Positions 1 to 64,000 of a stretch of DNA of 64,000 nt are shown in pieces; positions within the stretch are counted from its first letter, which is position 1; every line of letters begins with the position of its first letter. The notes beneath the pieces are model-generated. The model was not told the DNA's origin, ran no database searches, and worked only from the letters and a program-made list of their open reading frames with translations. The DNA is from Gammaproteobacteria bacterium (GTDB lineage: Bacteria > Pseudomonadota > Gammaproteobacteria > Nevskiales > Nevskiaceae). The stretch is taken from positions 1 to 64,000 of the forward strand of contig JAPLSA010000031.1 of NCBI GenBank assembly GCA_026398815.1. The letters are read 5' to 3'. Both the position numbers and the translations under genes were made by a program.

Positions 1-291
1 GAGGCGAATTATAGGGCCTTTTTCTGCCCTGTCAACACTTTTCGAAAACTTCCGAAAACCGCTGACTCCCGCTTCCCGCTCCCAAAGCCGGTAGCCGACT
101 CAAGGGACGCGGAGTATAGAGCCCTTTCTTTCTTCGTCAACACTGCAGCCGAAATATTTTTCGGCTGGGCGCTCGTGGGGCGTTTCAGCGATGCCTGGAA
201 CTCGCTTTCCTTCCTTATTCCGGCGCACCGAACCCGCCTGCCGCAGGCTCCCTCACATTCATTGCTGTAGGCACAACCCAACCGCACTGCC

Positions 292-474
292 GTGTCCGAA
301 CCTGCCGACGAGCACCTGTCTGAAGATGAGAACGATCTGCCGCCCCAACGACGCTGGGTCAGAAGCGACGAGATCTCTGTGCTGGTGAAGCACATGCAGC
401 GTGTGATTCCCGACGGCGAATGGGCGGCCGCCATTGGCGGGGCACCGGAGCAGCCTCGTCCGTCCGACGATTGA
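292..474 (+). CDS. Possible small acidic protein (60 aa) upstream of ttcA
   Basis: GTG-start ORF MSEPADEHLSEDENDLPPQRRWVRSDEISVLVKHMQRVIPDGEWAAAIGG..., same strand as ttcA; no family recognised. Confidence 0.35.
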   Translation: MSEPADEHLSEDENDLPPQRRWVRSDEISVLVKHMQRVIPDGEWAAAIGGAPEQPRPSDD

Positions 475-555
475 CGCTGATCTGGCGGTTGGCGTTTCGA
501 CAAGCTCGCCACCCGTCCCGCATCATTCGCCACTGCACTTTCACGAAGCCCGCGT

Positions 556-1491
556 ATGTCTGCTGTGTCCTTGACCGACTTCCTGGCCGGTCCCGTCAAT
601 CCGGATGCGAATCACGCCGTCCCGCCTGTCGTGTCGGACATCGCGCAGCGCGAGCGGCTGGAACGCAACAAGCTGGTCAAGCGTCTGCGCCGGCAGGTCG
701 GCCAGGCGATCACCGATTTCGGGATGATCCGGGACGGCGATCGGGTCATGGTCTGCCTGTCTGGTGGCAAGGACAGCTACACAATGCTCGACATCCTATT
801 GATGCTGCGGGACGCGGCACCGGTCGATTTCGAGATCCTGGCAGTGAATCTCGACCAGAAGCAGCCGGACTTCCCGGAGCATGTGCTCCCGCAGTACCTG
901 AAAAGCCGAGGCGTTCCGTACCACGTCATCGAGCAGGACACCTATTCGGTCGTCAAGCGGGTGATCCCGGAAGGCAAGACCATGTGCAGCCTGTGTTCGA
1001 GGCTGCGGCGCGGCTCGTTGTATTCGTTCGCCGAGGCCAACGGCTACAACAAGATCGCGCTCGGCCATCATCGCGATGACATCGTGGCGACCTTTTTCCT
1101 GAACCTGTTCTTCAACGCCAAGATGGCGTCGATGCCGCCGAAGCTGAAGAGCGACAACGGCAAGCACATCGTCATCCGGCCGCTCGCCTACGTTCGCGAG
1201 ACCGACATCATCGAGTACGCCCGCCAGCAGGCGTTTCCGATCATCCCCTGCAATCTCTGCGGCTCGCAGGAGCAGCTGCAGCGAAAACAGGTCCGCAAGA
1301 TGATGGAAGAGTGGGATGCGCGCTATCCGGGTCGCATCGAACACGTGTTCTCGGCGATGCAGAACATCGCGCCGTCGCAGATGGCGGATCGGAACCTGTT
1401 CGATTTTGTCGGGCTCGACGGCGACGCCCCGGTTCGGCACTGGCTGAAGCCGGATCGCGACGATCACGAACCGGGTAGCGATGCGGCTTGA
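556..1491 (+). CDS. ttcA: tRNA 2-thiocytidine(32) synthetase TtcA
   Basis: PP-loop [24 protein letters not shown] and CNLCGSQ cysteine motifs characteristic of TtcA. Confidence 0.95.
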
Positions 1492-2434
1492 TCGCGTGAT
1501 GCTTCGCCGTGCGCTGTCGGCAGTCTTGCTGCTGATATCGAGCGCGCGCCCGGCGATCGCCGATGCGCCGGCGTCGGCCTCGCCGTTTCTCTGGCAGGTG
1601 CGCGGTGCCACTACGACGCACTACCTGCTCGGATCGGTTCACCTGCTCCCGAAGGCGGCGGGGCAGTTGCCGGCCGGCATCCGCCAAGTCTTCGAAGCCG
1701 CCGACACGCTGGTGTTCGAAAGCGACATCGCCGCACTGTCCAGCCGCGACGGCACCGCCACGATGCTCGATGCCGCCCGCGCGCCGGACGGACTGAAAGG
1801 CGAGATCGACGCCGCGACGCTGGCCCGCGTGCGCGCCCGCATGCAGGCGCTGAAGATGCCGGCAGCGTTGTGCGAGGAATACCGGCCATGGTTCTGTGCG
1901 CTGTCGCTGGAACTGTTCGCCTACCAGCGCGCCGGGTTCCGTGGCGAGTTCGGGCTCGACCGGCAGCTGTACGAATCGGCCCGCGAAGCCCGGCGGCGCA
2001 TCGCCTGGTTCGAGGAGCCGCGCGCCCATCTGAGCCTGTTCTCGGCGATGACGCCACCGCTGTCGCGGCAGTTCCTGGACGCGGCATTGTCGGAACGGAA
2101 CCCGAAGACCGATGAGCCGGTCGAGATGTACCGCGCCTGGCGCGACAACGACACGGAGCGGATGACCGCCGTGATTGCCGAGCTGAAGCGCGATTTCCCC
2201 GCCATCCACGAACACCTGCTCGCTCGCCGCAACCGTGCCTGGCTGCCCGAGCTGAAACGGCGACTGGCCGAGCCGCAGCGGCAGCTGTTCATCGTGGGCG
2301 CAGCGCACTGGCTCGGGCCGGACGGCCTGATCGCCGGGCTCGAAGCCGCCGGCTACACGGTGCGGCCATATCTCGCTTTCGATCCCGCGCAGCGGGCCGA
2401 ACGCCGTCCCGGCATCCAGATTGCCCGCCACTAG
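1481..2434 (+). CDS. TraB/GumN family protein
   Basis: [22 protein letters not shown]-terminal motif and C-terminal [15 protein letters not shown] typical of TraB/GumN. Confidence 0.85.
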
Positions 2435-2455
2435 CAGGCCCTTGTCGATCCACCG

Positions 2456-4216
2456 ATGCCGCGCTTCCTTCTGCTGGTTTCCACTGCCCTGCTGATGTCG
2501 CTGCCGGCCCGCGCCGGTATCGACGTCCGGGTCAAGGGCCTGGGGCCGGACGAGCGCGACAACGCCTACGCCAAGCTGTCGATCCTCGAGTTCGCCAAGC
2601 GGACCGACGCCGACCAGGGCCACTACGACCAGGCCGACGTCGAACGCCTGTTTCGCCAGGGCGAACGCGAGATCCAGGAAGCCCTGCGGCCCTACGGCTG
2701 GTACAACGCCACGGTCACGACGAAGCTCAGCGGCAGCGCGCCGGACTGGGTTGCCGAGTACCGCGTCAACGCCGGCCCGTTGACCGCGATCAGCACCATC
2801 GACATCGAACTCACCGGTGAAGGCGCCGAGGAAGCGGCGCTGGTCCGCTACCGCAGCCGCACCTGGCCGCTGAAGCTCGGCGAGCGCATCAAGCACGAGG
2901 ACTACGAGGCACTGAAGACGCGCATCGTGCAGACCGCCTATAGCCTCGGCCTGCTCGACGCCAAGCTGACCCGCCGCGAGCTGCGCATCGACGTGCCGAA
3001 GAATTCCGCCGAAGTGCTGCTGACGCTCGACACCGGCCGCCGCTACTACTTCGGCGACGTCACCATCGTGCAGGACGGCGACAAGCTGCTGCGCGACGCC
3101 TTCCTGCGTCGTTACCTGACCTTCGAGCCCGGCGAGCCCTACGATCCGGCCAAGGTGCTCAGCACCCAGTTCGCGTTCAGCGATCTCGACTACTTCCAGA
3201 CCGTCGACATCGAAAGCCGGAAGGACGAAGCCACCGATGCCTCGCCGCGCATCCCGATGGTGATCTCGACCACCGAACGCGCGCCGCGCAGCTACCGCTT
3301 CGGGCTCGGCTTCGGCACCGACACCGGTCCACGCGCCTCGGTCGGCGCCGACTTCCGCCGTCTCAACACGCTGGGCCACAAGCTGCGCACCGATCTGCGG
3401 GTCTCGCAGCGCATCTCGACCGTGGTGGCCGAATACCGCATCCCGGTCGGCATCGTGCCCAGCGATTCGGTCAGCATCACCAGCCAGGCGCTGACTCAGG
3501 ACTTCAGCGACGTCAAGGAAACGCTGTACCGGATCGGCACCAGCTACAACCGGCGCGGCAAGCGCTGGCAGCGGCGCATCTATCTGGAATACACGTTCGA
3601 CGAGTACACCATCAAGGACAGCCCGCAGCGGCAATCTAAGCTGCTGGTGCCCGGCATCTCGATCGACCGCACCGAGGGCGACGACCCGATCTTCCCGCGC
3701 GCCGGCTGGTACGCCTTCGCCGACGCCCACGGCGGCAGCAACGCGCTGCTGTCCGACACCAATTTCGTGCAGGGCACCATCAAGCTGCGCGGCCTGCTGG
3801 AACTGCGCCGCGGCCTGCAGCTGCGGGTGCGTGCCGACCAGGGCGCCACCTGGGTCGGCAGCTTCGACAACCTGCCGCCTTCGCAGCGCTTCTTCGCCGG
3901 CGGCGACGGCAGTGTGCGCGGCTACTCGTTCCAGTCGCTGGGCCCGCGCGACGCCAACGGCCGCGTGATCGGCGGACGCTACCTGACCACCGCGAGCACC
4001 GAGCTGGACTGGTTCTTCCTGCGCGAATACGGCATCGCCGCGTTCGTCGACGCCGGCGGCGCGGATGACACGCCGCTGGTCGCGCTGAGCCTGGGCGCCG
4101 GGCTCGGCGTCCGCTACCGGGCCCCGTTCGGCGCCTTCGCGCTCGACCTCGCCCATCCCTTCGATGCCGACCAGTCGCCGGTGCGGCTGCATCTCGGCGT
4201 GCAGGTGGGCCTGTGA
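2456..4216 (+). CDS. tamA: Autotransporter assembly complex protein TamA (BamA/Omp85 family)
   Basis: Signal peptide, POTRA-like N-terminus, Omp85 barrel with GDGSVRGYSFQSLGPRD motif; directly upstream of tamB. Confidence 0.92.
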   Translation: MPRFLLLVSTALLMSLPARAGIDVRVKGLGPDERDNAYAKLSILEFAKRTDADQGHYDQADVERLFRQGEREIQEALRPYGWYNATVTTKLSGSAPDWVAEYRVNAGPLTAISTIDIELTGEGAEEAALVRYRSRTWPLKLGERIKHEDYEALKTRIVQTAYSLGLLDAKLTRRELRIDVPKNSAEVLLTLDTGRRYYFGDVTIVQDGDKLLRDAFLRRYLTFEPGEPYDPAKVLSTQFAFSDLDYFQTVDIESRKDEATDASPRIPMVISTTERAPRSYRFGLGFGTDTGPRASVGADFRRLNTLGHKLRTDLRVSQRISTVVAEYRIPVGIVPSDSVSITSQALTQDFSDVKETLYRIGTSYNRRGKRWQRRIYLEYTFDEYTIKDSPQRQSKLLVPGISIDRTEGDDPIFPRAGWYAFADAHGGSNALLSDTNFVQGTIKLRGLLELRRGLQLRVRADQGATWVGSFDNLPPSQRFFAGGDGSVRGYSFQSLGPRDANGRVIGGRYLTTASTELDWFFLREYGIAAFVDAGGADDTPLVALSLGAGLGVRYRAPFGAFALDLAHPFDADQSPVRLHLGVQVGL

Positions 4217-7200
4217 GCAGCGCCGCCGCCGCAGGCGCACCGCAGCCACCGCTGCCGCCAGCACGGCCGCGCCGCCGCTGGGGACGCTGGCTCGCCGTGG
4301 CCCTGCTGATCCCGGTGTTGCTGGTGTTGGTCGCCGTCGGCGCCGTGCTTGGCAGCGAACGCGGCCTGCGCTTCGGACTGGACCAGCTGGCCGCGCTCAC
4401 CGATGACGCGATCCACGTCGGCCGGGTCCGCGGCCGCCTGCTCGATGCCGTGGAGCTGCGCGAGGTCCGCTACACCAGCAGCGACGGCCTGCAGGTCAGC
4501 ATCGGCCGGGTTTCGCTGCGCCATCGGCCGCCGGCCCTGCTCGGCCGGCGTCTGCATGTCGAATCGCTGGCGGTCGACGGCCTCGATGTACGGCTGGCGC
4601 CACCGCCGCCGGTTCCCGAGCCGGAAACCCCGACCGACCTGCCGTCGCGACTGCCGTTCGACATCGTCATCGATGCGCTGGCGCTGACCGATTTCACCCT
4701 GCACGGCAGCGACGACCCGGCGACGCCGATCGTGGCACTGGCCCGCAGCACGCTGGTCGGCCGCTGGATCGGCGATGCCATCACCGTCAGCGCGCTCGAC
4801 ACCACCGGCCTGCCGCTGACCGGGGCCCTGCATGCCGAGACGCAGCTGTCGATGCGCGGCGCGCAGATCGATTTCGAGTCGCTCAAGCTCAGCGGCCCCG
4901 GACAGCTGCAGGCCAGCGGCCGGCTCGGGCTGGACCAGGTTGCCAGCGACCTGAAGCTCGCCTGGCAGCAGCTGCACTGGCCGCTGAATCTTGCCGACGG
5001 CACGCCGCCGCTGGCCGGCGATCTGGTCGGCCAGGCCACGTTCACCGGCAGCTTCGATGCCTATCGCTTCGCGCTCGACAGCACCGCCACGCTGCAGGAG
5101 TTCGCCGCCACGCTGTCGATGGCCGGCAGCGGCAGCCTGGAGCAGGTCCACCTCGACGCGCTGTCGCTCGATGCACTGCCGGTGGCGCTGGCCAGCGCCA
5201 CGACGCCGCGCAAGACGCAGCGGCAGCCCGGTTCGGTCAAGGCCAGCGGCACCGTCGCCTGGTCGCCGAAGCTGCTGGCGACGATCGAGGCGGAGTTCCG
5301 CCATGTCGACCCCGCGTGGTTCGTGGCCGATATCGCCGGCGACCTGAACGGCCGGCTCAGCAGTTCGACGACGATGGTCGGCGAGGAGCCGACGATCGCC
5401 TTCGACGCGCGCTTCGAACAATCCTCGCTGCGCGGCCAGCCGTTCGAGCTGCGCGCCAACGGCGTCACCGACACCCGTTCGGCCCGTCTGGAAGCGCTGA
5501 ACCTGAAGGCGGGCCACGGCAGTATCGATGCCCGTGGCACGGTCGGCTGGCAGCCGGCGCTGAACGTCGATGTCGAGGCCACCATCGCCCGGCTCAACCC
5601 GGCGATCGTGGCAGCGGACTGGCCAGGCGATCTGAACGGCAGCATCAAGGCACGCAACGACGACAGCATCGACGGCCGGCCGATCCGCTTCGAGGCGCTG
5701 ATCGACAAGTCGCGGTTGCGCAACTACCGCCTGCGGCTCGATACCGCCGGCGTCGCGCAGATCGACGACAACGGCGCCATCGTGACGCTCGACCGGGCGC
5801 GGCTGGATTCCGGCGGCACCACGCTGGATCTCAAGGGCCAGGTGACGCCGCCGTTCGCGATGACCGGCCGGCTGGACAGCCCGAACCTCGGCACGCTGCT
5901 GCCGGAGCTGGCCGGCCGAGCGACGATGAGCTTCGCGCTCGACGGCACCGTCGAGCAGCCGCACCTGGTGACCGACGGCAACCTGCGCGATTTCGCCTAC
6001 GGCGAGCAGACGCTGGCGCGCCTCGACTGGCAGGGCGACATCGACCCGAAGGTCGACAGCTCGCGGCTCAGCGTCGAGCTGCGCAATGCCCAGCTGGGCC
6101 TGCACATCGACAAGGTGTCGCTGCTGCTGACCGGGCTGGAGGTCTACCACCGGGTGCTGGTCGATGCGGTGACCGAACGCGGCAACGGCAAGCTCGGCCT
6201 CATCGGCGGCTTCGACCGGACCCGTGGCGAGTGGGGTGGCGAGCTGAACCAGCTCGAGCTGAGCCCGGAACGGATGTCAGCGTGGGCGCTCGACAAGCCG
6301 GCCGGCGTCCTGCTGGGCCAGAAGCGCCGGGCGCTGGAACCGGCCTGCCTGAACGGCAGCGACGGCCGCGCCTGCTTCAATCTCGAACAGAACGTGCTGG
6401 CCGACGGCGCCCGCATCGGCTGGAACATCGATCGCCTGCTGCTGGCGGCGCTGCAGCCGTTCCTGGGCCCGGACCTGAAGATCACCGGCAGCATCGATGG
6501 CGACGGCTTCATCAATTTTTCCGGCGGCGACCTGCAGCAGGCCAAGGCAGCGCTGAACCTCCGCGACACCACCATCGAGCTGCCGGACGCGCCGACCTAC
6601 CGGATCGAGACCGGTTCGGTGGTGGCCGACCAGGTCGACGGCCGGCTGGCCGCCAAGGCCGACCTGAAGCTGTCCGGTGCGGCGCTGGCGGCGGACGTCA
6701 CGGCAGCGCCCGGCGTCAACTTCATGGAACGCGCGCTCGGCGGCACCATCCGGCTCGATATCCCGAGCCTCGGCTTCATCGAACCGCTGCTCCCGCAGCT
6801 CGACAAGCTCGGCGGCCGGCTGGCCGGCGACATCGCGCTGTCCGGCACCGTGGGCGACCCGCGCTATACCGGCGACATCCGGCTCAGCGACGGCCAGGCG
6901 CGGCTGGTGGTGGCCGGCATCGACCTGACCGAACTGAACCTGTTGCTGAAGACGCGCGGCAGCGATCCGCTGGCGCTGGAAGGCAGCGTCAAGTCCGGCG
7001 GCGGCCAGCTGAAGATCAGCGGCGAGGTGAATCCGTACAGCTTGCCGCTGACCGCCGACATCAAGGTCAACGGCAGCGGCTTCCAGGCGATGAACACGCC
7101 GCAGGCGCGTGCCTGGATCGACGCCGACTTGCAGCTGCTGCGCAGCGCCGAGGGCGCGCGCCTGAGCGGCGAGCTGGGCGTGCCGCGCGCCGACATCACG

Positions 7201-8214
7201 CCGAAAGGCCTCGGCGGCGGCGGTGTCGATGCCAGCAGCGATCAGGTACTGGTCGGCGTGGCGGTGCCGGAGAAGGAACCGCCGCTGAAGGTGACCGTCG
7301 ACCTGAAGCTGACGCTCGGCGACCGGGTGATGATCGAAGGCTTCGGGCTGAAGACGCGCATCGAAGGCGGCGTCAACGTCAGCCAGCGGCCGGGCTTCGA
7401 TGCGATGGGCCGCGGCGAGCTGCGGCTGGTCGATGGCCGCTACCAGGCCTATGGCCAGGACCTGAGCATCGAGACCGGCCGACTGATCTTCAGCGGCGGC
7501 CCGGTGACCACGCCGGCCGTCGACCTGTACGCAACGCGGCAGCCGCGCGAGGACATCAAGGTCGGCGTGCGGGTGCGCGGCACCCTGGCCAAGCCGGAAC
7601 TGAGCCTGCAGTCGAGCCCGAGCCTGCCGCGCGAACAGCAGCTGTCCTGGCTGGTGCTCGGCCGCTCGCTGGAAAACAGCTCGACGCAGGACCGCAGCAT
7701 GGTGTCCAGCGCCGCCCTCAGCCTCGGCCTTGGCGGCGGCGATTACCTGGCCGGGCTGATCGGCAAGAAGGTCGGGCTCGACGAGCTGTCGGTCGGCAAT
7801 ACGGCCGCCAACAACTCCGAAGTGGCCGCCAATGCCCAGAGCATCAGCGGCGCCCAGGGCGGCGCCGGTGCCGTCGATGCCGGCGCCCAGGCCGCGCAGC
7901 TGACGCTCGGCAAGTACCTGACGCCGAAACTGTTCGTCAGCTACGGCATCAGCCTGTTCCAGGAGGGCTACACGTTCCGCATGCTGTACACGCTCGGCCA
8001 CGGCTTCAAGCTGTCGACCGAGTCCGGCACCGCCAGCGGCGGCGATGTCATCTACACCACCGAGCGCGGCAAGAAGACCACCGACACGCCATCACGGCCG
8101 AGCCGAGATGAAGTGCCCTCGGCCGGCCCCGCACCGGACCCGACGCGCAGCCCGGACGCAACTCCGGCACCAGACCCGGTGGTGGAACCGCAACGCGAGC
8201 CGGCGACGCCGTAA
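4213..8214 (+). CDS. tamB: Translocation/assembly module protein TamB
   Basis: 1333 aa, N-terminal TM, C-terminal DUF490/TamB domain (QLSWLVLGRSLE...LTLGKYLTPKLFVSYGISLFQ); 4-bp overlap with tamA. Confidence 0.92.
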   Translation: MSSAAAAGAPQPPLPPARPRRRWGRWLAVALLIPVLLVLVAVGAVLGSERGLRFGLDQLAALTDDAIHVGRVRGRLLDAVELREVRYTSSDGLQVSIGRVSLRHRPPALLGRRLHVESLAVDGLDVRLAPPPPVPEPETPTDLPSRLPFDIVIDALALTDFTLHGSDDPATPIVALARSTLVGRWIGDAITVSALDTTGLPLTGALHAETQLSMRGAQIDFESLKLSGPGQLQASGRLGLDQVASDLKLAWQQLHWPLNLADGTPPLAGDLVGQATFTGSFDAYRFALDSTATLQEFAATLSMAGSGSLEQVHLDALSLDALPVALASATTPRKTQRQPGSVKASGTVAWSPKLLATIEAEFRHVDPAWFVADIAGDLNGRLSSSTTMVGEEPTIAFDARFEQSSLRGQPFELRANGVTDTRSARLEALNLKAGHGSIDARGTVGWQPALNVDVEATIARLNPAIVAADWPGDLNGSIKARNDDSIDGRPIRFEALIDKSRLRNYRLRLDTAGVAQIDDNGAIVTLDRARLDSGGTTLDLKGQVTPPFAMTGRLDSPNLGTLLPELAGRATMSFALDGTVEQPHLVTDGNLRDFAYGEQTLARLDWQGDIDPKVDSSRLSVELRNAQLGLHIDKVSLLLTGLEVYHRVLVDAVTERGNGKLGLIGGFDRTRGEWGGELNQLELSPERMSAWALDKPAGVLLGQKRRALEPACLNGSDGRACFNLEQNVLADGARIGWNIDRLLLAALQPFLGPDLKITGSIDGDGFINFSGGDLQQAKAALNLRDTTIELPDAPTYRIETGSVVADQVDGRLAAKADLKLSGAALAADVTAAPGVNFMERALGGTIRLDIPSLGFIEPLLPQLDKLGGRLAGDIALSGTVGDPRYTGDIRLSDGQARLVVAGIDLTELNLLLKTRGSDPLALEGSVKSGGGQLKISGEVNPYSLPLTADIKVNGSGFQAMNTPQARAWIDADLQLLRSAEGARLSGELGVPRADITPKGLGGGGVDASSDQVLVGVAVPEKEPPLKVTVDLKLTLGDRVMIEGFGLKTRIEGGVNVSQRPGFDAMGRGELRLVDGRYQAYGQDLSIETGRLIFSGGPVTTPAVDLYATRQPREDIKVGVRVRGTLAKPELSLQSSPSLPREQQLSWLVLGRSLENSSTQDRSMVSSAALSLGLGGGDYLAGLIGKKVGLDELSVGNTAANNSEVAANAQSISGAQGGAGAVDAGAQAAQLTLGKYLTPKLFVSYGISLFQEGYTFRMLYTLGHGFKLSTESGTASGGDVIYTTERGKKTTDTPSRPSRDEVPSAGPAPDPTRSPDATPAPDPVVEPQREPATP

Positions 8215-8415
8215 GTCTGGGCTCGAAGCGAGTGGGTGTGCTCAGGCTGTCGGCAAACCCTTATCGCCAAGGCTGCGGAGGTCGAATGACGCGAAGTCTG
8301 GCACACCGCTTACACGGGGAACGCCTCGCGCTTGCCAAAAGGCTCAGCAACGCTTCCTGAGCGTGCAGTGCCACACACACAATGGGCTCAGCGCATTCAT
8401 TGTTGCGGCTTCGTT

Positions 8416-8553
8416 CGCCAGATTATCCTGCAGCCAACAGGCAAGAACATTCCTGATGAGAATCAGTCTATTGACTAAATCCCGCCAGAATATCTCGTAC
8501 ATTTCGCCAGATTATCGTGCGTTTCGTCACGATAACGTGGCAGGTTATCGTGC
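8416..8553. repeat. Cluster of CGCCAGATTATCGTGC-type repeats (direct and inverted) upstream of the ATPase/DUF4435 gene
   Basis: cgccagattatcctgc (8416-8431), cgccagaatatctcgtac (8483-8500), cgccagattatcgtgc (8505-8520), cacgataac (8528-8536, inverted), ggcaggttatcgtgc (8539-8553). Confidence 0.7.
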
Positions 8554-8576
8554 ATTTTTGCAGCCTAATTGTAGTT

Positions 8577-10205
8577 ATGCCCCATTCCGAGAACCATTCT
8601 GCTATGGCTGAAAAACGCACGTTGACCCTACCGCGCATCAACGGCGCAACGGAATCCATAGAGACAACACAAAGCCTGCTATTCATCGGCGCGAATGGCT
8701 CGGGCAAAACTCGCCTAGGCACATGGATTGAAATCACTTCGCCTCAGCGCCAGTTGGTTCATCGAATTTCTGCACAGAAATCGTTATCGATGCCAGATTC
8801 AACGACGCCAGTTTCAATTGAAATCGCAGAGCGAAGCCTCCTATTCGGCGACGCAGGCTGGAATCATCAGCACAAAATTCATAAGTGGAGTAACAAGCCA
8901 GCCACTACGCTCCTTAACGATTATGAGAAGCTGATGGTCTATTTGTTCTCGGACGAAACTGAGGCAAATGCAAAATTCAAGATCGAAGTAAAGACGTGTA
9001 CGGCGCGTGTTGAGCCTCCAATAACAAAGATCGACCTTGTCAAGGAGGTGTGGGAAAAAATTCTTCCCCACCGTGAGCTCGTAATAGGTGGCTTAAGGGT
9101 TCAGACGCGCGTCAAGGGTCAAGCCGAGAAAATCTACAATTCATCGGAAATGAGCGATGGCGAGCGTGTCATCTTCTATCTGATTGGGCAATGTCTGGCT
9201 GCTCCAAAGAACGGAATCATTGTTATCGATGAACCGGAATTGCATCTTCATAAGTCCGTGCAGGCACCGCTTTGGGCTGAAATAGAAAAGCTAAGGAGTG
9301 ATTGCCTGTTTGTATATCTGACGCACGATGTTGATTTTGCTGCTGCACAAAATGGGGCAACACGAATCTGGCTGAAGTCTTTTGATGGCACATCGTGGGA
9401 TTGGGAGCCTGTCAATCCCGATGAGAGTCTTCCTGACGATCTTCTGCTCGAAGTCTTGGGAAGCAGAAAACCGGTCGTATTCGTCGAAGGAGATAACGGT
9501 AGCCACGATGTCTCCTTGTATCGTGAAATTCTCCCAAACTTTCTCGTTATTCCAAGAGGAAGTTGTTCACAAGTCATCCTCTCGGTTAAAGCGCTAAAGG
9601 CCAACGCGCAGCTACATCACCTCAGTGTATTTGGCATTGTGGATCGCGATAGAAGGGTTCCTCAAGAAATCGCCGCTCTAGAGGCAGACTCAATCTTTGT
9701 CCTCACGGTCGCAGAAGTTGAAAATCTCTTCTGCACGGAGGAGGTAATAAAGATCGCTAGCAAGAGGCTTTCGCGCGATCCGGTCGCTGACTTTCAGAAG
9801 GTCTCCGCTGAGATATTCAAGCGACTTCAACAGGAGCTAGATACACAGATTTCTCTGCGCGTCGCAAGTGAAATCAAGTTTCAACTCGGTATGTTTGATC
9901 AAAATACCAAAGGAGAAAGCGCGCTGTCTGGTGCGCTAACCGCCCTTGCGCAGGGCATTGACGTGAAACAGCTCTATTCGACATTCTCGGCCAGCTTTTC
10001 GGAGATCATTGCCAGTGGCAACTATGAAATGTTGCTGAGCACATACAACCGCAAATCGCTAGCGAATCAGGCTGGCGGGGCTCTAGGTTTGAAGAACGGC
10101 GAACTGCCTGAATTGATCCTCAGGTTAGCCAGGGGCGACTGCCGCGACGAACTCCGTTCAGCATTGAAGAAGTACTTTGGAAACTTTGGTACTCATGTGG
10201 CATAA
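8577..10205 (+). CDS. Single-chain AAA/ABC-type ATPase with C-terminal DUF4435 (TOPRIM-like) domain; candidate fused PARIS (AriA-AriB) anti-phage protein
   Basis: Walker A FIGANGSGKTRLG, signature SDGERVIFYL, Walker B GIIVIDEPELHLHKS, LTHDVDF switch; then VVFVEGDNGSHDVSLYREIL, FGIVDRDRR and VAEVENLFCTEEV motifs typical of DUF4435. Start codon uncertain (ORF opens at 8517; ATG also at 8577 and 8604). Confidence 0.85.
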   Translation: MPHSENHSAMAEKRTLTLPRINGATESIETTQSLLFIGANGSGKTRLGTWIEITSPQRQLVHRISAQKSLSMPDSTTPVSIEIAERSLLFGDAGWNHQHKIHKWSNKPATTLLNDYEKLMVYLFSDETEANAKFKIEVKTCTARVEPPITKIDLVKEVWEKILPHRELVIGGLRVQTRVKGQAEKIYNSSEMSDGERVIFYLIGQCLAAPKNGIIVIDEPELHLHKSVQAPLWAEIEKLRSDCLFVYLTHDVDFAAAQNGATRIWLKSFDGTSWDWEPVNPDESLPDDLLLEVLGSRKPVVFVEGDNGSHDVSLYREILPNFLVIPRGSCSQVILSVKALKANAQLHHLSVFGIVDRDRRVPQEIAALEADSIFVLTVAEVENLFCTEEVIKIASKRLSRDPVADFQKVSAEIFKRLQQELDTQISLRVASEIKFQLGMFDQNTKGESALSGALTALAQGIDVKQLYSTFSASFSEIIASGNYEMLLSTYNRKSLANQAGGALGLKNGELPELILRLARGDCRDELRSALKKYFGNFGTHVA

Positions 10206-10268
10206 CCCTGCGGTCCACCGGACGCTGCGCGATAAAGCCGCGCAGCGCCGGTGACCTCCACGTTAGAC
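10200..10268 (+). mobile_element. Integron attC recombination site
   Basis: R'' GCATAAC and R' GTTAGAC; arms GGTC(c)ACCGG(a)CGCTGCGCG / CGCGCAGCGCCGGTGACC pair perfectly except two extrahelical bases (G and T on the bottom strand), 7-nt loop ATAAAGC, 5-nt unpaired spacers on each side; the stop codon of the preceding ORF lies in R''. Confidence 0.88.
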
Positions 10269-10271
10269 GGC

Positions 10272-10488
10272 ATGAAGACCAGTTCTTGACTGCTCGGCAT
10301 CGTCGTAGGCGCACTAGTTCCTGCATCGGTTGGAACAGGCGTGATTTGCCTCCTGGATTCCTACTCCACCTCTTTGGGGGCACATGGCTGGTCGCTGTCC
10401 TAGTCTGCCTTGCTCATGCCGCCACTCTTGGCGCACCAGTCTTGTGGTTGCTTCATCGCTCTGCCCAGCTGACCTCGACGAGCGCGGT
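10272..10488 (+). pseudogene. Decayed second gene cassette encoding a small two-TM protein
   Basis: ATG 4 nt after attC; MKTSS*LLGIVVGALVPASVGTGVICLLDSYSTS then +1-type shift to LVAVLVCLAHAATLGAPVLWLLHR; in-frame TGA at 10287 and a frameshift. Confidence 0.5.
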
Positions 10489-10510
10489 AGGGCGGGTCGA
10501 GACCCGCCGC
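10484..10510. repeat. REP-like palindrome GGCGGGTC-GA-GACCCGCC
   Basis: 8-bp perfect stem with 2-nt loop in a non-coding segment. Confidence 0.6.
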
Positions 10511-10548
10511 GTTACCGAATGGAATCAATTCCGCGGCGATCTTTTACC

Positions 10549-10616
10549 GCGTAAGGCACACACCGCGGCGTGCCGCGTCGCTGCGTCTTTGGCGACAGCG
10601 GCCGTGTGCGTTAGGC
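10549..10616 (+). mobile_element. Degenerate attC-like site
   Basis: Right end GTTAGGC fits GTTRRRY; left GCGTAAGGCACAC pairs with GTGTGCGTTAGGC with two mismatches; internal arms imperfect. Confidence 0.35.
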
Positions 10617-10684
10617 GGGCAGTAGCGCATCGCTCGGATACAGCGGCGCGATCCGGAGCGAGGCTATCGCCGCGGATGAACGAT

Positions 10685-10711
10685 CCCGGATTTCGCTGCG
10701 CTCTATCCGGG
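10685..10711. repeat. REP-like inverted repeat CCCGGAT...ATCCGGG
   Basis: 7-bp stem around tcgctgcgctct in non-coding DNA. Confidence 0.55.
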
Positions 10712-10826
10712 CTACGGTTCTGGCGAGCGACCGGCACCGAGCAACCGGCCAGCCCGCCGGCTCACACCCCGAAAAGCAGCGCGTTCGTTACCGGCGAACG
10801 TCCTGCCGCCTCGCGCTCGCGCCGCC

Positions 10827-11567
10827 TCAGGCCAGCACCCGCCCGAGCCACGCGGAGATGTCATCGATCTCCTCGGCGCAGACGGCATGGGCCATCGGGT
10901 AGTCGTGCCATTCGACGTTCATGCCCCAGCTTTTCAGGCCGTCGCGGCTGTCGGTGCCCATCTTCAGCGGCAGCACCGGATCGACCCGGCCGTGGCACAT
11001 GAGCACCGGCGTGGCCTTGGCGGCGTCGGTCAGTTCCTTCGGCAGCGTGTCGTGCAGCGGCAGATAGGTGGACAGCGCCATCGCGCCGGCCAGCGGTTCG
11101 GCCAGGCGGCAGACCGCGTGCAGGGTGATCGCGCCGCCCTGCGAGAAGCCGGCGATCACCGTGCGCTTCGCGGCAATGCCGGCCGTGCGCTGTTCGGCGA
11201 CGATCCTCATCACCGTGGCCGCCGATTCGCGGATGCCGGCGTCGTCCTGCAGGTCGCTGCGGGTCAGGCTCTTGATGTCGTACCAGGCGCGCATCCGCAT
11301 GCCGCCGTTCAGGGTCACCGGGCGCACCGGCGCGTGCGGGAAGATGAAGCGCACCTGGCGCTGGGCCGGCAAGCGCAGTTCCGGGACGATCGGCACGAAA
11401 TCGTGGCCATCGGCGCCGAGGCCGTGCAGCCAGATCACTACGGCGTCGGCCGGCTGGGCGGGTTCGACGATGACGGCATCAGCGGTTTCGCGGGTCTTCA
11501 AGCGGAGGCTTCCGGTGGACAGTGGATCGGCGCCGGCGATTGTGTCGGCGCCCGGGGCCTGCGGCAA
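10827..11567 (-). CDS. Carboxylesterase / phospholipase family alpha/beta hydrolase
   Basis: VIWLHGLGADGHDFVPIVPEL, GFSQGGAI nucleophile elbow, CHGRVDPVLP, MAHAVC. Confidence 0.9.
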   Translation of the reverse strand: MPQAPGADTIAGADPLSTGSLRLKTRETADAVIVEPAQPADAVVIWLHGLGADGHDFVPIVPELRLPAQRQVRFIFPHAPVRPVTLNGGMRMRAWYDIKSLTRSDLQDDAGIRESAATVMRIVAEQRTAGIAAKRTVIAGFSQGGAITLHAVCRLAEPLAGAMALSTYLPLHDTLPKELTDAAKATPVLMCHGRVDPVLPLKMGTDSRDGLKSWGMNVEWHDYPMAHAVCAEEIDDISAWLGRVLA

Positions 11568-11621
11568 CGGCTGCTAAACTTCGCGCCCTGCCGTATCTCG
11601 AACCGCCCCCGAGGTGCCCCG

Positions 11622-11837
11622 ATGTCCGCTCGCGCGCTGCCTGCCGCCTTCCTGCTTGCCGCCGCCGGGCTTTCCAGCGGCTGTGGCCAGACCGGCCCGC
11701 TGCACCTGCCGGCCGATGCGCCGAGCCGTGAGGGCTACCTGATCGGCAGCAACCCGAACGCCAAGAAGAAGGCGGACCCGGCACCGGCGGCGACGCCCGC
11801 TGCCGTGCCGCCCGCCGAAGCACCTGCCACGCCGTAA
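11622..11837 (+). CDS. lptM: LptM-like (YifL) LPS-assembly lipoprotein
   Basis: 71 aa lipobox protein [14 protein letters not shown] immediately upstream of lysA, the usual position for this family. Confidence 0.8.
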
Positions 11838-11855
11838 CCCGTTCCGAAGCACCCC

Positions 11856-13103
11856 ATGGATCATTTCGAATATCGCGACGGCGTGTTGTGCGCCGAAGGT
11901 GTGGCGCTGTCGGCGATTGCTGCCGAACACGGCACGCCGACCTATGTCTATTCCCGCGCCACGCTGGAGCGCCACTACCGCGCGTTCGACCGCGCGCTTG
12001 ACGGCCTGGCCCATCAGGTCTGCTACGCGGTCAAGGCCAATTCCAACCTCGCCGTGCTGCAGGTGCTGGCGCGCCTCGGCGCCGGTTTCGACATCGTCTC
12101 CGGCGGCGAGCTGCAGCGCGTGCTCAAGGCCGGCGGCGATCCGGCCAAGGTGGTGTTTTCCGGCGTCGGCAAGACGGCGGCGGAAATCGAGCTGGCGCTG
12201 AATGTCGGCATCTACTGCTTCAACGTCGAATCGGAAGCCGAGCTGCATCGGCTGTCGGCGATCGCCACGCGCATGGGCAAGACCGCGCGCATCGCCTTCC
12301 GGGTCAATCCGGATGTCGATGCCAAGACCCATCCGTACATCTCCACGGGTCTGAAGGAAAACAAGTTCGGCGTCGACATCGCCGAGGCCGAACGGCTCTA
12401 CGCGCTCGCCGCAACGCTGCCGGGCATCGAGATCGACGGTGTCGCCTGCCACATCGGCTCGCAGCTGCTGGAGCTGTCGCCGTTCCTCGACGCGCTGGAC
12501 CGGGTGCTGGCGCTGATCGACCGGCTGGCGGCGAGCGGCATCGAGCTGCGTCATCTCGACGTCGGTGGCGGTCTGGGCGTGCGCTACGACGATGAAGTGC
12601 CGCCGTCGCCAAGCGAATGGGCCGACGCGCTGAAGCCGAAGCTGGCTGGCCGCAAGCTGGTGGTGATGACCGAGCCGGGCCGGGCGATCGCCGGCAATGC
12701 CGGCGTGCTGCTGACCAAGGTCGAACTGCTGAAGCCGGGCGCCCACAAGAACTTCGCGATCATCGACGCGGCGATGAACGACCTGATCCGGCCGAGCTTC
12801 TACGACGCCTGGCACGCGGTGCTGCCGGCCGAGCCGCGCAGCGATGTCGAAACGAAGACCTGGGATCTGGTCGGCCCGGTCTGCGAAACCGGCGACTGGC
12901 TGGCCCGCGATCGCGAACTGGCGCTCGCCGAAGGCGACCTGCTGGCTTTCCGCACCGCCGGCGCCTACGGCTTCACGATGAGCAGCAACTACAACACGCG
13001 CGGCCGGGCCGCCGAGGTGCTGGTCGACGGCGCTGCCGTCCATGTCGTCCGCGCGCGGGAAAGCTTCGACGATCTGGTGCGCAACGAAACCTTGCTGCCG
13101 TGA
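11856..13103 (+). CDS. lysA: Diaminopimelate decarboxylase
   Basis: [11 protein letters not shown] lysine motif, [29 protein letters not shown]. Confidence 0.97.
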
Positions 13104-13168
13104 TCGCGGCGCCTGCTTGAGCCACCGGCTCAGGTAGGCTTGGCGGCCCGCTTGCCGAGGCCGATGCC

Positions 13169-16009
<2,841 letters not shown>

Positions 16010-16033
16010 TTTCCCGGCGGCGCCGGAAACAAC

Positions 16034-16063
16034 AAGGCCGATCCCCCCGGATCGGCCTTTTTT
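16034..16063 (+). terminator. Rho-independent terminator of polA
   Basis: AAGGCCGATCC-CCCC-GGATCGGCCTTTTTT. Confidence 0.9.
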
Positions 16064-16221
16064 ACCTCGCCCCGCTTACCAACCCCAGAATTCGGTACTG
16101 CATTCCAAAAAACAATTTCTTGCCATTCAATCGCTTGCGCTCAATCCGGCGGCTTCTACGCGATTTTCGATGCCGGCCATCGAACTTATTCCACGCCCGG
16201 CGAGTCTGATATTGCGAATGG

Positions 16222-16328
16222 TGACTCCCTTCCCATTCCCCGCCCCCACTCCCTGGGCGGGAAGTCCGGTTCCCCCAAGCCGGCACTCGTTGCCTGGCAG
16301 GTTCCCCCGACCTGCTGGGCATTTTTTT
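16222..16328 (+). ncRNA. Candidate sX13-like trans-acting sRNA with C-rich hairpin loops
   Basis: Three consecutive hairpins: CCCGCCC-ccactccct-GGGCGGG (16239-16261), CCGGTT-ccccc-AAgCCGG (16266-16283), GCAGGT-tcccccg-ACCTGC (16297-16315) followed by a T7 tract; polA-engB intergenic position. 5' end estimated. Confidence 0.7.
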
Positions 16329-16393
16329 GCCCGTTCGTTTGGTGACCTGTCCGCATCGTAACCAGCGACACGGGCGCAGACAAACGCCTTCTG

Positions 16394-17053
16394 TCAGACC
16401 GACGTGACGATAGTGCCGTCGACCGGCTCGGCAAGGCCGAGCCACTGATCCAGCTTCGCGCGCACTTCCTCGACACCGGTTCGGGCGGTCGACGAGAACG
16501 CCTGCACGGTCATGCCGGGATCGAAGTCCTGCAGTTCGCGACGAACTTTCAGCACGGTGTTCTTGCCGGCACCGAAACTGAGCTTGTCGGCCTTGGTCAG
16601 CAGGATGTGTGCCGACAGCAGCCGGTCACGGCACCATTCCAGCATCTGTACGTCGAGTTCGGTCAGCGGGTGGCGGATGTCCATCACCACGATCACGCCC
16701 TTGAGCGTCGTGCGTTGCTCGACATAGCTGCCGACCAGCGCACCCCAGGCATTGCGAACAGCGATCGGCACCTGTGCGAAGCCGTAGCCGGGCAGGTCGA
16801 CGAGCCGTGCGCGGCCGTCGAGATCGAAGACATTGAGCAGCTGCGTGCGGCCCGGGGTCTTCGACACCCGCGCCAGACCGGTCTGCTGGCAGATCAGGTT
16901 GAGTGCACTGGATTTGCCGGCGTTGGAACGCCCCACCAATGCGGCTTCCGGACGCCCGTCGTCCGGCAGCTGTGCCAGCCGGGCTGCCGACAGCACGAAG
17001 CGCGCGCGGGCGTAGAAATTGGGCGCAGCGGCTTTCGTGGTGTCCAGGGTCAT
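16394..17053 (-). CDS. engB: Ribosome biogenesis GTPase EngB/YsxC
   Basis: GRSNAGKSSALN, TPGRTQLLN, DLPGYGFA, LLTKADKL. Confidence 0.95.
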   Translation of the reverse strand: MTLDTTKAAAPNFYARARFVLSAARLAQLPDDGRPEAALVGRSNAGKSSALNLICQQTGLARVSKTPGRTQLLNVFDLDGRARLVDLPGYGFAQVPIAVRNAWGALVGSYVEQRTTLKGVIVVMDIRHPLTELDVQMLEWCRDRLLSAHILLTKADKLSFGAGKNTVLKVRRELQDFDPGMTVQAFSSTARTGVEEVRAKLDQWLGLAEPVDGTIVTSV

Positions 17054-17133
17054 CGTGTAAGATTCGCGCTCCAATCGCTCATTATGCGCGTAGTGCGGAT
17101 GTCGCTACGCGCGCTTGCCTGCCGGAGTGTTTC

Positions 17134-17763
17134 ATGAAGCGTGTTCTGCTCGCCCTTGCCCTGTCCCTGCCTGCCGCAGCGTTCGCCGAAGGCGCAGCCT
17201 CGGACCCGTTCGTCAAAGGCGACGCCGCTGCGGGCGCAGCCAAGGCCGCCGTCTGTGGCGCCTGCCACGGCGCTGGTGGTAATGGCGGCGTCAATCCGGC
17301 GTGGCCGAAGCTGGCCGCGCAGGGTTCGAAGTACATCTACACGCAGCTGGTGGCGTTCAAGTCGGGCAAGCGCAACAACGCCGTGATGGCGGGCCAGGCG
17401 GCCGCGCTGTCGGAGAAGGACATGGCGGATCTCGCCGCCTACTTCGCTGCCCAGCCGGCAGTGCCGGGCGTGGCCAGCGAATCGGCAGTGCCGGTTGCCC
17501 AGAAGCTGTACCGCGCGGGCGACGCCTCGCGCGGCCTGCCGGCCTGCGCGGCCTGCCATGGCCCGAAGGGCTCGGGCAATCCGGCGTCTGCGTACCCGCA
17601 TGTTGCCGGCCAGAACGCCGGCTATGCAGCGGCGTCGCTGCGCGCGTATCGCGCCGGGGAACGCGGTCAGGAAGGCAATGGTCAGATGATGGCCGCCGTC
17701 GCGAAGCATCTGACCGATGCCGAGATCGACGCCCTGTCGTCCTACCTCTCGGGTCTGCAGTAA
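17134..17763 (+). CDS. Di-heme cytochrome c4
   Basis: Signal peptide; CGACHG and CAACHG heme motifs in a duplicated domain. Confidence 0.92.
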   Translation: MKRVLLALALSLPAAAFAEGAASDPFVKGDAAAGAAKAAVCGACHGAGGNGGVNPAWPKLAAQGSKYIYTQLVAFKSGKRNNAVMAGQAAALSEKDMADLAAYFAAQPAVPGVASESAVPVAQKLYRAGDASRGLPACAACHGPKGSGNPASAYPHVAGQNAGYAAASLRAYRAGERGQEGNGQMMAAVAKHLTDAEIDALSSYLSGLQ

Positions 17764-17781
17764 GACCCACCCAGGAGTCCC

Positions 17782-18435
17782 ATGCGTAACCTCAAGACCC
17801 TCGTCGCGGGCGGCCTGCTGGCCGTCACCGCGCTGTTCAGCGCCGCCTGCAGTGCCGCCGATACCGGCAGCAGCGGCGGTTTCCAGGCGGGCAGGGATTA
17901 CACCGAGGTTCCGTCGCCGCCGAAACCGGCCGATCCGAAGCGGATCACCGTCGAGGAGTTCTTCTGGTACGGCTGCCCGCATTGCTTCTCGCTGGATCCG
18001 GCGGTCGAGCAGTGGCGCGCCAGCAAGCCGGCCGATGTCGACTTCACCCGCGTGCCGAACACGCTGGGCCGGCCGGAAGGAGAAGTGCATTCGCGTGCCT
18101 TCTACATCGCGCAGACGCTCGGCATCCTCGACAAGACGCACAAGCCGCTGTTCGATGCCATCCACGTCCAGCATCAGCCGATGAACAGCCTGGAAGCGAT
18201 CCGCGAGCTGTATGTCGCCGTTGCCGGCATCAAGCCGGTCGACTTCGACGGCATCGCCGGCAGCTTCGTCGTCGACTCCGGCATGCGCCGGGCCGAATCG
18301 CTGGCGCGGACCTACGTGATCCGCAGCGTGCCGAACGTGGTCGTCGGCGGTCGCTATGTCGTGGCCAGCCAGCCGAACACCTTCAAGATCGTCGATTTCC
18401 TGATCGACAAGGTCCGCAAGGAACGCGGCAACTGA
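17782..18435 (+). CDS. dsbA: Thiol:disulfide interchange protein DsbA
   Basis: EEFFWYGCPHCFSLDP active site, C-terminal cis-Pro region SVPNVVVGGRY. Confidence 0.92.
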   Translation: MRNLKTLVAGGLLAVTALFSAACSAADTGSSGGFQAGRDYTEVPSPPKPADPKRITVEEFFWYGCPHCFSLDPAVEQWRASKPADVDFTRVPNTLGRPEGEVHSRAFYIAQTLGILDKTHKPLFDAIHVQHQPMNSLEAIRELYVAVAGIKPVDFDGIAGSFVVDSGMRRAESLARTYVIRSVPNVVVGGRYVVASQPNTFKIVDFLIDKVRKERGN

Positions 18436-19310
18436 TACACCATCTGCGGCGGCCAGGGTCCCTGGCCGCCCTTCTGATCCTGCTCGCCAACGTCTCGCAG
18501 CCGTGTCAGGCGGCTGCGCAGGCGTCGGCCGTGGCTGCCGAAACGATCTGCCGCGGGCTGTCGGAACGGCTCCAGAACTTCGATGCCCAGCCGTGCCGGG
18601 ATGCCGAACTGGCGCCGGCCAAGCCGCTGTCGGTCGGCAAGCGGCCGCTGCTCTATCGCGACTTCCCTGCCACTGCCGCCAACGTGGCGCCGAAACGGGT
18701 GCTGATCCTGGGCGGCATCCACGGGGACGAGCTGTCGTCGGTGGCCGTGGTGTTCCAGTGGATCGAGTTGCTGAAGTCCGGCCGCTACGACCGCTACAGC
18801 TGGCGGGTGCTGCCGCTGACCAATCCGGATGGCCTGTTTGCGCGCCCGGCGACCCGCGTCAATGCCCGCGGGGTCGACCTGAACCGCAATTTCCCGTCGC
18901 CGCAGTGGTCGTCGCAGGCGCTGAGCTACTGGAAGGACAAGACGCGTGGCGACAAGCGCCGCTATCCGGGGCCGGAAGCGGCATCGGAGCCGGAGACCCG
19001 CTGGATCGTCGAGCAGATCGAGCAGTACCAGCCGGACGCCATCATCACCGTGCACGCGCCCTACGGCGTGCTTGATTTCGATGGCCCGCAGGACCCGCCG
19101 AAGAAGCTCGGCTATCTGCGCCTGCAGCCGCTCGGCGTCTATCCCGGCTCGCTGGGTGACTACGCCGGCCTGTCGCTGAAGCTGCCGGTGATCACGCTGG
19201 AACTGCCGCAGGCGCATCTGTCGCCATCGGCCTCGCAATCTGGCCGCATCTGGTCCGATCTGCTCGTCTGGCTCGACAAGACCATCGCCAAGCAGCCGGC
19301 CGCGCGATAG
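18432..19310 (+). CDS. M14-family zinc carboxypeptidase (MpaA-like)
   Basis: GGIHGDELSS zinc motif, NPDGLFARPATRVNARGVDLNRNFP, VITLELPQ; apparent non-canonical CTG start overlapping the dsbA stop. Confidence 0.82.
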   Translation: MIHHLRRPGSLAALLILLANVSQPCQAAAQASAVAAETICRGLSERLQNFDAQPCRDAELAPAKPLSVGKRPLLYRDFPATAANVAPKRVLILGGIHGDELSSVAVVFQWIELLKSGRYDRYSWRVLPLTNPDGLFARPATRVNARGVDLNRNFPSPQWSSQALSYWKDKTRGDKRRYPGPEAASEPETRWIVEQIEQYQPDAIITVHAPYGVLDFDGPQDPPKKLGYLRLQPLGVYPGSLGDYAGLSLKLPVITLELPQAHLSPSASQSGRIWSDLLVWLDKTIAKQPAAR

Positions 19311-19401
19311 TGCGCCGACCGGGGAGCGGGCTGGCTGCCGACCGCCGCCGCGCGTAGATTCCGACCATTGCGCGAGCGCCAGCCGGCGCCTCGCGGCTCG
19401 A

Positions 19402-19728
19402 ATGGAGGCTGCCATGCACCGAACACGGATCCTGTCGACCGTCGCTGCAATCTCGCTGCTGGCTGGCCTGCCGGTGGCCGCCAACGATCGGAATAGCCCC
19501 GCGACCGCCACCACACCAGCACCCGCGCCGCAGCAGGAAGACGCGTCAGCCCCGCCGGCAGGCTGTGTTCGGGAAACGGGAAGCCGGATCAAGCCGGCCA
19601 AAGGTGCCTGCGGTACCGCAGCAGGCCGCGTTCACGATGCCGGCCAGCTGGAATCGACGGGTGCCTTGTCGGCCGGCGACGCGTTGCGCCGGCTTGATCC
19701 AATGCTGTCCGGGTCACCCGGCCATTGA
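19402..19728 (+). CDS. Small exported protein of unknown function
   Basis: Signal peptide, CVRETGSRIKP...GQLESTGALSAGDALRRLDP C-terminal motif. Confidence 0.65.
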   Translation: MEAAMHRTRILSTVAAISLLAGLPVAANDRNSPATATTPAPAPQQEDASAPPAGCVRETGSRIKPAKGACGTAAGRVHDAGQLESTGALSAGDALRRLDPMLSGSPGH

Positions 19729-19744
19729 CGGCCGGAGGCCCCCG

Positions 19745-20128
19745 TCAGTTCAGCACCCGCGGCACGGCCAGCCGGAACGGGCCGATCAGCGCATCGAACG
19801 GCTCGCCGCTGTCGGTGACCATCTGGTAGCTGCCATGCATGGTGCCGACCGGCGTGCCCAGCGGGCAGCCGCTGGTGTACTGGAAGGATTCGCCTGGCGC
19901 GAGCTTCGGCTGCTCGCCGACCACGCCAGGACCGCGCACTTCCTCGGTCTTGCCTTCGCCATTGGTGATGATCCAGTGGCGTGACAGCAGCTGCACCGGC
20001 TCGTCGCCCTCGTTGCGGATCGTCACCTGGTACGCGAACAGGTAATGCGAACGCTGGGGCTCGGACTGCTCGGCGATGTAGCGCGGCGCCACGATCACCC
20101 GCACGCCGCGCGTCAGGGTGTCGGTCAC
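19745..20128 (-). CDS. apaG: Co2+/Mg2+ efflux protein ApaG
   Basis: YQVTIRNEGDEPVQLLSRHWIITNGEGKTEEVRGPGVVGEQPKLAPGESFQYTSG; GTG start inferred. Confidence 0.95.
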   Translation of the reverse strand: MTDTLTRGVRVIVAPRYIAEQSEPQRSHYLFAYQVTIRNEGDEPVQLLSRHWIITNGEGKTEEVRGPGVVGEQPKLAPGESFQYTSGCPLGTPVGTMHGSYQMVTDSGEPFDALIGPFRLAVPRVLN

Positions 20129-20676
20129 AGGAAGCCCGCCTGCAGCTTGGCCGAGTCCGACATCATTTCCTGCGACCACGGCGGGTCGAAGGTCAGCTCG
20201 ACCTCCGCTTCGCGTACGCCCGGCACCTGCATCGCCTTGGTCTTGACGTCGCTGACCAGCACGTCGCCCATGCCGCAGCCAGGCGCGGTCAAGGTCATCA
20301 CCACACGCAGCTTCCAGCCGTTGTCCTTGGCCGGCTCGAGGCGGCTGTCGTAGATCAGACCCAGTTCAACGATGTTGATCGGGATTTCCGGGTCATAGAC
20401 GGTTTCCAGCTGGCGGCGCACGGCAGCGGCAACTTCTTCCTCGCTGGCGTCGGCGGCCAGCACCACCTCATCGGTGGGCTGGAAGCCGAGCGCGTCGGCA
20501 TCCTTGCCGTCGATCCGGAACAGATGACCCTGCACTTCGACGGTGTAGCTGCCGCCGAGCGCCTGGGTGATCGTGGCATCGGCACCGGTCGGCAGTTCGA
20601 CGCGGGTTCCGGCCGGGATCAGCACGCCGATCACGTCGCGCGTCAGCGAGACCGTCTGGTGGTTGTAGTACGACAT
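20125..20676 (-). CDS. sufT: Putative Fe-S cluster assembly protein SufT
   Basis: MIP18/DUF59 core VYDPEIPINIVELGLIYD...TLTAPGCGMGDVLVSDV plus SufT N-terminal domain. Confidence 0.92.
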   Translation of the reverse strand: MSYYNHQTVSLTRDVIGVLIPAGTRVELPTGADATITQALGGSYTVEVQGHLFRIDGKDADALGFQPTDEVVLAADASEEEVAAAVRRQLETVYDPEIPINIVELGLIYDSRLEPAKDNGWKLRVVMTLTAPGCGMGDVLVSDVKTKAMQVPGVREAEVELTFDPPWSQEMMSDSAKLQAGFL

Positions 20677-20840
20677 GAGAACGCAATGATCCGCCTGGCG
20701 AATGAATCCGCCAGTCTAGCGGCTGCGGCGAACGCTGGATATTCGGCAGCGGCCGCCGGGCCAGGCAAAGGGACCGGGTTGTCGGGACCGGGGAATGGCG
20801 GCAGGATGCCGCTCCGCCTCGCGCAAGGTCCGCCTCGCCC

Positions 20841-21581
20841 ATGAACAAGCTTCTCGTCGCCACTGCCGCCGCGCTGCTGGCCGGCAGTCTGTCCGCACCC
20901 GCCCTTGCTTCCGATCATCTGCCGGACCGCCGCTCGGTCAATGTCAGCGGTCGCGGCGAAGTGGCGGTGACGCCCGACCGCGCGCGCATCTCGATGCAGG
21001 TCGAAACCACCAAGCTGGACCTGCGTGCCGCGCAGACCGACGTCGGCCGGATCGTCAAGGACTACCTGGCCCAGCTGAAAGCGCTCGGCATCGCCGAGGC
21101 CGACATTTCCACTGCCGGCCTGAGCATCCAGCCGGAGTACGACTACAGCGCAAAGGGCGGTCGCAAGTTCCTCGGCTACCACCTGACCCGCGGCATCGAA
21201 GTGGTGGTGCGCGATCTCGACAAGATCGGCGACGTGCTGCTGAAGGCGACCACGGCCGGCATCAACAACGTGTCCGATCCGCAGCTGGAGTCCTCGAAGG
21301 CCGAGGCGCTCGGTCGCGACGCGCTGGCCAAGGCCGCCGAAGATGCCCGTGCCAAGGCCAAGGTGCTGGCCGATGCACTCGGCGCCAAGCTGGGCGCGGT
21401 ACACACGCTGAACGCCAATGCCGAGTACATCCCGGCGCCGCAGATGCAGAAGGCGCGCTTCGCGGTGATGGCCTCGGCCGACGCCGCGCCGGAATCCGGC
21501 AACGAGGCACTCGGCTTTTCGGCCGGGCAGATCCGCTACAGCGCCACGGTCAACGCCGATTTCGACCTCGTGGCGCCCTGA
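20841..21581 (+). CDS. SIMPL (DUF541) domain periplasmic protein
   Basis: Signal peptide; VNVSGRGEVAVTPDRARISMQVETT...GINNVSDPQLE. Confidence 0.88.
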   Translation: MNKLLVATAAALLAGSLSAPALASDHLPDRRSVNVSGRGEVAVTPDRARISMQVETTKLDLRAAQTDVGRIVKDYLAQLKALGIAEADISTAGLSIQPEYDYSAKGGRKFLGYHLTRGIEVVVRDLDKIGDVLLKATTAGINNVSDPQLESSKAEALGRDALAKAAEDARAKAKVLADALGAKLGAVHTLNANAEYIPAPQMQKARFAVMASADAAPESGNEALGFSAGQIRYSATVNADFDLVAP

Positions 21582-21669
21582 ACGCCCCGGACGCAGTGCG
21601 GTTTCACGGCGCGGATGAAATAATCGCGGCCTTTTTCGCGACTTCCGCGCCTTTCACGAAGACCTTGCC

Positions 21670-22182
21670 GTGTCCGACTCTGCACTGAAGCCTGCGCCGC
21701 TGGTGGGCGTGATCATGGGTTCCCGCTCCGACTGGGAGACGATGGAACACGCGGCGCGGACGCTCGGCGAGCTGGGTATTCCGTACGAAACCCGGGTGGT
21801 CTCCGCGCATCGCACGCCCGACCTGCTGTTCGATTACGCCGCCTCGGCCGCCGATCGCGGCCTGAAGGTGATCATTGCCGGTGCCGGCGGCGCCGCCCAC
21901 CTGCCGGGCATGGCGGCCTCGAAGACGCGGCTGCCGGTGCTCGGCGTGCCGGTGCAGTCGCGGATGCTGTCCGGCGTCGACTCCCTGCTGTCGATCGTGC
22001 AGATGCCGGCCGGCATTCCCGTGGCCACCCTGGCGATCGGCACCGCCGGTGCCACCAATGCCGCGCTGCTGGCCTGCGCGATTCTCGGTGCCTTCGAACC
22101 CGCCTATGCCGCGAAGCTCGATGCCTTCCGCGCCGCACAGACCGCCAAGGTGCTGAACGACGGCGCGCTGCCGCTGCCCTGA
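21670..22182 (+). CDS. purE: N5-carboxyaminoimidazole ribonucleotide mutase
   Basis: [35 protein letters not shown]. Confidence 0.97.
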
Positions 22183-22194
22183 CCGAACCCGACC

Positions 22195-23295
22195 ATGAAG
22201 ACCGGACTGAAGATCGGCGTGCTCGGCGCCGGCCAGCTGGGGCGCATGCTGGCGCTGGCCGGCTACCCGCTGGACATCGATTTCGTGTTTCTCGATCCGG
22301 CGACCGAGGCCTGCGCCGCGCCGCTTGGCGAGCACATCCACGCCGATTACGGCGATGACGCCGCGCTTGCCGAGTTCTGCTCGCGGGTGGATCTGGCGAC
22401 TTTCGAATTCGAGAACGTGCCGAACGCCGCCGCCGAACTGGTGGCCGCACGGGTTCCGCTGCATCCGGGCCCGAAGGCGCTGACCGCCGGCCAGGACCGG
22501 CTGTCGGAAAAGGCGCTGTTCCGCTCGCTCGGCATTCCGGTACCGACTCACGCTGCCGTCGACAGCCGCGAGGGCCTGACCGCCGCCGTCGCCATCACCG
22601 GCCTGCCGGCGGTGCTCAAGACCCGGCGCATGGGCTACGACGGCAAGGGTCAGGCGGTGCTGCGCTCGCCAGAAGATCTTGATGCCGCCTGGCAGGCGAT
22701 CGGCGGTCAACCGTTGATCCTGGAGGCCTTCGTGCCGTTCGAGCGCGAGGTGTCCTGCCTGGCCGTGCGTTCGGCGAGCGGCGAAATGGTGTTCTACCCG
22801 CTGGTCGAGAACGTCCACCGCGCCGGCATCCTGCGCACCGCCACGCCGACCGTGAACGATCCGCTGCAGACGCAAGGCGAGGATTACGCGCGCCGGGTGG
22901 CCGAGCATCTCGACTACGTCGGCGTGCTCGCCTTCGAGTTCTTCGTCGCCGGCGGCCAGCTGATCGCCAACGAGATCGCGCCCCGCGTCCACAACTCCGG
23001 GCACTGGACCATCGAGGGCGCAGAGACCTCGCAGTTCGAGAATCATTTGCGGGCGATTGCCGGCCTGCCGCTGGGTTCGACCGAGCTGCGCGGCGCATCG
23101 GTGATGGTCAACTACATCGGGCTGGCGCCGGACACCGAAGCGGCCAGCCGCCTGACCGGCGTGCACACCCATCTCTACGGCAAGACGCCGAAGCCGCAGC
23201 GCAAGATCGGCCACGCCACCGTGACCGCCGCCGATGCCGCCACGCTCAAGGCCCGCGTCGCAGCGCTGCTGGCGATCCTGCCGGACGGCGGCTGA
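22195..23295 (+). CDS. purK: N5-carboxyaminoimidazole ribonucleotide synthase
   Basis: GVLGAGQLGRMLALAGYPL, ATP-grasp motifs, NEIAPRVHNSGHWTIEGAETSQFENHLRAI. Confidence 0.97.
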   Translation: MKTGLKIGVLGAGQLGRMLALAGYPLDIDFVFLDPATEACAAPLGEHIHADYGDDAALAEFCSRVDLATFEFENVPNAAAELVAARVPLHPGPKALTAGQDRLSEKALFRSLGIPVPTHAAVDSREGLTAAVAITGLPAVLKTRRMGYDGKGQAVLRSPEDLDAAWQAIGGQPLILEAFVPFEREVSCLAVRSASGEMVFYPLVENVHRAGILRTATPTVNDPLQTQGEDYARRVAEHLDYVGVLAFEFFVAGGQLIANEIAPRVHNSGHWTIEGAETSQFENHLRAIAGLPLGSTELRGASVMVNYIGLAPDTEAASRLTGVHTHLYGKTPKPQRKIGHATVTAADAATLKARVAALLAILPDGG

Positions 23296-23328
23296 CGATT
23301 CGCATCGCCAGCCGCCGGTCTCGGCAGG

Positions 23329-24381
23329 TCAGACCGGTGTGGCCAGCAGCTCGTTGAGCGCCGCGTCGATCTGCGGCGCGTAGCCCGGATCGGCGCCGAA
23401 TAGCGCCAGATGGCCGTCGATCGACTGGATCGGCCGGAACACAGCACCCGGAATCAGCGCCGCTTCGCGTTCGCAGTCGATCGGCGGGAAGAACATGTCG
23501 GTGGTGATCGGCATCACGTAGGTCTTGGCCTTGATCCGGCCCAGCGCGGCGGCCAGATCGCCGCCGGTGTGGCGGCTGACATCGCCGTTGCGCCATTTCC
23601 AGGCCATGGCCAGCAGCGCGTTCGGGTCCATGACGCCAAAGAAGCCGTTCATGAAATTGGTGACGAAGTCATCGAGCGACGAGAAGCCGAGCGCCGCCAT
23701 CCGGCCCTGGGCGTAGAACTCGGTGCTCCAGCCCATCACCGCCCACAGCTTCGCGTGGCGGCGCAGGCCGTCGCGCACCTCCATGTTCGAGGCGTACCAG
23801 CCGCCGTTGAAGCCCGGATCGGAGGTGATCGCATCGGTCAGCGTGTCGGCATAGGCCTGATCGTGGATGGTGTTCTTGGCGGTGCCGGCCAGCGGCGCGG
23901 CGCGCTTGACCATGTCCGGATAGCGGACCGCCCATTCGTAGGTCTGCTGCGCCCCCATCGAACCGCCGGTGACCAGCGCCAGCTGGGTGATGCCGAACTT
24001 CTCGGTCAGCAGGCGGTGCTGGGCACGGACGTCGTCGCCGATCCGCACTTTCGGGAAGTTGGCCATGCCGGCCGGAAACGGCGTGTTGTGCGGCGATGAC
24101 GACAGGCCATTACCGATCTGGTTGGCGATGACGATGAAGTACTTCGCCGGGTCCAGCGCCCGGCCGGGGCCGGTGTAGACCTGCTCCATGATCTTCGAGG
24201 TGCCGGAGAACCAGGTGGTGATCAGGATGGCGTTGTCCTTCGCCGCGTTGAGCGTGCCGAAGGTCGCGTAGGCCAGCTGGCAGCCGCGGATCGTGCCGCC
24301 TTCCTCAAGCGTGAAGTTGCCGAGGTCGTAGGTGTCATACGGGCCATGCACGGCCTGCGAGTAGTACGGGTTGTCGATCAT
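23329..24381 (-). CDS. MetX-like alpha/beta hydrolase
   Basis: FTLEEGGTIRGCQLAYATFGTLN, GGSMGAQQTYEWAVRYPDMV. Confidence 0.85.
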   Translation of the reverse strand: MIDNPYYSQAVHGPYDTYDLGNFTLEEGGTIRGCQLAYATFGTLNAAKDNAILITTWFSGTSKIMEQVYTGPGRALDPAKYFIVIANQIGNGLSSSPHNTPFPAGMANFPKVRIGDDVRAQHRLLTEKFGITQLALVTGGSMGAQQTYEWAVRYPDMVKRAAPLAGTAKNTIHDQAYADTLTDAITSDPGFNGGWYASNMEVRDGLRRHAKLWAVMGWSTEFYAQGRMAALGFSSLDDFVTNFMNGFFGVMDPNALLAMAWKWRNGDVSRHTGGDLAAALGRIKAKTYVMPITTDMFFPPIDCEREAALIPGAVFRPIQSIDGHLALFGADPGYAPQIDAALNELLATPV

Positions 24382-24525
24382 CTGGCGCTCCTCCTGCGGG
24401 TTCTGGTGCGTGTCCCTGGTGGCTGCGAGCCTAGCCGAGTGCGGCGGCCCGTCGGGCATCATTCGCGGGCGCTAGGGTTCGCCCGCGCACCGCTGGCGCT
24501 GCCGCGATCTGCTAGCGTCGCCGCC

Positions 24526-25491
24526 GTGAAAAAGACCGTCTTCATCACCGACTACCCGTGGCCGGAACTCGATTACGAGCACCGCCAGCTCGAAGCCGCC
24601 GGCCTGCGCGTGGTCGCCGGCCGCTCGGCGGCACTGCCCGGGCACGAGATCGACGCGATCGCCGCGCGCGAACACCCGCAGGCGATCATGACCTGCTGGG
24701 CGCAGGTCTCGGCAACCGCAATCGGCCATTGCCGCGATCTGGCGATCGTCGCCCGTTACGGTGTCGGCCTCGACAACATCGCGCTCGATGCCGCCTGGGC
24801 CGCCGGGGCGAGAGTCACCAACGTGCCGGACTACTGCGTCGAGGAAGTGTCCGACCACGCGGTGGCGATGCTGCTGGCCTGGTCGCGCGGCATCGTGCAG
24901 TGGGATCGCGAGGTCAAGCGCGGCCTCTGGGACCCGGCGCTGGCGCGGCTGAAGCGCACGCGCGGGCTGACCGTGGGTCTGGTCGGCTACGGCCGCGCCG
25001 GCCGGCTGGTGGCGCGCAAGCTGAGCGGCTGGGGGTTGCGGGTGATCGCCTGTGGCCGCACGCCGCCGACCGGCGAAGACGCCGCGCGCGTCGAGTGGAT
25101 GAGCCTCGATGCGCTGCTGCCGCAGGCCGATGCGGTGATCGCGCTGCTGCCACTGTCGCCGGCCACCGCCAACCTGTTCGATGCCGCCCGCTTCGCCCAG
25201 ATGAAGCGCGGCGCACTGTTCGTCAATGTCAGCCGAGGCGGGCTGGTCGACAACGCGGCGCTGCTCGATGCGCTGGATGCCGGCCAGCTCGATACCGCCG
25301 CGCTCGACGTGATCGCCGGCGAGCCGAATCCGCCGGCAACCGTCACCGCCCATCCCCGGGTGATTGCCACGCCGCACATCGCGTTCTCCAGCCCGGATGC
25401 GATCCAGGAACTGCGCGAGCGCACCGTCGACGAGGTGTTGCGGGCGTTCCGGGGCGAGCCGGCGCGAGTGCTGGTACCGCGCCCGGCCTGA
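24526..25491 (+). CDS. D-isomer-specific 2-hydroxyacid dehydrogenase (CtBP/glycerate dehydrogenase-like)
   Basis: VGLVGYGRAGRLVARKL Rossmann motif, NVSRGGLVDNAAL, ATPHIAFSS; GTG start. Confidence 0.9.
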   Translation: MKKTVFITDYPWPELDYEHRQLEAAGLRVVAGRSAALPGHEIDAIAAREHPQAIMTCWAQVSATAIGHCRDLAIVARYGVGLDNIALDAAWAAGARVTNVPDYCVEEVSDHAVAMLLAWSRGIVQWDREVKRGLWDPALARLKRTRGLTVGLVGYGRAGRLVARKLSGWGLRVIACGRTPPTGEDAARVEWMSLDALLPQADAVIALLPLSPATANLFDAARFAQMKRGALFVNVSRGGLVDNAALLDALDAGQLDTAALDVIAGEPNPPATVTAHPRVIATPHIAFSSPDAIQELRERTVDEVLRAFRGEPARVLVPRPA

Positions 25492-25496
25492 AGGAT

Positions 25497-26246
25497 TCAG
25501 CCGCGCCGCAGGTAGTTGGCGTTCTCCGCCCACAGCGCGCGGTAGCACTCGGCGGCGTAGCTGGACGGTTCGCTGACCTCCAGCGGCGCCCGGGCCTCGC
25601 CCATGCGCTCGACCAACGCGGCGTACGGAATCACCGCCGCGCAGACATCCTTCATCGCCTTCGGCGGCTGCTCGATCAGGCCGCGATGCAGGCCGCGGCG
25701 GCGGTCGGCCATCGACCAGAACGGCCGCAGGCGGGCTCTGGGCAGCTCGTTGGCCTTGAAGTAGTCGATCAGGGTCATCAGCGCGCGCAGGCTCAGGTGC
25801 GTCGGCACAGTCGGCACCAGGATGCGGTCGGCAGCGGCAAAGATGTTGTCGGCAAGGTGCGACAGGCTCGGCGGACAGTCGAGCACCACCAGGCTGTACT
25901 GCTCCGACAGCGGCTCGATCAGCGTGCGCAGGCGGTCATGGCTGTTGTCGTCCTTGCGCAGCCAGACGTCGAGATGCCGGCTGTCCAGATCGGCCGGGAT
26001 CAGGTGCAGGTGGTCGTACGGCGTTTCGACGATGCGGCGACCGATCGGCGATGTGCCCCGCCATACGGTCTTGTCCGGCGCCCTGGCGGCCTCACCACCC
26101 TGCAGGTACCAGCTCGCCGCGCCCTGCGGGTCGAGATCCCACAGCAGCGTGTGCAGGCCGCTCTGGGCCGCCAGATAGGCGAGGTTGACGGCGGCGGCGG
26201 TCTTGCCGACGCCGCCCTTCAGGTTGTAGATCGCCAGTGTTTTCAT
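25497..26246 (-). CDS. ParA family ATPase (orphan)
   Basis: KGGVGKTAAAVNLAYLAA deviant Walker A, LLWDLDPQGAASWYL, VLDCPPSLSHL; no parB neighbour. Confidence 0.9.
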   Translation of the reverse strand: MKTLAIYNLKGGVGKTAAAVNLAYLAAQSGLHTLLWDLDPQGAASWYLQGGEAARAPDKTVWRGTSPIGRRIVETPYDHLHLIPADLDSRHLDVWLRKDDNSHDRLRTLIEPLSEQYSLVVLDCPPSLSHLADNIFAAADRILVPTVPTHLSLRALMTLIDYFKANELPRARLRPFWSMADRRRGLHRGLIEQPPKAMKDVCAAVIPYAALVERMGEARAPLEVSEPSSYAAECYRALWAENANYLRRG

Positions 26247-26331
26247 CGACTTCTCCCGGCCCGCAGGCCACGGGCCGGGAGAATGTCCCGCAGATCGGGC
26301 GGCCGATCAATGGCTGCGTCGCGCCGGCCGC

Positions 26332-28194
26332 TCAGTACTTCTGGATATGGGTTGCCACAGCGGCAACGGCAGCCTCGTCGAGCGGCGCCGGGTACAGCTT
26401 GGGCATCTTGCTCGACGGGTTCTTGATCCATTCGATGGTCCTGGCGAGGCCGAGCCGGGTCGACACACCCTTCAGCGAAGGGCCGACGCCGCCTTCGGCA
26501 TTGGCGCCATGGCAGGCCGAACAGACGCTGCTGTAGATCGCGGCACCCATGCCGCCACTGCCGGGCGACGTTCCGGCCGACGAGGTCAGCGATGCGCTGC
26601 CCTGACCGCCCAGCTTGTAGAGGATCAGCGTCGGCGAGCCGCTGACGCCGAAAGTCAGCCGCGACACGTTGCCGGAAGTCGAGGCGACGTACTGGGTGCC
26701 GCCGAGTGCGTAGCTGATGACACCGCCGGCCACCGCGCCGCCGGTCTGCGTCTTGTACAGCAGCTTGCCCGTGGCGCTGTCCAGCGCCAGGAAATTGCCG
26801 GCCATGTCGCCCGTGAAGATCACGCCACCGGCGCTCGGCGTCACCCCGGCCACCACCGGGCCGTCGGCCTTGTAGCTCCAGCGGATCTTGCCGTTGTCCG
26901 GGTCCACCGCGTGGACCCAGCCGTAGGACTCGTCATCCATCTTCCAGTCGCCGCCGAGCATGAACTGGCCGGGAATGAAGTCCTTCTGCGGCTTCGGTGT
27001 GATCGTCGAGCACCAGTCAACGACGCCGACGACGATCGCCTTGTTCTTCACATCGAACGCCGGCCCGTTCCATTCGACCCCGCCCAGCACGCCGGGACAG
27101 GTGCGCAGGCCGGCAGCGATCGGCCGCACGCCTTCGTTTTCGATGCGGGCGATCGGCGTGTCGAACACACGCTTGCGGGTTTCGCGGTTGACGCCGTACA
27201 GGTGGCCATTCTTCGAGCCGATGGCGGCGATCGGATGGCCCTTGCTGTCGTGGTAGAGCATCGGCGCGGCGCCGAGATCGAGATCGTGGCCGTCGTTGGA
27301 GACGATCTGGTGGTACCACTTCAGTGCGCCGGTGCGGGCATCGAGCACCAGCATGCTGTCGGTGTACAGGTTCTTGCCGGGGCGATGGCCGGGCAGGATG
27401 TCCGGCGCCGGATTGCCGACCGGCACAAACACTTCGCCGGTCGACATGTCGATCGAGTAGTGGGTCCACGAGCCGCCGCCGCCGTAACGGGCGGTGCCGC
27501 GCTCGTGCCAGGTCTCCGCTCCCGGCTCCTTGCCGCGCGGAATGGTGTTGAAGCGCCAGACCTCGCGGCCGCTGTCCTGTTCGTAGGCCATGATCCGGCC
27601 TCTGACGCCCCAGTCGCTGCCGGCGCTACCGATGATCAGCAGGCCCTGCCAGACGATCGGCGCTGCGCTGAAGAACTCGCCCTGCAGCGGATCGCCGACC
27701 TGCTGCTGCCACAGGGTCTTGCCGGTCGCGGCCTCGATCGCCAGCAGGCGGCCATCGGAAGTGCCGCGGAACAGCTTGCCGTTGGCGTAGGCCACGCCGC
27801 GATTGACCGGGAACACTTCCGGCTGCTCCGGCGTGTAGTGATGGCGCCAGCGCTGCGCGCAGTTGGTGGCGTCAAGCGCGATCGTGTCGTGCGCGGTGGT
27901 CAGGTACAGCACGCCATCGAGCTGCACCAGGCCGGTGTGCAGCGAACCGCTGCCGTCAAGCTTGATCCGGCAGTGCTCGGCCAGCTGGCCGGCATTGGCC
28001 GGCGTGATCTGGCCGACGTGGGCGTAGCGTTGTCCGTCGGCAGTGCCGTTGTAGCTCAGCCAGCGGGTGTCGGCGACTTCGGCTGCGCCTGCGGCATCAC
28101 CGCCTGCCGGTCCGGCGGCCGATGCCGCGAGGCTGACGATAGCGACCGGAAACAGCACGATCGCGCGCCGCAGCGCGCCGGGCACAGGGTTCAT
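26332..28194 (-). CDS. PQQ-dependent quinoprotein with C-terminal cytochrome c domain
   Basis: Signal peptide, PQQ beta-propeller repeats (DARTGALKWYHQ, DPDNGKIRWSYKA), C-terminal SVCSACHGANAEGGVGPSL. Confidence 0.9.
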   Translation of the reverse strand: MNPVPGALRRAIVLFPVAIVSLAASAAGPAGGDAAGAAEVADTRWLSYNGTADGQRYAHVGQITPANAGQLAEHCRIKLDGSGSLHTGLVQLDGVLYLTTAHDTIALDATNCAQRWRHHYTPEQPEVFPVNRGVAYANGKLFRGTSDGRLLAIEAATGKTLWQQQVGDPLQGEFFSAAPIVWQGLLIIGSAGSDWGVRGRIMAYEQDSGREVWRFNTIPRGKEPGAETWHERGTARYGGGGSWTHYSIDMSTGEVFVPVGNPAPDILPGHRPGKNLYTDSMLVLDARTGALKWYHQIVSNDGHDLDLGAAPMLYHDSKGHPIAAIGSKNGHLYGVNRETRKRVFDTPIARIENEGVRPIAAGLRTCPGVLGGVEWNGPAFDVKNKAIVVGVVDWCSTITPKPQKDFIPGQFMLGGDWKMDDESYGWVHAVDPDNGKIRWSYKADGPVVAGVTPSAGGVIFTGDMAGNFLALDSATGKLLYKTQTGGAVAGGVISYALGGTQYVASTSGNVSRLTFGVSGSPTLILYKLGGQGSASLTSSAGTSPGSGGMGAAIYSSVCSACHGANAEGGVGPSLKGVSTRLGLARTIEWIKNPSSKMPKLYPAPLDEAAVAAVATHIQKY

Positions 28195-28318
28195 CGGTTT
28201 CTCCTCGTCTGGGTCTTGTACGCCGCAGCTTCGAGGCTGCGGTCACCCTGACTCTAAGACGGGAGCCGGACCTGCCGTAAGCGCGGGCAGGCCCGCGCTG
28301 CGGTGGCGCGCAGTGGCG

Positions 28319-31815
<3,497 letters not shown>

Positions 31816-31839
31816 GGCCTGGTACCACCGGCGATCGGA

Positions 31840-32940
31840 TCAGAGCCGCATCGGCATCACCACGAACTTGCCGCTGGCCTGTGCTGCATCGTGGATCAGA
31901 CCGCTGGCATCGGAGCTGCGCAGCTTGAAGATGAATTCCGCTCCTTCGATGGCGTCGAGCGCGTCCAGCAGGTAGCTGACGTTGAAACCGATCTCCAGCG
32001 GTGCGCCGCCGTACTCGATTTCGACTTCTTCTTCGGCTTCTTCCTGCTCCGGGTTCTGCGTCTGGATCCGCAGCATGTCGGCTTCCAGCGTCAGCCGGAC
32101 ACCGCGGAACTTCTCGTTCGACAAGATCGCCGCACGCGCCAGCGCAGCCCGGACCTTGAGGCGATCGCACTTGACGATCTTGTCGGAGTCCTCGGGAATC
32201 ACGCGCTCGTAGTCCGGGAACCGGCCTTCGATCAGCTTCGAGGTCAGGCGCAGGTCTTCGACATCCACCTGGATCTGGTTCGCGGTCAGCGACAGCGTCA
32301 CCGGCGACTCGCTGGTATCGAGCAGGCGCTGCAGTTCCAGCACCGTCTTGCGCGGCAGGATGACCTGGGTGTCCTTCTTGGCGCTGTGCTCGCGGCCCAG
32401 CTCGGCCATGGCCAGACGGTGGCCGTCGGTCGCCACGGTGCGCAGACGTGCTGGACGAATTTCCAGCAGCAAGCCGTTCAGGTAATAGCGGACGTCCTGC
32501 TGGGCCATCGCGAACTGGGTGCGTGACAGCAGGTCCTTCAGTTCCCGGTTGTTCAGTTCCAGGCGCACGTCGGAAGGATCCGATGCGAATACCGGGAATT
32601 CTTCGGCCGGCAGCGTGGCCAGCGAGAAACGGCTGCGGCCGGACTTCAGGGTCAGCTTGTTGTCGGCGTACTCCAGGCTGAGCATCGCGCCTTCCGGAAG
32701 GCCACGGCAGATGTCGTGCAGCTTGCGGGCCGGCGCCGTGATACGACCCGGCACCAGATTCTGGATGCGCACCTTGCGTTCGACCTGCAGCTCCAGATCG
32801 GTGCCGGTCAGGCTCAGCAGATCGTCCTTCGCTTCCAGCAGCAGATTTCCGAGGACCGGCAGTGACTGCCGACGCTCGACAACGCCGATCACCGATTGCA
32901 GGGCAGAAAGAAGCTCACCTCGGGAAATCTGGATGTTCAT
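31840..32940 (-). CDS. dnaN: DNA polymerase III beta subunit (sliding clamp)
   Basis: Start MNIQISRGELLSALQSVIGVVERRQSLPVLGNLLL and C-terminal VVMPMRL. Confidence 0.98.
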   Translation of the reverse strand: MNIQISRGELLSALQSVIGVVERRQSLPVLGNLLLEAKDDLLSLTGTDLELQVERKVRIQNLVPGRITAPARKLHDICRGLPEGAMLSLEYADNKLTLKSGRSRFSLATLPAEEFPVFASDPSDVRLELNNRELKDLLSRTQFAMAQQDVRYYLNGLLLEIRPARLRTVATDGHRLAMAELGREHSAKKDTQVILPRKTVLELQRLLDTSESPVTLSLTANQIQVDVEDLRLTSKLIEGRFPDYERVIPEDSDKIVKCDRLKVRAALARAAILSNEKFRGVRLTLEADMLRIQTQNPEQEEAEEEVEIEYGGAPLEIGFNVSYLLDALDAIEGAEFIFKLRSSDASGLIHDAAQASGKFVVMPMRL

Positions 32941-33201
32941 GGGCAGACCAATTGCATAAATGGGTTTGAATCTTGAAAACCTAGTTTTAGTAGTCTGACG
33001 GTCAAGCTGGGGACAGAAGCTGGATTCCTGATGCTTATCAGCGCGTTACCGGGTTATGGAAGGACCGTGCAGAGCACTGCCGTGGTTGTCCAAAACCTAG
33101 GATAAAGCTGTGGATAAAAAGCCGTCCCAAGGCTGCCGGATGATTATACACAGCTTGTTCCAGCCTCTTTCCCCGGCTTTTTGCGCGCTTTTACCGGGTT
33201 T
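32941..33201. other. Candidate oriC segment (dnaN-dnaA intergenic)
   Basis: DnaA boxes TGTGGATAA (33109-33117) and TTATACACA (33144-33152) in a relatively AT-rich spacer; another TTATCCACA at 34652-34660 upstream of dnaA. Confidence 0.65.
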
Positions 33202-34536
33202 TCAGTTGGTCAGCTGGCGAAGCAGATTTTCATAATCTTCCTTCAAACGGTCGTCTTCGCGGCAGAGTTCGGCAACTTTCCTGACAGCGTGCAGGACCGT
33301 GGTGTGGTCCTTGCCGAATGCGGTGCCGATTTCCGGATAGCTGTGCCGGGTCAGTTCCTTCGACAGGGCCATCGCCACCTGACGTGGACGCGCCAGCGTA
33401 CGGGTGCGCCGAACCGAGGTCAGGTCTGCCAGCCGGATGTTGTAGTACGCGGCGACGGTACGCTTGATGTTGTCGAGCGTCACGGCCCGGTCGTACGACG
33501 CCAGCATGTCCTTCAGTGTGGTCCGGGCGAATTCGGCGGTGATCGGCGCGCCGGTCAGCCGCGCAGAGGCGTTCAGGCGGTGCAGCGCACCCTCGAGTTC
33601 ACGGACGTTCGAGCGGATGCGCTGGGCGACCAGCACGGCGACATCTTCCGGAAGGCGGACACCCAGCACGTCGGCCTTGGCCAGCAGGATGGCGATGCGG
33701 GTCTCGAATTCCGGCGGCTCGACCGGCACCGACAAGCCCCAGGTGAAACGGGATTTGAGGCGGTCGTCCAGCGCGTCGAGTTCGCGTGGATAGCGATCGC
33801 AGGTCATCACGATCTGCCGCCGGCCGTCGATCAAGGCATTGAAGGTGTGGAAGAACTCTTCTTGGGAATGTTCCTTGCCGGCGAGGAAGTGGATGTCGTC
33901 GATCAGCAGCGCGTCGACGGTGCGGTAGAAGTTCTTGAATTCGACCTGGCGGCCGTAGCGGATCGCCGACACCATCTGGTTGAACCACTGCTCGGCGCCG
34001 ACGTAGACGATCCGTGCGTTTGCCTTCTCGGCCAGGATCGCGTTGCCGATGCCGTGCATCAGATGGGTCTTGCCGAGGCCGGACTCGCCGTAGATCAGCA
34101 GGGGGTTGTAGATGCCGCCGGGTGCGGAGGCGACCTGCAGGCCCGCGGCGCGCGCCTGGGAATTCGACTTGCCTTCGATGAACGAGGCCAGCGTGTAGCG
34201 CGGATCGAGCTTGCCCCGCCCGTACGGCATGGTGTCGTCGAGCGCGGCGGCGCTGCTGCCATTGCTGCTGGCGCCGCGCACCGGGTCAGAGCTGGTGCCA
34301 CCGACGGCGATGTTCACCACCACGTCGTAGGCGGCGAGGCTCGACATGGTGCGCTGGATGCGGCCAAGGAAATCGCTCTTGACCCGGTCCATGACGATCC
34401 GGTTGGGCGCCAGCAAGGTCATCTGGTCATCGCTCAGGATCACCCGCAACGGGCGAATCCAGGTGCTGATCTCCTTCTCGGGCAGATCGGCCTCGAGTCG
34501 GGAAATGCAGCGGTCCCACAGGTCTTGGTTCAGCAT
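33202..34536 (-). CDS. dnaA: Chromosomal replication initiator protein DnaA
   Basis: YGESGLGKTHLMHGIGN, LLIDDIHFLAGKE, C-terminal IGTAFGKDHTTVLHAVRKV. Confidence 0.98.
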   Translation of the reverse strand: MLNQDLWDRCISRLEADLPEKEISTWIRPLRVILSDDQMTLLAPNRIVMDRVKSDFLGRIQRTMSSLAAYDVVVNIAVGGTSSDPVRGASSNGSSAAALDDTMPYGRGKLDPRYTLASFIEGKSNSQARAAGLQVASAPGGIYNPLLIYGESGLGKTHLMHGIGNAILAEKANARIVYVGAEQWFNQMVSAIRYGRQVEFKNFYRTVDALLIDDIHFLAGKEHSQEEFFHTFNALIDGRRQIVMTCDRYPRELDALDDRLKSRFTWGLSVPVEPPEFETRIAILLAKADVLGVRLPEDVAVLVAQRIRSNVRELEGALHRLNASARLTGAPITAEFARTTLKDMLASYDRAVTLDNIKRTVAAYYNIRLADLTSVRRTRTLARPRQVAMALSKELTRHSYPEIGTAFGKDHTTVLHAVRKVAELCREDDRLKEDYENLLRQLTN

Positions 34537-34651
34537 CGGGCAAAAGCGGTCGGGTAGCAGCAAGGGACGAGGAAGCGGACCCGATCGCGAGCGCTCGAAG
34601 GCTGTTCAGCCAGCCGCGATGGGGAAACAGTCTATCGTCTGCCCGGCATGC

Positions 34652-34660
34652 TTATCCACA
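34652..34660 (+). promoter_or_regulatory. Consensus DnaA box TTATCCACA upstream of dnaA
   Basis: Exact match to the consensus in the dnaA-rpmH intergenic region. Confidence 0.8.
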
Positions 34661-34767
34661 GGCCACCTGTCCGCCGCTGCGGCACAGGCAGCGCGTGCCA
34701 GAACACTGGCGCTTGAAGATTCCGATTGACAGCGGCTAGAATCGCGGTCCCCAACGAGTACACCGTC

Positions 34768-34905
34768 ATGAGCAAGCGCACTTTTCAGCCGCACACCCTG
34801 AGCCGCAAGCGGACCCACGGCTTCCGCGCCCGCATGGCGACCGTCGGTGGCCGCGCCGTCCTGTCGCGCCGTCGCGCCAAGGGCCGTGCCCGCCTGATTC
34901 CGTAA
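34768..34905 (+). CDS. rpmH: 50S ribosomal protein L34
   Basis: [45 protein letters not shown] (45 aa; below the size cutoff of the supplied ORF track). Confidence 0.98.
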
Positions 34906-34916
34906 AGCCGCTTTCC

Positions 34917-35312
34917 ATGCCGGGTCCGGCGCGCTTCCCGCCGTCGGTCCGGTTGCACAAGCCGGCGGAGTTCAAGCTGGTTTTTGCCGAAGGAAAGAAG
35001 CTGCGCCGGGCCCCGCTCAGCGTCAGCTATCGCCGGAATACGCTGCAGGACGCCCGACTCGGCCTTGCGATCGCCAAGAAGGCGGTTGCCCAGGCGCACG
35101 ACCGGAACCGCATCAAGCGTCTCATCCGCGAGGAATTCCGGCACAATCGCGCCCGGTTGCCGGCTGTGGATCTGGTGTTCTTTGCCCAGCCCGGCCTCGC
35201 CGCTGTGCCGAATCCCGCGCTCCGGGGTTTGCTTTCCGACCTCTGGACCCAAGTGATCGAACGATGCGCGCGATCCTCACCGGCCCCATCCGCGCCTACC
35301 AGCGCGTCCTGA
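34917..35312 (+). CDS. rnpA: Ribonuclease P protein component
   Basis: [28 protein letters not shown] signature, position between rpmH and yidD. Confidence 0.96.
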
Positions 35313-35479
35313 GCCCGCTGCTCGGGCCCCGTTGCCGTTTCCATCCCAGCTGTTCCCATTACGCGCTCGAAGCGATCGAACGCTTCGGTGCCGCGCGCGG
35401 CAGCTGGCTGGCCATCAAACGCATTTCCCGCTGCCACCCGCTGAACGCGGGCGGTCTTGACCCTGTTCCGGAGCGCTAG
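35264..35479 (+). CDS. yidD: Membrane protein insertion efficiency factor YidD
   Basis: [31 protein letters not shown]. Confidence 0.96.
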
Positions 35480-35484
35480 TCCCC

Positions 35485-37185
35485 ATGGAAAGTCGCCGCA
35501 TCGCACTGATCGCAGTGCTGGGCGTGATCCTGTACCTGATCTACACCGCCTGGATCACCGATCACCCGCCGCCTGCTCCGCCGATCGCGGCGGCTGCGCC
35601 ATCGGCGATTCCGGCCGATCCGGCTGCCGTGCCGGTGCCTGCAGCTCCGGCGGCCGACGGTAGCGCTACCGCATCGACACCCGCCGGTGACCTTGCATCG
35701 ACGCCGCCGGCCACATCGCAGACGATCCACGTCAAGACCGATCTGGTCGATGCCGAGTTCGCCACCGCCGGTGCCGAGCTGCGTCGCGTCGAACTGAGCC
35801 AGTACGCGCTCGACAAGAAGAACCCGGACGTCAAGCTGCCGCTGCTCAACGACCGCGACGGCGTCGTGTTCACCTTGCAGAGCGGTCTGGCGGCGATCGA
35901 GAAGGCCCTGCCCGGCAACAACGCCGTCTATGCAACGCCGCAGACCCGCTACGAACTTCCGGCCGGCGTCGACACGCTGGACGTGCCGTTCGAATACACC
36001 GACGCCGCCGGCTTCACCTTGAAGAAGGTGTTCCGCTTCAAGCGCGGCAGCTATCAGATCGAACTGGTGCAGACGGTGGTCAACCACACCGGCGGCACGC
36101 TGAATGTCAGCCCGTACGCGCGCTGGCTGCGCAATCCGGTGTCGGCCGAGAAAGCGCAGAAGTTCATCGTCACCTTCCTTGGCCTGGGCATCTACGAACA
36201 GAAGCCGAACACCACCGACTACCGCTTCAAGAAGCTCAAGCTCGACACGCTGAACGAGAAGCCGTACGAATCCAAGCAGACCGGCGGCTGGATGGCGATG
36301 ATCCAGCACTACTTCATCGCCGCGATCATTCCGCCGGCCGACGAAGCGGCGACCTACACCGGCAAGCCGGCCGGCAACGGCAACTACCTCGGCCAGTACC
36401 TCGGTGCGACCAAGGCGGTCGCCGATGGCAGCGAAGCCCACTACAGCACCGGCCTTTACATCGGCCCGAAGCTGCAGGGCACGCTGGATGATGTCGCCAA
36501 GGGCCTCGCGCTGACCGAGGACTACGGCATCCTCACCGTCATCGCCAAGCCGCTGTTCGTGGTGATGAGCTTCTTCCACGGCATCGTCGGCAACTGGGGC
36601 TGGTCGATCATCCTGCTGACGGTGCTGGTCAAGCTGCTGTTCTATCCATTGACGGCAGCGCAGTACAAGTCGATGGCGAAGATGAAGAAGTTCACGCCGC
36701 GCATCGCCGAACTGAAGGAGCGCTACGCGGACGACCGCGAAAAGCTCAGCCGCGCGATGATGGATCTGTACAAGAAGGAAGGCTTCAACCCGCTCGCGGG
36801 CTGCTGGCCGATCCTGGTGCAGATGCCGGTGTTCTTCTCGCTGTACTGGGTGTTGATCGAATCGGTCGAACTGCGCCAGGCGCCGTTCGTGCTGTGGCTG
36901 CAGGACCTGTCGGCCGCCGATCCGCTGTACATCACGCCGGTGCTCTACGGCGCGTCGATGTGGCTGCAGCAGCGCCTGTCCGGCCAGCTGTCGACGATGG
37001 ACCCGATGCAGGCGCGGATCATGAACGTCATGCCGATCGCGTTCACCGGCATGTTCCTGTTCTTCCCGGCCGGCCTGGTCGTCTACTGGTTCGTGTCGAA
37101 CGTCATCGGCATCGCCCAGCAGCTGGTGATCACCAAGCGCATCGAAGCGGCCGACGCGGCCAGCCGCGCGCTGAAGAAGGCCTGA
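35485..37185 (+). CDS. yidC: Membrane protein insertase YidC
   Basis: Start MESRRIALIAVLGVILYLIYTAW, C-terminal insertase domain NPLAGCWPILVQMPVFFSLYWVL. Confidence 0.97.
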   Translation: MESRRIALIAVLGVILYLIYTAWITDHPPPAPPIAAAAPSAIPADPAAVPVPAAPAADGSATASTPAGDLASTPPATSQTIHVKTDLVDAEFATAGAELRRVELSQYALDKKNPDVKLPLLNDRDGVVFTLQSGLAAIEKALPGNNAVYATPQTRYELPAGVDTLDVPFEYTDAAGFTLKKVFRFKRGSYQIELVQTVVNHTGGTLNVSPYARWLRNPVSAEKAQKFIVTFLGLGIYEQKPNTTDYRFKKLKLDTLNEKPYESKQTGGWMAMIQHYFIAAIIPPADEAATYTGKPAGNGNYLGQYLGATKAVADGSEAHYSTGLYIGPKLQGTLDDVAKGLALTEDYGILTVIAKPLFVVMSFFHGIVGNWGWSIILLTVLVKLLFYPLTAAQYKSMAKMKKFTPRIAELKERYADDREKLSRAMMDLYKKEGFNPLAGCWPILVQMPVFFSLYWVLIESVELRQAPFVLWLQDLSAADPLYITPVLYGASMWLQQRLSGQLSTMDPMQARIMNVMPIAFTGMFLFFPAGLVVYWFVSNVIGIAQQLVITKRIEAADAASRALKKA

Positions 37186-37228
37186 AGTCCCTGATGCGCG
37201 CCGACCGCTCGAACCCGGGCCGGCGCGC

Positions 37229-38569
37229 ATGACCTCGCCGCGCACCGACACCATCGCGGCAATTGCCACGGCGGCCGGGCGCGGCGCCGTCGGCATTCTG
37301 CGGGTGTCCGGTCCTGAAGCCGCGCGCGTGGCCTGCGCGTTGTGCATCACCCTGCCGGAACCGCGCCGCGCCCGGCTGCGCAAGCTGCGCGATGCCGACG
37401 GCCAGGTCGTCGACGAAGGCCTGGTGCTGTACTTCCCCGGTCCGGATTCCTTCACCGGCGAGGACGTGATCGAACTGCAGGGCCATGGCGGGCCGCTGGT
37501 GCTGTCGATCCTACTGGCGTCCGCCTGTGCGGCAGGTGCCCGGCTGGCCCGTCCCGGCGAATTCTCCGAACGGGCCTTCCTGAATGGCCGGCTCGATCTG
37601 GCGCAGGCCGAAAGCATTGCCGACCTGATCGACGCCGGCAGCCATGCCGCCGTGCGCGCAGCCAGCCGTTCGCTGCAGGGCGAGTTCTCCGCGCGCGTCG
37701 GCGCACTGGTCGATGCGCTGATTTCCCTGCGCGCCGATCTGGAAGCCGCACTCGATTTCGCCGACGAGGACGTGCCCTGGCTGTCGTCGTCGCAGCTGCG
37801 GCTGCGGCTCGACGGTCTGCGTCACGGGCTGGCCGACGTGCTGCGTGCCGCCGCCCAGGGCCGCCGGCTGCGCGACGGCCTGACGGTCGCGATCGGCGGC
37901 CAGCCGAATGTCGGCAAGTCGACCCTGCTGAACCGGCTGGCCGGCGCGGAAGCCGCCATCGTTTCGCCGATTGCCGGCACCACGCGCGACGTGCTGCGCG
38001 AACACCTGAGCTTGGATGGCCTGCCGGTCACCGTGTTCGATACCGCCGGCCTGCGCGACAGTGACGATCCGATCGAACGCATCGGCATGGCCCGCGGCCG
38101 CAGCGCCATCGAGCAGGCGGAAGTGCTGCTGTGGCTGGTCGATGACTGCATCGGCCCGACGTCGCTCGATGCGGCCGCGCTCGACGGGCTGGCGCCCCAT
38201 GCGCGGCAGATTCAGGTGCTGACCAAATGCGATCTCAGCGGCCAGCCGGCCGGCAGGATCGCGGCCGACCAGCTTCGGCTGTCGGCCGCCAGCGGGGCCG
38301 GCATCGATGCGCTGGTGGCGCTGCTGCACGAACACGCCGGGCTTGATGCCGGGGCCGGCGATGCGCTCGGCGCCCGGGCGCGCCATCTCGATGCGTTGCG
38401 CCAGGCCGAGATCGAAGTCAACGCCGCTTGCGGCCTGCCGCCGGCGAATCCCGAGCTGATCGCCGAGCACCTGCGGCGGGCCCAGCAGGCACTCGAAGCG
38501 ATCACCGGCCGCTATACCGCCGACGATCTGCTGGGCCGGATCTTCGCCACCTTCTGCCTCGGCAAGTAG
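37229..38569 (+). CDS. mnmE: tRNA uridine-5-carboxymethylaminomethyl(34) synthesis GTPase MnmE
   Basis: DTIAAIATAAGRGAVGILRVSGP, GQPNVGKSTLLNRLAG, C-terminal DDLLGRIFATFCLGK. Confidence 0.98.
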   Translation: MTSPRTDTIAAIATAAGRGAVGILRVSGPEAARVACALCITLPEPRRARLRKLRDADGQVVDEGLVLYFPGPDSFTGEDVIELQGHGGPLVLSILLASACAAGARLARPGEFSERAFLNGRLDLAQAESIADLIDAGSHAAVRAASRSLQGEFSARVGALVDALISLRADLEAALDFADEDVPWLSSSQLRLRLDGLRHGLADVLRAAAQGRRLRDGLTVAIGGQPNVGKSTLLNRLAGAEAAIVSPIAGTTRDVLREHLSLDGLPVTVFDTAGLRDSDDPIERIGMARGRSAIEQAEVLLWLVDDCIGPTSLDAAALDGLAPHARQIQVLTKCDLSGQPAGRIAADQLRLSAASGAGIDALVALLHEHAGLDAGAGDALGARARHLDALRQAEIEVNAACGLPPANPELIAEHLRRAQQALEAITGRYTADDLLGRIFATFCLGK

Positions 38570-38619
38570 CGCGCCCGCAGGCGAAGACAGCGCTTCCGGC
38601 CATCGAGTAAGGTTCGCCG

Positions 38620-39102
38620 ATGAGTCCCGAAGCCCTGACTGCACAGCTGCACGCCACCATTCCCCTGACCGCCGCGATGGCCGCCGAAGTCCGGTCCTTC
38701 GATGGCCGTCGGCTCGAAATCAGCGCGCCGCTCGCCGCCAATCACAACCTGCACGGCACCGCCTTCGGCGGCAGCCTGGCCACGCTCGGCATCCTCGGCG
38801 GCTGGTCGCTGGTGGCCAGCGCGCTGGATGCCATCGGCGTCCAGGCCCGCATCGTCGTGCAGCACAGCGAATGCGAGTTCCGCGAACCGGTGAGCAGCGA
38901 TTTCAGCGCCGTGTCCGAACTGCCGGAAGCCGAATGGCCGCGCTTTGTCGCCACCTTGCGCCGGCACCGCCGAGCCCGCATCGCGATCGACACCACCCTG
39001 GTCGCCGAGCACCGGGCGATGGCCAGCCATCGCGGCCGCTTCGCCGCGTTCCTCGAAGCCGATTCCGAATCCACGCCCGATCCGCGAGCCCCCTTGCCAT
39101 GA
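38620..39102 (+). CDS. YiiD C-terminal-type thioesterase domain protein
   Basis: HNLHGTAFGGSLATLGILGGW hot-dog motif. Confidence 0.8.
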   Translation: MSPEALTAQLHATIPLTAAMAAEVRSFDGRRLEISAPLAANHNLHGTAFGGSLATLGILGGWSLVASALDAIGVQARIVVQHSECEFREPVSSDFSAVSELPEAEWPRFVATLRRHRRARIAIDTTLVAEHRAMASHRGRFAAFLEADSESTPDPRAPLP

Positions 39103-40049
39103 GCCGTTACAAGTACTGCCCGCAGTGCGCCAAGCCGCTGGAGCTGGCGCTGCACGGCGAGATGCAGCGCATCGCCTGCCCGGACCGCAGCTGCGGCTTC
39201 GTCTACTGGGACAACCCGGTACCGGTGGTTGCGGCGATCGTCGAGCACGAGGGCGAAATCATCCTGGCCCGCAATGCCGCTTGGCCGCCGAAGATGTTCG
39301 CGCTGATCACCGGCTTCCTCGAAAAGAACGACCCGCATCCGGAATCCGGCGTGCTGCGTGAAGTCGAGGAAGAGCTGGGCCTCAAAGGAAGGATCGGCGA
39401 GTTCATCGGCTTCTATCCGTTCGAGCGGATGAACCAGATCATCATCGCCTACCACGTGATCGCCGAAGGCCGCGTGCAGCTCGGCGAGGAGCTGGTCGAG
39501 TGGAAGAAGCTGCCGCTGGAGAAGATCAAGCCGTGGCCGGCCGGCACCGGCTATGCGGTGCGCGACCTGCAGCTGCGCCGCGGCCACACGCCGCCGCCGT
39601 TCGATCTGAACATGCTGCGCAAGCCGCGCCACTGGCACGAGATCAGCGAACGCCTGCTGACCGCAGGCCAGCCGAGCGCCGAGGAATTCCAGAGCCTGAA
39701 GGTGATCGGCGTCGACGTGGTGATCAACCTGTCGATGCCCGATTCGGATCACGCACTGGCGGACGAGGATCAGGTCGTCGCCCGCCACGGCATGCGCTAC
39801 CACCACATTCCGGTGCTGTTCGATGCGCCGACCCGTGACGACTTCGAGCGCTTCTGCGCGGCGATGGCGGCATCCCGCGACAGCACGGTGTTCGTCCACT
39901 GCGCCGCCAACAAGCGGGTGTCGGCCTTCCTGTTCCTGTGGCGGGTGCTGAAGGCCGACGTGCCGCGCGAGATCGCCGAGCGCGACCTGCTGGCGGTCTG
40001 GACGCCGGACCCGGTCTGGTCGGCCTTCATCGCCGCGCAGCTGGCATGA
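39099..40049 (+). CDS. Zn-ribbon NUDIX hydrolase fused to a tyrosine-phosphatase-like domain
   Basis: CPQCAKPL...CPDRSCGFVYWDNP Zn ribbon; NUDIX box GFLEKNDPHPESGVLREVEEELG; C-terminal VFVHCAANKRVSAFLFLWR PTP-like motif. Confidence 0.85.
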   Translation: MSRYKYCPQCAKPLELALHGEMQRIACPDRSCGFVYWDNPVPVVAAIVEHEGEIILARNAAWPPKMFALITGFLEKNDPHPESGVLREVEEELGLKGRIGEFIGFYPFERMNQIIIAYHVIAEGRVQLGEELVEWKKLPLEKIKPWPAGTGYAVRDLQLRRGHTPPPFDLNMLRKPRHWHEISERLLTAGQPSAEEFQSLKVIGVDVVINLSMPDSDHALADEDQVVARHGMRYHHIPVLFDAPTRDDFERFCAAMAASRDSTVFVHCAANKRVSAFLFLWRVLKADVPREIAERDLLAVWTPDPVWSAFIAAQLA

Positions 40050-40663
40050 AGCCGCTGCCGGATTTCGGCTTCCGGCTGCTGTTGCTGCTGCCGGTGATGG
40101 TGGCGCTCGCCGCGTCCGCCATCGATCCCTACGACCGGCTGACCTGGCTGATGGAAGTGCTGCCGGTGTTGCTGGTGCTGCCGCTGCTGGCTGCCACCGG
40201 CCGGCGCTTCCCGCTGAGCCGGCTGCTGTACGCGCTGATCGCCGTTCACGCGTTGATCCTGATCGGCGGCGGCGCTTACACCTATGCGCGGATGCCGCTC
40301 GGCGAATGGGCGAAGACGGCGTTCGAGCTGCAGCGCAATCCCTACGACAAGCTTGGCCATCTCGCCCAGGGCCTGGTGCCGGCGCTGGCGGTCCGCGAGC
40401 TGCTGCTGCGTCAGCGGCTGGTGGCTGGCCGGGTACTCGCCGCCGCGCTGGCGGTATGCGTGGCGATGGCGATCAGCGCCGTCTACGAGCTGATCGAATG
40501 GGCGGCGGCGCTGGCGCTCGGCCAGGGGGCGGAAGAATTCCTCGGCACCCAGGGCGATCCCTGGGACACGCAGTCCGACATGTTCATGGCGCTGATCGGT
40601 AGCAGCCTGGCGGTGACGGCCCTGGCCCGCTGGCACGACCGCTCGATGGCGCGCATCCGCTGA
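40046..40663 (+). CDS. DUF2238 (YjdF-like) integral membrane protein
   Basis: NPYDKLGHLAQGLVPALAVRELL, AVYELIEWAAAL, DPWDTQSDMFMALIG. Confidence 0.85.
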   Translation: MKPLPDFGFRLLLLLPVMVALAASAIDPYDRLTWLMEVLPVLLVLPLLAATGRRFPLSRLLYALIAVHALILIGGGAYTYARMPLGEWAKTAFELQRNPYDKLGHLAQGLVPALAVRELLLRQRLVAGRVLAAALAVCVAMAISAVYELIEWAAALALGQGAEEFLGTQGDPWDTQSDMFMALIGSSLAVTALARWHDRSMARIR

Positions 40664-40673
40664 CGCGCATCAT

Positions 40674-40689
40674 CCCGGCGAAAGCCGGG
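40674..40689. repeat. CCCGGC-GAAA-GCCGGG hairpin between convergent genes (REP- or terminator-like)
   Basis: Perfect 6-bp stem with GAAA tetraloop. Confidence 0.55.
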
Positions 40690-40733
40690 ACCCGGAAACA
40701 ACCGACGGGCAGGTCGTGCCGGATGGACCGGCG

Positions 40734-41999
40734 TCAGGGAATCGCGTCCAGCCGCAGCTGGCCGGTCGCACCCAACAGCTGCAGCGCCGCCAGCGAGCGG
40801 TCGTGGTGGCTGCCGGCCAGATTGACGGTCGCCGCCAGCAGATCGCGCTGGGCATCGAGCAGATCCAGCGTCGTGCGGGTGCCGGCGTCGCGTTCGCGCT
40901 TGACGCTGTCCAGCGCCAGTTCGCTGGCCGTCACCTCGGCGTCGTAGGCGGCAATCACCTGATCGGCGGCGCGGTACAGCGCCCAGGCCTGGGCGATCGC
41001 TTCCTGCGCGGCACGGCGGGTGTCGTCGGCGCTGGCATCGGCAGCGGCGGCGCCGGCACGGGCGGCAGACACCCGGGCATCGACTGCGCCGCCGGCGTAG
41101 ATCGGCACGCTCGCCTTGAGCTGCACCGACCAGTAGGTCTGCCGGTCGTAGGTAAAGGTGGAATCGTCGGCGTCGTTGGCTTCGCCTTCCAGGCTCAAGG
41201 TCGGCAGATGGCCGGCCCGGGCCGCGACGATACGCGCCCGTGCCGCGCGCGCATCGGCATCGGCGGCACGCACCGCCGGTGTCGCGGTGGCCAGGGCCTG
41301 CGCCTCGGCGAGCGTCGCCGGCACGGCCGGTCGCGGCCAGTCGCCGGGCAGCTCGTCCGGTGCCGCGCCGACCACCCGCTCGAACGCCGCCGCACTGACC
41401 GCCGCCGTGGCCCGCGCCCGCTCCAGCGCCGCCCGGGCCTCGGCCAGCCGCGCCTCGGCCTGGGCGACATCGGTCCTGGTCGCTTCGCCGGCCGCGAAGC
41501 GCTTGCGGGTATCGGCCAGCGCCTGGGCCAGCGTTTCGACATTGCCTTCGTTGAGCCCGATCACTGCCCGGTCGCGCTTCACGTCCAGCCAGGCGCCGGC
41601 CGCCGCGAACAGCAGCTGCTGTTCGGTGGCCGTCTCGGTTTCGCGTGCCGCTTCGAGCCGCGAGCGGGCATCGTCGATCTGCGCGCTCAGCCGGCCGCCG
41701 CTGTACAGCGGCTGCGTCGCGACCAGGCCCCAGCTCAGCGGATTGCGCGGCCCGGCCACCGGGAACGGCGCATCGGTATACAGCCGCGACCGGCCGCCGA
41801 TGACCTGGGCGCTGACGCTCGGCCGCAGGCCGGCACGCGCCACCTCGACATCGGCGGCACTGCCATCGGTGGCCCGGTGCGCGGCGGTGAGCCGTGGATC
41901 GCGCTGCAGCGCCAGCGCAGCCGCTTCGTGCAGGCTGATCGCGGCGGCGTCGGTGGACAGCAGCAACAGGCCGGCGGCGGCCAGCGCCTTGATCGTCAT
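40734..41999 (-). CDS. TolC family outer membrane efflux protein
   Basis: Signal peptide, LHEAAALALQRDPRL, repeated OEP alpha-helical domain. Confidence 0.92.
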   Translation of the reverse strand: MTIKALAAAGLLLLSTDAAAISLHEAAALALQRDPRLTAAHRATDGSAADVEVARAGLRPSVSAQVIGGRSRLYTDAPFPVAGPRNPLSWGLVATQPLYSGGRLSAQIDDARSRLEAARETETATEQQLLFAAAGAWLDVKRDRAVIGLNEGNVETLAQALADTRKRFAAGEATRTDVAQAEARLAEARAALERARATAAVSAAAFERVVGAAPDELPGDWPRPAVPATLAEAQALATATPAVRAADADARAARARIVAARAGHLPTLSLEGEANDADDSTFTYDRQTYWSVQLKASVPIYAGGAVDARVSAARAGAAAADASADDTRRAAQEAIAQAWALYRAADQVIAAYDAEVTASELALDSVKRERDAGTRTTLDLLDAQRDLLAATVNLAGSHHDRSLAALQLLGATGQLRLDAIP

Positions 42000-42706
42000 C
42001 GGGAAGCGTCCTTCGGGGTGGCGGCCGGCGCGCGCGCGCAGCCGTGCAGGAACAGGTCGACGACGCCGGCGATGTGCTGTGCGGCGTCGCGGCCCGGCAG
42101 GAATGGCGACAGGCCGAGCATCGCCCGGTGCTGCGGCGCCGCCTTGACCATCTCGATGAACTGCACGGCGGCGAATTCCGGGTCCGGGCAGTGCAGGCGG
42201 CCGGCCTCATGCTGGCGCTGGAAGTAGTCGCCGAGCAGTTTGCGGGCGCGCGCCGGGCCGTTCTCGTAGAAGCGCTGGGCCAGCGCCGGGAAGCGCGGCA
42301 TCTCGGCGATCATGATCCGGAACAGCTCGCGCCGTTCGGCGTCGAGGAACAGGCTGGCGAAGCGGCGGGCGATCTCGGTCAAGGTCGCGGCGATGTCGTC
42401 GTCGGCCCCGGTCGGCACCCGGAAACGGCCCATGAACTCGCGGCAGCCGGATTCGATGATGGCGCCGAACAGGCCTTCCTTGCTGCCGAAGTAGCGGTAC
42501 AGGCTGGCCTTGGAGCCGCCGACCCGGCGCATCACTTCCTCGATGCTCGCGCCCTCGTAGCCGGACTCCAGGAACACCGCGCGGCCAGCGGCCAGCAGCG
42601 CTTCGCGACGGCGTTCGCCGCGCACGCCGACCGCCTTGGCCGGATCGGCCGCAGGGACTGGCCCGGCAGCTTCGGCGGGCGGTGGAGCAGGTTTGACTTT
42701 GGCCAT
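41996..42706 (-). CDS. TetR/AcrR family transcriptional regulator
   Basis: HTH ALLAAGRAVFLESGYEGASIEEVMRRVGGSKASLYRYFGSKEGLF. Confidence 0.93.
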   Translation of the reverse strand: MAKVKPAPPPAEAAGPVPAADPAKAVGVRGERRREALLAAGRAVFLESGYEGASIEEVMRRVGGSKASLYRYFGSKEGLFGAIIESGCREFMGRFRVPTGADDDIAATLTEIARRFASLFLDAERRELFRIMIAEMPRFPALAQRFYENGPARARKLLGDYFQRQHEAGRLHCPDPEFAAVQFIEMVKAAPQHRAMLGLSPFLPGRDAAQHIAGVVDLFLHGCARAPAATPKDASR

Positions 42707-42724
42707 GATGACCGATCAGAATGA

Positions 42725-42739
42725 ACTGTAACGTACAGT
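42725..42739. promoter_or_regulatory. Putative TetR operator ACTGTA-ACG-TACAGT
   Basis: Perfect 6-bp inverted repeat between divergent tetR and emrA-like genes. Confidence 0.65.
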
Positions 42740-42796
42740 ACACTATCAGCCGATCGCCGCCGTCGCAACACGCGCAGCCCCGGCAGGACACCTGAA

Positions 42797-43879
42797 ATGG
42801 CCACCACCGCCGCCGTTCCCGAAGCTTCCGAATCGCCGTCCCCGCTGCGTCGCCTGCTCAGGATCGCCGTGCTGCTGGCGGTGCTGACCGCTGCCGCGAT
42901 CTTCGGCTGGCACTGGTGGCAGGTCGGCCGCTTCATCGAATCGACCGACAACGCCTATGTCCGTGCCGACATCACGGTGATCTCGCCCCGCATCGGCGGC
43001 GAGATCGTGGCGCTGAAGGTGCGCGACAACCAGACCGTGGCGGCCGGCGACCTGCTGCTGGAAATCGACCGCCGCGACTACGCCGCCCGCGTCGACAGCG
43101 CCCGCGCCGCCGTCGCCGAAGCGCGCGCCGCGCTGGCCGGCAACGGCCAGCAGCGCAGCCAGCAGGACGCCGCGATCAGCGAAGTCCGCGCCCAGCTGGT
43201 CGCCGCCCGCGCCAGCGAGCGGCAGACCGCGCAGGAACTGGAACGCGCGCGGACGCTGCTGCGCGATGGCGTCGCCACTCGCCAGCGACTCGACAACGCC
43301 GAGGCCGCGCACCAGAACGCCACGGCCGGCGTCGCCCGCGCCGCCGCTGCCGTGCAGGCCGCCGAACGGGCGCTGAGCACCTTGAGCGATTCCAGCCGCG
43401 CGCGGCTCGAAGCGGCGGTCGCCGCCGCCGAAGCACAGCTGAACCTGGCCGAGATCGACCTCGCCGCCACCGCGCTGCGGGCGCCGGTGGCCGGCACCGT
43501 CGGCGATCTGTCGGCCCGGCTCGGCGAGCGTGTGCAGCCCGGCCAGCGGCTGCTGTCGCTGGTGCCGCTGGATCAGCTCTATGTCGAAGCCAACTTCAAG
43601 GAAACCCAGCTGCGCGCGATGCAGCCCGGCCAGCCGGTGGAACTGGAACTCGACGCGTTTCCGGGTCAGCTACTGCACGGCAAGGTCGACAGCTTCTCGC
43701 CGGCCTCGGGCGCCGAATGGGCGCTGCTGCCGGCGCAGAACGCGACCGGCAACTTCACCAAGATCGTCCAGCGGGTGCCGGTGCGGATTGCGCTGGAACC
43801 AGGCCACGCGCTGACCGACCGGCTGCGGCCGGGGCTGTCGGTGGAAGCCAGCGTCGACACCCGCGGCGCCGCGCACTGA
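42797..43879 (+). CDS. HlyD/EmrA family membrane fusion protein
   Basis: STDNAYVRADITVISPRIGGEIVALKVRDNQTVAAGDLLLEID. Confidence 0.93.
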   Translation: MATTAAVPEASESPSPLRRLLRIAVLLAVLTAAAIFGWHWWQVGRFIESTDNAYVRADITVISPRIGGEIVALKVRDNQTVAAGDLLLEIDRRDYAARVDSARAAVAEARAALAGNGQQRSQQDAAISEVRAQLVAARASERQTAQELERARTLLRDGVATRQRLDNAEAAHQNATAGVARAAAAVQAAERALSTLSDSSRARLEAAVAAAEAQLNLAEIDLAATALRAPVAGTVGDLSARLGERVQPGQRLLSLVPLDQLYVEANFKETQLRAMQPGQPVELELDAFPGQLLHGKVDSFSPASGAEWALLPAQNATGNFTKIVQRVPVRIALEPGHALTDRLRPGLSVEASVDTRGAAH

Positions 43880-43895
43880 GCCGATCCGCGTCGCC

Positions 43896-45437
43896 ATGAA
43901 CGCCGCTGCCGTCACCGATCCGCGTGCCCGCCTCGCCTGGTTCGGCTACCTGGCGATGATGTTCGGCAACTTCATGGCGATCCTGGATATCCAGATCGTT
44001 GCCTCGTCGATCAACCAGCTGCAGGCCGGACTGTCGGCCAGCGCCGACGAGATCCAGTGGGTGCAGACCTCGTACCTGATCGCCGAGGTGATCGCGATTC
44101 CGCTGTCCGGTTACTTGTCCCGGCTGCTGTCGACGCGGGTCTATTTCACGATCTCGGCCATCGGCTTCACCCTGGCTAGCGCCGCCTGCGCCACCGCCTG
44201 GAATCTGGAGTCGATGATCGTCTTCCGGGTGCTGCAGGGCTTTCTCGGCGGCGGCATGATCCCGACCACCTCGGCGTCGATCTTCATCATGTTCCCGGCC
44301 GAGAAGCGGGTGCTGCCGCAGGTGTTGTTCGGCCTGACCGCAACCCTGGCGCCATCGATCGGCCCGACCATCGGCGGCGCGCTGACCGCCTCGTTTTCCT
44401 GGCACTGGCTGTTCCTGATCAACGTGCTGCCGGGCCTTGCGGTCGGCTACGCGGTCTGGCGGCTGGTGCGCATCGACCAGCCGCAGCCAGAGCTGCTGAA
44501 GACCATCGACCTGCGCGGCCTCGCCTACATGGCGGTGTTCCTCGGCTGCTTCGAGTACACGCTCGACGAAGGCCCGCGCAACGACTGGTTTGCCCAGGAT
44601 TCGGTCGCCGCCTGCGCGGTGATCGCGACGATCGGTGGCCTGCTGTTCTTCCATCGCATGTTCACCGCCGCCCACCCGATCGTGAACCTGCGGGCGTTCG
44701 CCAACCGCAACTTCGCGCTCGGCACGGTGCTGGCGATGGCGGTCGGCATGGGCCTGTACACGCTGGTCTACCTGACGCCGCTGTTCCTCGGCCAGGTGCG
44801 CGGCTACAACAGCCTGCAGATCGGCCACGTGATGATTGCCCAGGGCGCGGCGATGTTCCTGACCGCGCCGCTGGCCGGCCGTCTGTCGCGGGTGATCAGC
44901 CACAAGGCGATGCTCGGCATGGGCCTGGTCAACGTGATGATCGGCGCCTGGCTTAACAGCAAGCTGACCGCCGACTGGAGCGCCGTCGAGTTCATCGTGC
45001 CGCAGGTGTTTCGCGGCAGCGGCTTTCTGCTGTGCATGTTCTCGATGACCAACATCGCGCTTGGCACCTTGCCGACGGCCGAGGTGAAGAACGCCAGCGG
45101 CCTGTTCAACGTGATGCGCAACATCGGCGGCGCGCTCGGGCTGGCGCTGGTCAACACGCTGATCAACGAACGCAGCTGGCTGCACTGGCAGATGCTCGAC
45201 GAATCGCTGCGCGCCGGCCATCGGCCGGTGCAGGAGATGCTGGCCCGAGGCCAGGCGATCACCGGCAGCGAATCCGGCGCGCTGGCGCTGCTGGCCCAGC
45301 AGATGCAGCAGCAGGTTGCGGTGATGACCTTCGGCGATCTGTTCGCGCTGATCGCGATGCTGATGGCCGGCGTGCTGCTGCTGTTGCCGCTGATCCGCGC
45401 GCCGCAGGCGGCTGCCGAGCCGGCCGCTGGTCATTGA
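43896..45437 (+). CDS. DHA2-type MFS multidrug transporter (EmrB-like)
   Basis: GNFMAILDIQIVASSINQLQAGLSASADEIQWVQTSYLIAEVIAIPLSGYLSR. Confidence 0.94.
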   Translation: MNAAAVTDPRARLAWFGYLAMMFGNFMAILDIQIVASSINQLQAGLSASADEIQWVQTSYLIAEVIAIPLSGYLSRLLSTRVYFTISAIGFTLASAACATAWNLESMIVFRVLQGFLGGGMIPTTSASIFIMFPAEKRVLPQVLFGLTATLAPSIGPTIGGALTASFSWHWLFLINVLPGLAVGYAVWRLVRIDQPQPELLKTIDLRGLAYMAVFLGCFEYTLDEGPRNDWFAQDSVAACAVIATIGGLLFFHRMFTAAHPIVNLRAFANRNFALGTVLAMAVGMGLYTLVYLTPLFLGQVRGYNSLQIGHVMIAQGAAMFLTAPLAGRLSRVISHKAMLGMGLVNVMIGAWLNSKLTADWSAVEFIVPQVFRGSGFLLCMFSMTNIALGTLPTAEVKNASGLFNVMRNIGGALGLALVNTLINERSWLHWQMLDESLRAGHRPVQEMLARGQAITGSESGALALLAQQMQQQVAVMTFGDLFALIAMLMAGVLLLLPLIRAPQAAAEPAAGH

Positions 45438-45483
45438 AGCTGCGGTACAGTCCCGTCATTCCCTTCCCGGATTCTTCGTCGCC

Positions 45484-45996
45484 ATGAACCAGTCCCCGCG
45501 TCAGCCCCTGCGTCCCCGCGCCCTCGTCACGCGCACGCTCGCTGCCGGCTGGCTGGCGGCCTCGCTGTCGGCCGAAGCGCAGTTCCTGCTGAAGGATGGC
45601 CAGGGCCTGACGGGCGCGCCGCAGGCGGTGCCGGAAGCGGGCAAGGAGAAGGACGGCGATCACACCGCGCCGATGCAGAAGCTGCCGGAAGTGAAGGTCG
45701 AGGGTGAACTCGATCCGCTGGCCGAAGGCGACCGCAAGCGCCGCAACCAGATCAAGCAGCTGCCAGGCCTCGGCACCGATCAGCAGCGCGAACTGGATCG
45801 GCTCGAAAAGCTGCGCGCCTGGTACGACTCGCTGCCCAAGGACGCCAACAAGCTGACCAACGAGCAGAAGGCTTTCCTCGAACAGCAGAAGGATTTCGAC
45901 GCCAAGCCCGACGCCCGCCCGGGCGTGCCGCCGGTGCTCGGCGAGCGCCGCAACCCGGCCGACTATCGCGACCCGATCAAGGCCGTTTCGCCCTGA
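45484..45996 (+). CDS. Hypothetical exported protein
   Basis: Signal-like N-terminus, charged helical body; same strand, intact ORF between annotated genes. Confidence 0.65.
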   Translation: MNQSPRQPLRPRALVTRTLAAGWLAASLSAEAQFLLKDGQGLTGAPQAVPEAGKEKDGDHTAPMQKLPEVKVEGELDPLAEGDRKRRNQIKQLPGLGTDQQRELDRLEKLRAWYDSLPKDANKLTNEQKAFLEQQKDFDAKPDARPGVPPVLGERRNPADYRDPIKAVSP

Positions 45997-46011
45997 TCGG
46001 CGCAGCCGCCG

Positions 46012-46566
46012 TCAGGCGATGTCGCTGCGCTTCCAGCTGACTTCCTGGCCGCCGTCGAGGCGGGCCAGCACACGGCAGCAGACGAACAGGTAGTCGGACA
46101 GGCGGTTCAGATACTGCGGCACCAGATCGCTGACCGAGGCGTCGTCGGCCTTCACCGACCACACCGCGCGTTCGGCGCGCCGGGCCACCGCCCGCGCCAG
46201 ATGCGCGGCAGCGGCAGACGGATTGCCACCCGGCAGCACGAATTCCTTGAGCGGCGGCAGCGCCTCGTTGAGGCGCTCGATCTCGGCATCGATGCGCGCC
46301 AGATAGCCCGGCTTGACCAGCTCGAAGCCGGGCATCGACAGCTCGCCGCCAAGATCGAACAGCTCGTGCTGGGTCTGCGCCAGCGGCCCGCGCACGTCGC
46401 TCGGCAGCGGCTGCACCAGCAGCAGGCCGATGCAGCAGTTCAGTTCGTCGACATCGCCCATCGCCTGCACGCGCAGGTGGGTCTTCGGCACTCGTTCGCC
46501 GCTCGACAGGCCGGTGGTGCCCTTGTCGCCGGTGCGGGTGACGATCTTCGAAAGCCGGTTGCCCAT
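46012..46566 (-). CDS. PduO-type cob(I)yrinic acid a,c-diamide adenosyltransferase
   Basis: TRTGDKGTTGLSSGERVPKTHLRVQAMGDVDELN; FVLPGG; LNRLSDYLFVCCR. Confidence 0.95.
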   Translation of the reverse strand: MGNRLSKIVTRTGDKGTTGLSSGERVPKTHLRVQAMGDVDELNCCIGLLLVQPLPSDVRGPLAQTQHELFDLGGELSMPGFELVKPGYLARIDAEIERLNEALPPLKEFVLPGGNPSAAAAHLARAVARRAERAVWSVKADDASVSDLVPQYLNRLSDYLFVCCRVLARLDGGQEVSWKRSDIA

Positions 46567-46631
46567 GGTGCAGTCAGTCCTGGTGAAGCGGGCAGGCCGG
46601 CGGGTTGCGCCGGCCTGCAAGCAGGTGGTGG

Positions 46632-48521
46632 CTAGCGTTGTTCCCAGCGCAGCGTGCCGTAGACGGCGCGGCCGAGCTGCCGGTAGCCGGCAGCGGTCTG
46701 GTAGTCGCGATCCAGCAGGTTTTCCAGCCGCGCGGCCAGCGAGAAGCCGTGCGGCAGTTTGACGCCTGCGCCGAGATTCCACAGCAGATAGCCGGAATCC
46801 TTGGTCGGTGCGCCGGTCGCGGCGCTGACATCGGCACGGTCGGAGGTGCCGAGCACGTCGGTCGCCAGATAGACGTTGCCGATGTCGCGGCGCAGCTGCG
46901 CGGTGACGCTGCGGCGCGCGCGGCGCAGCAGCGGGCTGTCGTCGGAGCGATCCTTCGGGTTCTGGATGATGCCGCTCAAGGTGCCGGACCACAGGCCGTC
47001 GGCGTAGCGGTAGGTGGCTTCGAGGCCGGCGTTCTTGGCGCGGTCGACATTGACGGCGCGGAAGCCGAAATCGACGTTGGCGTCGTTCGCGGGGTCGAAC
47101 TGCACGCTGATCAGGTCCCGGTAGCGGGTGCGGAAGGCCCGCAGGTCCCAGGTCTGGAACGCGCCCCAGCGCTGGCGAACGCCGACTTCGAGATTCAGCG
47201 AGCGCTCCGGGTCGAGATCCGGATTGCCGCCGAAGCCGAAGCGGTCGGTGGCGTCCGGCGCCCGGAAGCCGCTGCCGGCGGCGGCGATCAGGCTGGTGCC
47301 CAGCTGGGCGGTGCGCGGCAGGTCGTAGGCGTACTCGGCATTCCAGGTGAAGCGGCTGCCGAAAGCATCGTGGTTCAGCAGGCTGCCGGCCAGCTGCAAG
47401 TGGTGCTCGGCGCGGTCGTACTGCGTCTGCAGAAAGACGTTGTACAGATCGACCACTTGGTGGATCGTCGAGCCGAAGCTCAACGCATCGACGCGCTCCT
47501 GCGACACCTGGCCGCCGAACAGCGCCCGCAGCTCCGGCAGCACGGTGACGGTGTTCTGCCAGTCGAGCATCGGCCGGATCGTGCGCACGGTGTCCGGCGA
47601 CGTGTACTGGTGGATGCGGTCCTCGCCGCGGCTCAGGGTCAGCAGCGAGTCCCAGTTGTCGAGCAGCTGCGCCGCCGCCGACAGCGCCAGTACCTGGTTG
47701 CGGAACGCCTGCGCCGCCGGGTTCAGGCCGAACAGCGGGCTGCAGGAGTCGTAGGTCTCGACCTTGCCCTGGGTGTTGTAGGCGCGCGCCTCGAACAGCG
47801 CGATGCCGGCGTCGGCACTGGCCTTGACGTTGACCGAGTTGTTGCGGAAGCCGCTCTTGTCCGTGCCGCTTTCGCAGGCGGAAATGCCATCGCTCTTCTG
47901 CTGTTCGGTCTGCACCGAGAAGCCGTAGGCGCCGATGCGGTTGGCGTAGCTGGCTGAGCCGTCGACCGTGCCGTAGGACCCGCCGCGGATGCTGGCGTCG
48001 ATCTGCTGCGTCGAGGCACCGCGGGTGATGATGTTGATGACGCCGGCCAGCGCGTCGGAGCCGTACAGCGTCGAGCGCGGACCCTTGACGATCTCGATGC
48101 GCTCGATCATGTCCGGCGCCAGGTTCTGCAGCGCCGCGCCGCCGGCCGTCGCCGGGTTGACGCGGACGCCGTCGATCAGCACCAGCGTGTGGTTCGACTC
48201 GCCGCCACGGATGAACGCCGAGGTCAGCTGGCCCGGGCCGCCGCTGCGGCCGATCTCGATGCCGGCGTGGAAGCGCAGCAGCTCGGCGATGTCCCCGGCC
48301 TGCGCGGCGAGGATCTGCGCGCGGTCGATGACGATGGTCGCCGCGCCGATCCGCGATTGCGGCTGCGGCGTGCGGCTGGCGGTGACCAGCACCGGATCGA
48401 GCGCCACCGGCGCATCGGTGTTGCCGGCAGCCGGCGTCGGCGCGGTCGAGGAGGAAGGATTCTGCTGGGCAAGGCAAAGCGCAGGCGCTGCAACGAGCGC
48501 CGCCAACAACGCGGATTTCAT
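46632..48521 (-). CDS. btuB: TonB-dependent vitamin B12 receptor BtuB
   Basis: Signal peptide, plug domain ([28 protein letters not shown]..., [23 protein letters not shown]), preceded by a cobalamin riboswitch. Confidence 0.92.
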
Positions 48522-48589
48522 CTGGAGTCTCCCGTGGCCTGCGTCCCCGCAAGCGCACTGATCGGAATACCTGCACGCGGATGCATGCA

Positions 48590-48815
48590 GACCCGTTCCA
48601 GGCCGGTCTCCGGACTCATGGGCGAAGGCGCGATGCCGCGCGTGCCTTCCTTCGACGCCTTCCCGGATCGGGACACGATCCAGTGGCGGTGGGCCGAAGC
48701 ACTCCCATCTACCGTTGCGGGGGCAGTGCCGGGCTTGTCGATCCCGCGTGGGGGGCGACGCACCGGCTTCCCGTTTAACCCTGACACCGTGTCGAGCGGG
48801 GTTCAGGGCACCTGC
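48590..48815 (-). promoter_or_regulatory. Cobalamin (AdoCbl) riboswitch upstream of btuB
   Basis: Reverse-strand conserved blocks: GGCCGGTCTCCGGACTCATGGGCGAAGG, GCCTTCCCGGATCGG..CAGTGGC, TACCGTTGCGGGGGCAGTGCCGG, GCACCGGCTTCCCGTTTAACCC (as read on + strand). Confidence 0.92.
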
Positions 48816-48910
48816 GAACGGCAATATGGTATCGCACCGTACGAATTGCCTGCCGGGCGGGCCGCCGGGCACGGTTATCATTCGCCCCCGCGTTGCCCTG
48901 GAGTCCGCGC

Positions 48911-49702
48911 TTGACCGTCAGTCCCTACCTCGCCGCCGCCCTCGAGGCCGCCGAAGCCGCCGCCGCCGAGATCCGCCGCGCCTATCGCGGCCAGTTCGAG
49001 GTCGAGACCAAGGCCGACTCGAGCCCGGTGACCGAAGTCGACATCGCCGCCGAGCGGATCATCAAGTCGGTGCTCAAGCAGCACTTCCCGGATCACGGCT
49101 TCTTCGGCGAGGAACTCGGCAAGGAGACCGGCGACAACCGCCACCTGTGGCTGATCGACCCGATCGACGGCACCAAGAGCTTCGTGCGCGGCTACCCGAT
49201 GTTCTCGACCCAGATCGCGCTGATGAAGGACGGCGAGCTGATCGTCGGCGTGTCGTCGGCGCCATGCTGGGACGGCGCGCTCGGCGAGGTCGTCTACGCC
49301 GAACGCGGTCAGGGCGCCTGGTGCGACAACCAGCGGCTGACGATCGCCGGCACCGACAGCATCGCCAGGACCACGCTGTCGACCGGCAATCTGGCAAGGC
49401 TGGCCGCCAGCCCGGCCTGGGCGCGGCTGGGCGGGCTGATCGGCAAGGTTCACCGCATTCGCGGCTACGGCGATTTCCTGCACTACCACCTGCTGGCCTC
49501 CGGCCGCATCGACGCGGTGGTGGAGTCCGACGTCAACATCCTCGACATCGCCGCGCTCAGCGTCATCGTTCGCGAGGCCGGCGGCGTGTTCACCGATCTC
49601 GAAGGCCGGCCGCTGTCGCTGGCCACCACCAGCGTGCTGGCCGCCACGCCGGCGCTGCATCCGCAGCTGCTCGCCGAACTGGCCTGGACTGCGCCGGCCT
49701 GA
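48911..49702 (+). CDS. Inositol-monophosphatase-family histidinol-phosphatase (HisN-like)
   Basis: [36 protein letters not shown] start inferred. Confidence 0.88.
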
Positions 49703-49731
49703 CCCCCTTCCCCGATCGCCTGGAGCTTCCG

Positions 49732-50532
49732 ATGTACGACTACGCGAACAAGACCGTCTTCGTGTCCGGCGGCACCAGCGGCATCAACCTCGGCATCGCC
49801 CACGCGTTCGCCGGAGCCGGCGCCCGGGTGGTGGTGATGTCGCGCAAGCAGGACAAGGTCGACGCGGCAGTGGCCGCGCTGAAGGCGCACGGCGGCGAGG
49901 CCTTCGGCCACGCGGCGGATGTCCGTGACTACGCCGCCGTCGAGGCAGCGTTCAAGGACACCGCCACCCGCTTCGGCGCGATCGACGTGCTGGTTTCCGG
50001 CGCCGCCGGCAACTTCCCGGCGCCGGCCGTCGGCATCTCGCCGAACGGCTTCAAGTCGGTGGTCGACATCGACCTGCTCGGCACTTTCCACGTGGTGCGC
50101 GCGGCCTTTCCGTACCTGGCCAAGCCGGGCGCTTCGGTGATCAACATCTCGGCACCGCAGGCCTGGATTCCGATGGACTTCCAGATGCACGTCTGCGCGG
50201 CCAAGGCCGGCGTCGACATGGTGACCCGGGTCGCGGCACTCGAATGGGGCGCGGCCGGCATCCGCGTCAACTCCATTGCGCCGGGGCCGATCGAGGGCAC
50301 CGAAGGCATGCGCCGGCTGGCGCCGAACGAGCGCGCCAACCAGCTGATCACCGACAGCGTGCCGCTTGGCTGCTACGGCACCACCGATGACATCGCCCAG
50401 GCGGCGCTGTGGCTGTCGAGCCCGCTGGCCCGCTACGTGACCGGCGTGGTGCTGGCCGTCGACGGCGGCTGGTCGCTGGGCGGCGTGTCGGCGATGAGCA
50501 TGGGGCTGAAGAAGGCGATGACCGGCGGCTGA
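49732..50532 (+). CDS. SDR family oxidoreductase, peroxisomal-type 2,4-dienoyl-CoA reductase-like
   Basis: VFVSGGTSGINLGIA, FQMHVCAAKAGVDMVTRVAALEWGAAGIRVNSIAPGPIEGTEGMRRLAP. Confidence 0.85.
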   Translation: MYDYANKTVFVSGGTSGINLGIAHAFAGAGARVVVMSRKQDKVDAAVAALKAHGGEAFGHAADVRDYAAVEAAFKDTATRFGAIDVLVSGAAGNFPAPAVGISPNGFKSVVDIDLLGTFHVVRAAFPYLAKPGASVINISAPQAWIPMDFQMHVCAAKAGVDMVTRVAALEWGAAGIRVNSIAPGPIEGTEGMRRLAPNERANQLITDSVPLGCYGTTDDIAQAALWLSSPLARYVTGVVLAVDGGWSLGGVSAMSMGLKKAMTGG

Positions 50533-50710
50533 TCGACCCGCGCCAGCGCCGCCAGCTGCAGCTGCATGACGGCGGCCGATGCGCTGCCGGCCAGCAGCAG
50601 CCAGAGCAGGGGAATCAAGCGTGGCAGGACCGGTCTCATGGCGGCTGCAACCTCGTAGATTCGAAGACAATGGGCCGACTCGACCATAGCCTGGCCACGG
50701 AGAACTCCTG

Positions 50711-51502
50711 ATGCAGAAACCCTCGACCACCGTGCTGCTGTCCGGCCTTGCCGCCGCTGCCCTGGCGGCCTGCGCGACCTCGCCGCTGGGCCGTTCGCAG
50801 CTCAAGCTGGTGTCGGACAGCGAGCTGAACCAGCTCGGCGCCACCGCCTTCCAGGAAACCGCGAAGAAGACGCCGGTGACCAGCGATGGCCGCACCACGG
50901 CCTACGTCAACTGCGTGGCCAACGCGATCACCCGGGAAGTCGGCGGCACCTGGGAAGTGAAGGTGTTCGACTCCAAGGACGTCAACGCCTTCGCGCTGCC
51001 GGGCGGCAAGATCGGCGTCTACACCGGCCTGCTGGCGATCACCGAAACCCCGGACCAGCTGGCGGCGGTGATCGGCCACGAGGTGGCCCACGTGATCGCC
51101 GGCCATTCCAACGAGCGCGTGTCGCAGCAGCAGGTCACCAGCGTTGGCCTGTCGATGGCCCAGGTGCTGGTCGGTGGCGGTGTCGGCGGCGACACGCTGA
51201 TGTCGGCGCTTGGTGCCGGCGCCCAGTACGGCGTGCTGCTGCCGTTCTCGCGCGCCCATGAAAGCGAGGCCGACCTGCTCGGCCTCGACTACATGGCCAA
51301 GGCCGGCTTCGATCCGCGGCAGGCAGCGGCGCTGTGGCGGAACATGGCCAAGGCCGGTGGGCAGAAGCCGCCGGAGTTCGCGTCCAGCCATCCATCCGAC
51401 GAAACCCGCATCCGCCAGATCGAGGGCCGCCTGCCGCAGGACGTACCGGTCTACGTGCAGGCGCTGGCCAACGGCCGGCGCCCGGACTGCAAGCGGGTCT
51501 GA
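50711..51502 (+). CDS. M48 family metalloprotease (lipoprotein)
   Basis: Lipobox LAAC, HEVAH, AHESEADLLGLDYM. Confidence 0.92.
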   Translation: MQKPSTTVLLSGLAAAALAACATSPLGRSQLKLVSDSELNQLGATAFQETAKKTPVTSDGRTTAYVNCVANAITREVGGTWEVKVFDSKDVNAFALPGGKIGVYTGLLAITETPDQLAAVIGHEVAHVIAGHSNERVSQQQVTSVGLSMAQVLVGGGVGGDTLMSALGAGAQYGVLLPFSRAHESEADLLGLDYMAKAGFDPRQAAALWRNMAKAGGQKPPEFASSHPSDETRIRQIEGRLPQDVPVYVQALANGRRPDCKRV

Positions 51503-51518
51503 ACCGCTGCCGGAACGA

Positions 51519-52511
51519 TCAGCCGCCGGCGGCCACGAAATGGCAGGCGGCGTACTGGTCGGCGCCGTCGACCTTGCGCAGGCCCGGCACGCTCTGCACG
51601 CAGGCGTGCTCGACCAGCGGGCAGCGCGGATGGAACACGCAGCCCATCGGCAGCTGGCCCGGATCGGCGGCGGCGCCACCGATCCGCTTGCGGCGCTTCG
51701 GCGCATTGCCTTCCGGGTCGATCACCGGCGCCGCCTCGAGCAGCGCGCGTGTGTACGGGTGGCGCGGCCGCTCGTAGAGATCGTCGGCGCGGCCCTGCTC
51801 CATCACCTTGCCGAGGTACATCACCAGCACGCGGTCGGCCAGCTGCCGGACCACGGCCAGGTCGTGGGCGATGAAGATCATCGCCAGCTGCCGTTCCTGG
51901 GCGAGATCGGCCAGCAGGTTGATGATCTGCGCCTGGATCGAGACATCGAGCGCTGACACCGGCTCGTCGCAGATCAGCAGCTTCGGTTCGACGATCAGCG
52001 CCCGGGCGATGCCGACCCGCTGGCCCTGGCCGCCGGACAGTTCGCTGGCGCGGCGATCGGCAAGCTCCTCGCCCAGGCCGACGCGGGCCAGCAGCGCCCG
52101 CGCCCGTGCCTTGCGCTCATCGGCCGGCAGCTCCGGCATCAGCGCCTTGAGCGGTTCGGCGACGATGTCGAGCACCTTCATCTTCGGGCTCAGAGATCCC
52201 AGCGGGTCCTGGAACACCAGCTGCACGTCGCTGCGCAGCGGCTTCCACTGCTTGCGGTTCAGGCCGATCAGCTCCTGCCCCTGGTAGCGGATCGAGCCGG
52301 CGCTGGCCGCCTGCAGCCCGACCAGCGTGCGCGCCAGCGTGGACTTGCCGCAGCCGGATTCCCCGACGATGCCGAGGATCTCGCCCGGCTGCAGGTCGAA
52401 ATGCAGATCGTCGATCGCTTTCACGGCCAGCGACCGCGTCCACGGCAGCAGGCCCCGTTTCGGGTAATGCACCCGGAGGCGGCGGACGGACAGGAGCGGA
52501 GCAGAAGCCAT
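51519..52511 (-). CDS. Oligopeptide/dipeptide ABC transporter ATP-binding protein (OppF/DppF type)
   Basis: GESGCGKSTLARTLVGLQ, LSGGQGQRVGIARALIVEPKLLICDEPVSALDVSIQAQI, C-terminal GCVFHPRCPL. Confidence 0.94.
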   Translation of the reverse strand: MASAPLLSVRRLRVHYPKRGLLPWTRSLAVKAIDDLHFDLQPGEILGIVGESGCGKSTLARTLVGLQAASAGSIRYQGQELIGLNRKQWKPLRSDVQLVFQDPLGSLSPKMKVLDIVAEPLKALMPELPADERKARARALLARVGLGEELADRRASELSGGQGQRVGIARALIVEPKLLICDEPVSALDVSIQAQIINLLADLAQERQLAMIFIAHDLAVVRQLADRVLVMYLGKVMEQGRADDLYERPRHPYTRALLEAAPVIDPEGNAPKRRKRIGGAAADPGQLPMGCVFHPRCPLVEHACVQSVPGLRKVDGADQYAACHFVAAGG

Positions 52512-52580
52512 GGAAATCGACGAGCAAGAAAAAGGCCGACGTGATCGCCGGCCCGTGATTTTACCGCCAGTGCCGCCCGA

Positions 52581-53102
52581 TCATTCGAGCAGCGAGCGCA
52601 GCATCCAGGCGGTCTTCTCGTGCAGCTGCAGGCGCTGGGTCAGCAGGTCGGCGGTCGGTTCGTCGCTGGCCTTGTCGGCCAGCGGGAATACCGAGCGCGC
52701 CGTCCTGGCGCAGGCTTCGTGGCCCTTGACCAGCTTCTTGACCATGTCCATCGCCGCCGGCACGCCTTCGTCTTCCTCGATGCTCGACAGCTTGGCGTAC
52801 TGGGCGTAGGTGCCCGGCGCCGGGAAGCCGAGCGCGCGGATGCGTTCGGCCACCAGGTCGACCGCCAGCGCCGCTTCGGTGTACTGGGTCTCGAACATCA
52901 GGTGCAGCGTGTTGAACATCGGCCCGGTCACGTTCCAGTGGAAGTTGTGGGTCTTCAGGTACAGCGTGTATTCGTCGGCCAGCAGCCGGGACAGACCGGC
53001 GGCAATCGCTTCGCGGTCGGACTTGGAGATGCCGATGTCGATGCCGGCGGCGCCCGGGGCGCTGGCCTTGCCGGCCTTAGGCTTCTTGTTTTCCTTGCTC
53101 AT
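52581..53102 (-). CDS. Dps-family ferritin-like DNA protection protein
   Basis: [29 protein letters not shown] ferroxidase motif. Confidence 0.94.
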
Positions 53103-53213
53103 GCAGAACTCCTGGGGGTGGGTGGAATGCGGTAGCAGCATAGCGGTCTGACCGCGTCCCGCCAGCCTGCGTTCGATCGGCATTTCCGATCGATGCGATA
53201 GCGCCCGCGCGCC

Positions 53214-54179
53214 TCAGTCGGTGACCAGCTTCTGCTTGCGGTAGTAGGTGAAGATGTCGTTCAGGTTGCGGCGCGGCCGCCAGCCGAAGGTGTCGCGGAA
53301 CAGCCGGCCGTCGAGGATCACCGGGTACTTGAAGTAGTTGATCAGGTACGGCGGAAAGAAGGCGTTCCAGTTCAGCATCGAGGCCACCAGCTTCGGCAGG
53401 CTGGGCGGCACGCTGAGCACCGGCAGCCGCCGGCAGCCGCACTGGCGCACGGCTTCCTGGTACGGCACGTAGTCGTCCGGGGCCACGTTGTAGATGCCGG
53501 GTTTGTTGGCTTCGAAGGCCAGCACCATCGCTTCGGTCATGTCGTCGACATGCAGGAACTGCATCAGCGGCGAGAAGCCGAGCAGCACCGGCGCGACCTT
53601 GCGCGACAGCAGGATCGACATGCTGTTGCGCACGCCCGGGCCGAGCACGTTGCAGGGCCGCAAGATGGTGATGTTCAGCTCCGGGTGCTTCCACAGGTAG
53701 ATGTTGGCGAGGCTTTCCAGCTCCACCGAATCGACCAGGTCCTGGGTCACCTCGCTGGCCTTCAGCGGCGCGTCCTCGTCGATCAGCGCCGGGTTGTAGG
53801 CGGAGGCGCCGTAGACGAAGTAGGTGGAGTGGATCATCACCTGCCCGACCTTGTACTTGCGGCACAGCTCCAGCAGCCGCTTGCAGCCCAGCACGTTGGC
53901 GTTGTAGCGCTGCTGGCGGGTTTTCTCGTGCGCGAAGATGCGGCCGATGTGGATCACCGCATCGATCTTGTGGCTGGCGAAGATGTCCTCGAAGCCGCGC
54001 TTGTGCAGCTCCACGAGATAGCTCGGGATACCGGCATCGGTCTCCACCTTGCGACGGAAATCCACCGCGATGACGTGGTAGCGGCCGTGCAGGCGGGCGA
54101 TCACGCGCTTGGCCAGCGAGCCGGCGGCGCCGGTCACCAGCACGGTCTTCTTCGCTGCGGCAGGGGTTCGGCTGGCCAT
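53214..54179 (-). CDS. NAD-dependent epimerase/dehydratase (extended SDR)
   Basis: VLVTGAAGSLAKRVIARL, STYFVYGASAYNPA. Confidence 0.9.
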   Translation of the reverse strand: MASRTPAAAKKTVLVTGAAGSLAKRVIARLHGRYHVIAVDFRRKVETDAGIPSYLVELHKRGFEDIFASHKIDAVIHIGRIFAHEKTRQQRYNANVLGCKRLLELCRKYKVGQVMIHSTYFVYGASAYNPALIDEDAPLKASEVTQDLVDSVELESLANIYLWKHPELNITILRPCNVLGPGVRNSMSILLSRKVAPVLLGFSPLMQFLHVDDMTEAMVLAFEANKPGIYNVAPDDYVPYQEAVRQCGCRRLPVLSVPPSLPKLVASMLNWNAFFPPYLINYFKYPVILDGRLFRDTFGWRPRRNLNDIFTYYRKQKLVTD

Positions 54180-55012
54180 CAGTAGACGCTCGTACGTTCA
54201 TCGAGGCCGACCTGGATCAGCCGGCGCAGTTCCGCTTTCACGGCTTCCACCTGTTCGCTCACCTCGTGCTCGCTGGCCGCCGGGTCGAAGACCATCGGCT
54301 TGCCGAAGTTCAGGTACACGCGCGCCGGCAGCGGCAGCAGGCTCGGCACGATCGGCAGGTAGGGAAGGCCGAGCAAGCGGGCGACCGGTGCCAGGTTGGC
54401 GAGCGCCGGCATGGTTTCCTCGCAGCCGACGATGCCGACCGGCACGATCGGCGCGCGGTGCGTCATCGCCAGATGCATGAAGCCGTTGCCGAAGCGCTGC
54501 AGCTGGTAGCGCTTGCGGTACAGCTTGCCGGAACCGCGCACGCCTTCCGGGAAGACGATGATCGCCTCGTCCATCTCCAGCATCCGGGCGCAGTTGACCG
54601 GATCGCCGATCACTCCCCCCAGCGCGTTCAGGAAATTGCCGAGCCAGGGCACGGTCGGGAAGAAGCGCTCGATCATCGCCCGCGCCAGCCGTGGGCCGTG
54701 CGGATTGGTGGCCGCCGCGACGCCGACCAGCACGCCGTCCATCGGCAGCTGGCCGCTGTGATTGCCGACGATCAGCACGCGACCTTCGGCCGGAATGTTC
54801 TCCAGCCCGTGGGCGGTGACGCGGAAATACTTGTCGTACAGCAGCCGGGCGGCGCCGAGACCGACCTTGAAGGTGTCTTCGTTGTAACCCCAGGGGTCGT
54901 AGCCGAAGCTGCCGAGCGGCTTCGGGATGCTGGCCACCAGCGCTTCGATTTCGGGCGTGACCAGCGATGTCACCAGACGCTGCTTGAGTTCGAGCGAGCC
55001 GAAACGGGCCAT
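54179..55012 (-). CDS. PlsC-like lysophospholipid acyltransferase
   Basis: VGNHSGQLPMDG (HX4D), VFPEGVRGSGKLY. Confidence 0.88.
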   Translation of the reverse strand: MARFGSLELKQRLVTSLVTPEIEALVASIPKPLGSFGYDPWGYNEDTFKVGLGAARLLYDKYFRVTAHGLENIPAEGRVLIVGNHSGQLPMDGVLVGVAAATNPHGPRLARAMIERFFPTVPWLGNFLNALGGVIGDPVNCARMLEMDEAIIVFPEGVRGSGKLYRKRYQLQRFGNGFMHLAMTHRAPIVPVGIVGCEETMPALANLAPVARLLGLPYLPIVPSLLPLPARVYLNFGKPMVFDPAASEHEVSEQVEAVKAELRRLIQVGLDERTSVY

Positions 55013-55188
55013 GGAGTTGAGATCGTCGCGACGTGCCGGACCGGTGGACGGGAACGGGCCTTGAGCCGTCGTCTGTGCGTCAACTTAGTGCAAAACCGAT
55101 CGGCCGGAAAGGTGTCGGTGCACAAATGTTTCGCTCGATGCAGCAGAGCGTCACAGACGCCCCGGCAGCGACACTGGCGCTGCCCGGA

Positions 55189-57282
55189 TCAGCCGGCCCG
55201 GTTCTGGTAGCGATCGAGTGCGGCGCGGGCCGTCGGGCTCAGGTCGACCGGCAGCGTCCGCTCGGCGAGCAGGTCGTCGAGCAGCATCCGCGACTTCAGC
55301 AGCAGCGTGTTGCTGCCGTTGAACTCGGCGAACGCCGCACAGTCGAGGCCGGCGTAGTAGGCCACCGCCTTCATCCAGCGCCGCTCGTTGCGGTCCGGAT
55401 CGAAGACCTGGAACCAGGCGCCGGGCTGGATCAGCTGCTCGAGCAGTTCGCTGGCGCGATCCCGGGGTTCCGGCGCCGCAGTGCCGGCGTCGTCGGCTGC
55501 CGGCGCGCCAGCTTCGTCGGCAACGGTCGCCGTTTCCGCTGTCGCTGCCATCGGGCCGATCGACGCCAGCCGCGCCTCGAATGCCTGCAGCGCCGCCGTG
55601 ACGCGCGCCTCGGCGAGGCCCACCGACTTGAACTCCGCTTCCAGCACCGTCAGCAGGCTGCGCCGCTGCGGTTCGCTGCGCAGGTCGACGCGCGCCGGAT
55701 CGAGCATCGCCAGCAGGCGGTCCAGAGAATCGATGCCGCGCCGCCATTCGACGCTGTCCGGACCGCGGTGCACCAGGTGCATGGCCATCATCGGCGCCCA
55801 CAGCGAGTTCAGCAGCGGCCGGATGTCATCGGGGATGGTCATGCCCTGGGTCTTGAGCTGCAGCTCCTCGGCGATGATCTGCCGCACCTTGCGGACGATG
55901 GTGGCGCGGCGCGCGGCGGTCTGCGCCATCTGCTGCTCGATAAAGCGCTCGGCCTGCTCGATGCCCAGCAGCTCGATTTCCGGCGGCGGTTTGCGCAGCG
56001 CTTCGGCGGCGACCTCGAACTGCTTCTGGATCTGCTGCACCAGCTCGGCGATGCGGTCCAGCTGCTGCGGCCCGCCGACCTTCGCCGTCGAGGCCATCGT
56101 CGCCAGCTCGTTGATCAGGCCGCGCACCGGGTGATCGGGATCGACGACGAAGGCGATGTCCTTCAGCGCCACCTTCATGGTCGCCATCCGCAGCGCGTCG
56201 AACTGCGGGCGCAGGTCGCCGGGCAGATGCGGATCGGCCAGGAACTCGTTGAACATGTGGCCGACCAGGTTCGCGCGCTGCACGTAGGCCGTGGTCTGCC
56301 GGGGCGACCAGCCGGCGACCGGCTGGCCCAGCGAGGCGGCCGCCAGATCGGCGGCGAGGCTGGCGGTGCCGTCGTCGAGGAAGTCGATGCCGCTGGCCAG
56401 CGCCGTCGCCCCCAGCCGCTGCAGGCTGGCCAGCGTCTGCGGATCGAAACCCGGCGACATCATCAGCGACGCCGCCAGTCCGGCCGGCGCGCGGAACTCC
56501 GGCTGCGGCGAGGAATGCCCGGGCGTGTTGGCGAAGGTTGGCGGCGGGGCGCTGCTGGCCGCCGCGTCGGCCGCCGGGCTGCTGTCGCCGAAGCCGCGAT
56601 TCGGCAGCAGGGCCGATGGCGACAGCCGCACGCCGCCGAGCTTCAGCACGTTCAGCACGCGCGCATAGAGGTCGGCGAGCTTGCTGATCACCAGCCGGTC
56701 GAACAGCTTGAACACCACCAGCTCGACGTCGTGGCCGATGTCCAGCGTCTCGGCAGCCTTGCGGAAGGCATGGCAGATGCTGATCGGCGCCAGCGCGTCG
56801 GCCGAGATCGGCGCCTGCTGCTCCTCGATCAGCACCTTCAGCCGGCCGTTGATCTCCCACAAGGTGGCCTTGTAGAGACTCTCCGCCTTGGTCGCCATGT
56901 TCTGCACGGCGATGTCGAGATCCAGCGCCGCGTCGTTCTGCAGCGACAGCTCCTGCTCGTCACTGCCGGCACTGGCCGACGACACCGGCGCAGCGTTGCT
57001 GCCGAAGCCGGCGCTGTAGATCGCGCTGAACTGCTCGGACATGTTCTTGCGGCCCATGCGGACGGCCCGCATGGTGTCGAAGAACAGCCGGCGATCCTGA
57101 TTGTTGGTGGCCCGTTCGGCGAACTCGAACAGCAGGTCGTCGGCGCCTTCGAACATCACGTTGAGGCGCTCGCGCAGCGTCTCCACTGCTTGCGTGCGCA
57201 GGCTTTCGACCAGCTGCACCACGGACTCGGACGCCCGCGGCCGGCCGCGCGGCAGGCTGACCACCTTCGGGCCGCTGCTCAT
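55189..57282 (-). CDS. DUF1631 family protein
   Basis: 697 aa; FEFAERATNNQDRRLFFDTMR..., C-terminal GAWFQVFDPDRNERRWMKAVAYY; resembles DUF1631. Confidence 0.8.
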   Translation of the reverse strand: MSSGPKVVSLPRGRPRASESVVQLVESLRTQAVETLRERLNVMFEGADDLLFEFAERATNNQDRRLFFDTMRAVRMGRKNMSEQFSAIYSAGFGSNAAPVSSASAGSDEQELSLQNDAALDLDIAVQNMATKAESLYKATLWEINGRLKVLIEEQQAPISADALAPISICHAFRKAAETLDIGHDVELVVFKLFDRLVISKLADLYARVLNVLKLGGVRLSPSALLPNRGFGDSSPAADAAASSAPPPTFANTPGHSSPQPEFRAPAGLAASLMMSPGFDPQTLASLQRLGATALASGIDFLDDGTASLAADLAAASLGQPVAGWSPRQTTAYVQRANLVGHMFNEFLADPHLPGDLRPQFDALRMATMKVALKDIAFVVDPDHPVRGLINELATMASTAKVGGPQQLDRIAELVQQIQKQFEVAAEALRKPPPEIELLGIEQAERFIEQQMAQTAARRATIVRKVRQIIAEELQLKTQGMTIPDDIRPLLNSLWAPMMAMHLVHRGPDSVEWRRGIDSLDRLLAMLDPARVDLRSEPQRRSLLTVLEAEFKSVGLAEARVTAALQAFEARLASIGPMAATAETATVADEAGAPAADDAGTAAPEPRDRASELLEQLIQPGAWFQVFDPDRNERRWMKAVAYYAGLDCAAFAEFNGSNTLLLKSRMLLDDLLAERTLPVDLSPTARAALDRYQNRAG

Positions 57283-57529
57283 GCGCCCGCCTTTGCGCGC
57301 GCAGCCGCTGCCGCCCCGGCGGGCAGGACGCGGAACAGCAGCGGGCGTGATCGGGCAATCATCTCGGCACTTTAGGCGGCGGCACTGTCAATACCGACCG
57401 GATGATGGGTTTTATCTATCTGCAGACTGGCTGCCGCAGATGCCGGCCGTGAAGTGTCCCCGATCTACGGCCCGGCTGTCTGCTTTCGGTCCCTGGCAGC
57501 CGATTTGCCGGGCGCGTGGCGGCCGGCGC

Positions 57530-59359
57530 TCAGGCCGGCAGCGCGCCCTGCTCGCGCAACTGCAGGTTCCACAGGCCGGCGTAGACGCCGCCGAGGGCGA
57601 GCAGCTCCGGATGGCGGCCCTGCTCGATCACCCGGCCCTGGTCGAGCACCACGATGCAATCGGCATCGGTGACCGTCGACAGCCGATGGGCGATGACCAG
57701 CGTCGTGCGTCGCTCGGTCGCCGCGTGCAGGGCGTCGAGGATCGCCGCTTCGGCGCCGGAGTCCAGCGACGACGTGGCTTCGTCGAGGATCAGGATCGGC
57801 GGGTCCTTGAGCAGCGCGCGGGCGATGGCAATGCGCTGCTTCTCGCCGCCCGACACCTTCAGCCCGCGTTCGCCGACCGGCGTGTCGTAGCCCTGCGGCA
57901 GCCGGGCGATGAAGGTTTCCAGATGCGCCAGCCGCGCCGCCCGTTCCACCTCGGCGCGCGAGGCGCCGGGCCGGCCGTAGGCGATGTTGTATTCGATGGT
58001 GTCGTTGAACAGCACGGTGTCCTGCGGCACCACGCCGATCAGCTGGCGCAGCGCGTCCTGCGGCATCGCGCGCAGATCGACGCCATTGACCAGGATGCGG
58101 CCGCCATCCGGGTCGTAGAAGCGGAACAGCAGCCGCGCCAAGGTCGACTTGCCGGCACCGCTGGCGCCGACCACGGCCAGCTTCTGACCCGGCGCGATGG
58201 TGAAGCTGACGCCGCGCAGGATCGGCCGCGCCGCGTGATAGCCGAACTGCACGTCGTCGAAGCGCACCTGGGGGCTGCCGCCGACCCGCTGCGGCGCCTG
58301 CGCGTCGGTGGCATCGCGCACCCGCGGCACCCGGTCGAGCAGGCCGAACATCTTCTGCATGTCGGTCAGCGCGCGGCGGATCTCGCGGTAGACGAAGCCG
58401 AGGAAGTTCAGCGGCACGAACAGCTGGATCATGTAGGCGTTGACCGCGACGAAGCCGCCGACCGTCATCGCACCCACCGTCACTTCGCTGGCCGCCAGCC
58501 ACATCATCGCGGTGATCGAGCCGGCCACGATCAGCGCCTGGCCGGTGTTCAGCGCCGACAGCGACTGCCGGTTCTGCGAGGTCGCCTTCTCCCAGGCCGC
58601 CATGCTGTCGTCGTAGCGCGCCGCTTCCCAGCGCTCGTTGCCGAAGTACTTGACCGTTTCGTAGTTCAGCAGCGCGTCGATGGCCCGCGTGTTGGCCTTC
58701 GAATCCATGCTGTTGGCTTCGCGGACGAACTTGGTGCGCCATTCGGTGACTACCACCGAGAAGCCGACATAGACCACCACCGACACCGCAGCAATCACTG
58801 CGAAGCGCACGTCGTACTGCTGCCACAGGATGCCGGCGACCAGCGCGATCTCGAACAGCGTCGGCACGATGTTGAAGGTCAGAAAGCGCAGCAGGAAGCT
58901 GATGCCGTCGACGCCGCGCTCGATGTCGCGGCTCAAGGCACCGGTGCGGCGCGACAGGTGGAAGTCGAGATCCAGCCGGTGCAGGTGCTCGAACACCTGC
59001 AGCGCCGCGCGCCGCTGGGCCCGTTCGGCGACCTTGCCGAACACCAGGTCGCGCAGCTCGCCGAGCAGCACGTTCAGGAAGCGGAAGCCGCCGTAGGCCA
59101 GCAGCAGCGCCGCCGGTACCACCAGCACCACGCCATCCTTCGGCGTCAGCGCATCGACCAGGTCCTTCAGCACCTGCGGCAGCCAGACACCGGCGATCTT
59201 GGCGATGAACAGCAGCGCCAGCGCCAGGCTCAGGCGGCCGGGAAACTCGGCGAGATACGGCTTGAGCGCCGCCAGCGCCTTGCCGAGCGAGGGTTCGATG
59301 GCCGGTTCGCCGGCAGCATCGGCGGTATCAGGGGTGCGGCGACGGGCGGAAGGAGACAA
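57530..59359 (-). CDS. ATM1-type ABC exporter (TMD-NBD half transporter)
   Basis: TMD with HLSRRTGALSRDIERGVDGISFLLRF, VGASGAGKSTLARLLFRFYDP, VSGGEKQRIAIARALLKDPPILILDEATSSLD. Confidence 0.94.
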   Translation of the reverse strand: MSPSARRRTPDTADAAGEPAIEPSLGKALAALKPYLAEFPGRLSLALALLFIAKIAGVWLPQVLKDLVDALTPKDGVVLVVPAALLLAYGGFRFLNVLLGELRDLVFGKVAERAQRRAALQVFEHLHRLDLDFHLSRRTGALSRDIERGVDGISFLLRFLTFNIVPTLFEIALVAGILWQQYDVRFAVIAAVSVVVYVGFSVVVTEWRTKFVREANSMDSKANTRAIDALLNYETVKYFGNERWEAARYDDSMAAWEKATSQNRQSLSALNTGQALIVAGSITAMMWLAASEVTVGAMTVGGFVAVNAYMIQLFVPLNFLGFVYREIRRALTDMQKMFGLLDRVPRVRDATDAQAPQRVGGSPQVRFDDVQFGYHAARPILRGVSFTIAPGQKLAVVGASGAGKSTLARLLFRFYDPDGGRILVNGVDLRAMPQDALRQLIGVVPQDTVLFNDTIEYNIAYGRPGASRAEVERAARLAHLETFIARLPQGYDTPVGERGLKVSGGEKQRIAIARALLKDPPILILDEATSSLDSGAEAAILDALHAATERRTTLVIAHRLSTVTDADCIVVLDQGRVIEQGRHPELLALGGVYAGLWNLQLREQGALPA

Positions 59360-59436
59360 GGCGGAACAATCCGGGCGGAAGGACAGCCGCTATGTTGCGC
59401 TGTCCGGTGCCGGTTCAAGCCGCCACGCGTGCGTGA

Positions 59437-60546
59437 TCAGGGCGCGGCGGTGCGGTCCGGGCTGACGCTGGCCTGCACCGCCGCCCAGTCGATCGCCAGC
59501 GGCGGGTAGTCCTGCTTCGGCAGCGCGGCGATGCCGGCCTCGATCGCCTCGATCCGGGCCTCGGTCGCCGGGTGGCTCGACAGCAGCGCGATCGGCATCT
59601 GCGGCGCTTCCTTCTCCAGCGTGCGGAAGAAGTCGGCCATGCCCTGCGGCGCGATGTCCGCGCGCACCAGCGCCCGCAGGCCCAGGCGATCGGCCTCCGC
59701 TTCCAGATCGCGGCTGTAGCTGAGCGTGCCGATCTGGTAGGCCAGCATTCCGGCCACGGCGCTGACATCGCCAAGCACCACGGTGGCCAGCGCCGCCACG
59801 CCGAGGCCGTTGATCATCGATTTCAACGTGTGGCGTTGCTCGATGTGCTGGATCTCGTGGGCCAGCACGCCGGCAAGTTCCTCCGGTGTCCTGGCCGCCG
59901 CGATCAGCCCCCGGTGCACCACCACCTGGCCGCCCGGAGCTGCGAAGGCGTTGATGCTGGGCTCGTCGAGCAGCGCCCAGTGGTAGCTGTAGCGCGAACC
60001 GGCCGTGAGCCGCCCGCCGATCTCGCGCAGCGCGTCGACCGCCGGCCCCTGCTCGATCAGCTTGCCGCCCTTTTTCAGTTCCGCGAGCGTCGCCGCGCCG
60101 AGCTTCGCCTCGGCCTCGGGCGGCACATGGTCCGCCGCCCAGGACACCAGGGCGCCGTAGGTCCACCACAGGCTGGCCAGCAGCAGCGCCGCCGCAGCGG
60201 CAACACCGGTGATCAGCCGCCATTGGTGGCGATTGCGCCGGGTGCCGCGCGCATGCCGCTGCAGCGCGGCGTCGAGCAGCGCCGGTGCGGTGCCGACCAG
60301 CGTGGCTTCTGCCGCCGCGTCGACCGGGCTGATCGACAGCCGCCCGGCCGGCGTGTCCCAGCCGAGGTAGAGGCGATCGTGGTCGAAGCCGCCGGTGTCG
60401 ACGCGCAGCTGGTCGACGGCGATGTCCAGCTCCGGCCCCGGCTCGGCGGCGACCCGCAGGTGCTGGCCCACGAACCAGGCGCTGGCCGGGACGCCGGCCG
60501 CCGGCAGGTCGCGGCCGTACAGCCGGACGGCGAAGCGGCCGTTCAT
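59437..60546 (-). CDS. M48 family metallopeptidase
   Basis: LAHEIQHIEQRHTLKSMINGLG, EAEADRLGLRALV. Confidence 0.9.
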   Translation of the reverse strand: MNGRFAVRLYGRDLPAAGVPASAWFVGQHLRVAAEPGPELDIAVDQLRVDTGGFDHDRLYLGWDTPAGRLSISPVDAAAEATLVGTAPALLDAALQRHARGTRRNRHQWRLITGVAAAAALLLASLWWTYGALVSWAADHVPPEAEAKLGAATLAELKKGGKLIEQGPAVDALREIGGRLTAGSRYSYHWALLDEPSINAFAAPGGQVVVHRGLIAAARTPEELAGVLAHEIQHIEQRHTLKSMINGLGVAALATVVLGDVSAVAGMLAYQIGTLSYSRDLEAEADRLGLRALVRADIAPQGMADFFRTLEKEAPQMPIALLSSHPATEARIEAIEAGIAALPKQDYPPLAIDWAAVQASVSPDRTAAP

Positions 60547-61367
60547 TCGCCGCCGCCGCTGCCGCCAAGCAGGATGTTGGCGATCACGAAAGCCGCGATC
60601 GCGATCACCCAGAGAATGCCCAGTGCGCCGCGCGGCCGGCTAGCCGCCATCGCCGAGCCGAGCATCGTCTGGCTCAGGCGCTTCAGCGGCATCGATTGCA
60701 GCCAGATCGTGCCCGGCCCGCTGAGCTGCGCGAAGAACAGGCCCTCGCCACCGAACAGCGCCGACTTCAGCCGTCCGACATAGCGGATGTCGTAATGCAC
60801 GGTGTTCTGCAGCGCCACCAGGCAGCCGGTGTCGACGCGCAGCGATTCGCCCGGCGCCAGTCGCATCTCGGTCAGCGCGCCGCTGGCGTGGATGAACGCG
60901 GTGCCGTTGCCGGTCAGCCGCTGCATGATGAAACCCTCGCCGCCGAACAGGCCGACGCGGATGCGCTTCTGCAGCGCCACGCCGATCTCCACACCGCGGG
61001 CGCCAGCCAGAAAGCCGCCGCGCTGCACGATCAGCTCGCCGCCGACCGCCGCCAGATCCACCGGCACGATCTGGCCGGGGCTGGCCGCGGCAAACGCCAC
61101 CCGGCGCGGCCCGGCGGCGTCGTTGGCGTAGACCGAGGTGAACAGCGACTCGCCGCTGAAGCTGCGGCGGATGCCGCGCCACAGCCGGCCGAGGAAATGC
61201 GTTTCGCGGCCGCTGCCGTCGCCGATTTCCGAGCGGATGGTCACGCCGTCGTCGACGTACATCATCGCGCCCGGCTCCGACACCGCGCAGCGGCCCGGGG
61301 CCAGCCGCAGTTCGACGTACTGCAGGTCGTCGCCGTGGATGCTGTAGTCGATCGGGTCCATGTCCAT
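60543..61367 (-). CDS. AIM24/TIGR00266 family protein
   Basis: YVELRLAPGRCAVSEPGAMMYVDDGV; GLFGGEGFIMQRLTGNGTAFIHASG. Confidence 0.88.
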   Translation of the reverse strand: MDMDPIDYSIHGDDLQYVELRLAPGRCAVSEPGAMMYVDDGVTIRSEIGDGSGRETHFLGRLWRGIRRSFSGESLFTSVYANDAAGPRRVAFAAASPGQIVPVDLAAVGGELIVQRGGFLAGARGVEIGVALQKRIRVGLFGGEGFIMQRLTGNGTAFIHASGALTEMRLAPGESLRVDTGCLVALQNTVHYDIRYVGRLKSALFGGEGLFFAQLSGPGTIWLQSMPLKRLSQTMLGSAMAASRPRGALGILWVIAIAAFVIANILLGGSGGGE

Positions 61368-61568
61368 CGCGCAGGTCTCCAGGTGGGTGCGGCCGGCGCC
61401 GGCCGGACTAGTGCAGCGCGTACCGCAAACCGTCAGCGCCGTGCCGTGTATCGCGGCGCGACGCGACGTTGCGAATGGTCGCCATCGAACAACGATGGCT
61501 CCTCATCGCACCTCGATTCGCAGCACGATCCATCGCCGCATCACGCACGCTTCGTTGTCTGCGCGGCA

Positions 61569-62762
61569 CTAGCGGTTCATTTCGCGAACGATGCGCCACT
61601 GGCCGTCCGGCTGGCGACGCCAGTACTGGTCCTTGCGGGAGCTGGAAGCAAAATTGTCGCTGACGTAGTTCTGCAGGAACTGCGCCACCACCAGCCCCGA
61701 CTCACCCGGATAGGCGAACAGGCTGAGATCGCCGATGCCGATCTGGACGCGCTGCTTGCCGGCGTTGACGCGGCGCTTGTAGTCGCTGAACGTGTCCTTG
61801 TCCATGCCGTCGTCGGTACGGAAATCGGCTGCGTAGTGCTCGAGATAGGCCTCGGTGTCGAGCGCCGACCAGTCGCCGCGCCACTGCTCGATCGCCTTGA
61901 CCAGCTGCGCGCGGTCGTCCTGCAGCGCTGCCGGGGCGATCCAGTCGACCTGCTCGGCGAGCACCACCGGCGTGCTGCCGATCGCCACCGTGCGCTTCAG
62001 GCTCAGCAGATCGGCGTTGGAAAAGGTCACGCAGCCTTCGCTGGAGCGCGGTGCGCGGACATAGGTTTCGGGCGGCACGCCGTGCAGCCAGATGCCGGAG
62101 CCGGTGCGGCCGAGCGCGCGGTCCCAGGAATTCGGATAGTTCAGCGGCAGCGCACCGGCGCCGTACAGCGGCGGCAGCTGTTCGTCCGGCAGCCAGCCGT
62201 TGATCCGGTAGATGCCGATCGGCGTCCGCAGATCGCCCTCGCTCTGCTTGCCGAAGCCGCTGCGGCCGATGCCGGCGTAGAGATTGCGGACCACCCGCAG
62301 CTTGCCGTCGTCCTGTTCCAGCAGGTAGGCGCGGCCCTTGCCGAGGTCGACCACCAGCGCGTGGCGGATGTCGGCGGACAGCTTCAGCAGCGTCGCCGGC
62401 ACCAGGCCGGCAGCGGGCAGCGCCCGCAGCGTGTTGCCGCGCTGGCGATACTCGGCCAGCAGATCGCGCAGCTTGGGATCTTCGTCATCGGCCAGCGGCG
62501 AGCCGATGCGGGCGCCGGAACGCATCGCCAGCACATGGCCGAACAGCAGCTGGGCGAGTCGGAAATTCGGTTCGTCGCGGACCAGCGCTTCCAGGCGGCG
62601 GCTGGCGTCGGCGTAAGCGCCGTCCTGCATCGCCGCGACCGCGACCGCCAGCCGGTCTTCCGGATGCACGGCCAGGCTGCCGGCCGCCGATGCCGCGCTG
62701 GCCACCATCAACAGGCCGCCAGCGGCCAGCGCGCGCAGACGGGCCGCAACCTGCACGGGCAA
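61569..62762 (-). CDS. L,D-transpeptidase (YkuD) with C-terminal NTF2-like domain
   Basis: TPIGIYRINGWL, GIWLHGVPPETYVRAPRSSEGCVTFSNADL; C-terminal IEQWRGDWSALDTEAYLEHYAADF. Confidence 0.9.
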   Translation of the reverse strand: MPVQVAARLRALAAGGLLMVASAASAAGSLAVHPEDRLAVAVAAMQDGAYADASRRLEALVRDEPNFRLAQLLFGHVLAMRSGARIGSPLADDEDPKLRDLLAEYRQRGNTLRALPAAGLVPATLLKLSADIRHALVVDLGKGRAYLLEQDDGKLRVVRNLYAGIGRSGFGKQSEGDLRTPIGIYRINGWLPDEQLPPLYGAGALPLNYPNSWDRALGRTGSGIWLHGVPPETYVRAPRSSEGCVTFSNADLLSLKRTVAIGSTPVVLAEQVDWIAPAALQDDRAQLVKAIEQWRGDWSALDTEAYLEHYAADFRTDDGMDKDTFSDYKRRVNAGKQRVQIGIGDLSLFAYPGESGLVVAQFLQNYVSDNFASSSRKDQYWRRQPDGQWRIVREMNR

Positions 62763-62797
62763 TCGCGACCGGAGTGGAAAAATGCCGGAACCGCGTG

Positions 62798-63787
62798 TCA
62801 GCGCAGCGTTTCCCGGCTGATCTTCCAGCTGCCGTCGACCTGCACCAGTTCGACGATCTTGGTGACCTTGTCGGCGATCGTGTCGGAGCTGTAGTCCTGC
62901 GTGAAGGTGACGCTGGCGTGCTGGCCGTCGATGCGGGTGACTTCGGCGTCCTGCACCACGACGTTGATGGTCTTGGCCTTGCCGATGCGGATGCGGCGCT
63001 GGTCACGCCATTCGGCGAGCGCCAGCCCGCCCTCCGGCTTGAAGTCCGGTGCGTAGGCGGCGAGATAGGCATCGACATCGCGGCTCGACCAGGCGGCGGC
63101 CCAGACGTCGAGCGCCTTCAGCACGGCCTCGTTGCCGGGCGCGCCGGCAGCTACTGGCGGCGCCGCTGCGGCGGCAGCCGGGGCCGGTGCCGCAGCAGCG
63201 GCCGGCGCTGCCGCCGGAGCCGGCGTGGCCGCAGCGGCTGCCGCTGCCGCCACCCGTGCCGAGGCGGAAGCGCCGCCGGCGGTCAGGTTGTTGAGCAGCG
63301 ACAGCTTGTAGCGGGTCGTCGCATTGGTGGAATCCAGCGCCAGCGCCCGGTTGTAGGCAGCGCCGGCCAGCGCGGCGTAGATGTCGCCGAGGTTCTCGTG
63401 CGCCGTCGCGTACGAAGGATTGGTGTTCAGCGCCGCTTCCAGCGCGTCGCGGGCCTTGTTGTAGTCACCGGCCTGCGCGTACAGCACCGCCAGGTTGTTG
63501 TACGGCTCGGGCAGCTGCGGGTAGTCGCGGGTCAGGTCGGTGAAGGCCTTGATGGCGTCGGCCGTCTTGCTCTGCTTGACCAGGATCAGGGCGCGCGTGA
63601 AGCGGCCTTCGGCGTCCTGCGGATTGCTGGAAAGGAAGCGGTCGACGCGCTTCAGCGCGCCATCGAGATCGCCCTGCTTGAGCAGCGTCTGGGCTTCGTC
63701 GACCGGCGACGCCGCCTGCGCCGTGAAGGCGGCCGCGAATGCCGACAACATCATGCATGCTGCGCTGTGACGAAAAGTCCGGTTCAC
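62798..63787 (-). CDS. TPR protein with Ala/Pro linker and C-terminal NTF2-like domain
   Basis: Signal peptide, TPR repeats (PEPYNNLAVLYAQAGDYNKARDALEAALNTNP), LDVWAAAWSSRDVDAYLAAYAPDFKPEGG; GTG start inferred. Confidence 0.85.
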   Translation of the reverse strand: MNRTFRHSAACMMLSAFAAAFTAQAASPVDEAQTLLKQGDLDGALKRVDRFLSSNPQDAEGRFTRALILVKQSKTADAIKAFTDLTRDYPQLPEPYNNLAVLYAQAGDYNKARDALEAALNTNPSYATAHENLGDIYAALAGAAYNRALALDSTNATTRYKLSLLNNLTAGGASASARVAAAAAAAATPAPAAAPAAAAAPAPAAAAAAPPVAAGAPGNEAVLKALDVWAAAWSSRDVDAYLAAYAPDFKPEGGLALAEWRDQRRIRIGKAKTINVVVQDAEVTRIDGQHASVTFTQDYSSDTIADKVTKIVELVQVDGSWKISRETLR

Positions 63788-63971
63788 GCGGGCTCCTTGG
63801 ATACGCCTGGTAGGGAAGATGGGAAAATGATGACAGCCCGGCCGGCTGTGACGACAAGCTGCATGCCACCGGCTGAGCGAACCCGCTCCGGACGTGCGAA
63901 TGCGCGCGAAATATACCAGCTGGCGCCGTCCGCTCACCGCCTGCGCGGGCGTTGGAATCACTCATAACGAT

Positions 63972-64000
63972 ATGCAGCTGCTCATCGTCAAGACCACCTC
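63972..64000 (+). CDS. 5' end of a truncated ORF (MQLLIVKTTS...), possibly a heptosyltransferase/GT9
   Basis: Only 9-10 codons visible; MxxLIVKTSS is a common GT9 start. Confidence 0.35.

Follow-up and report, generated by a model that had tools for sequence, protein, structure and literature searches.

The window, a term that designates the entire stretch of 64,000 nucleotides analyzed here, contains at positions 8577-10205 (+) an ORF of 542 amino acids that is located between tamB and an esterase gene. The tamB assignment of the original prediction agrees with Pfam, whereas for the second flank we adopt its name and take the gene to be an esterase. The ORF had been described as encoding an ABC-type ATPase followed by TOPRIM/DUF4435-like motifs, and all motifs quoted at that time are present in this order, namely, GANGSGKT (residues 38-45), SDGER (193-197), VIDEPELHLH (216-225), and LTHD (248-251), followed by VEGDN (303-307), VDRDR (355-359), and EVENLF (380-385). 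An alignment with 31 homologues, sharing identities down to 26%, showed that the key residues are unchanged: G38, K44, S193, E196, P220, H250, E304, D356, D358, E380, E382, and N383 were found to be invariant. Given this invariance and the Pfam matches to AAA_21 and DUF4435, these motifs are not the product of chance. The AriA-like ABC ATPase half comprises residues 12-271 (8610-9389, +), and the AriB-like TOPRIM/DUF4435 half, which harbors the last six of the invariant residues, corresponds to residues 290-542 (9444-10202, +). The true start of the protein is more likely to be the ATG at 8604, resulting in 533 amino acids, than that at 8577, because the latter lies within a cassette recombination core and because the homologues begin near residue 10.

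The GC content drops to 48% at the gene as compared to about 70% around it, and the third-position GC of 0.52 contrasts with values of 0.91 for tamB and 0.90 for the esterase, so that the compositional dip reported previously is borne out. The gene forms part of an insertion (8227-10817) that is absent from congeners: the gap between tamB and the esterase measures 2.6 kb in the window, as compared to 0-125 bp in the five congeners for which both flanks are present in the locus. The genomes G013 and G019 carry other, unrelated DNA between tamB and the esterase, which does not match the leader sequence that precedes the AriAB gene, and this spot can therefore be considered variable. The insert of G013 (L072:8259-10167) contains two or three minus-strand ORFs, of which the one scanned had no Pfam match; that of G019 is found at L046:2187-2974. 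In the window, the only recognizable features of the roughly 550 bp that form the distal end of the insertion (10269-10817) are repeats that are common to congeners. Prophage or plasmid delivery was considered and dropped, since no such genes were seen in the 2.6-kb insert. Acquisition of the AriAB gene by horizontal transfer is supported by sequence comparisons, namely, by its GC and third-position GC values, the lack of an AriAB homologue in congeners, the empty sites, and the presence of homologues in the cassettes of distant bacteria.

Profile and fold comparisons

Evidence for the family of this protein comes from profile searches. The PADLOC AriAB profile PDLC02982 matches residues 10-537, that is, end to end, with an E value of 8.4e-206 and a score of 683 bits, as compared to 32 bits for the PADLOC GajA profile. 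The DUF4435 domain that the original prediction had placed in the C-terminal half was detected there by Pfam with 64 bits (E 1.7e-17), and AAA_21 was identified with 42 bits, the cut-off being 27 in both cases, whereas the OLD TOPRIM model was absent among the Pfam matches. Sequence searches of the PDB were less informative: a phmmer search with the single protein returned no match, and a profile of the 31-member alignment retrieved AriA at an E value of 1.2e-5 alongside retron PtuA and OLD. AriB was never reached by this profile and was found by structural comparison only.

AlphaFold2 modeled the whole chain with a pLDDT of 87.7 and a pTM of 0.55, and because of the latter value the relative placing of the two halves is not to be trusted; the C-terminal half alone was predicted with a pLDDT of 94.4 and a pTM of 0.88. 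Using VIA-align, the N-terminal half was found to match AriA (8v46_B, Z 14.1, rmsd 3.6, 224 aligned residues; 8v45_F, Z 14.0; 8ux9_B, Z 14.0), with scores that tie with those of retron PtuA chains and hence do not separate the two. The best matches of the C-terminal half were AriB structures (8v46_D, Z 9.9; 8ux9_A, Z 9.6), which aligned over 205-213 residues with an rmsd that is high (about 8). This alignment pairs residue 1 of the model with residue 12 of the AriB chain, and E304 would thus correspond to AriB E26, a residue whose mutation abolishes tRNA cleavage (PMC12409363).

An OLD-like protein had been envisaged as the alternative to PARIS, and a one-chain ATPase-TOPRIM protein of the OLD/Gabija type, which nicks or cuts DNA instead of tRNA, would indeed have the same domain order. 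OLD was also the top match, at low TM, when Foldseek was used on the whole chain, and OLD (Z 7.5 and below) and Gabija GajA (Z 6.4) are the proteins that come after AriB in the C-half list; with Foldseek alone, the C-terminal half had no confident match. However, AriB is ahead of them by more than 2 Z units, with its 205-213 aligned residues compared to about 150, and both the PADLOC scores and the Pfam domain content argue in the same direction. An OLD/Gabija-type protein is therefore improbable. The full-length profile match and the predicted fold matches to AriA and AriB support the assignment of the gene as a single-chain AriA-AriB fusion, i.e., fused PARIS, as had been proposed originally.

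Cassette boundaries and the attI-like leader

The AriAB stop codon is overlapped by a 69-bp attC-like site (10200-10268, +), which is composed of the R'' sequence GCATAAC, containing the TAA, an imperfect stem, and the R' sequence GTTAGAC. This stem has two single extrahelical bases that are both on one arm, a feature that is typical of integrase-recognized attC sites. Its folding is unusually stable, with z values of -4.8 and -4.3 on the two strands and none of 200 shuffled sequences being as stable. At the other end of the gene, the R' core site G^TTATGC (8574-8580, +) complements R'' exactly, and the cassette ends GTTATGC and GCATAAC pair at 7 of 7 positions, as they must in a cassette that closes on itself. 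As judged from both crossover points, the cassette that would be excised spans 8575-10262 (+), from G^TT to G^TT, and the unit at the cassette level, consisting of leader, gene, and attC, is larger than the ORF (about 8399-10268). The AriAB gene is, on these sequence grounds, an integron gene cassette, a point that the original prediction had overlooked.

An Rfam search for attC at this site gave no match at E values up to 10, which is why covariance models of our own were built. The leave-out model, constructed from 13 other attC sites after exclusion of the window site and its two close relatives, identified 10200-10268 as the sole significant place in the 64 kb (E 1.2e-4), the next best having an E value of 2.8. 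If the gene had entered by another route, the hairpin would be an ordinary terminator or a chance palindrome; the failure of Rfam is in line with this notion, as is the fact that IntegronFinder calls clusters from two sites onward, a threshold that one attC does not reach, according to excerpts of a study on Xanthomonas integrons (PMC12444791). This possibility is already disfavored and appears very remote, since it conflicts with the model match, the exact complementarity of the cassette ends, which is seen in homologues as well, the termination of the attI-like leader at the crossover point, and the presence of a 71-bp near-copy of the window attC in the array on contig C23. We consider it highly probable that the anti-phage gene of this locus is a fused PARIS and that it constitutes one integron gene cassette, a view based on sequence and predicted structures. 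Scans of the other cassettes of the same genome for known defense families detected none.

The cassette occupies the first position behind an attI-like integron leader (8399-8576, +) that abuts the gene, ends at the G^TT crossover, and shares 83% identity over 178 bp with the attI/integrase-promoter region upstream of intI in the full integron on contig C29. Across the genus, 11 leader loci were found in 4 genomes, and in all cases homology stops at this GTT or next to it. The 17-bp attI core GCAGCCTAATTGTAGTT (8560-8576, +) is present in exactly four copies in the genome, on contigs C11 (the window), C18, C23, and C29, and is absent from the reversed control. With up to one mismatch, it occurs exclusively in the window genome and three congeners; there was none in 54 of the 58 family genomes. 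The three further exact cores are located at C18:1774-1790 (-) (L036), C23:777570-777586 (+) (L024), and C29:1472-1488 (-) (L015). All three are followed by cassettes with no assigned function, about six of them on C23, and an integrase is found at C29 only. The attC model additionally matched sites away from leaders at C19:25512-25595, C30:826-909, and C7:927-992 (L144, L145, and L146), of which the latter two are near contig starts and may represent broken arrays.

The only full-length integron integrase of the genome is that of C29, which scores 477 bits against an NCBIfam cut-off of 265. Near the window locus, no intI was detected beyond a weak match of 35 codons, namely, a tblastn hit of IntI residues 1-35 at 8374-8458 (-) with 46% identity and an E value of 0.12, which possibly corresponds to a decayed integrase 5' end in or next to the leader. 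The locus differs from a complete integron in that intI is not adjacent to attI. Among the leader loci, intI was found exclusively on C29 in the window genome and on C27 in G013, and most of the other leader copies have cassettes or attC sites behind them; the leader on C48 of G013 had no attC match. G017 (91% completeness) possesses two leaders and no intI match, which may be due to real loss or to a gap. Upstream of the attI core, the leader contains an inverted repeat with a short T-run behind it (8528-8552); this element is largely kept in the closer leader copies and could be a terminator or correspond to integrase-binding repeats.

Two readings of this arrangement deserve consideration. 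The attI copies may be docking platforms that are dispersed in the chromosome, have no integrase of their own, and rely on a single integrase acting in trans on all of them; a cassette could then be first and best expressed at its own locus. The window would be one such platform, holding a one-gene PARIS. This model is put forward tentatively, as a possibility that falls short of an even chance. According to the second reading, the locus represents an integron duplicate from which the integrase has disappeared, and the cassette, perhaps also the gene, is no longer mobile or expressed. The possible decayed integrase start is consistent with such a fossil, as are the failure to find a sigma-70-like promoter in the stretch scanned and the progressive loss of activity that excerpts of PMC12444791 report for Xanthomonas integrons. 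However, the AriAB ORF is intact and has kept every catalytic residue, neither the attC nor the attI core is damaged, the AriAB cassette is first behind attI, and a full-length integrase is encoded elsewhere in the genome, so that an inactive site is rather unlikely. The fossil reading is compatible with the identity of the gene as a fused PARIS cassette and disputes only the present activity of the site.

Homologues in other bacteria

Scanning genome contigs with an alignment-based profile resulted in 55 homologous loci, whereas single-protein pattern scans of genome contigs and viral contigs retrieved nothing. Among phage records, only a partial match of 27% identity, in Oenococcus phage phi9805, was detected. 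When the leave-out attC model was applied to 63 homologue loci, it was significant in only 4, namely, those of Allopseudospirillum japonicum (65% identity), Synechococcus sp. RedBA-s (62%), Pseudoalteromonas piscicida (45%), and Shewanella atlantica (33%), where it has to be considered that the training set included another Allopseudospirillum site and a second Synechococcus site. The match coincides with the AriAB stop in Allopseudospirillum and Pseudoalteromonas, and in Shewanella the two are no more than about 10 bp apart; in Synechococcus, a site at the AriAB stop was seen by eye, and the model match, which is the second site mentioned above as belonging to the training set, is about 70 bp further on. 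The cassette ends pair at 7 of 7 positions in Allopseudospirillum, Pseudoalteromonas, and Shewanella and at 6 of 7 in Synechococcus. In a further genome of the same class, the ends around a homologue with 64% identity pair in the same way, and an attC-like stretch of 127 bp is present that did not fold convincingly; this homologue is only a probable cassette. No adjacent attC was found for the homologues of Thiocapsa, Burkholderia, and Paraburkholderia.

In a phylogenetic tree, the window protein groups with the attC-less homologues of Thiocapsa and Burkholderia, beside the Allopseudospirillum-Synechococcus pair; the Pseudoalteromonas protein is outside that grouping, and that of Shewanella is found elsewhere. 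This topology needs four changes of the cassette label, and cassette status has therefore been gained or lost repeatedly. That such cassettes recur in Gammaproteobacteria and also in a cyanobacterium points to a wide spread of fused PARIS by integrons. As the fusion is a presumably movable cassette behind an attI-like site, integrons can probably pass it between very different bacteria. In G031 (L005:415-2598), an AriAB-like gene that is cut to 370 amino acids was seen, by eye, beside an IS30-type transposase-like ORF.

Relation to known systems and possible mechanism

This locus joins two topics, namely, PARIS, which acts by tRNA-cutting abortive infection, and integrons as stores of compact anti-phage genes. 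Fused single-gene PARIS has been described already (Rousset et al. 2022; excerpts of PMC9122126), and the window protein shares with this AriAB fusion (PDLC02982) the domain order, the full-length profile match, and the catalytic motifs; in contrast to the fusion as described in these excerpts, the window gene has an attC of its own and forms an integron cassette. Anti-phage integron cassettes have been known since 2025 from Vibrio and mobile integrons (Darracq, Getz, and Kieffer 2025, reviewed in PMC12409362), and the excerpted parts of this review portray integron defense systems as streamlined to small sizes. The PARIS fusion fits this pattern, since joining sensor and effector turns PARIS into a single-gene unit that can be accommodated in one cassette. 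The window gene shares with the Vibrio and mobile-integron cassettes the compact single-gene format, and differs in its integrase-less attI platform and its location in a chromosome of high GC; the excerpts of PMC12409362 mention no cassette with PARIS.

A paper on Xanthomonas integrons reports, in the sections excerpted, CALINs at fixed places and twelve defense systems (PMC12444791). These CALINs and the window genome have in common that cassettes occupy chromosomal sites separate from intI, whereas the loci of the latter, unlike the CALINs as described in those sections, retain a recognizable attI leader before the cassettes. The dispersed attI copies could account for integrase-less cassette loci at fixed chromosomal places. 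Truncated attI copies have been reported inside cassettes of class 1 and 2 integrons (PMC12901181), an arrangement different from that of the window. A search of mostly open-access literature revealed no report of PARIS or DUF4435 in integron cassettes, nor of dispersed integrase-less attI copies, which is weak evidence of novelty. Members of the OLD family and Gabija GajA likewise combine an ABC ATPase and a TOPRIM domain in one chain, and their profile and C-half fold matches to the window protein are weaker than those of AriA and AriB.

In the two-gene PARIS of E. coli, a ring of AriA holds AriB, which is released by Ocr or similar proteins, dimerizes, and cuts tRNA-Lys (PMC12409363; PMC11455837). 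Both halves of the window protein match the respective chains of this system (PDB 8v46, 8ux9) by predicted fold, but they are covalently joined and the ATPase half is shorter: about 150 residues separate the Walker A motif from the signature, and this segment of AriA seems to be longer by well over 100 residues (profile positions 121-239 align to AriA residues 302-424). Given its family, the protein probably follows the same logic from sensing to the TOPRIM domain as E. coli PARIS. The ATPase half would sense a phage product and keep the TOPRIM half inactive, and activation would allow the TOPRIM domain to cut host tRNA, thereby stopping growth. By analogy, tRNA is also the somewhat favored target of the fused AriAB. 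The trigger may be one other than Ocr, in view of the reduced length of the ATPase half relative to E. coli AriA. The covalent linkage precludes the release of AriB from AriA, and this, together with the shorter ATPase half, makes the hexamer model, in which up to three AriB are released, inapplicable as it stands. The fused form thus raises a mechanistic question; activation would have to consist of a rearrangement enabling the TOPRIM domains to pair while tethered, or of proteolysis. For the cassette itself, the C29 integrase would act in trans on the attI-like site of the window. A plasmid of Paraburkholderia sabiae (L076:1-4219) carries both formats side by side, with a gene pair encoding an AAA ATPase and a DUF4435 protein, like two-gene PARIS, located directly upstream of a fused AriAB.

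What the first reader, a model, noticed from the sequence alone, without database searches (positions are those of the whole stretch)
10200..10268. Textbook integron attC immediately after the defence-like gene, with no integrase in the window
Seen: GCATAAC...GTTAGAC ends, two arms pairing over 18 bp with exactly two extrahelical bases (C16/A22 on top, i.e. G and T on the bottom strand, as in known attC sites), 5-nt unpaired spacers and a 7-nt loop. The stop codon of the upstream ORF sits in R''. Inference: the ATPase/DUF4435 gene is a mobile gene cassette carried in a CALIN-like locus, which would make this a defence system spread as an integron cassette.
Basis: partly seen in the sequence, partly recalled or inferred. 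Interest (0 to 1): 0.85.

Follow-up and report, generated by a model that had tools for sequence, protein, structure and literature searches.

The report
PARIS cassette docked at orphan attI
A fused PARIS phage-defence gene sits here as a true integron cassette, docked at a copy of the integron docking site that has lost its own integrase gene, and this bacterium and its relatives have several such orphan docking sites around the chromosome but usually only one integrase.

Summary
The hairpin at 10200-10268 is real and is an attC. It closes a 1,688-bp gene cassette (8575-10262) carrying a fused PARIS (AriAB) defence gene. Immediately upstream, 8489-8576, lies an attI site 97% identical over 75 bp to the attI beside the genome's only intI, on another contig. 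The match ends exactly at the crossover GTT. About 60 bp of an intI 5' end, start codon destroyed, remains further upstream. The cassette start (GTTATGC) is the exact complement of the attC R'' box (GCATAAC), so both junctions are explained. The insert is absent from 8 relatives.

This is not a one-off. I found 44 attI sites of three sequence types in two families: 15 beside intI and 29 without; 16 of the 29 are followed by an attC-closed cassette. The window's genome (G000) holds 8 attI or attI-like sites and one intI. A single-contig genome of another family has two attI 148 kb apart and one intI. One orphan attI shared by two species is conserved inside unconserved DNA, with different sequence behind it. 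Best reading: one integrase serves many dispersed attI platforms in trans. The anatomy is shown; the trans activity is inferred.

The parts
8399..8459 (-). remnant of the 5' end of an integron integrase gene (about the first 20 codons); start codon ATG is ATC here; the rest of the gene is absent
   Evidence: gapped alignment with C29 intI; weak protein match aa 1-35, E 0.064
8489..8576 (+). attI site; crossover between G8574 and T8575
   Evidence: 97% over 75 bp with C29 attI; model R1 E 2.3e-24, though this sequence is in the model; alignment ends exactly at GTT
8528..8552 (+). inverted repeat CACGATAAC...GTTATCGTG inside attI, followed by ATTTTT; either paired integrase boxes or a terminator-like hairpin
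   Evidence: terminator scan, not above the shuffle mean; repeats visible in alignment A1
8575..10262 (+). integrated gene cassette, 1,688 bp, from attI crossover to attC crossover
   Evidence: junction GTTATGC is the exact complement of R'' GCATAAC
8577..10205 (+). fused ariAB (PARIS) gene; first ATG at 8577 is made by the cassette's own R' bases, alternative ATG at 8604; stop TAA inside R''
   Evidence: PADLOC AriAB E 7.3e-206; Pfam AAA_21 42.3 and DUF4435 64.2 bits; Walker A, signature, Walker B, Toprim E and DxD kept
10200..10268 (+). attC of the PARIS cassette; crossover between G10262 and T10263
   Evidence: folds, scans
4213..8214 (+). tamB, left flank of the insertion
   Evidence: Pfam TamB; lies next to the hydrolase gene in 8 relatives
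10827..11567 (-). alpha/beta hydrolase gene, right flank of the insertion
   Evidence: Pfam Abhydrolase_2; found in 17 of 18 genomes of the genus

Best explanation
The locus is an integron docking platform that has lost its integrase: a remnant of intI, an attI, one cassette (fused PARIS) and its attC. Shown by sequence: both recombination junctions, the truncated intI, the absence of the insert in relatives, and a family of such orphan attI sites in this genome and its relatives. Inferred: the single intact integron integrase (C29) binds these dispersed attI sites in trans and inserts cassettes there by attI x attC recombination, so the genome works as one integrase with many docking sites. 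Inferred from the PARIS family: the ATPase half senses a phage anti-restriction protein and unleashes the tRNA-cutting Toprim half, stopping growth. The orphan platforms most likely began as copies of an integron end (5' part of intI plus attI) that lost intI while attI was kept because it stayed useful. How the copies moved is not known.
For: Junction logic. One intact intI, TIGR02249 476 bits against a cut-off of 265. 44 attI sites of three types, 29 without intI, 16 of those 29 with an attC-closed cassette. Single-contig genome G445: one intI, two attI 148 kb apart. Footprint: at the shared orphan locus C23 of G000 / C16 of G009 identity is 0.79 in the flanking-gene bin, 0.49-0.50 between, 0.78-0.85 over attI, then 19 of 60 after the junction (Fisher p 1e-6). 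C11 against C29: 75 of 80 in attI, 84 of 120 just upstream (p 3e-5). Empty site in 8 relatives.
Against: No recombination was observed. G000 is 95.6% complete in 32 contigs, so another intI could be missing. 8 of 16 type A orphans show no attC, and C16 of G009, half of the best footprint pair, is one of these. C26 and C1 rest on model E 2e-4 and 4e-4, C19 and C3 on E 3e-4 and 2e-3, and model R2 was trained on C26 and C1. G007 has four attI and no intI in its assembly. attI conservation could also come from gene conversion between copies. No sigma-70-like promoter was found for PARIS. The same gap holds attI in opposite directions in different species, which simple loss of intI does not explain.
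Confidence: 0.66

Rival explanations
1. Dead relic: a former complete integron whose intI was deleted; the PARIS cassette is now immobile and the attI is a fossil.
For: 60 bp of intI remains; second cassette behind attC looks decayed (by eye); several orphans have no attC left.
Against: attI is far better kept than the DNA beside it; an intact integrase with a near-identical attI is in the same genome; orthologous orphan sites carry different sequence behind attI.
Confidence: 0.27
2. Off-target insertion: a free cassette was put by an integrase into a non-attI chromosomal site, giving a solitary attC.
For: Known for integron integrases and proposed for CALINs (PMC8618304 passage).
Against: An attI of about 88 bp plus an intI remnant lies exactly at the junction; off-target insertion brings no attI.
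Confidence: 0.02
3. A mobile element (transposon-like or unknown) carries short attI-plus-cassette modules, and the integrase plays little part today.
For: Same gap used in opposite directions and by different attI types; no integrase core remnant at any of 22 type A and B orphans; C23 array ends near what looks like an IS3-type gene (by eye).
Against: No common boundary, target duplication or transposase was found next to the orphans examined; only tamB-hydrolase was compared with an empty site.
Confidence: 0.2
4. Chance hairpin behind an ordinary gene.
For: Hairpins this strong arose 13 times in 100 shuffled windows.
Against: Exact junction complementarity, the attI, the second 86% identical attC in the genome and the empty site in relatives.
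Confidence: 0.01

Closest known systems
Sedentary chromosomal integron (intI + attI + cassettes)
   Same: Same attI, cassette and attC grammar; an intact intI elsewhere in the genome
   Different: No intI at this site; several attI per genome instead of one
CALIN (cluster of attC sites lacking integrase)
   Same: Cassette without a neighbouring intI, possibly mobilised in trans
   Different: Has an attI and an intI remnant; one attC here, below the two-attC threshold used in PMC12444791 (passages)
CALINs away from ilvD in Xanthomonas (PMC12444791)
   Same: Integrase-less arrays at conserved loci in about half of the genomes
   Different: No attI is reported at them in the passages I read; not testable here
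Integron cassettes with phage defence (Darracq 2025, Kieffer 2025, Getz 2025; not read, known through review PMC12409362, passages)
   Same: Defence gene as a cassette
   Different: PARIS is not named in the passages seen; here the platform lacks its integrase
Delta-attI-type cassettes of class 1/2 integrons (PMC12901181, passages)
   Same: attI sequence found outside its usual place
   Different: There an attI fragment replaces the attC at the cassette's far end; here an attI heads separate chromosomal platforms
PARIS (AriA/AriB) defence system, fused form
   Same: Same two domains and motifs over the full length
   Different: Carried as an integron cassette; none of 18 other fused-PARIS loci scanned had an attC

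Membership tests
Integron gene cassette | attC hairpin with R''/R' boxes, bottom-strand fold and extrahelical bases | tested here: met
Integron gene cassette | 5' junction bases complementary to R'' of the same cassette | tested here: met
   GTTATGC / GCATAAC, 0 mismatches
Integron gene cassette | excision or integration by an integron integrase | not testable with these tools
   needs a recombination assay
Complete integron | intI next to attI at this locus | tested here: not met
   only about 60 bp of intI 5' end left
Complete integron | attI at the head of the array | tested here: met
CALIN | at least two attC sites without nearby intI | tested here: not met
   one attC in the window
Integron integrase (C29 gene) | curated integron integrase model | tested here: met
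   TIGR02249, 476 bits, cut-off 265; NF011946 equivalog cut-off 435 not reached, 398-399 bits
PARIS (fused AriAB) | AAA_21 and DUF4435 domains, each at or above 27 bits, the scores used for the two-gene form in PMC9122126 | tested here: met
   42.3 and 64.2 bits
PARIS (fused AriAB) | full-length match to an AriAB model | tested here: met
   PADLOC PDLC02982, 683 bits, residues 29-557, model 22-567 of 570
PARIS (fused AriAB) | sequence match to a solved PARIS structure | tested here: not met
   phmmer, none at E 0.01; sequence only, so it says nothing on fold
PARIS (fused AriAB) | phage defence activity | not testable with these tools
   needs phage challenge in a laboratory strain

The most novel reading that the evidence does not exclude
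A distributed integron: one IntI serves many attI modules scattered over the chromosome, each a separate platform with its own cassettes, and the attI modules themselves spread to new loci. In at least three attI lineages of this order the docking site, not the integrase, has multiplied.
Probability: 0.55. Interest if true: 0.88.

Novelty: new variant of a known kind. Interest (0 to 1): 0.78.

Why it matters
Integrons are described as one attI beside one intI (PMC3607928, passage: one attI per integron). If attI sites multiply and are served in trans, a genome has several independent first positions for cassettes, which would change how cassette expression, capacity and the origin of integrase-less arrays are understood. 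It gives a testable cause for integrase-less arrays at conserved loci: look for attI copies in front of them. It also puts PARIS among the defence genes that can travel as cassettes. I found no paper on several intI-less attI copies per genome in the searches. The library holds open-licence papers only, and mostly matched words such as 'attitude'.

Tried and rejected
Rfam scan for attC: nothing at the gathering score except a cobalamin riboswitch. Structure prediction of PARIS was not run: the inputs allowed would have left a single-sequence job, and the family tests were already decisive. Sequence search of solved structures: no match. First array parsers were too lax or missed sites; replace them for the type A counts. 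Off-target insertion and chance hairpin were considered and rejected (see rivals). Xanthomonas CALINs could not be tested: no Xanthomonas chromosome was reachable with the searches left. Model R1 over 58 genomes of the family found sites in 6, all in the window's own genus, so type A is genus-limited; types B and C are different sequences. No clean common 5' end of the orphan modules could be set. Rows dropped before counting: weak and minus-strand R2 matches (E 5e-4 to 0.6), among them G014 C2:242244 at E 1e-3 which was not followed up; two type C matches that do not reach the junction (L176 cut by a contig end, L177 unrelated); two of the 12 viral PARIS loci (L188, L189, short matches) in the attC scan.

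Full report
WHAT WAS CLAIMED AND WHETHER IT HOLDS. The hairpin at 10200-10268 folds as described: 18 pairs, 7-nt loop, extrahelical T and G on the bottom strand. The upstream ORF stops at TAA inside R''. A strict attC filter finds only this site in 64 kb. Hairpins of that strength do occur by chance (13 in 100 shuffled windows), so the case does not rest on the hairpin alone.

THE OTHER END OF THE CASSETTE. A search of the window's own genome (G000, 4.3 Mb, 32 contigs, 95.6% complete) found one integron integrase, at C29:1738-2715, and again one match at E<=1e-20 with its own protein as query. The protein scores 476 bits with TIGR02249, cut-off 265. Window 8399-8576 aligns to the intI 5' end and attI of C29, and the alignment stops exactly at GTAGTT. 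So the window holds an attI whose crossover is G8574^T8575, preceded by about 60 bp of decayed intI that has lost its start codon. The next bases, GTTATGC, are the exact complement of R'' GCATAAC at 10200, which is what an inserted cassette must show (0 of 22 other GTTRRRY sites in the window passed the same test). The insertion lies between tamB and an alpha/beta hydrolase gene.

EMPTY SITE. The hydrolase gene was found in 17 of 18 genomes of the genus, G000 included. Of the 16 relatives that have it, 8 have tamB within about 150 bp of it (G007, G001, G012, G008, G015, G010, G014, G017). G009 has about 0.8 kb of other DNA there and G013 is unclear. In G003 an attI lies in the same gap but points the other way. 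In the other 5 (G002, G004, G005, G006, G016) no tamB end lay in the fetched 1.5 kb.

THE GENE. The protein is fused AriAB: PADLOC 683 bits over nearly the whole model; Pfam AAA_21 and DUF4435 above the scores used in the PARIS paper. ATPase and Toprim motifs are intact in an alignment with three relatives. In the class, 6 genomes besides G000, of 369 searched, had a relative at E<=1e-40; 12 loci came from viral contigs and 30 plasmid records matched. I scanned 18 of these loci for attC (the 6 genome loci, 10 of the 12 viral loci, 2 of the 30 plasmid records): none had one (the filter differed slightly between the two calls). PARIS as a cassette is therefore rare among its relatives.

A FAMILY OF ORPHAN attI. 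DNA and model searches of the genus (18 genomes) gave 18 type A attI: six in G000 (C11, C29, C23, C18, C26, C1), five in G003, four in G007, one each in G009, G012 and G015. Two stand next to intI (G000 C29, G003 C27); 16 do not. Of the 16, seven are followed by an attC-closed cassette whose R'' matches the junction (C11, C23, G003 C16, G007 C1, C4 and C2b exactly; C18 with one mismatch), one by a truncated attC (G012 C20), and eight by none found (C26, C1, G003 C48, C10 and C54, G007 C2a, G009 C16, G015 C325 at a contig end). A second attI type, queried from G008, gave ten sites: four beside intI and six without, among them C19 and C3 of G000; four of the six carry attC-closed cassettes, up to four in G008 C127 (1.5 kb downstream read). 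A third type, in a genus of another family (14 genomes searched), gave 18 matches, 16 of which end at the junction: nine beside intI, seven without, five of the seven with an attC at up to one mismatch in R''. Among these is G445, a single-contig genome with one intI at E<=1e-60 and two attI 148 kb apart. In total 44 attI, 29 without intI, 16 of the 29 with an attC-closed cassette. None of the 22 type A and B orphans keeps integrase core upstream (1.5-3.5 kb searched at E<=10, only scattered weak matches), nor do the seven type C ones (about 1.5 kb, E<=1e-5). Integrases are common here: 57 of 85 genomes of the order.

ARE THEY IN USE? C23 of G000 and C16 of G009 are the same locus. Identity is 0.79 in the flanking-gene bin, falls to 0.49-0.50 between, rises to 0.78 and 0.85 over attI, and drops to 19 of 60 after the junction (Fisher p 1e-6). 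C11 and C29 differ at 5 of 80 aligned positions in attI but at 36 of 120 just upstream (p 3e-5), whereas the orthologous intI platforms C29 and G003 C27 show no such step next to attI (0.93, 0.95, 0.96), although they fall to 0.64-0.69 further up, in the 5' part of intI. The orphan of G015 C267 and G001 C9 is also one locus (95% upstream) with unrelated sequence after the junction, 14 of 60; there attI itself is only about 0.63 alike and the DNA between does not align, so it speaks less for selection. This fits attI kept by use in trans. Gene conversion between copies is the main alternative.

WHAT IS NOT EXPLAINED. The same gap holds attI in opposite directions in different species (C11 and G003 C54; G003 C10 and G007 C4), and one locus holds type A in G003 (C48) and type B in G009 (C18). 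Either attI modules arrive repeatedly at favoured gaps, or platforms invert. No vehicle was found. No sigma-70-like promoter for PARIS was recognised, and an inverted repeat inside attI looks like a terminator.

AGAINST WHAT IS KNOWN. Integrase-less arrays are known as CALINs and are attributed to off-target insertion, intI loss or rearrangement (PMC8618304 passage). What differs here is that several intI-less attI sites exist per genome, in more than one lineage, with cassettes behind them. I found no paper on this in the searches listed under Why it matters. The likeness of this attI to attI1 of class 1 integrons (CCTAA before the crossover, direct repeats) is recalled, not tested.

Noticed in passing
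window 10263-10480: Behind the attC crossover the sequence begins like a second cassette (GTTAGACGGCATGAAGACC) but the reading frame breaks after a few codons and no matching attC follows; probably a decayed cassette (by eye; no attC).
   Followed up: partly
window 10545-10620: Another GC-rich inverted repeat ending in GTTAGGC; could be a degenerate attC or a dispersed repeat.
   Followed up: no
window 48584-48830, minus strand: Cobalamin riboswitch, 99.7 bits against a gathering score of 31.5.
   Followed up: no
window 8528-8552: attI contains an inverted repeat followed by a T run that looks like a terminator; type B attI also carries an inverted repeat (by eye).
   Followed up: no
L080 (G003 C54) and window 8214-10827; L041 (G003 C10) and L043 (G007 C4): The same intergenic gap carries attI in opposite directions in different species.
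   Followed up: partly
L039 (G003 C48) and L125/L135 (G009 C18): One locus carries a type A attI in one species and a type B attI in another.
   Followed up: partly
L003 15950-16024: The C23 array runs into what looks like the start of an IS3-type transposase gene at the contig end (by eye).
   Followed up: no
L065 (G009 C12), tamB-hydrolase gap: About 0.8 kb of extra DNA, by eye an acetyltransferase-like gene, sits in the gap that holds PARIS in the window.
   Followed up: no
L190, Paraburkholderia sabiae plasmid NZ_CP125297.1: An AAA ATPase gene and a DUF4435 gene (a split PARIS-like pair) lie directly upstream of a fused PARIS relative.
   Followed up: no
order of the window's genome: Integron integrases are present in 57 of 85 genomes of the order, several with two.
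   Followed up: no
G014, C2:242244 and C2:524097: Two weak attI-like matches (E 1e-3 and 0.04) in a genome with two partial intI.
   Followed up: no

Follow-up and report, generated by a model that had tools for sequence, protein, structure and literature searches.

The polA-engB locus and its small RNA gene

The window (the whole 64,000-nucleotide stretch of Nevskiaceae DNA that was analysed) was found to contain a gene for a small RNA (sRNA) of about 113 nt, located between polA and the convergent gene engB, which encodes a 50S-ribosome-binding GTPase. The gene, its structure, strand and conservation, the class of its promoter (by comparison with rpoH) and its expansion in copy number were computed here. 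The features of the locus are:

13169..16009, plus strand: polA, the 5′ neighbour of the sRNA gene (Pfam DNA_pol_A, E = 2e-159)
16034-16059: intrinsic terminator of polA, after the end of the gene, its own and separate from the sRNA
16182..16187, plus strand: -35 element GAACTT of a sigmaE/AlgU-type promoter, at near-constant spacing in nearly all Nevskiaceae copies
16205..16210, plus strand: -10 element TCTGAT, 17 nt past the -35 element, from comparison across copies
16216..16328, plus strand: sRNA, about 113 nt (fold and covariation; covariance model R1 recovers 16216-16328)
16216..16238, plus strand: hairpin 1, GAAUGG-UGACUCCCUUC-CCAUUC, loop UGACUCCCUUC; double changes in 4 of 6 pairs (U-A to C-G, for example)
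16239..16261, plus strand: hairpin 2, loop CCACUCCCU; compensatory changes in 5 of 7 pairs
16263..16287, plus strand: hairpin 3, loop UUCCCCCAA; its core stem, 16266-16283, is conserved (fold and covariation)
16291-16321, plus strand: hairpin 4, the intrinsic terminator, with a CCCCC loop; compensatory changes in 9 of 13 pairs
16322-16328, plus strand: T7 tail of the sRNA terminator (the hairpin 4 element as a whole spans 16291..16328)
16394..17074, minus strand: engB, the convergent 3′ neighbour (Pfam MMR_HSR1, E = 6e-16, and EngB family matches)

The 3′ end of the sRNA lies 66 bp from the engB stop codon, and a survey of the neighbouring genes placed a cytochrome c gene next after engB. An earlier note on this DNA had described an sRNA gene between polA and engB with C-rich loops, a T7 tail and a separate polA terminator; the sequence, hairpins, loops and tail are as described, the terminator was located at 16034-16059, and the flanking genes were identified by Pfam. 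The three hairpins that it placed at 16222-16328 are present, but there are four in all: alignment with relatives revealed that the RNA extends further in the 5′ direction, to a start at ~16216, and includes an additional hairpin that had been missed. The promoter and the structure together would place the 5′ end at ~16216. Elsewhere, the window carries a cobalamin riboswitch (48584-48830, minus strand, 99.7 bits).

Secondary structure and covariation

Folding of the RNA from the 16216 start gave a minimum free energy of -54 kcal/mol (z = -5.59), and none of 200 shuffled sequences folded equally well; for the interval without hairpin 1, as first delimited, the z-score was -3.85. Covariation was assessed in 44 copies (42 distinct) from the Nevskiaceae and other Nevskiales. 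In this set, 95.0% of the cells were paired and 21 of the 32 pairs showed changes on both sides, values that were matched by none of 500 shuffles, while sliding the partner by a single column lowered the pairing to 44-52%. Each of the four helices has its own covariation support. Across the class, 92.6% of the cells were paired and 30 of 31 pairs showed double changes, a figure that leans towards the model to which the alignment was fitted. Many U-G pairs were observed on the plus strand (21 and 15 sequences at two of the pairs, for example); since the opposite strand would have C-A mismatches at these positions, the RNA is assigned to the plus strand. By these sequence-based measures, the sRNA is conserved and structured far beyond chance. 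Conservation and covariation of the hairpins in relatives had been named beforehand as the test by which the proposal might be refuted; both were found, and the proposal was not refuted.

The loops share a simple vocabulary. CUCCCU occurs in the loops of hairpins 1 and 2, and CCCCC in those of hairpins 3 and 4. Within the family, loop conservation is highest in the CUCCCU core of hairpin 2, with CTCCCT in 55 of 60 class-wide copies, and CCC is kept in the hairpin 3 loop in 48 of the 60 and in the hairpin 4 loop in 45. The hairpin 2 loop, (C)CUCCCU, resembles the anti-Shine-Dalgarno sequence CCUCC.

Relation to named RNA families

No Rfam family reached its own cut-off at the sRNA interval of the window. 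The closest model was anti-hemB (RF02837; 41.1 bits, E = 4.1e-8, gathering cut-off 49.5), to which the sRNA aligns over the full length of the model (positions 1-81). Hairpins 2-4 follow one another in the same way in both RNAs, starting with the CUCCCUG loop and ending with the terminator, whereas hairpin 1 is absent from anti-hemB (Burkholderia RNA 7, ncS04), as the Rfam model begins after it. The positions also differ: in Burkholderia, anti-hemB is found beside hemB or opposite it, whereas hemB was not recognised among the window neighbours of the sRNA gene (polA, engB and the cytochrome c gene). The anti-hemB cut-off is, however, exceeded by loci of the present family that lie at polA/engB elsewhere in the class. 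No promoter class for anti-hemB was described in the literature found.

The sRNA had been called sX13-like in the earlier note. Like sX13 of Xanthomonas, it lies downstream of polA (sRNA start ~16216, polA end 16009), and the two share a length of about 115 nt, stacked hairpins, CCCC loops and a C-rich terminator loop; the CCCCC of hairpins 3 and 4 agrees with the at least four C residues per hairpin loop that characterise sX13. The likeness thus holds for the locus and for the logic of the loops, but not for formal membership. The Rfam search gave a distant match to sX13 (RF02232; 24.7 bits, E = 0.016, gathering cut-off 50), anti-hemB was the better model, and the window sRNA differs in its additional hairpin and in its GAACTT promoter, in place of which the sX13 loci L117 and L118 have a TATA-like -10 element. 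In the reverse direction, R1 picked up a pair of sX13 loci that follow polA, with E values near 3e-6 and 3e-5. The synteny suggested in the note for sX13 is borne out by the literature, in which this RNA is reported as exclusive to the Xanthomonadaceae and always downstream of polA (PMC3771888). It represses mRNAs with G-rich motifs via its C-rich loops, independently of Hfq, and repression requires these motifs in the target mRNA (PMC3771888). With sX13 as the precedent, the link to Hfq proposed in the earlier note would not be expected.

ErsA of Pseudomonas aeruginosa, likewise located between polA and engB, depends on sigma22, a sigmaE homologue, and represses algC by pairing at its ribosome-binding site (PMC8575079, PMC6321483). 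It folds into three stem-loops, and its unpaired domain is rich in U (PMC8575079). The window sRNA shares with ErsA/Pseudomon-1 (RF01719) the polA-engB intergenic position, and its sigmaE-type promoter motif may point to control like that of ErsA by sigma22, but it lacks the U-rich unpaired domain, and the ErsA model found no match at E up to 10 between 15900 and 16600. Weak ErsA matches were obtained at the same place in class-wide relatives (34.0 bits at L058, 32.9 at L147), and some class-wide loci matched anti-hemB, sX13 and ErsA/Pseudomon-1 at one place. Since other C-rich families also appear weakly there, the link to ErsA rests mainly on locus and promoter type, and the weak matches could stem in part from shared C-rich loops. 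Class-wide loci also cross-matched the models of alphaproteobacterial ar14, of CcsR1 and of sX11; these matches were set aside, as such loops are their probable cause. In one Pseudomonas-like genome (so identified by its RsmY), no PolA was found near engB and no recognisable sRNA was seen there. Spot 42 of enterics and Vibrio occupies the same intergenic position, but the window yielded no hit to its model at E ≤ 10. Taken together, the window sRNA is, judged by its sequence, homologous to anti-hemB and more distantly to sX13, and is a formal member of neither, nor of ErsA or Spot 42. sX13 and ErsA were mentioned together nowhere in the open literature searched, which is no proof that nobody has joined them.

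Distribution, tandem arrays and dispersed copies

Judged by named relatives of its EngB, the organism stands beside Nevskia MAGs. A DNA search returned homologues in 46 of 61 related genomes, and R1 found matches in 70 of 229 genomes sampled across the class (E ≤ 0.001). Among loci assigned to a named group, matches lie in the Woeseiaceae, the Ectothiorhodospiraceae and unplaced Gammaproteobacteria. The sX13 model found 6 in the class genomes; the anti-hemB model gave 93 matches at E ≤ 1e-4 in the class genomes, 11 above its cut-off, at places that were largely those of R1. Vibrio, Alteromonas and Shewanella gave no R1 match in the engB loci tested. In tblastn searches, most of the best loci from across the class had EngB, PolA or both no more than 1.5 kb away. 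Two loci without EngB nearby (L143 and L150) still have the cytochrome c gene found after engB in the window.

The genome of the window has a single copy at E ≤ 0.001 with R1. Across genomes, tandem rows of two to four copies are common, with promoter and terminator repeated with each copy. Four copies were counted at L022, L023 and L119/L125, three at L027 and L028, and two at L020, L021, L031, L034 and L038; arrays of three or four adjoin engB/polA (L022, L023, L125, L027, L028). Among siblings of an array, the hairpin 1 loops diverge while the hairpin 2 loop stays the same. Dispersed second copies with the same promoter were found at L155 (G010:C1) and at L163 (G012:C126), the latter beside a ychF-like gene, and in one family (L136/L139) the sRNA lies between rimO and hslV rather than at polA-engB. 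In two class relatives, matches to the cspA thermoregulator were seen just 5′ of the sRNA (L124, 956-1396; L131, 1013-1446).

The promoter and its occurrence upstream of rpoH

The E. coli sigmaE consensus is GGAACTT-N16-TCTGA/TCAAA, and a promoter of the GGAACTT-N16-TCTRA type, as expected of a sigmaE-dependent sRNA, stands directly 5′ of the RNA. Nearly every copy in the family with enough sequence has a GAACTT-like element, 16-17 nt, TCTRAT or similar, and then G(C/T)GA where the RNA begins. For GAACTT-N16/17-TCNNA, a score of 9 or more out of 10 was reached by 40 of the 54 copies taken from across the class, compared with ~1% of 70-mers drawn at random from these loci, and the motif lies mostly 30-38 nt 5′ of the RNA, at a nearly fixed distance.

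A pattern search of 21 relatives returned the sRNA copies and the upstream regions of rpoH in two genomes. rpoH, a classical sigmaE target in E. coli, was then obtained from 28 relatives, and GAACTT-N16/17-TCNNA was found 5′ of the gene in 23 of the 26 loci scanned, in several families; from these sites to the matched rpoH domain, the distance was 119-216 nt. Because the motif also precedes rpoH in relatives, the sRNA promoter is classed as sigmaE/AlgU-type. A CIRCE-like inverted repeat, TTAGCACTC-N9-GAGTGCTAA, overlaps the rpoH -10 element in much of the genus (L184-L206), which suggests joint control of rpoH by HrcA and sigmaE there. In outgroups, the sigmaE-type motif stands before the CIRCE-like repeat, and the likeness of the rpoH motif is therefore not merely that of CIRCE. 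The stricter pattern GAACTT-N15-17-TCTRA has two sites in the 4.3-Mb genome of the window, namely the sRNA promoter and one near a lipoprotein-like ORF, and was not informative.

From these comparisons, the sRNA would be transcribed by sigmaE. Alternatively, it might be a real sRNA under another ECF sigma factor, or under several sigma factors, and its role would then not be confined to envelope stress. Several ECF groups share the GAACTT motif, and about a dozen sigma-factor genes of the same genome match the RpoE model, most at lower scores. Autoregulation of rpoE, as in enterics, is a usual sign of a sigmaE regulon; it was not seen in the genus, as the aligned rpoE upstream regions (L088-L116) showed sigma70-like elements only and no GAACTT promoter. 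The TATA-like -10 element of the Xanthomonadaceae sX13 points the same way. Another sigma factor is nonetheless unlikely, since motif and spacing are identical before rpoH in relatives from several families.

Proposed function and candidate targets

The reading that we favour, and regard as reasonably likely, is that of a trans-acting sRNA, the Nevskia copy of a class-wide family anchored at polA-engB, which is induced by envelope stress and whose loops repress mRNAs with G-rich ribosome-binding sites. Rather than an isolated case, we see in it a stress regulator that has probably been overlooked. The promoter (16182-16210), the four short hairpins and the sRNA's own terminator would form a separate transcription unit, and activity of the envelope-stress sigma factor would lead to synthesis of the sRNA from it. 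At ribosome-binding sites, the exposed CUCCCU and CCCCC loops could then base-pair with sequences that are rich in G or resemble a Shine-Dalgarno sequence, and this pairing would lower translation of the target mRNAs. We infer the transcription of the sRNA, the repression of mRNAs by its loops and the identities of the targets; the repression step is carried over by analogy with sX13. MicA and RybB are sigmaE-dependent sRNAs, of a class that represses outer-membrane protein mRNAs.

The interest of the sRNA lies in its class-wide spread, stress promoter and tandem arrays more than in the single locus. sX13 has been known as a Xanthomonadaceae RNA only and anti-hemB has been filed as a Burkholderia RNA; here, anti-hemB and the Nevskia RNA, with sX13 and ErsA more loosely, are tied to one locus and architecture across the class, mostly with a stress promoter. 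We put forward, tentatively and as somewhat less than an even prospect, that one ancient polA-engB sRNA gene, fired by the envelope-stress sigma factor, underlies anti-hemB, sX13, ErsA and many unannotated lineages. If so, the near-invariant loop that resembles an anti-Shine-Dalgarno sequence would make the sRNA an arm of the sigmaE response that acts on translation throughout the class, some lineages would have amplified the sRNA into tandem arrays of diverging siblings, and the Xanthomonadaceae would have cut it loose from sigmaE. The favoured reading also offers a concrete, testable proposal for the role of polA-engB sRNAs outside enterics and Pseudomonas, and the natural multi-copy arrays allow the choice of targets by loop sequence to be studied.

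Targets were sought in 730 predicted genes (844 kb of the same genome), using a codon-model gene caller with crudely called starts. Strong duplexes (≤ -14 kcal/mol) numbered 47 for the loops and 43 for the reversed loops, no clear excess, and loop complements were not enriched at the starts of signal-peptide genes in the same 844 kb, with gene and start calls equally crude. Target prediction had been proposed in the earlier note, which supposed a regulator of many mRNAs; by duplex energy and by counts of G motifs, it yielded no enrichment, a weak negative given the crude gene starts. Around the predicted starts of one contig (C23, -30 to +12), GGGG was rarer (5%) than CCCC (18%), which could reflect a general avoidance of G-runs.

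A candidate target suggested by sequence in some relatives is the rpoH mRNA, whose repression would, tentatively, complete an incoherent feed-forward loop. Most members of the genus have GGGG or GGGGG at the rpoH ribosome-binding site, and five rpoH loci in four relatives (L188, L199, L200, L203 and L206; mostly close relatives and so not independent) show 8-10 nt of perfect complementarity to the hairpin 4 loop, a match found for 1% of genes in the window's own genome. rpoH was not found in that draft genome. These observations, together with the promoter type common to the sRNA and rpoH, would also fit a narrow regulator that acts mainly as a brake on rpoH translation, with the other matches to the C-rich loops incidental. 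We consider this restriction rather improbable: the G-run is missing in three members of the genus and in most outgroups, and conservation of the loops reaches far beyond the genus.

The near-invariant hairpin 2 loop, with its likeness to CCUCC, and the negative scan for mRNA targets would both suit an RNA that does not pair with mRNAs but titrates a partner that binds C-rich RNA, be it a protein or, through mimicry of the 16S anti-Shine-Dalgarno sequence, the ribosome; the need of the related sX13 for G-rich motifs in its target mRNAs (PMC3771888) makes this quite unlikely. It is most improbable that the RNA is a cis element only (stacked terminators, or a 3′-untranslated or antisense RNA directed at polA or at the convergent engB), as the 66 bp to the engB stop codon, the name anti-hemB of the Burkholderia relative and the two terminator-like hairpins flanking the region might suggest. 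The sRNA has its own promoter and terminator, each tandem copy has a promoter, some copies are dispersed to other genes (L155, L163, L136/L139), and the conservation seen in the loop sequences is not required for antisense action in cis.

A role as a CsrA/RsmA sponge was rejected, the loops being C-rich and without GGA. Elsewhere in the same genome, a weak match to RsmY (C15:21642-21756, L277; 32.5 bits, cut-off 57) overlaps a weak match to anti-hemB (20.9 bits), and may represent another hairpin RNA or chance.
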